Source of the DNA: Sphaerosporella brunnea
Lineage: Eukaryota; Ascomycota; Pezizomycetes; Pezizales; Pyronemataceae
Assembly: GCA_008704415.1 (NCBI GenBank)
Contig: VXIS01000530.1
Span: forward strand, 1-20,125
Reading direction: 5' to 3'
Length of the DNA: 20,125 nt
The translations under genes were made by a program, and so were the position numbers. Under the pieces are notes generated by a model. The model was not told where the DNA came from and searched no databases. It saw only the letters and a list, made by a program, of their open reading frames with translations. Of the stretch, positions 1 to 20,125 are shown piece after piece. The stretch's first letter is position 1. Every line of letters starts with the position of its first letter.

Positions 1-192
1 AACGATAAAAGGGATAAACGCGGTGAAAAAGTTTGAGGACTCACGATAGATGCTGTTTTTAATATTTGCGGTTTTTTTTGGTGGCTTGTCGATTTTGCTG
101 TCGCTGAGTTTTGGTTTCGTCACAGCCTGGTGGCATGACATCAGCCAGCACGTTTGCACAAAAGGTCGCAACCAGGCTGGGGCCTCCTATTA

Positions 193-503
193 GTGGTTGT
201 CAATAACCTCCGTTCGCACGTCCGTTAGACCGTTCGTTGCTGAACGGTTGCCACTCCGTTTGGTAGACCCTTATTGACGACCCGGCGATGCCGCAGCCGT
301 CCGATCGCAAGTAATCATGATGTGCGGGCGACGCGGACGGATCGGTTCATTGATCGGTTAATTCGGTGCTCGCGAGCACCGGGTTGCCGTTGCGACGTTG
401 GGCAAACGGGGCCAATCAGCTGTTTTTCCGGGCTCCCATCCGTTTTGCCTTTCTGGCAACCGGACGTGGAAACGGGAGTCAAACGGAGGTTATTGACAAC
501 CAC
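193..503. mobile_element. MITE 1, TA-flanked, Tc1/mariner-type ends
   Basis: The ends form a perfect inverted repeat of 24 bases (191-214 against 482-505) beginning TAGTGGTTGTC. Imperfect complementarity continues inward, with a shared CACGTCCG block. The outermost TA on both sides (191-192 and 504-505) reads as a TA target-site duplication, which leaves a 311-bp element. It has no coding capacity. The size, the inverted repeat and the TA flank fit a non-autonomous Tc1/mariner-type element. The family is inferred from the flank only; no transposase of this family is in the window. Confidence 0.75.
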
Positions 504-614
504 TATTGGATCTTTGGAACACTCGGTTTCCAGCCAGCCGGCCCTTTCAGCCTACCTTGAGTACCACTATTGAGCCGGCATTCGGGCAACCGAGAACGAC
601 GTGGTCAGAAATTA

Positions 615-879
615 GGGGGATCCGGAGAAATTTAGCTAAAACAGCCTCTGCTGGCGGCACCAGGAAGGATGGGTGCACGGCGATTGGCAGAAGGCAGGCA
701 GTGCGCGACCCGACAGCCAAAAAGTTAAAATGTTCTGCTGCCAACAGCAGCTTTCAGCGCCGTTGCAAGTGGTAAACGGAAAGACGAGTGGTCTTGCGTC
801 ACAGCGTAGTTGAGAGCCAATCGACGTCCTCCCGTTCTTCCTAGTGCCGCCGTTTTAACAAAACTTTTCCGGATCCCCC
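615..879. mobile_element. MITE 2, TA-flanked, GGGGGATCCGGA ends
   Basis: A second 265-bp inverted-repeat element. Both ends read inward as GGGGGATCCGGA, followed by diverged but alignable sequence (TAAAAC, then GGCGGCAC, then AGGAAG) for about 50 bases. TA is present on both sides (613-614 and 880-881). It has no reading frame of interest. Its termini differ from MITE 1, so it belongs to a different family. The two lie 110 bp apart, both downstream of BUD20. Confidence 0.72.
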
Positions 880-1214
880 TATTTCAAATTTTCACATCTC
901 CACGTGCGCTTCCTTTCCTCCGGCCACGGCGGCCAGCCATGGTGCCTTCGGGCGCTAAGCAGTCAATAACCGCCGTTGCCGTGGAAAACTTCATCCGAAA
1001 AATGATATTTTTCATACTTTGGCTTCAGGCAAGTCGGCACGCAAAATACGGCACGCACGCAAAGGACGGCAAGAGATAAGAAGGAACAGAATCGAATCGA
1101 AATCCAATTAACGCTGAGGAACACACAGACAGCAGGATAGTTTTTTTGAGAACACCGAAACCCCCAAAAGACTTTTGATGAAGGAGAGAGAGAGGAGAGA
1201 CGGAAAGGAGGGAG
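880..1214. other. 3' flank of BUD20, no gene seen
   Basis: This is the downstream side of BUD20 (minus strand). I see no conserved reading frame, RNA gene or repeat here. Short open frames lack coding character. Confidence 0.5.
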
Positions 1215-1714
1215 TTATGCCTCAATCTCCATCTCCCGTGCCTCCTCGTCCCGTCGAAGCTGCTCCGCGCGCAGCTCTCGCGCCTCGTAGAAGCTGGCAC
1301 AGCCGGTGCCTGCTGCTGCGTCCGCCTCTTTCTGCGAGTATGGCTCCTCCTCGAGCATGCGCACTCTATGTACAGGCAAAGGAGTGTCAGCATTCGATTC
1401 TGTATGTAGGGAGGAGCGCGCACCGTCGCTTGTGGTTCTTTCCCCGGCGGTGCTCACGAAGGTTGTGAGCCTGCTCGAAATACTTGGAGCACTCGACGCA
1501 GTAGTGAACACCCAGAGCGGGCTTGTCTTCGTCGGGGATCAGGGCTTTGAATTGGGCCAGCGACTTGGGGTCGCGCAGGTCGCGGTGAATCTGGTCAAGG
1601 TCGCTGCGGGCATCGGCATCGGTTGGTCAGTGCGGGGGGTGACGGGAGGGAGGGAGCGGGGGATATATGTTACCGGGTGCGCCGCTTGGTTTTGGAACGT
1701 CGGATGGAACCCAT
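1215..1714 (-). CDS. BUD20: Bud20/ZNF593-type C2H2 zinc finger, 60S ribosome biogenesis factor
   Basis: There are three exons on the minus strand: 1714-1674, 1603-1424 and 1365-1215. The introns are 70 nt (GTAACA..CAG, CTGAC branch) and 58 nt (GTGCGC..TAG, CTGAC branch). The product is 123 aa. It opens with a basic SKTKRRTR stretch, then DLDQIHRDL, and has a single U1-type finger (Cys49, Cys52, His65, His71; C-x2-C-x12-H-x5-H). It continues with the family signature KRRVRMLEEEPYSQKEADAAAG and ends in a charged helical tail. Bud20 is known as a shuttling factor that aids nuclear export of pre-60S particles. Both splice junctions complete an Arg codon (CG|C and CG|A), which supports the model. 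The start codon sits in CAACCATGG after a CAG/CAA-rich leader. Length and motif order match the family. Confidence 0.93.
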
Positions 1715-2629
1715 GGTTGCTTGTTGCTTGTTGCTTGCTGCTGCTGCTGCTGTTTGATGGATGGCGGAATTTGGATTTTCAGCTCAGATCGATTTGTGAT
1801 CGCACGTGCAGTTTTCTGTTTGAAAAGCCAAACGAGACTAGCCAACTGCTGGAGCCTCAGCTGCTGTCACAAACACTCGTGATTAGATAGCGCTTAGGGT
1901 TGGCGGTGCAGGCCGAGGGCCGCCGGGACTCGGGCGTTCAGCCTCGGGTGAAGGCAGGCGTCGATTCCGATTTTTGTGGTGGAAGGCAGCAGTCGAGGGC
2001 GACTGACGTTCGGCTGGCAGAGGAGTGGCCGCGGTGGTGGGGTTTCCAAATGCCGCTTGTGTGATTGGGCGAGCTGAATTGGCAGGGTTTTTTTTTCAGG
2101 TCTTCGCTCTGTCGAGTGACGTGAAGCTGCACAGGTGCGAGTATTAATCGATTGCTTTCTGTATTTGCCACCACCATTCGAAGGGTCGAAGGGTAGATAC
2201 TGCGTGATGATGATGATACGATGATTGATGGTACCCGACGAAGTATCCACAGACTTATTTGACTTGGCTGCTGGTACTTCCTTTGATCCTTCGCCTGTAC
2301 CAGAATTACCAGCTCCGCCGGCCGGCAACACAGACGCACAGAGAACCAATCGTCGTGGAGCCGCTGGAAATCTACGCTCTCCCCCCCGCGTCCGCCGTTT
2401 ACCTGTTTTCTTACCTAAGTTTACCCTGTCCGGACACCACCCACCAAAGAAAACTGCCTGGTCCAAGTGCCGACTTAAGTCTATCTCCTCTTCTTCCCTT
2501 CGTCCCTCCCCTCTATTCTCCTCTCTTTCCCTCACACCCTCTTCTTCTTCATTGAAGATACCCCCCCACCTCTTCCCAACTTCAACCACATTGGTCCTTC
2601 TTTGATCAAAGTGTGCAACATTGCCCACC
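1715..2629. promoter_or_regulatory. Divergent promoter region between BUD20 and ACO1
   Basis: This 915-bp head-to-head intergenic region serves both genes. On the ACO1 side there is a long pyrimidine-rich tract (about 2480-2575) ending just upstream of the start, as is common for strongly expressed fungal genes. CCAAT boxes are visible at 2346-2350 (plus) and, on the minus strand, at 2064-2068 and 2078-2082. They are candidate sites for the CCAAT-binding HAP complex, which is known to control respiratory and iron-sulfur genes; regulation here is inferred. Open frames crossing the region look like products of base composition, not genes. Confidence 0.55.
1894..1901 (-). promoter_or_regulatory. 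AACCCTAA telobox upstream of BUD20
   Basis: The minus strand reads AACCCTAA about 180 bp upstream of the BUD20 start codon. It matches the ARCCCTAA site bound by Tbf1-type telobox factors, which in several fungi control ribosomal and ribosome-biogenesis genes. The motif is short and occurs here once, so the role is inferred from position and gene function. Confidence 0.4.
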
Positions 2630-5567
2630 ATGTTGTCCAGACACCTTCCCAGGGCATCTAAGCTAGTGAGTTAAGCCCTTTCGCCGACGGACGTTATCGT
2701 TCGGCGGCAGCTGCCGTGGTTGTTACCTCGCCGCCAGCAACGACTCTCATACATCTCGAAACCAATGCTGACTCGCTGCTTTGACAGTGCTCTGGCTCTG
2801 CCTTCAGGCAGCTCGTGAGTGACCCCGCTGCGCCGGCAGCGATGTCGGCTCCGTTTGATGCCTTCAGCATTCTGACCGCGATCGCAGACCCAGAGCAAGC
2901 GTGGCCTCGCCACCGTCACCGAGGACCCCCTCAACAAGAAGGTCGAGATGACCAACTGGGAGAAGGTTGGTGATCCCTCCACCCGCTCCAGCATTTTGTA
3001 CTCCTTCTCGGCTATGTTCGGCTTCCAGCCGCAACGGACATGCCGGAATTCCACTTTCGAGATAGAGCACGTGGCTAACAAAATCATGGCATAGGGCAAC
3101 TACATCAACTACAAGTATGTATATTCCGCATCGCTGGAATTGCGTGGCCACTCATCGCTCTGTCGTTGTCGCCGTTGTCGTGCTGATCATGAGGGGTGGA
3201 CGATGGCGGCGGCAGCTGGTGGGGCCGGGGTTGGCTTACGTCATTTGGCATAATTTCTTGTGTACTGAGACATGGCCGTGTAGGAAGATGAGCGAGAACC
3301 TCGAGATCGTGCGTGCGCGCCTTAACCGGCCGTTGACCTACGCCGAGAAGATTCTGTACTCTCACTTAGACGACCCCCACGGACAGGACATTGAGCGTGG
3401 TGTCTCCTACCTCAAGCTGCGACCCGACCGTGTTGCTTGCCAGGATGCCACCGCCCAGATGGCCATCCTCCAGTTCATGAGCGCTGGACTTCCTAAAGTC
3501 GCTACCCCCTCCACCGTGCACTGCGACCACTTGATCGAGGCCCAGATCGGTGGTGACAAGGATTTGGCGAGAGCCGAGTCCATCAACAAGGAGGTCTACG
3601 ATTTCTTATCTTCCGCTTGCGCCAAGTACGGGCTTGGTTTCTGGCGCCCCGGCTCTGGTATCATCCACCAGATTCTGTTGGAGAACTACGCTTTCCCCGG
3701 TGGTTTGTTGATCGGTACCGACTCTCACACTCCTAACGGAGGTGGTCTCGGTATGGCTGCTATCGGTGTCGGTGGTGCTGACGCCGTCGACGTCATGGCC
3801 GGTCTTCCTTGGGAGCTCAAGGCTCCCAAGGTCATCGGTGTCAAGCTGACTGGTGAATTGTCCGGCTGGACCGCTCCCAAGGGTAAGTTTGATTTTGTTG
3901 CCCTTCCCCCCGACGGTTTTCAAAGGGAGTAGCCATTGACATACGGTGCAGACATCATTTTGAAGCTCGCTGGTATCCTCACCGTCAAGGGTGGAACTGG
4001 TGCCATCGTCGAGTACCACGGACCCGGTGTCGACTCCCTGTCCTCCACTGGCATGGGTACCATCTGCAACATGGGTGCTGAGATTGGTGCCACCACCTCC
4101 GTCTTCCCATTCAACGAGTCCATGCACAAGTATCTGTCTGCCACGAAGCGTGCCCATATCGGTGACTTCGCCCGCACCTACTCCAAGGAGCTCAAGGCCG
4201 ACGAGGGTGCTGAGTATGACCAGCTCATTGAGATCAACCTCAGCGAGCTCGAGCCTCACATCAACGGCCCCTTTACTCCCGACTTGGCCACTCCCCTTTC
4301 CAAGTGGAAGGAGACCGTCAAGAAGGAGGGCTGGCCCGCTGAGCTTAAGGTCGGTTTGATCGGATCTTGCACTAACTCCTCTTACGAGGACATGTCCCGC
4401 TCCGCTTCCATCGCTCGTGACGCCCTTAACCACGGTGTCAAGTCCAAGTCCGTCTACACTGTCACCCCCGGTTCCGAGCAGATCCGTGCCACCATTGCCC
4501 GTGACGGACAGCTCGCCACCTTCGAGGAGTTCGGTGGTATCGTCCTTGCCAACGCTTGCGGTCCCTGCATTGGTCAGTGGGACCGTCGGGACGTCAAGAA
4601 GGGTGAGGCCAACTCCATCATGTCCTCTTACAACCGCAACTTTACCGGACGTAACGACGCCAATCCCGCCACCCACGCTTTCGTCACCTCCCCCGACTTG
4701 GTTACGGCCTTCTCCGTTGCCGGTACCCTTGACTTCAACCCTTTGACCGACCCCGTCAAGGACAAGGACGGAAAGGAGTTTTTCCTCTCTCCTCCCACCG
4801 GTGCTGGTCTCCCCGAGAAGGGCTATGACCCCGGCCGTGACACTTACCAGGCTCCTCCCGAGAACGCCGTCTCCGTCGAGGTCAAGGTTTCCCCCACCTC
4901 TGACCGTCTCCAAGTCCTCTCTCCCTTCCAGCCTTGGGACGGAAAGGACGCCACCGATTTGCCCATCCTTATCAAGTGTCGTGGCAAGACCACCACTGAC
5001 CACATCTCCATGGCCGGTCCCTGGTTGAAGTATCGTGGTCACTTGGACAACATCTCCAACAACATGTTGATCGGTGCCATCAACGACGAGAACGGACAGG
5101 CCAACAACGTCCGCAACGCCCTGACCGGCGAGTACGGTGCCGTCCCCGACACTGCTCGTGACTACAAGGCCAAGGGCATCAAGTGGGTCGTCGTCGGTGA
5201 CTGGAACTACGGAGAGGGATCTTCCCGTGAGCACGCCGCTCTTGAGCCCCGCCACCTCGGTGGTCTGGCCATCATCGTCCGCTCGTTCGCCCGTATCCAC
5301 GAGACCAACTTGAAGAAGCAGGGTATGCTTCCCCTCACCTTCTCCAACCCCGAAGACTACGACAAGATCAACCCCGACGACAAGGTCGACCTCCTCTGCA
5401 CTGAGCTCGCCGTCGGCAAGCCCATGACCCTCCGCGTCAAGCCCAAGAATGGCCCCGCCTGGGAGGCTAAGCTCTCGCACACCTTCAACGAGGGACAGAT
5501 TGAGTGGTTCAAGAACGGATCTGCCCTCAACACCATGGCCAAGAAGGCTGCTGAGGCCAAGAACTAA
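2630..5567 (+). CDS. ACO1: Aconitate hydratase, mitochondrial
   Basis: There are six exons: 2630-2665, 2788-2814, 2888-2965, 3095-3114, 3284-3882 and 3952-5567. All introns are GT..AG and all junctions keep frame, giving 791 aa. The enzyme interconverts citrate and isocitrate in the TCA cycle. Residues 1 to about 30 ([12 protein letters not shown], then SAFRQL and SKRGLATV) form a basic, acid-free mitochondrial presequence. The 4Fe-4S ligands are Cys393 (GSCTNSS), Cys456 and Cys459 (ANACGPCIG), with the 63+3 spacing of yeast Aco1. Also present are [32 protein letters not shown] and the swivel-domain [18 protein letters not shown]. The start lies in CCCACCATG. Exons 2 and 4 are very small (27 and 20 nt); exon 2 carries part of the presequence and is the least certain junction. 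The coding region looks intact and strongly codon-biased. Confidence 0.96.
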
Positions 5568-6405
5568 ATGTGTATGATTGCATGGTGGTAATTGGGAACG
5601 GAGTAGAATGCAGGGATGTTGGTGCTTTTGGGTGCTTGTTCGGACTTGTAAAATTTAACGGGTTTGGCTTTTTTTCCTTTCGACTGTCCGATCATCATTA
5701 TTTCCTTTGTGGTTTATTTCCTTAAGGTTGTTCGTGCTTTTTTTTTTTTTTGCGGATTCACATTGTAACCTTTTTCATCATGAGCGCTTCTTTCTTCCTC
5801 CTCCGAAAAGTCCTTTTGGATATACTATTTGCTGTGTGTGGGGTGTGAAGGGTTGATCTTGTCTTGTGTGATATCGAGAGAAGCTCTGTTGTGCATCTAT
5901 AATCGTGTCTTCTCCCTTGCGTAATATAACAAGTAATACTATGCAAAGCCATGATGCAGCCCCCCCGGGGCGAAGTCTGATGGAGATACTTTCAACTTTC
6001 GCTTTGGTTCACGGAAAACGGAGCCCTTTGACGGCGGATTTGCTATCATTTGGCGCATCAGGAGGCATGTTCGATTACTCGTCTCTGAGACTCTCCCCTG
6101 ATCATGACCCACTACTGGCAATGCCGCTAAATATATATCTCTCCTTGTATCTGAGTAGACGGGGCAAAAGTCGTTATTCGTACCTACTCAAGTACTTAGT
6201 ATGTAGTACTCTTAGGATTGATTGGAACCGCTCTAGATCTGTTTCCTGGCATGTGTTCGGGGCTTGTATCCAATTTCCAACTTTGGACATTTAGGAAATG
6301 CACGCCACGCTATATCGATGCGATATGGCCACAGTGCTTCCGGCCTATGGACTCTGCCTGGGTATTCTAAGCAAATATCATCTCCCTCGTTGCCTGCTCC
6401 CTCCC
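5568..6405. other. Convergent 3' intergenic region, ACO1/NAA50
   Basis: This holds the 3' flanks of two convergent genes. It is T-rich just after ACO1, with a pure T run near 5738-5751. No gene, RNA or repeat is recognisable. The open frames here show no domain or coding pattern. Confidence 0.5.
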
Positions 6406-6957
6406 TCATGATACTCCCTTTATCCGTAACCTCACAATCCTCGCCCCACCGGGTTTCAGCCTCATATAATACCCCTCCACAACACCTTCATCGACCACAA
6501 ACCCGCGCTTCCGATACCACTCCAGCGCATCCCTATTCTCCTGCCAAACATGCGCATACACCTCCTCCACACCCCACCGCTTCGCAGTCTCTACCACATC
6601 CGCCAGTAATGCGGCGGCCACACCCACCCCCCGGAACGGCGACAACACGCAGATCGTCATCAGGTATATCTTCCCGCCGCGAATCGTGGTGATATCCGCG
6701 ATGGGCTCTTTGGGAAGCGTCCCATCTGTCAACTCCCACCGCGCCCGGATCCCGCCGACGATGCTGATGCTGCCCTCCCAGAATGCGACACGCGATAAGG
6801 CACTGTCTGTGGCGTTGCTGAGGATGTCGCTGTAGAAACTCTCGCGGTACGGAATCGGCAGGAGGAGGGTGTTGAGACGCTTTAGGGAGGAGATGTTCTT
6901 GGGGTCGCTGGCGGGTGCTAGATGTAGCTGTGGTGGCGGTGTGAGGGGCGGGCTCAT
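6406..6957 (-). CDS. NAA50: NAA50/San-type GNAT N-terminal acetyltransferase
   Basis: A single-exon gene of 183 aa. It acetylates protein N-termini from acetyl-CoA, and in other eukaryotes it associates with the NatA complex at the ribosome. The family landmarks are visible: the substrate loop LPIPYRESFY (34-42), the beta-4 segment KIYLMTICV with Tyr98, and the acetyl-CoA loop RGVGVA (109-114). YAHVWQENRDALEWY contains His136, and GFVVDEG leads to the paired Tyr163-Tyr164. Tyr98 and His136 match the catalytic pair described for human NAA50. The human Phe-Pro-Val of the peptide pocket is Leu-Pro-Ile here. There is about 15 aa of extra sequence before beta-4 and an extended proline-rich N-terminus. 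It is convergent with ACO1 and divergent from the SLM1-like gene. A generic GNAT is the alternative. Confidence 0.85.
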   Translation of the reverse strand: MSPPLTPPPQLHLAPASDPKNISSLKRLNTLLLPIPYRESFYSDILSNATDSALSRVAFWEGSISIVGGIRARWELTDGTLPKEPIADITTIRGGKIYLMTICVLSPFRGVGVAAALLADVVETAKRWGVEEVYAHVWQENRDALEWYRKRGFVVDEGVVEGYYMRLKPGGARIVRLRIKGVS

Positions 6958-7742
6958 GTTGGCTGCTGGTCTGGGTTTGCGGAGGCGACGCGACGCGACT
7001 TTGTGGCTGGGGGTTGGGTGTCACGTGGATGCATGGTGTGTCACTCGTTCACGCTTTGCGGCATCAGAGGTTCCTTAGCCGCCACAGACTCGATTGTTTT
7101 GTGCAAACTCTCGGGAATCACTGACTGCCGATACAAATCCGGCATGCAAAGATAAGACGGGTTCTGGTTCCATTCGAATTGCTCGACTGATGTGCGATTC
7201 CTGAATCAAGAGGAACGAACGCTCAACAATTAACTTTTGACCGCTCTCAGCCACCTATGTCACACTTTACCACATTGCAGATCTCAAGGTTAGGGTTATA
7301 TACACCCTGGTGACATACATTGACGGCTTCCGTTGATGCAGTCTACAGACCTGCGTTCTTGGCCATAAAGGCGCATTGTCGCGCCACGTGCGGGAAGCGT
7401 CGCAGATACTCTGCATACATGACGTATGTGCACATGTTGAGCTTTCCTGGCGGGATACTCCCGGACGTTTTGACACACAACGAAACAAGATCCCCTTCGA
7501 TAGCTAAAGCCCATCAGTCGTCATAGCTTCGCTATTCCCTGCTTCAAGAAGTATGCACTGCGCACTCTGAATCCCCCAGGAGAACATAAAGATAGCGGCA
7601 CCGGTGCTCCCTGTCTCCCTTGTCGAAGCTTTCTAAACCCTTGAGCGCCTTCTTCCCTGAGGATTTGAATCCCAATCACACACTGCCCCCCCCCCCTCTC
7701 ATCCTGATCGCCGTCCTCATACGTATCACCCATCATCATCAT
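6958..7742. promoter_or_regulatory. Divergent promoter region, NAA50/SLM1-like
   Basis: This 785-bp region is shared by the two divergent genes. A C-run followed by CATCATCATCAT lies just before the SLM1-like start. A single TTAGGGTTA occurs at 7290-7298. No conserved gene is seen. Confidence 0.45.
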
Positions 7743-10385
7743 ATGTCCACTACAGCTCCTCACTCGCCAGAGGGAACTAAGTTCATCGAAGACTTCCACA
7801 GCGTGAACCAGTACCATCCGTCAACAACCATGGATCCGGAATCGGATGCAGAAGCCCCCAAGCGCTCGGGTACGCTCAAGAAGACGGACTCGGTGAAACG
7901 CAATATGCCCAAGCGGTCAAGAGCCAACTCAGCCCGCAACGGGCCCAACCTGGGAGATCCCCACTCCAGGAACTCGTTCATCTACACACCGGTTCCTACA
8001 CAGAGCAACCCTACGGAGATCCTCGTCAATCGATTTCAAGGTGAGTTTGCGAACCTGGTTTTTTTGTGCGGCGTGTGTGTGTGTGTGTGTGCAGTTTTAT
8101 TGTTCGTATGTGACCGCGAACGATCATTATGACAGATCTTCTACTCGCCCCCACCCTTATTCTGTCCTTGTGCGGCGTGTTCTTTGGTGGCTAACTAAGT
8201 GGGTTTTTGTACGCAGCTTGGAGAAAAGTGTTGAAAGACTACATTTCGTACTTCCGAGAAGTTCAGGCGCAATATGAAGCTCGCGGCCGAGGAATCCACA
8301 AAGTCACGCAGTCGCTCAATGCCGCGACGAGGCCGAGCGAGTTTGTGACCCAGGGAGGAATCATGGAGACCAATTCTGTTCTCAGCGATTTCCACAAGGA
8401 GGCGACTATGAACGCTAGCCATGCGGCAAAGATTGAGAGCGAGATTATTAACAACTTGACGGGTCTGCGCGGCGATCTGAACTTGAAAATCAAGGAGATC
8501 AAGGCCCTTTCTGGAGACTTCAGGAGTAATGTTGAGAAGGAAATGGAGGCTACAAAGAAGGAGGTTCTGAGGCTGCAGGAGGCCCTGGAAACTCTCGATT
8601 CTAATCCTTCTGGAGGAAAAGATCCGTTAGTATACCCTTATTTCCTCGGCGAAGCTGGGTTACTGAGCTTGTTAGGTATATTGTGAAGCTTGCTGTTGAT
8701 AAGCAGTTGAAGCGTCAATTCGCCGAGGAGAACTATATTCACAGGGTAAGTAATTGGACCTCATGCATCGTCCTTGCTTCTGTCAACTGACAAGATTCAC
8801 AGGCCTACCTCAACCTTGAATCGAGTGGTCGTGAGTTGGAGAAGATTGTTGTCGGCGAGATTCAAAAGGCTTATGCTACCTACGTCAAGATTCTCACAGG
8901 AGATGGTCAGGAACTGATCGATTTCGCCCTGCGTCTCACCACCACGACTCTTCGCCTTCCGGCTGATCGCGAGTGGAATGCCTTCGTCGAACGGGAGACA
9001 CACATGGTTAATCCAGCCATCCCCATGAGGGCAATTGATGAGATCGAATATCCTGGGCATCACCATCCTGCTGTGACCGAGGTTCTGAGCGGAATGTTGG
9101 AGAGAAAGTCCAAATATCTGAAATCATTTACCCCAGCATGGTGAGAATTTCTAGCCGGTCTCTGCATGCTTCATATTCATCCTACCTAACGCATTCCAGG
9201 TATATCCTCTCGCCAACGCATCTGCACGAGTTCAAAACTCCGGACCGTGAACGCGATCAAACCCCGGTGATGTCTTTGTATCTTCCTGAGTCGTCACTTG
9301 GGAAGTATTCGGAGCCGTCTGCTACCTCTCACAAATTTGTGTTGAAGGCTCGTCAAACAGGCACTCTCCATCGTGGACACAGCTGGGTGTTTCGTGCCGA
9401 ATCTCATGAGACCATGCTTGAGTGGTACGAAGCAATCAAAAAGCTCAACGAAGTCTCTGGGGCCGAGAGGAATGCCTATGTGCGGAGCGCCGCGGCGCAT
9501 AAGCGTTCCGATTCGCATGATTCTCAGTCTTACCTTTCTGACAACGGCTTGGAAAACGACGAAGCCGATGAGGTCCCTTACTCTGGCAGGGCTAGTGAAA
9601 TGGAATATCAAGTCGAGAACCACGAAGATCTCCAGCTACCCAAGCGTCCGGAAGCTGGACGCTTCCCCAGCGACATCCAAGTTAACCGGGGACTGGAGCA
9701 TCGAGAGTCGATCAGCGGGGGTTCTAGTACGTCTGCGATCGCTGCTGCTACGGCACTTCCTGGGACCTCCTTTCCTGCCGATCGAAAAAATGATGAGGAC
9801 TACAAGGACTACGCCCAGCAGCGTGTCGGCCTCGTGCCCCATGAGATTGATTCGCCTGGAGTCAATTGTTTCGTCGCCGCCGGTTTAGCTCAGCCGCAGG
9901 CCAGAAAGCCCGTCCAGGTCCCCAGGGCGACCGGCTTTGGCATCGACCCGATTACTGGAGAGCCAGAGAGCGAGTTTGGCCCTTCTCGGGACAGCAACAG
10001 CCCCACACACATTGATTTCCTCAGTGCAGATCGGCCTGTGAGAGCTTCACCCGAGTCAGATCCCCGCGAGCCGATCCCTCCCAATGAAGCGGATCCCGTG
10101 GCGATGCACTCTGGCTCATTGGCTGCTGTGGCGGAAGCCCCTCCTCTCACTGCCGAAGCCCTCGTTCCATTGTCGCCTGTTATTGCACCCGCCGCGGCCG
10201 TGGTCGACGAGAGCGTTCCAACCAGCGGTGCTCCTCTTAACACCGCTGGATATGCCTCCAAGACGGGATTCCCAATTCTTAACCAGGCTAACACTGACGA
10301 CAGGCCTCACCTCCACAGGCAGTACTCTAACAAAGGTACTATCAGTGACCTAGACGTGCCTGGAAAGTATCCTAACAAGGTCTAA
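7743..10385 (+). CDS. SLM1: Slm1/Slm2-like BAR and PH domain protein (TORC2 effector)
   Basis: There are five exons: 7743-8040, 8217-8625, 8676-8745, 8803-9140 and 9200-10385. The frame-consistent GT..AG introns are 176, 50, 57 and 59 nt, and the product is 766 aa. Residues 1-98 are polar and basic. Residues from about 99 (FQAWRKVLKDYISYFREVQ) to about 340 form the helical F-BAR-like region. Residues about 352-459 form the PH domain (ERKSKYLKSFTPAWYILSP, LHEFK, HSWVFRAESHETMLEWYEAI). The remainder is low-complexity Ser/Pro/Glu-rich tail ending DVPGKYPNKV. Slm proteins bind PI(4,5)P2 at the plasma membrane near eisosomes and relay TORC2 signalling. The start at 7743 was chosen because upstream in-frame sequence has no ATG and is compositionally odd; ATG 7830 is an alternative. 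Part of the last exon is duplicated at 19151-19355. Confidence 0.88.
8073..8091. repeat. (GT)n microsatellite in SLM1-like intron 1
   Basis: A run of about nine GT dinucleotides sits inside the first and longest intron of the SLM1-like gene. It is simple sequence with no evident function. Confidence 0.85.
9936..10148 (+). repeat. Source segment of the SLM1 gene-fragment duplication
   Basis: This part of the last SLM1-like exon (from GFGIDPITGE to AEAPPL) recurs at 19151-19355. From 9972 to 10148 the two copies are identical over 177 bases. The first about 28 bases differ at a few positions, and the distant copy has a net 8-base deletion in a GAGAG-rich spot (around 9960-9971). Confidence 0.95.
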
Positions 10386-10793
10386 GAACACTCTGATACT
10401 TATGCTCAAAATACCTGTTTGTTTCCTTTAGCTGGTGGCTGTTCTTCCAAATTCAAGTTTCGTTTCGCCTGTGCTGGCCTCGCTTTGTTCTGTTTGGGTT
10501 TCTTTGTGATTGCTTCGGAGCGGGAGTTCTCGAGAGTAGAGGCTTTCGTTGCTTGTCACTTGATTTGTAGGTATTCTATATATCATGCCATTGAACTGGA
10601 TAGGCTGTGTCCCTCCGCAATCCCACAACACGCCGACCGCGAGTCACTGTACTTGTGCTCTGCAGCTGCCATGTAAATGTAAGCCACTTCCAGTCTGGAA
10701 AAAAGGTCTGTGTGGGGGCACCCATGATAGTAACATATCGTATCTACTATGAGCCATTTTATTTCCGGTTGCCTTGGCGTGGCCGGCAGTTAA
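10386..10793. other. 3' flank of SLM1-like gene up to the replicon breakpoint
   Basis: This holds the SLM1-like 3' untranslated region and spacer. No gene is recognised. Homology to the Rep-like sequence appears to begin at about 10794. The open frame continues left to 10644 but loses all family resemblance. Confidence 0.5.
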
Positions 10794-11555
10794 ATTTAGC
10801 CCGTGTTTTTTGCCGCCGATATTGAAAGCGTCGGCACGTCGGATGTGGGGTGGTTTTTTGTTTGGTCCCAGTCCCAGGTCGCCGATGACGTGGAAATGCG
10901 GCGTTCCGTCTTTGTGGAATTCCCTAACCGCATAGAATCGCTCGAGGCGATGATCGAATTCTCGAATCAGTGTGTCGAACTCCTCCACGGTGAGGTTGCA
11001 CTTCGGGTATGTCAGGAAGACGTATCGTCGGTTGAAATCGAAAACTTGTTTTTTTTTCCGCATCACGGGTTCACCGTTTTTTTTGAGTTTTGGGTTACCG
11101 TCTTTGTCTAGGACCGGCTCCAATTCATCGGATGGGGGTTTCATCATCTCGATGTCGCCGAACACACCTTCGGGTATACTGTCGAGTATTTCTCGTTGAT
11201 ATACGTCGTCGTCAGTGTTGTCCGCCAAAATATCGAATTCGTCGGCCTTGGTTTGCGGAATGTCGGGTATTTCCGGCGTGTCGTTGCTGTTCGGTTGCCA
11301 AGATGGTTGCCTGTCTGGGATCGATGGTCCTGAGGCCGAGGGTGCTCGGCTCGGCGTTCGCGAAGGAGCGGGACGGATTCCGATTTCGTCATCGCTGTCG
11401 ATTATGATTCTGCGTTTTCGCGGGTTCATGGGCGTGGTGTTTGCATCATCGTCGTCGATAAACTCCTCGTCCGATTGATGCGCCGTTGATTCCGGTGATC
11501 GCGGTTCTGACATGATTATGTCATCATCGTTTGCAATGAACAGTGGAGAGTCCAT
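10644..11555 (-). pseudogene. Geminivirus-like Rep (HUH endonuclease), truncated before motif III
   Basis: An open frame of 303 codons from ATG at 11555. CRESS-DNA Rep proteins nick the origin and start rolling-circle replication. Motif I is FLTYPKC (180-186) and motif II is HFHVIG (220-225). A stretch resembling the geminivirus GRS element (FNIGGKKHGLN, 244-254) follows. After about residue 254 (near 10794) the resemblance ends: the catalytic YxxK of motif III and the whole superfamily 3 helicase are absent, and the last about 50 residues read into unrelated DNA. Residues 1-165 are an acidic, Ser/Pro-rich, presumably disordered extension with a basic PRKRR patch; known Reps usually begin close to motif I. 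No stop interrupts the retained part. It lies leftward of, and opposite in strand to, the TAATATTAC hairpin. Helitron Rep was considered and does not fit. Confidence 0.82.
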
Positions 11556-11616
11556 TATGTAATGACAGTTCGGTTTGGTTGGGTGGATTGGTGTGGATGG
11601 TCTCTGGTGTGCCGCT

Positions 11617-11619
11617 TAA
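11617..11619. repeat. TAA target-site duplication, left
   Basis: TAA immediately precedes the left terminus GGGCCCGTTTGG and is repeated at 14897-14899 after the right terminus. A 3-bp TAA/TTA duplication is the hallmark of PIF/Harbinger insertion. Confidence 0.85.
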
Positions 11620-11635
11620 GGGCCCGTTTGGCTGC
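11620..11635 (+). repeat. Harbinger left terminal inverted repeat
   Basis: GGGCCCGTTTGGCTGC, paired with 14881-14896; it differs at two positions of 16. Confidence 0.88.
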
Positions 11636-11770
11636 CGGATTTTTGTGCGGGACAATGGTGCGTGACAACGACGTAACGCGAACGCTGGAAGGCGGAACAC
11701 CACTGCTGTTTGGCAACGTCAGTAGAAACGTCAAGAAACAACGTTCGGACCCCGCGGAACGTCATTTTTG

Positions 11771-11793
11771 AAAAGTAGGTCTGAGCTACTTTT
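11771..11793. repeat. Subterminal hairpin, Harbinger left end
   Basis: AAAAGTAG (11771-11778) pairs perfectly with CTACTTTT (11786-11793) around a 7-base loop. It lies about 150 bp from the left terminus and could be a subterminal recognition structure. Confidence 0.55.
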
Positions 11794-11834
11794 CTCGTTG
11801 TTCCAACGCTGAACTCCATCTGCTGCACCCCGCA

Positions 11835-11887
11835 ACACCCGCAACGCACCTCCCGCAACGCACCTCCCAACCCTCGTCGGAATCCTC
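11835..11887. repeat. Left subterminal repeats of Harbinger
   Basis: Two tandem copies of a CCCGCAACGCACCT-type unit are followed by one copy (11866-11887) of the GAGGATTCCGACGAGGGTTGGG unit, in inverted orientation. The latter unit is amplified at the right end (14499-14694). The single copy lies about 250 bp from the left terminus; the nearest right-end copy is about 200 bp from the right terminus. Confidence 0.75.
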
Positions 11888-11926
11888 GTTCTACTCCATA
11901 ACGAACAGCCACTTTTTCCAAAAAAA

Positions 11927-13166
11927 ATGTCGCATATTTTGTCCACCGCTTTATTGAGAAACCTTGCTGTTGCTGCAGCAATTGGAGTGCTGTGGATGTA
12001 TACCAAAAAACCCTGCCGCACGTCAGTTTTATCGGGCGCAGCCTACGTCAATGAGCTGTTACACGGACACGAGCGAAGAGCGTTTGAGGTCTTTCGGATG
12101 CCTATTACTGTCTTTGAAGACTTGTGTACATGGCTACGAAAGAATACAGAAATTGATGATACGAAAGAACTAAATATAGAAGAGTCTGTAGCAATTTTTC
12201 TATATATTGTGGGGAGGAACGCATCCAACAGGGACACGCAGGAGAGATTTCAGCACAGTGGGGAGACTATTTCCCGGTAAGAACCAGCTTGAGACAAATA
12301 ATAATAATAACTAAAAATTGTGCAGCCATTTCCACCGTGTCCTGGATGTGCTACTTCTTCTGTACAATGCCGAGGTTCAGCTACCGCACAATGAGGCAGA
12401 CACCAATCTGCCTGCTCGAATCAGCAATAATCCCAAGTTTTATCCGTTCTTTCGCAATGCCCTTGGTGCAGTTGATGGTACTCATATCGCTTGCACTATT
12501 TCGGCCGCCGACGCAGAACCCTTTCGCAACCGTAAAGGCTTTCTGTCGCAAAACGTAATGGCGGCATGTAATTTTGACATGTATTTTACCTACGTTTTGG
12601 CTGGCTGGGAGGGTTCAGCTTCAGATAATACCGTGTACGACGATTCACTCTCTCACGGTTTCCATGTCCCGCCAGGACAATATTACCTGGGCGATGCTGG
12701 CTACAGGCTACGCAGTACACTTCTCGTACCATATCGAGGTGTCCGATACCATCTGCGTGAGCAAGCTCGCGCCAATCTACGACCTGCAAATCCACAGGAG
12801 TTATTCAACTTACGACATTCTCAAATGCGAAACGTTATTGAGCGGATTTTTGGCACGTTAAAAAAGCGCTTTTAAATTTTGGGCTCTCAAGTGGAATACC
12901 CCATCGAAGACCAGATAAAATTGGTATATGCTTTAACGGCATTACAAAATTTTATCAGACGGCGAATGCACGGAAAAGAGGATATTTTTTATCATCAAGC
13001 AGACAAAGAGCGTGTATTATGTGAGGAAATTGACTTGAATGAAAGTGCAGAGGGAGAGTCGGTACGGGAAGAGCTGGATATAAATAAGCGCTGGCGAGAT
13101 AGTATGGCTGATGCTATGTGGGAGCAATATCAAACAGTTACAGGGCGACGTGGTGATGGAAACTAA
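11927..13166 (+). pseudogene. HARBI1-like DDE transposase with one in-frame stop
   Basis: The exons are 11927-12276 and 12326-13166, with a 49-nt GTAAGA..CAG intron. The N-terminal about 117 residues (ERRAFEVFRMPITVFEDLCTWL and following) are the helical domain usual for fungal and animal HARBI1-like proteins. The catalytic domain shows AVDGTHI (Asp167), GWEGSASDNTVY, GDAGY (Asp240) and NVIERIFGTLKKRF (Glu289); I read Asp167/Asp240/Glu289 as the triad. Codon 300 (12873-12875) is TAA, directly after KKRF. The same frame then continues for 97 codons with the normal C-terminal family sequence (YALTALQNFIRRRM), so this is a nonsense mutation, not the true end. A C-to-T change of CAA would explain it. 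The ATG follows an A-rich run. Confidence 0.88.
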
Positions 13167-13247
13167 AAGCTTTGATTTTTTTTATTTTTTTAAATTTTTT
13201 TTGTGTAATATACAGTCTGGCTTTGTACTCCTTTCATTGCACTACTG

Positions 13248-14343
13248 TCATTCCTCATCCATAATATTTGTCTCTACCCAGTCGTCCCGCCTCTCACCTT
13301 CGGGCAACGCCAAAAAAATCCTTGCCTCATTCTCATTCCCCAATAATCGGTACCCAATCCTCATCTCTTCCTTCGATAATTTTTTCCCATATTGCTTTTC
13401 AAATAATTTATAAGCTCTTTCAAGCCTGGTGTCTACCTCCCGACTAACATCCGCCACTTCTCCGATAGCGTATGCGATCTGCTGGCCTGAACTTCGCGTC
13501 TTTGGTTTCTGTTTGCCACGACCCTTTTCAGTGTCCACTGCCATGGCCGTGTCTGATCCATCACTTGTTTATTCCGCTGTCTTCACCTCATTTTTCTCCT
13601 TTTTTTTGGACCTTTTACTACGAGTAGTTGAGGGGCCTGACACCTTCTGTCTTTTGAGCGATGGTGGTGGTGTAACTGCTTCGGTCTCTGAAGGGCAAAC
13701 CGACGGACTTCGCTTTTTTGTTGCTGGCTCGGCAACCTCAGCGCTTTTTTCAGCGGCTTCGCTTTCGGTGCGATGGGATGTAATGATGTTGTCTCCAACA
13801 TGAGAAAAATGACCAGTTGCGGCACTTCCAGCATAGAGCTCATCCAACTCTTCAAAATTCTCAAGTTTGTGCTTGCGAAATTTGCTGGCCTTTGGGTGAG
13901 ACTTTAAATATGCCGTCCAAACCTGGTCTGGGACTGTAGGCTTTTCGCCATCATATCCAAAGCCACTGCATCCAGTCAGGTCTTTGAAATTTTTCCAGTC
14001 GCGACGCAGCTAGTCACATTCAGCGCTCCTTTCCAGTATTCAAGTTGTATGTAGAACAAACATTTGTCATTTTATTCTTGACTTGATCTAGACTCAGCTC
14101 CAGCTGATTGCGATGATTTACCGCATGTCGAGCTTCGTTCCACGCCCCATCTTTCCAACCTGTATCGGATTTCTTCCCCTGGTGTTTGAGCTCTAGCATT
14201 TTCCTCACCAGCGTTGCTGTCTGCTCATCTGACCAGAGGTGTGTGTTTTTTCCAGCTGCAGTCGCTTTCGCATCCGGGGGTGGAGAATCCGGGGGTGGAG
14301 AATTTGACTTTGTGGATTTCTTCGCTTTGTGGAGTCTCGGCAT
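13248..14343 (-). pseudogene. Myb/SANT-like DNA-binding partner of Harbinger, one in-frame stop
   Basis: Exon 1 is 14343-14062. A 52-nt intron follows (14061-14010, GTTTGT..TAG), then exon 2 from 14009. Residues 1-30 are basic with a duplicated SPPPD. Residues about 34-150 form a Myb/SANT-like domain (HLWSDEQTATLVRKMLELK, QVKNKM, then across the intron LRRDWKNFKDLTGCSGFGYD and VWTAYLKSHPKASKFR). A Lys-rich linker follows. TAA occurs at 13569-13571 (codon 241), yet the frame stays open for 106 more codons with a conserved-looking C-terminus (EKQYGKKLSKEEMRIGYRLL, then RIFLAL). The stop is therefore probably a mutation, again explicable by CAA to TAA. In Harbinger systems the Myb-like protein binds terminal DNA and brings the transposase into the nucleus. 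Confidence 0.83.
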
Positions 14344-14498
14344 AATTGCGGATAATTATGGAATAATTGCGAACTTCTCAGGATGGTAGAGCGCAGTCTG
14401 ACGATTCTGAAAAATCAAAAATCAGGTCAATTGGACAAGAATTGAGAGTGCTGTTGAGGAAAAGGTTCGGGTGCTTACTAGACGAGGATTTCCGCCGA

Positions 14499-14694
14499 GA
14501 GGATTCTGACGAGGGTTTGGTCGAGGATTCCGACGAGGGTTTGGACGAGGATTCCGGCGAGGCGCCGAGAGTTTGGACGAGGATTCCGACGAGGGTTTGG
14601 ACGAGGATTCCGACGAGGGTTTGGACGAGGATTCCGGCGAGGCGCCGAGAGTTTGGACGAGGATTGCGACGAGGATTCTGACGAGGGTTGGGAC
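14499..14694 (+). repeat. Minisatellite in Harbinger right subterminal region
   Basis: The array has 24-bp units (GAGGATTCYGACGAGGGTTTGG plus WC) and a 32-bp variant unit containing GGCGAGGCGCCGAGAG. The order of unit lengths is 24, 24, 32, 24, 24, 32, 12, 24, summing exactly to 196 bp. The 24-24-32 block is itself repeated (higher-order). Open frames across it on both strands are repeat translations, not genes. Confidence 0.92.
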
Positions 14695-14809
14695 GCTGAT
14701 GTGATGCAGACCGTGAAGATGGAACTCTGGAGGCGGTGGTGCGCGCAGCAGCGATAGTAGGCACTTGATGTCACCAAACGCTCATGCACCGCAACCTAGT
14801 GGAGCGACG

Positions 14810-14861
14810 AAAGTTCTAGTTTCCATTGTAACTTGCTCAGTTACAACGCCCTAGAAACTTT
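14810..14861. repeat. Imperfect 23-bp-arm hairpin, Harbinger right end
   Basis: AAAGTTCTAGTTTCCATTGTAACT and its partner (14839-14861) form a long imperfect stem with several mismatches around TGCTC. It lies 35 bp inside the right terminus. It may be a transposase-binding or fold-back feature. Confidence 0.6.
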
Positions 14862-14880
14862 GACGTTCCTACCCTCCCGT

Positions 14881-14896
14881 GCATCCAAACGAGCCC
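14881..14896 (-). repeat. Harbinger right terminal inverted repeat
   Basis: Read inward on the minus strand it is GGGCTCGTTTGGATGC, the partner of 11620-11635, followed outside by TAA at 14897-14899. Confidence 0.88.
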
Positions 14897-14903
14897 TAAG
14901 TAG

Positions 14904-14936
14904 TTTTGGGAGTGCTGTTCAGTCGCGGCGGGAGTG
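14904..14936 (+). repeat. Origin iterons, Rep side
   Basis: GGGAGTG occurs at 14908-14914 (within TTTTGGGAGTGC, 14904-14915) and at 14930-14936, immediately before the hairpin. In geminiviruses and relatives, Rep recognises short repeats next to the hairpin; these are the candidates. Confidence 0.7.
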
Positions 14937-14937
14937 A

Positions 14938-14978
14938 AGCGTTAGACACTGGTCTATAATATTACAGTGTCTAACGCT
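14938..14978 (+). other. Rolling-circle origin hairpin with TAATATTAC
   Basis: A perfect 14-bp stem (AGCGTTAGACACTG 14938-14951 with CAGTGTCTAACGCT 14965-14978) encloses a 13-base loop. TAATATTAC at 14957-14965 fills the loop's 3' side; its last C is the first stem base. TAATATTAC is the invariant nonanucleotide of geminiviruses, nicked by Rep between TT and AC. I find no other copy of the nonamer on either strand of the window. The flanks (GGGAG before, CTCCC after) could extend the cruciform. Confidence 0.88.
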
Positions 14979-15042
14979 CCCCCCCAAATTGATTTTGTAT
15001 GAGGCATTTTTGTTTTACCGGGGGGGTTCAGGGGGGGAGCGT

Positions 15043-15112
15043 GTCCCATTGTATGGGACTTTTTTTTTTTTTGGGAGTGCCAGCTCCACTCCCATTGCTA
15101 CCGTTTACTCCC
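15043..15112 (+). repeat. Distal iterons and small hairpin
   Basis: GTCCCAT (15043-15049) pairs with ATGGGAC (15053-15059). After a T run, TTTTGGGAGTGC recurs at 15069-15080, identical over 12 bases to 14904-14915. An inverted CACTCCC lies at 15087-15093 and a partial ACTCCC at 15107-15112. Together with the proximal copies this gives four full iterons around the hairpin. Confidence 0.7.
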
Positions 15113-15660
15113 ATACCTCAGTTTTGTTTCGGAGTTTCCTTTTGAGGCACGTTAATTTACTCTTGTCACCTCATTTTTGCTTATCAGTTTCCCTTTCAGC
15201 TACATTAATCTAATTTTAATGTCATCCATGTTACCTTTTAAGTGTGACGTATCGTTTCATATATTTCTCGGCAGTTGTGGTCATATCATTCTGTTATATT
15301 ATTTTTGATTTATAATAGGTTTTTGTTATCCCTGTTGCTGACCGCATTCATTTTCTATAAACGTGTACCGGATTACGGGACTAGTGCCGGATGCGGTTAG
15401 TTTTTGCTGGTGTGGTGTTGGCCTGGTGCGGCTGGATTTTGTATGCATTGATTATTCCCTGCTTGCACACCTTTCCGTTTACCATATAAATCGAACGTTT
15501 TCTCCCATTTGATCGTGTCTGGTTTTGTCTGTCGCTGCAGCTGTTATTTTATTCCTGTCATCACCACACTTGGTCGGTACATAACATTTTTCGGTTTTGG
15601 CTTGCCGTAGTGAGGAGTTTGTGCTGTCGTGGTCGATGCTAACGTGTTTGTTGTTTGTAG
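15113..15660. other. T-rich stretch, probable leader or intron
   Basis: This 548-base stretch is T-rich and A-poor on the plus strand, without a convincing reading frame. It ends in a pyrimidine/G-rich TTTGTAG (15654-15660) that looks like a 3' splice site for the next reading frame. A matching GTTAGT donor is seen near 15396, but the upstream exon cannot be fixed. Confidence 0.4.
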
Positions 15661-16221
15661 TCATCTACTACCGTCTCAGCCGATGACCTTGTCCTTCGCA
15701 TCGCCGCGTTGGAGAGCGACATGTCTCGCGCATTCGCGACAGATGGCAAATCTCGAGCTATTGCAGTCCAAGGTTCGCTTGTCACCGGTCTTCGCCCTTT
15801 GACTACGGAGGTTGTGCGTTTGGGCCTTGATGGTCAGAAGAGGTCGCAAATCTTAGAACAAGGTTTATTCGAGGTTGGCGAAAGTGTCAGGATTATCAGT
15901 CAGCAAGTTAACGGAGTTGTGGGCCATTTGACAAGTTTTCAAATCGGCGTGCAAGAGTCGTTTGCCGGGTTGCCAGCAAAGCTTGGGGAGCGTCTGAGCT
16001 GTGTTGAAGACCGGGTGCAGAAGCTGGATGATAGTGTTAGAATAATGGATGAGGGTATCAAGGGGCTGGATCGTCGGCTGCAGTCGATCCAAAGCCGACT
16101 CGACGTGGTTGAGTCGATTCAAAGCCGACTCGACGTGGTTGAGGAACTTGTAACGGCGGTTGATAAGGTTGGACGAGATGTTCAGCAGATTATGCAGTTG
16201 TTTTCGGAGCGGCAAGATTGA
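15661..16221 (+). CDS. Coiled-coil protein, unknown function (5' end unresolved)
   Basis: An open frame of 186 codons to TGA at 16219. The first ATG is at 15721, but coding-like sequence (SADDLVLRIAALESD) runs up to a likely splice acceptor at 15660, right after an in-frame TAG. An upstream exon is therefore probable. The product is almost all helix, with repeated hydrophobic heptads (LRPLTTEVVRLGL, VEDRVQKLDDSVRIMDEGI, LDRRLQSIQSRLDVVE) and no Cys-rich or catalytic motif. A 10-residue unit (SIQSRLDVVE) is duplicated in tandem. I do not recognise the family. It reads away from the TAATATTAC hairpin in the virion-sense direction, so it could be a gene of the replicon; this is inference only. 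Confidence 0.5.
   Translation, partial: SSTTVSADDLVLRIAALESDMSRAFATDGKSRAIAVQGSLVTGLRPLTTEVVRLGLDGQKRSQILEQGLFEVGESVRIISQQVNGVVGHLTSFQIGVQESFAGLPAKLGERLSCVEDRVQKLDDSVRIMDEGIKGLDRRLQSIQSRLDVVESIQSRLDVVEELVTAVDKVGRDVQQIMQLFSERQD
16081..16140 (+). repeat. 30-bp in-frame tandem duplication
   Basis: Two adjacent 30-base units (ending CGACTCGACGTGGTT) differ at two positions. They lengthen the coiled coil by ten residues without breaking frame. Confidence 0.9.
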
Positions 16222-16494
16222 GAGGGTTTTTTGCTCGTCACCGAGGCTTCTGGCACTTTGTTGTTTCGGTTTTGCGTGGGATTGCACTTGTGATCTTGTA
16301 TTCGTTCATTCACTGTGTTACTCTGGAAATTACACTTAACATGGTATTTTTGTGTTACATTTTGCCCTGACATTCCTCCCAATAGAAATCACACTCGTCA
16401 CTGGCGCCTTTCTGTGCGGTATCGTTCACTAAACTCCATGTTAGGCTTCTATGGCTTAAAACATATGTGTCGAGTGAATTACCTGTTCGATCTT

Positions 16495-17564
16495 TCAAAG
16501 CTCTGTGTCCTCAACTTTGACGACTGCCTCCCAGTCTATCGAGGTGTCCGAGTATTCTGACGGCGCTGGCCCTGCGTTGGTTTGCGCAACCCCCAATGTT
16601 CGAGACCCTGTGGGCTGCTCCTTTTCGTCGACCTGGTGGTCGTTGTATGCCGATTTCGACGGACACGGGGTTTGCGGCGAGGACCACACGAAGTGCATTT
16701 CGCATGTACACCAGGGTCCTTGGCATATGTGCCAACCGCCGGCGACAGAGCAATTGTCGAACTCGCAAGCGGTACACGGAATTAACCGACGGCGTGGTGT
16801 CCTTGGACGGTGTGGTGTCCTCGGTGACACTTGCGGGTTTTGTGTCCTCGGTGACCCAGGCGGCGTGAGTGGTCGCGTCGGCCATTCCTCTGTGGTCACA
16901 GTTTGATAACTGCAAACGCTCTCGGTGTCGCTTTGAAGTTCGGGGTTGATCGGATTTTCGGGCACAGCGACGCAGGAGTCCATGTATTTAACCGCAAATT
17001 GTTGATACTTTGCGTAGCTTTCGTTGATTCGCACCGTCAGTTGGCGTCGGATGATGTGTTTACTCCGTCGTGTGTTTTCCAATTTGGCGATCAGTTTGAC
17101 ACATTTTTCGTACGCGACTTGCAGTTCTATTGCGACTATGCGAAGTTGTATTCTTACGTCTGGCGAAGTAGTCTTCTGGGCTCGTTCGATTACTGCATTC
17201 GCGTAGTATGCAGCCGTGCACAGGCCGTATACTGAAATTCAACAGCCGTCGATCATCGGTCTTCCTCGGGCTTTGTCCGCAAAATAAAGTTTGATGAATT
17301 CGAATGCTAGTCGCGGGTCCCACGGGTCGGCAGGGAAGCGCAAGCTGTTTATTACGCCCAAGGTGTGTCTATGTCCGCTTCTTGGCGCGCAGTGAGGTAT
17401 TGCCGGCGCCATACGCGGATGCGGTCGTCAAAAATCGGTTGGCGGTTATCGGGCAGCGTGTTTGTCTGCAACAGAGAACAAACGGCCAGTGCGAAGATGC
17501 ACAAAACGGTATGTCTCATGGTATTGACGTACTCGCCGGCAGAGTGGAATACGAACGAAGACAT
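16495..17564 (-). pseudogene. Cysteine-rich orphan gene, disrupted frame, unknown function
   Basis: ATG at 17564 opens 70 codons (MSSFVFHSAGEYVNTMRHTV and following) with a short hydrophobic segment (VLCIFALAVCSLL), ending TAA at 17352. A second frame overlapping there reads coding-like sequence (VINSLRFPADPWDPRLAFEF) to TGA at 17239-17241. The same frame then resumes and runs to 16495. It is helical and basic at first, then Pro/Arg-rich (TPPGSP, SPRTPHRPRTPRRR). Next comes a Cys cluster CTACEFDNC with GWHICQGPWCTCEMH (C-x2-C-x4-C-x8-C-x4-C-x-C-x2-H), a possible zinc site, and then an acidic tail (DWEAVVKVEDTEL). The long third part has no ATG before about 16983. I infer one gene broken by a frameshift and a stop, or an unresolved intron pattern. 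A TATAAAATA lies about 95 bp upstream. Confidence 0.4.
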
Positions 17565-17656
17565 TGTGATTTTGATGTATATGGAGGTAAGATTGGTTTT
17601 GTTGCTGAAGTAGTCTGTGGGAGTGATGGGAGCGTTGGTAGCGTGGGAATCAGGTT

Positions 17657-17688
17657 TATTTTATAATTGTGTTTCACGCGCATGCGCG
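17657..17688 (-). promoter_or_regulatory. TATA box and 12-bp palindrome upstream of the orphan gene
   Basis: TATAAAATA-type sequence (minus strand, 17657-17667) lies about 95 bp before the ATG at 17564. It is preceded by the perfect palindrome CGCGCATGCGCG at 17677-17688. A promoter role is inferred from position. Confidence 0.4.
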
Positions 17689-18333
17689 ATTGCCGGGCGG
17701 GTCTTCCTGCGCTCCTATAGCCGTGTGTGTCTGTTTGCACTCCTTATCGCGCGGGTTGTCTTGCGCTTGTTCTCCTATACCTTAATCTGTTTGTATACGT
17801 TTCGTGTTACTTGCCGCTTCTGCGCCGGTATCTCTTCATGCCGAAATGCAATATATATGTGCCGTGTCGCAAAATAGTATGGTGTGCGTGTCTTGTGCTC
17901 ACATTTAATATATTGTCGGTGAGCCCGAGTCCGCACCGATGCCCGCAACTCTGCGCATCGGGTGGTGCGCGAAAGTCGCGCACAGGCATGTTGATTAAAT
18001 TATTTTGGCTTTACCCGAAACAATGCAGAAGGTGCGGTCAGCCATGCATTGGTGCTTTCCTTTTCGGACAATGTGGTTGGAACAGTCGCGCACTTGCCGC
18101 TGCGTTGTTTACTTTGGTTTTCTGTAATCACTGTAATTAATGAGCTTCCTGATTTTTCATTGATCGTGATATGCTACTTGCCGTGGTGTTTTTACTTTTG
18201 TGACAATGTTACTGTTTCGTTTGGGTTGCGTGTTTTTCCTTTGAGTAACAAGTACTGAATAATGTGTCGCTACGTAAGAGTTTTATAACGGACGTGTTGT
18301 CCTTCCACTGGACCTTGTCCCCTAATACCCACC
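17689..18333. other. Orphan spacer with two GC-rich hairpins
   Basis: No gene is recognised. A 7-bp stem CCGATGC/GCATCGG (17936-17942 with 17955-17961) is followed at once by GTGCGCGA/TCGCGCAC (17965-17972 with 17976-17983), an 8-bp stem with a 3-base loop. The rest is T-rich on the plus strand. Confidence 0.6.
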
Positions 18334-18872
18334 ATGCCGTTGTCTGCCGCCGAAGAATTCTTTTCTCCTCCCTGGTCGCATGCCAGGCTTGATCCTGCCA
18401 ACCGGTTTCGTTTTCGTCCTCCTGTGGGTGTAGAATCTTATACTGGTTCCATGTTTGCACATCCTACTCGATTTTAGTATAATTCTGAGTCTCTTCGCAT
18501 TCGGAAGTATCCCGATTATGATTTTTGTAAGTTCGTTTGTCCTATTCTTGGGGTTTCGCTTATGTGGCAGCCATGTCGAAGTTTGAATGTTTTAACCTCG
18601 ACGATGTGATGGCGGCGGTGTTGGAGCTCTGACGAACATATCATCGGGATATTGCACGGGCTATTGGTGGCAATCCGGGGGAGCAATGGCCAATTCACGC
18701 CTGCTATCCTGTTGTGCCTGTCCCTAATATTCTGGCTGGCATGGTCCTACTTCGTAGCCTAGTTCTCCGGTTTCTTAAGGGTCAGAGACTTTCCCTGAAA
18801 CATTTGCATACAAAGGAGAGGAACCGTGGGATGCGCAGGGTCATCGCAGCATGGAGGTTGCATCAGACATGA
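18334..18872 (+). pseudogene. Eroded reading frames, unknown
   Basis: Behind a good start context (CCCACCATG, ATG at 18334) 47 codons are open (MPLSAAEEFFSPPWSHARLD and following) to TAG at 18475. In another frame, ATG 18573 opens 100 codons interrupted once by TGA at 18630-18632. After it the sequence (RTYHRDIARAIGGNPGEQWP) continues to TGA at 18870. The amino-acid composition looks protein-like and the breaks look like decay. No family is recognised. Confidence 0.3.
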
Positions 18873-18895
18873 TAAGATAAGATAAGATAAGATTA
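18871..18895 (+). repeat. (GATAA)n microsatellite
   Basis: Four GATAA units plus one GATTA. It marks a low-complexity boundary between the orphan region and the stretch leading to the SLM1 fragment. Confidence 0.85.
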
Positions 18896-19150
18896 CATAC
18901 GACGGCTGTTTTGTATGATTTACTGACCTGCCCGCTTTACAGACATCCACGCATTATCCCACATCCCCGCGTTGGGTATTACCAAAAAGAGACAGAGGAG
19001 GAGTGAGGAGCAAGGAGGAGGGGTCCCCCCTGGGGACACCGACGAGCGACGAGGGACGACGGCTAGTTAGCATTTCGTTACTGATTAATGAAGCTATCCT
19101 TGGCAAATGGTTTCGCAGTGGGTTGTGTTTAATAAAACCAAGAATGGCGG

Positions 19151-19355
19151 TTTGGCATTGACCCGATTACTGGAGAGAGAGTTTGGCCCTTCTCGGGACA
19201 GCAACAGCCCCACACACATTGATTTCCTCAGTGCAGATCGGCCTGTGAGAGCTTCACCCGAGTCAGATCCCCGCGAGCCGATCCCTCCCAATGAAGCGGA
19301 TCCCGTGGCGATGCACTCTGGCTCATTGGCTGCTGTGGCGGAAGCCCCTCCTCTC
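19151..19355 (+). repeat. Duplicated SLM1 gene fragment
   Basis: About 205 bp copied from the SLM1-like last exon (9936-10148), same orientation, about 9.2 kb away. The last 177 bases (19179-19355) are identical. The first about 28 bases have a few substitutions, and there is a net 8-base deletion in a GAGAG run. It has no start codon or regulatory sequence of its own. The frame happens to stay open, but there is no reason to think it is expressed. The right edge falls exactly at TGTCACGG (19356). Confidence 0.95.
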
Positions 19356-19947
19356 TGTCACGGCGCGAGTTTGGATGGAGTTTTCCGACTAAGCTACCGG
19401 CTTTTACTCTCAATGAAATCGGCTGGAACTCTCAGATCTAAGGCTTCAAAGGATGCTGATTCATTTGCTGTTCTCAAATTTACCCCCCCGTTGATGGTTG
19501 TCACGTGGTGAGGTTCGGAAGTGTGGGTTGTTTGTGGTGTCGTGATGAGGCTCTGTAGGGAGACTCGGTGGGGTGGCTCCGAGCCGAGGTTATGTTCGGC
19601 TACCACGTGGCGTGGCGCACCGCAGTCACGTGATTGCTATAAGGGGCCTTCGCTTCCGCTTTGTTGTTTGTTTTCCCTTTCCTCTTTACTGAACCTTCGT
19701 GTGTCAATCTGAGTACCTTCGTTCCAATCTAAACCCTGACCGTGCGCGTCGCGCCTCTCGTCCTGCCTCCGGATCCTGTCCCGGCCCCTCGTTCCCGAAC
19801 CTGTTCGATAACCCTCTGTACGCGAGTACCTTGGGCCCCTCCAGCCTGATCCCGACCCTCTCCGTTACACTAGGTTCAGTCACCCAAAGCCTAACCTACT
19901 CGCTCTGTCTGTCACATCGCCACTCCCCCCCCTCCTCTTGCAACACC
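19356..19947 (+). mobile_element. Possible LTR or 5' region of a retroelement
   Basis: The gene-fragment copy ends abruptly at 19355 and new sequence starts TGTCACGGCGCG, the TG opening typical of fungal LTRs. CTCTC just before could be a target duplication. The segment has three CACGTG boxes, a TATA box at 19638, a pyrimidine-rich leader, and TGTCACA near 19910-19916 as a possible end. I see no tRNA primer-binding site after it and no second LTR in the window. The alternative is an ordinary promoter and leader of the following gene. Confidence 0.35.
19502..19644 (+). promoter_or_regulatory. Three CACGTG boxes and a TATA box
   Basis: CACGTG occurs at 19502-19507, 19604-19609 and 19627-19632. 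TATAAGG follows at 19638-19644, about 300 bp before the ATG at 19948. This is a plausible bHLH-responsive core promoter; function is inferred from motif order. Confidence 0.45.
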
Positions 19948-20125
19948 ATGGCCGCCTACCACGACCTCCAAATCCCTCAGGAGCTCTGGGCAGCCATCGA
20001 AACTGGCGCCCAGGCGCCCCCGGAAGAAGGCTTCCCTCCAGAAGAGCGCGATCAACGTTTGATCGACTTCGCCCATATGGCACAGCAACTCTTGGCCTGC
20101 GAACCCCCACCCAACCTGGAGGTGG
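19948..20125 (+). CDS. Unidentified protein, 5' part only
   Basis: ATG at 19948 in a strong context (CAACACCATGG) opens a frame that runs off the window after 59 codons. It starts MAAYHDLQIPQELWAAIETG and is rich in Pro, Ala, Glu and Gln (APPEEGFPPEERDQ, then AHMAQQLLACEPPP). There is no recognisable domain. With the putative LTR upstream it could be the start of a Gag-like protein; it could equally be a cellular gene. Codon use is C-rich, unlike the T-rich orphan region before it. Confidence 0.45.
   Translation, partial: MAAYHDLQIPQELWAAIETGAQAPPEEGFPPEERDQRLIDFAHMAQQLLACEPPPNLEV

What the first reader, a model, noticed from the sequence alone, without database searches (positions are those of the whole stretch)
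10794..15112. Geminivirus-like replicon with Rep, TAATATTAC hairpin and iterons, integrated in a fungal genome
Seen: a Rep-type HUH domain (FLTYPKC, HFHVIG), a perfect 14-bp hairpin with TAATATTAC in the loop, and GGGAGTG repeats beside it. Without the transposon, Rep ATG and hairpin are about 102 bp apart on opposite strands. Known: this is the geminivirus origin layout. Rep-only relics are known in fungi; a relic that keeps its own origin and iterons is much more telling. It could represent an unknown fungal CRESS virus, plasmid or Rep-driven transposon. The nonamer falling by chance in such a hairpin this close to a Rep is very unlikely.
Basis: partly seen in the sequence, partly recalled or inferred. 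Interest (0 to 1): 0.93.

Follow-up and report, generated by a model that had tools for sequence, protein, structure and literature searches.

The report
Broken Rep–origin relic in fungus
A cup fungus carries, in one chromosomal copy, the front part of a geminivirus-type replication gene together with a DNA hairpin of the kind where such replication starts, apparently a broken relic of an undescribed small circular DNA replicon.

Summary
The window is contig C480 of a genome that matches Sphaerosporella brunnea (Pezizales). It holds the N-terminal part of a Rep with HUH motifs I and II (Pfam Gemini_AL1, above cut-off), a perfect 14-bp hairpin presenting TAATATTAC, and four GGGAGTG/CACTCCC words beside it. 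A Harbinger transposon (11620-14896, TAA duplications) later separated Rep and hairpin. Searches of the 50.6-Mb genome found no second copy of Rep or hairpin.

The Rep is truncated. Homology to a longer metagenomic relative (P0003) stops at window 10800, before the catalytic tyrosine and helicase, and the rest was not found in this genome. Rep and two metagenomic proteins form a clade (support 100/99) sharing an acidic N-terminal extension of about 150-170 residues.

The block 10741-19150 lies between two copies of a host BAR/PH-gene segment, the right copy apparently continuing in contig C264 across an LTR element. Best reading: an integrated, defective rolling-circle (CRESS-type) virus or plasmid. 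Geminivirus-like Reps in fungi, truffles included, are known (Liu 2011). What is added is a kept origin with putative iterons and an extended-Rep lineage. No capsid gene was recognised; virus versus plasmid is open.

The parts
8207..10385 (+). host gene pieces with BAR-like and PH domains, next to which the block lies
   Evidence: Pfam BAR_4 (frame 8207-8686) and PH_20 (frame 9138-10385)
9936..10740 (+). left copy of the duplicated host-gene segment
   Evidence: right copy = 19151-19355 plus C264:1253-1846; substitutions 1 of 205 and 3 of 547 aligned bases up to 10695; the stretch after 10695 is a diverged tail
10741..10799 (.). junction sequence of unknown origin between host segment and Rep
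   Evidence: outside the local alignment to C264 and to P0003
10800..11555 (-). truncated Rep: acidic N-terminal extension, HUH motif I (FLTYP) and motif II (HFH); motif III and helicase missing
11617..11619 (.). TAA target duplication, left
   Evidence: sequence; TAA at both ends of copies in L021 and L022
11620..14896 (+). PIF/Harbinger-type transposon between Rep and origin (frames 11927-12280 and 12318-12875 on +, the second with DDE_Tnp_4; Myb-type protein 14020-14343 on -)
   Evidence: DDE_Tnp_4 E 1.3e-23, Myb_DNA-bind_3 E 3.2e-9; 9 further matches on 7 other contigs
14897..14899 (.). TAA target duplication, right
   Evidence: sequence
14908..14914 (+). putative iteron GGGAGTG
14930..14936 (+). 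putative iteron GGGAGTG
14938..14978 (+). origin-type hairpin, 14-bp perfect stem, 13-nt loop
   Evidence: no second copy in the genome
14957..14965 (+). nonanucleotide TAATATTAC
15073..15079 (+). putative iteron GGGAGTG
15087..15093 (-). putative iteron, inverted (CACTCCC on +)
15661..16221 (+). open frame of 186 aa, coiled-coil type, on the side of the origin away from Rep; membership of the replicon not shown
   Evidence: PHROG 12015 (unknown function) E 7e-7 over 66 residues, read as coiled-coil likeness
16495..17238 (-). open frame of 247 aa with helical start and Cys- and Pro-rich rest; membership of the replicon not shown
19077..19145 (-). fragment of 18S rDNA next to the right junction
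   Evidence: 86% identical to C98:64355-64423, which lies in an SSU_rRNA_eukarya match (RF01960, E 2.7e-45)
19151..19355 (+). right copy of the host-gene segment, cut by an LTR element at CTCTC and apparently continued in contig C264
19356..19869 (+). 5' LTR of a later retrotransposon; the presumed 3' LTR is C264:739-1252
   Evidence: 505 of 514 bases identical, CTCTC on the outer sides

Best explanation
This is an integrated and now defective copy of a circular, Rep-encoding rolling-circle replicon (a CRESS-type virus or plasmid of a lineage I could not match to a named one), lying at the 3' end of a BAR/PH gene of Sphaerosporella brunnea. Shown: a geminivirus-type HUH domain with motifs I and II; an origin-type hairpin with TAATATTAC; repeated GGGAGTG words on both sides of it; Rep reading away from the hairpin on the other strand; loss of homology inside Rep before the catalytic tyrosine; duplicated host sequence on both sides of the block; a Harbinger between Rep and hairpin and an LTR element in the right host copy. 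Inferred: in the intact replicon Rep bound the GGGAGTG repeats, opened the hairpin, nicked TAATATT^AC (site recalled from geminiviruses) with the motif III tyrosine and drove rolling-circle synthesis. The circle was opened inside rep and joined to the chromosome, either by repair synthesis restarting upstream or by recombination through a captured host segment, which left the ~0.8-kb direct repeat. The locus should not be able to start its own replication today because its Rep has neither nicking tyrosine nor helicase. The confidence is for the core (Rep and origin from one integrated rolling-circle replicon); that the whole block came at once is less sure.
For: Gemini_AL1 profile, E 7.1e-7, and the only own-genome match of that family. 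Wheat dwarf virus Rep is the best PDB match by sequence (6we0, E 3.2e-8) and by fold (7kik, E 5.1e-5), the model's residues 141-230 having block means of pLDDT 84-97. The viral structure library gives geminivirus and genomovirus Reps among the 50 rows shown, 17 matches being at E <= 0.001. P0002 is 48% identical over its alignment, extension included. P0003 is 53% identical over 81 columns ending at 10800; the three form one clade at 100/99 among 13 rows. Hairpin and repeat statistics. Host-segment duplication with 4 substitutions in 752 aligned bases. The published genome is from a single-spore isolate, PacBio (PMC6908789), which speaks against mixed haplotypes, if G000 is that assembly.
Against: No capsid or other hallmark gene was recognised in 15113-19076, so extent and nature of the replicon are unknown. 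The block 10741-19150 without the transposon is about 5.1 kb, larger than the 2.2 kb of SsHADV-1 (PMC10731770 passage). No second copy and no relative with a readable origin was seen. The PHROG library gave the Rep only E 0.2. The link of C480 to C264 rests on matching LTR ends and a 5-bp duplication, not on reads. The LTR pair (9 of 514 differ) is more diverged than the host duplication (4 of 752) that it must postdate. The repeat word was chosen after seeing it.
Confidence: 0.82

Rival explanations
1. A Rep-carrying chromosomal transposon, like the geminivirus-like transposon of Tuber melanosporum, moving by its Rep or by a co-carried transposase.
For: Liu et al. 2011 report 42 Rep copies or remnants in Tuber (same order), with 37-bp terminal inverted repeats and two transposase frames. 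A Harbinger transposase lies beside Rep here.
Against: No second copy of Rep or origin in this genome. The Harbinger has its own ends and TAA flanks and excludes Rep. No inverted repeat with ends near those of the block was seen at 20 nt or more; one 22-nt pair at 82% (2908/16814) spans Rep and origin but begins far outside the block and is taken as chance.
Confidence: 0.07
2. Piecemeal build-up: the host segment was duplicated, and Rep fragment, origin, rDNA piece and other DNA between the copies were added in separate events. Only 10800-15112 (without the transposon) is from the replicon. This shares the core of the best explanation and differs in the extent, so the two confidences overlap.
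For: rDNA fragment at the right junction, unknown sequence 10741-10799, no recognisable viral gene in 15113-19076.
Against: One block lies between near-identical repeats, and Rep and origin keep a geminivirus-like spacing and orientation.
Confidence: 0.3
3. Hairpin and Rep are unrelated and lie together by chance.
For: No second copy to prove the association.
Against: Only one perfect stem of 10 bp or more in 20 kb, with the canonical nonamer, next to Rep and with repeated words.
Confidence: 0.02

Closest known systems
Geminiviridae (Rep, hairpin with TAATATTAC, iterons)
   Same: HUH domain family, wheat dwarf virus Rep as nearest solved structure, nonamer, hairpin, repeats beside it, Rep on the strand opposite to the nonamer (layout of the family recalled)
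   Different: acidic N-terminal extension before the HUH domain, no coat gene recognised, larger block, fungal host, Rep truncated
Genomoviridae (SsHADV-1 and kin, fungal ssDNA viruses)
   Same: fungal hosts, ambisense layout with Rep in negative sense (PMC10731770 passages); genomovirus Reps among structural matches
   Different: SsHADV-1 has TAATATTAT and 2.2 kb; an N-terminal extension is not mentioned in the passages read; no CP recognised here
Geminivirus-like transposon of Tuber melanosporum (Liu et al. 2011, PMC3198968)
   Same: geminivirus-like Rep in the nuclear genome of a Pezizales fungus
   Different: Tuber: 42 copies or remnants, 37-bp terminal inverted repeats, transposase frames inside; here one copy, no such ends seen. 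'nonanucleotide' and 'stem-loop' do not occur in that paper's main text
Metagenomic proteins P0002 and P0003 (unnamed contigs of 2124 and 2357 bp)
   Same: acidic N-terminal extension and HUH domain; one clade at 100/99
   Different: P0003 continues through motif III (YINK) towards a helicase; the DNA of both contigs was not available

Membership tests
Geminiviridae-type Rep | HUH motif I (FLTYP) and motif II (HxH) in a Gemini_AL1 domain | tested here: met
Geminiviridae-type Rep | motif III with catalytic tyrosine (YxxK) | tested here: not met
   homology to P0003, which has YINK, stops at 10800 before it
Geminiviridae-type Rep | C-terminal SF3 helicase | tested here: not met
   no credible match of P0003 residues 233-376 in the window, none of P0003 beyond residue 230 in the genome. 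PF00910 gives 33 weak hits in the genome (best E 0.005, 5 marked over the cut-off, none on C480), and it rings in all 14 controls; taken as general ATPases, not examined one by one
Geminiviridae origin | hairpin with TAATATTAC | tested here: met
Geminiviridae origin | iterated Rep-binding sites beside the hairpin | tested here: inconclusive
   repeats present; binding not tested
Geminiviridae | coat protein gene on the virion strand | tested here: inconclusive
   10 of the 28 frames listed were scanned and none reached a Pfam cut-off; Gemini_coat found nothing in the genome, but its control did not ring either
Geminiviridae / Genomoviridae | circular ssDNA genome in virions | not testable with these tools
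   chromosomal copy only
Genomoviridae | Rep falls within the genomovirus clade | not tested
   no named genomovirus sequences were in the tree
Tuber geminivirus-like transposon | multi-copy with terminal inverted repeats | tested here: not met
   no second copy; no inverted repeat at the block's ends at 20 nt or more

The most novel reading that the evidence does not exclude
An undescribed lineage of fungal rolling-circle replicons whose Rep carries an acidic, perhaps nuclear-targeting N-terminal module ahead of the HUH domain, possibly larger plasmid-like circles rather than small viruses. In S. brunnea its truncated Rep (DNA-binding part without nicking tyrosine) could persist as an origin-binding blocker of related replicons.
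Probability: 0.3. Interest if true: 0.75.

Novelty: new variant of a known kind. Interest (0 to 1): 0.55.

Why it matters
Geminivirus-like Reps in fungal chromosomes are reported as genes and remnants (Liu 2011). A chromosomal copy that keeps its origin and putative binding repeats ties a Rep lineage to its replication signal and to a host. That makes it possible to look for the free replicon in Pezizales and to ask whether such elements are viruses or plasmids. The extended Rep found also in two metagenomic contigs marks the lineage.

Tried and rejected
Viral-contig match L012 was rejected. It is a contig of 4666 bp whose frames read like phage terminase and portal proteins (by eye, from recall), the match rests on a DKDGNPK word, and TAATATTAC occurs in it only with one mismatch. 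The other seven viral-contig scans gave no relative. The 247-aa frame folded alone at mean pLDDT 44, too low to compare. Rfam gave nothing in 10700-20125 at E 0.1; the rDNA nature of 19077-19145 comes only through the C98 copy. The helicase family search gave only weak matches and rings everywhere. The Gemini_coat search is uninformative. NCBI's gene model P0001 lacks 20 residues of the window frame that align in part with P0002 and ends in residues that, by eye, come from the host segment; I do not follow it. Mixed haplotypes were considered and judged unlikely, since the published isolate is from a single spore. The published assembly has 51.6 Mb in 872 contigs, while G000 has 50.57 Mb in 640, so identity of the two is presumed. 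Helitron membership was considered from memory only; no Helitron profile was among the hits.
Full report
Setting. The window is the whole contig C480 (20,125 bp) of a 50.57-Mb, 640-contig genome. The Rep-like protein is deposited from Sphaerosporella brunnea on a contig of 20,125 bp, a fungus of the order Pezizales. The genome paper (PMC6908789, first of two parts of the text) states a single-spore isolate, PacBio sequencing and 907.91x coverage. Its figures (51.6 Mb, 872 contigs) differ somewhat from G000, so that G000 is a version of that assembly is presumed.

Rep. The minus-strand frame from 11555 matches Gemini_AL1 over motifs I-II only (profile 2-55 of 113). REP_ORF2-G2P stays below its cut-off and PHROGs give only E 0.2. 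It is the only match found in the genome by protein, by family and with the longer relative P0003. A protein search with the HUH region returned only the deposited protein itself, and a full-length search returned it and P0002. A profile of window Rep and P0002 returned 14 proteins at E up to 10: the deposited one, 12 more with Gemini_AL1, and one unrelated ABC transporter. P0002 and P0003 share the acidic N-terminal extension; with the window's Rep they form a clade at 100/99 among 13 rows over 116 columns, midpoint-rooted, with two long branches elsewhere in the tree. In the other 10 relatives the FLTY-type motif has 6 to 40 residues before it, against 157 in P0002 and P0003 and 179 in the window (F180). 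A structural review places the endonuclease domain at the N-terminus of CRESS Reps (PMC8780604, passages). Named geminivirus or genomovirus sequences were not in the tree.

The Rep is broken. P0003 aligns to 10800 and continues with motif III (YINK, aligned with the YITK of a PDB Rep). P0003's residues 233-376 gave nothing credible in the window or in C264:1-9000 (best E 0.51), and P0003 matched the genome only up to residue 230. The structure model is good for the HUH part; its best PDB match is wheat dwarf virus Rep (E 5.1e-5, 76 columns). TM-scores are low (0.21 by query, 0.41 by target), and much of the query is modelled at low confidence.

Origin. The hairpin and repeats are described in the observation check. 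Two GGGAGTG copies lie between hairpin and Rep and two (one inverted) on the other side. That these are Rep-binding sites is inference from recalled geminivirus knowledge; the word was chosen after seeing it, so the any-7-mer control (4 of 2000) is the fairer figure.

Insertions. The Harbinger element separates Rep and hairpin. Its first 681 bases match 9 further places on 7 other contigs, and two short copies have both ends with TAA flanks. An LTR element cuts the right host copy: its presumed other end is in contig C264, where an LTR (505 of 514 bases identical) is followed by CTCTC and the rest of the host segment.

Host duplication. Window 9936-10740 recurs as 19151-19355 plus C264:1253-1846, with 1 and 3 substitutions in 205 and 547 aligned bases, 8 gap columns near the start, and a diverged tail after 10695. 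The left copy belongs to the longer gene, so the block 10741-19150 was most simply inserted with duplication of host sequence. Both repair synthesis from an upstream point and recombination of a circle that carried a host piece fit; neither was tested. An 18S rDNA fragment lies next to the right junction.

The right-hand part. For frame 15661-16221 (+) Pfam gives only matches below their cut-offs, and PHROG 12015, of unknown function, matches 66 residues at E 7e-7 (frame read from 15709); I read both as coiled-coil likeness. Frame 16495-17238 (-) gives one match at E 0.22. Neither has a clear relative elsewhere in the genome (one match at E 0.2) or in viral contigs. Whether they belong to the replicon is not known.

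Literature. Liu et al. 2011 (PMC3198968; abstract, passages and sections 7 and 8 read) describe geminivirus-like Reps in fungi and a multi-copy transposon in Tuber. Ten paper searches showed, in titles and opening lines of abstracts, no report of a Rep with its own origin in a fungal chromosome. Supplements, preprints and most subscription papers are not held, so this is not proof that none is in print. Passages only were read of PMC10731770, PMC8780604 and PMC10224137.

Verdict. It is not filed under Geminiviridae, since defining Rep features are missing.

Noticed in passing
C480:19356-19869 and C264:739-1252: The LTR pair differs at 9 of 514 bases (7 transitions) although it must be younger than the host duplication, which differs at 4 of 752. 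Contig-end consensus of a multicopy repeat or gene conversion may explain it.
   Followed up: partly
L021 1428-1690 and L022 1428-1691 (contigs C619, C135): Short copies, about 265 bp, with both ends of the Harbinger family and TAA flanks look like MITEs of this element.
   Followed up: partly
L006 1300-1569 (contig C98): An 18S rDNA match of at least 270 bp (cut by the start of the stretch scanned); whether it lies in a regular rDNA unit was not tested.
   Followed up: partly
contigs C105 and C419: Two PF00910 hits with the same scores and nearly the same spacing on both contigs suggest duplicated or redundant assembly.
   Followed up: no
window 14499-14695: Tandem repeats of a GAGGATTCCGACGAGGGTTTGGAC-like unit inside the Harbinger element.
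   Followed up: no
window 191-214 and 482-505: A perfect 24-bp inverted repeat with 267 nt between the arms, perhaps a small inverted-repeat element.
   Followed up: no
window 17060-17660, minus strand: Open frames upstream of 16495-17238 read like the decayed or spliced front of the same gene (by eye).
   Followed up: no
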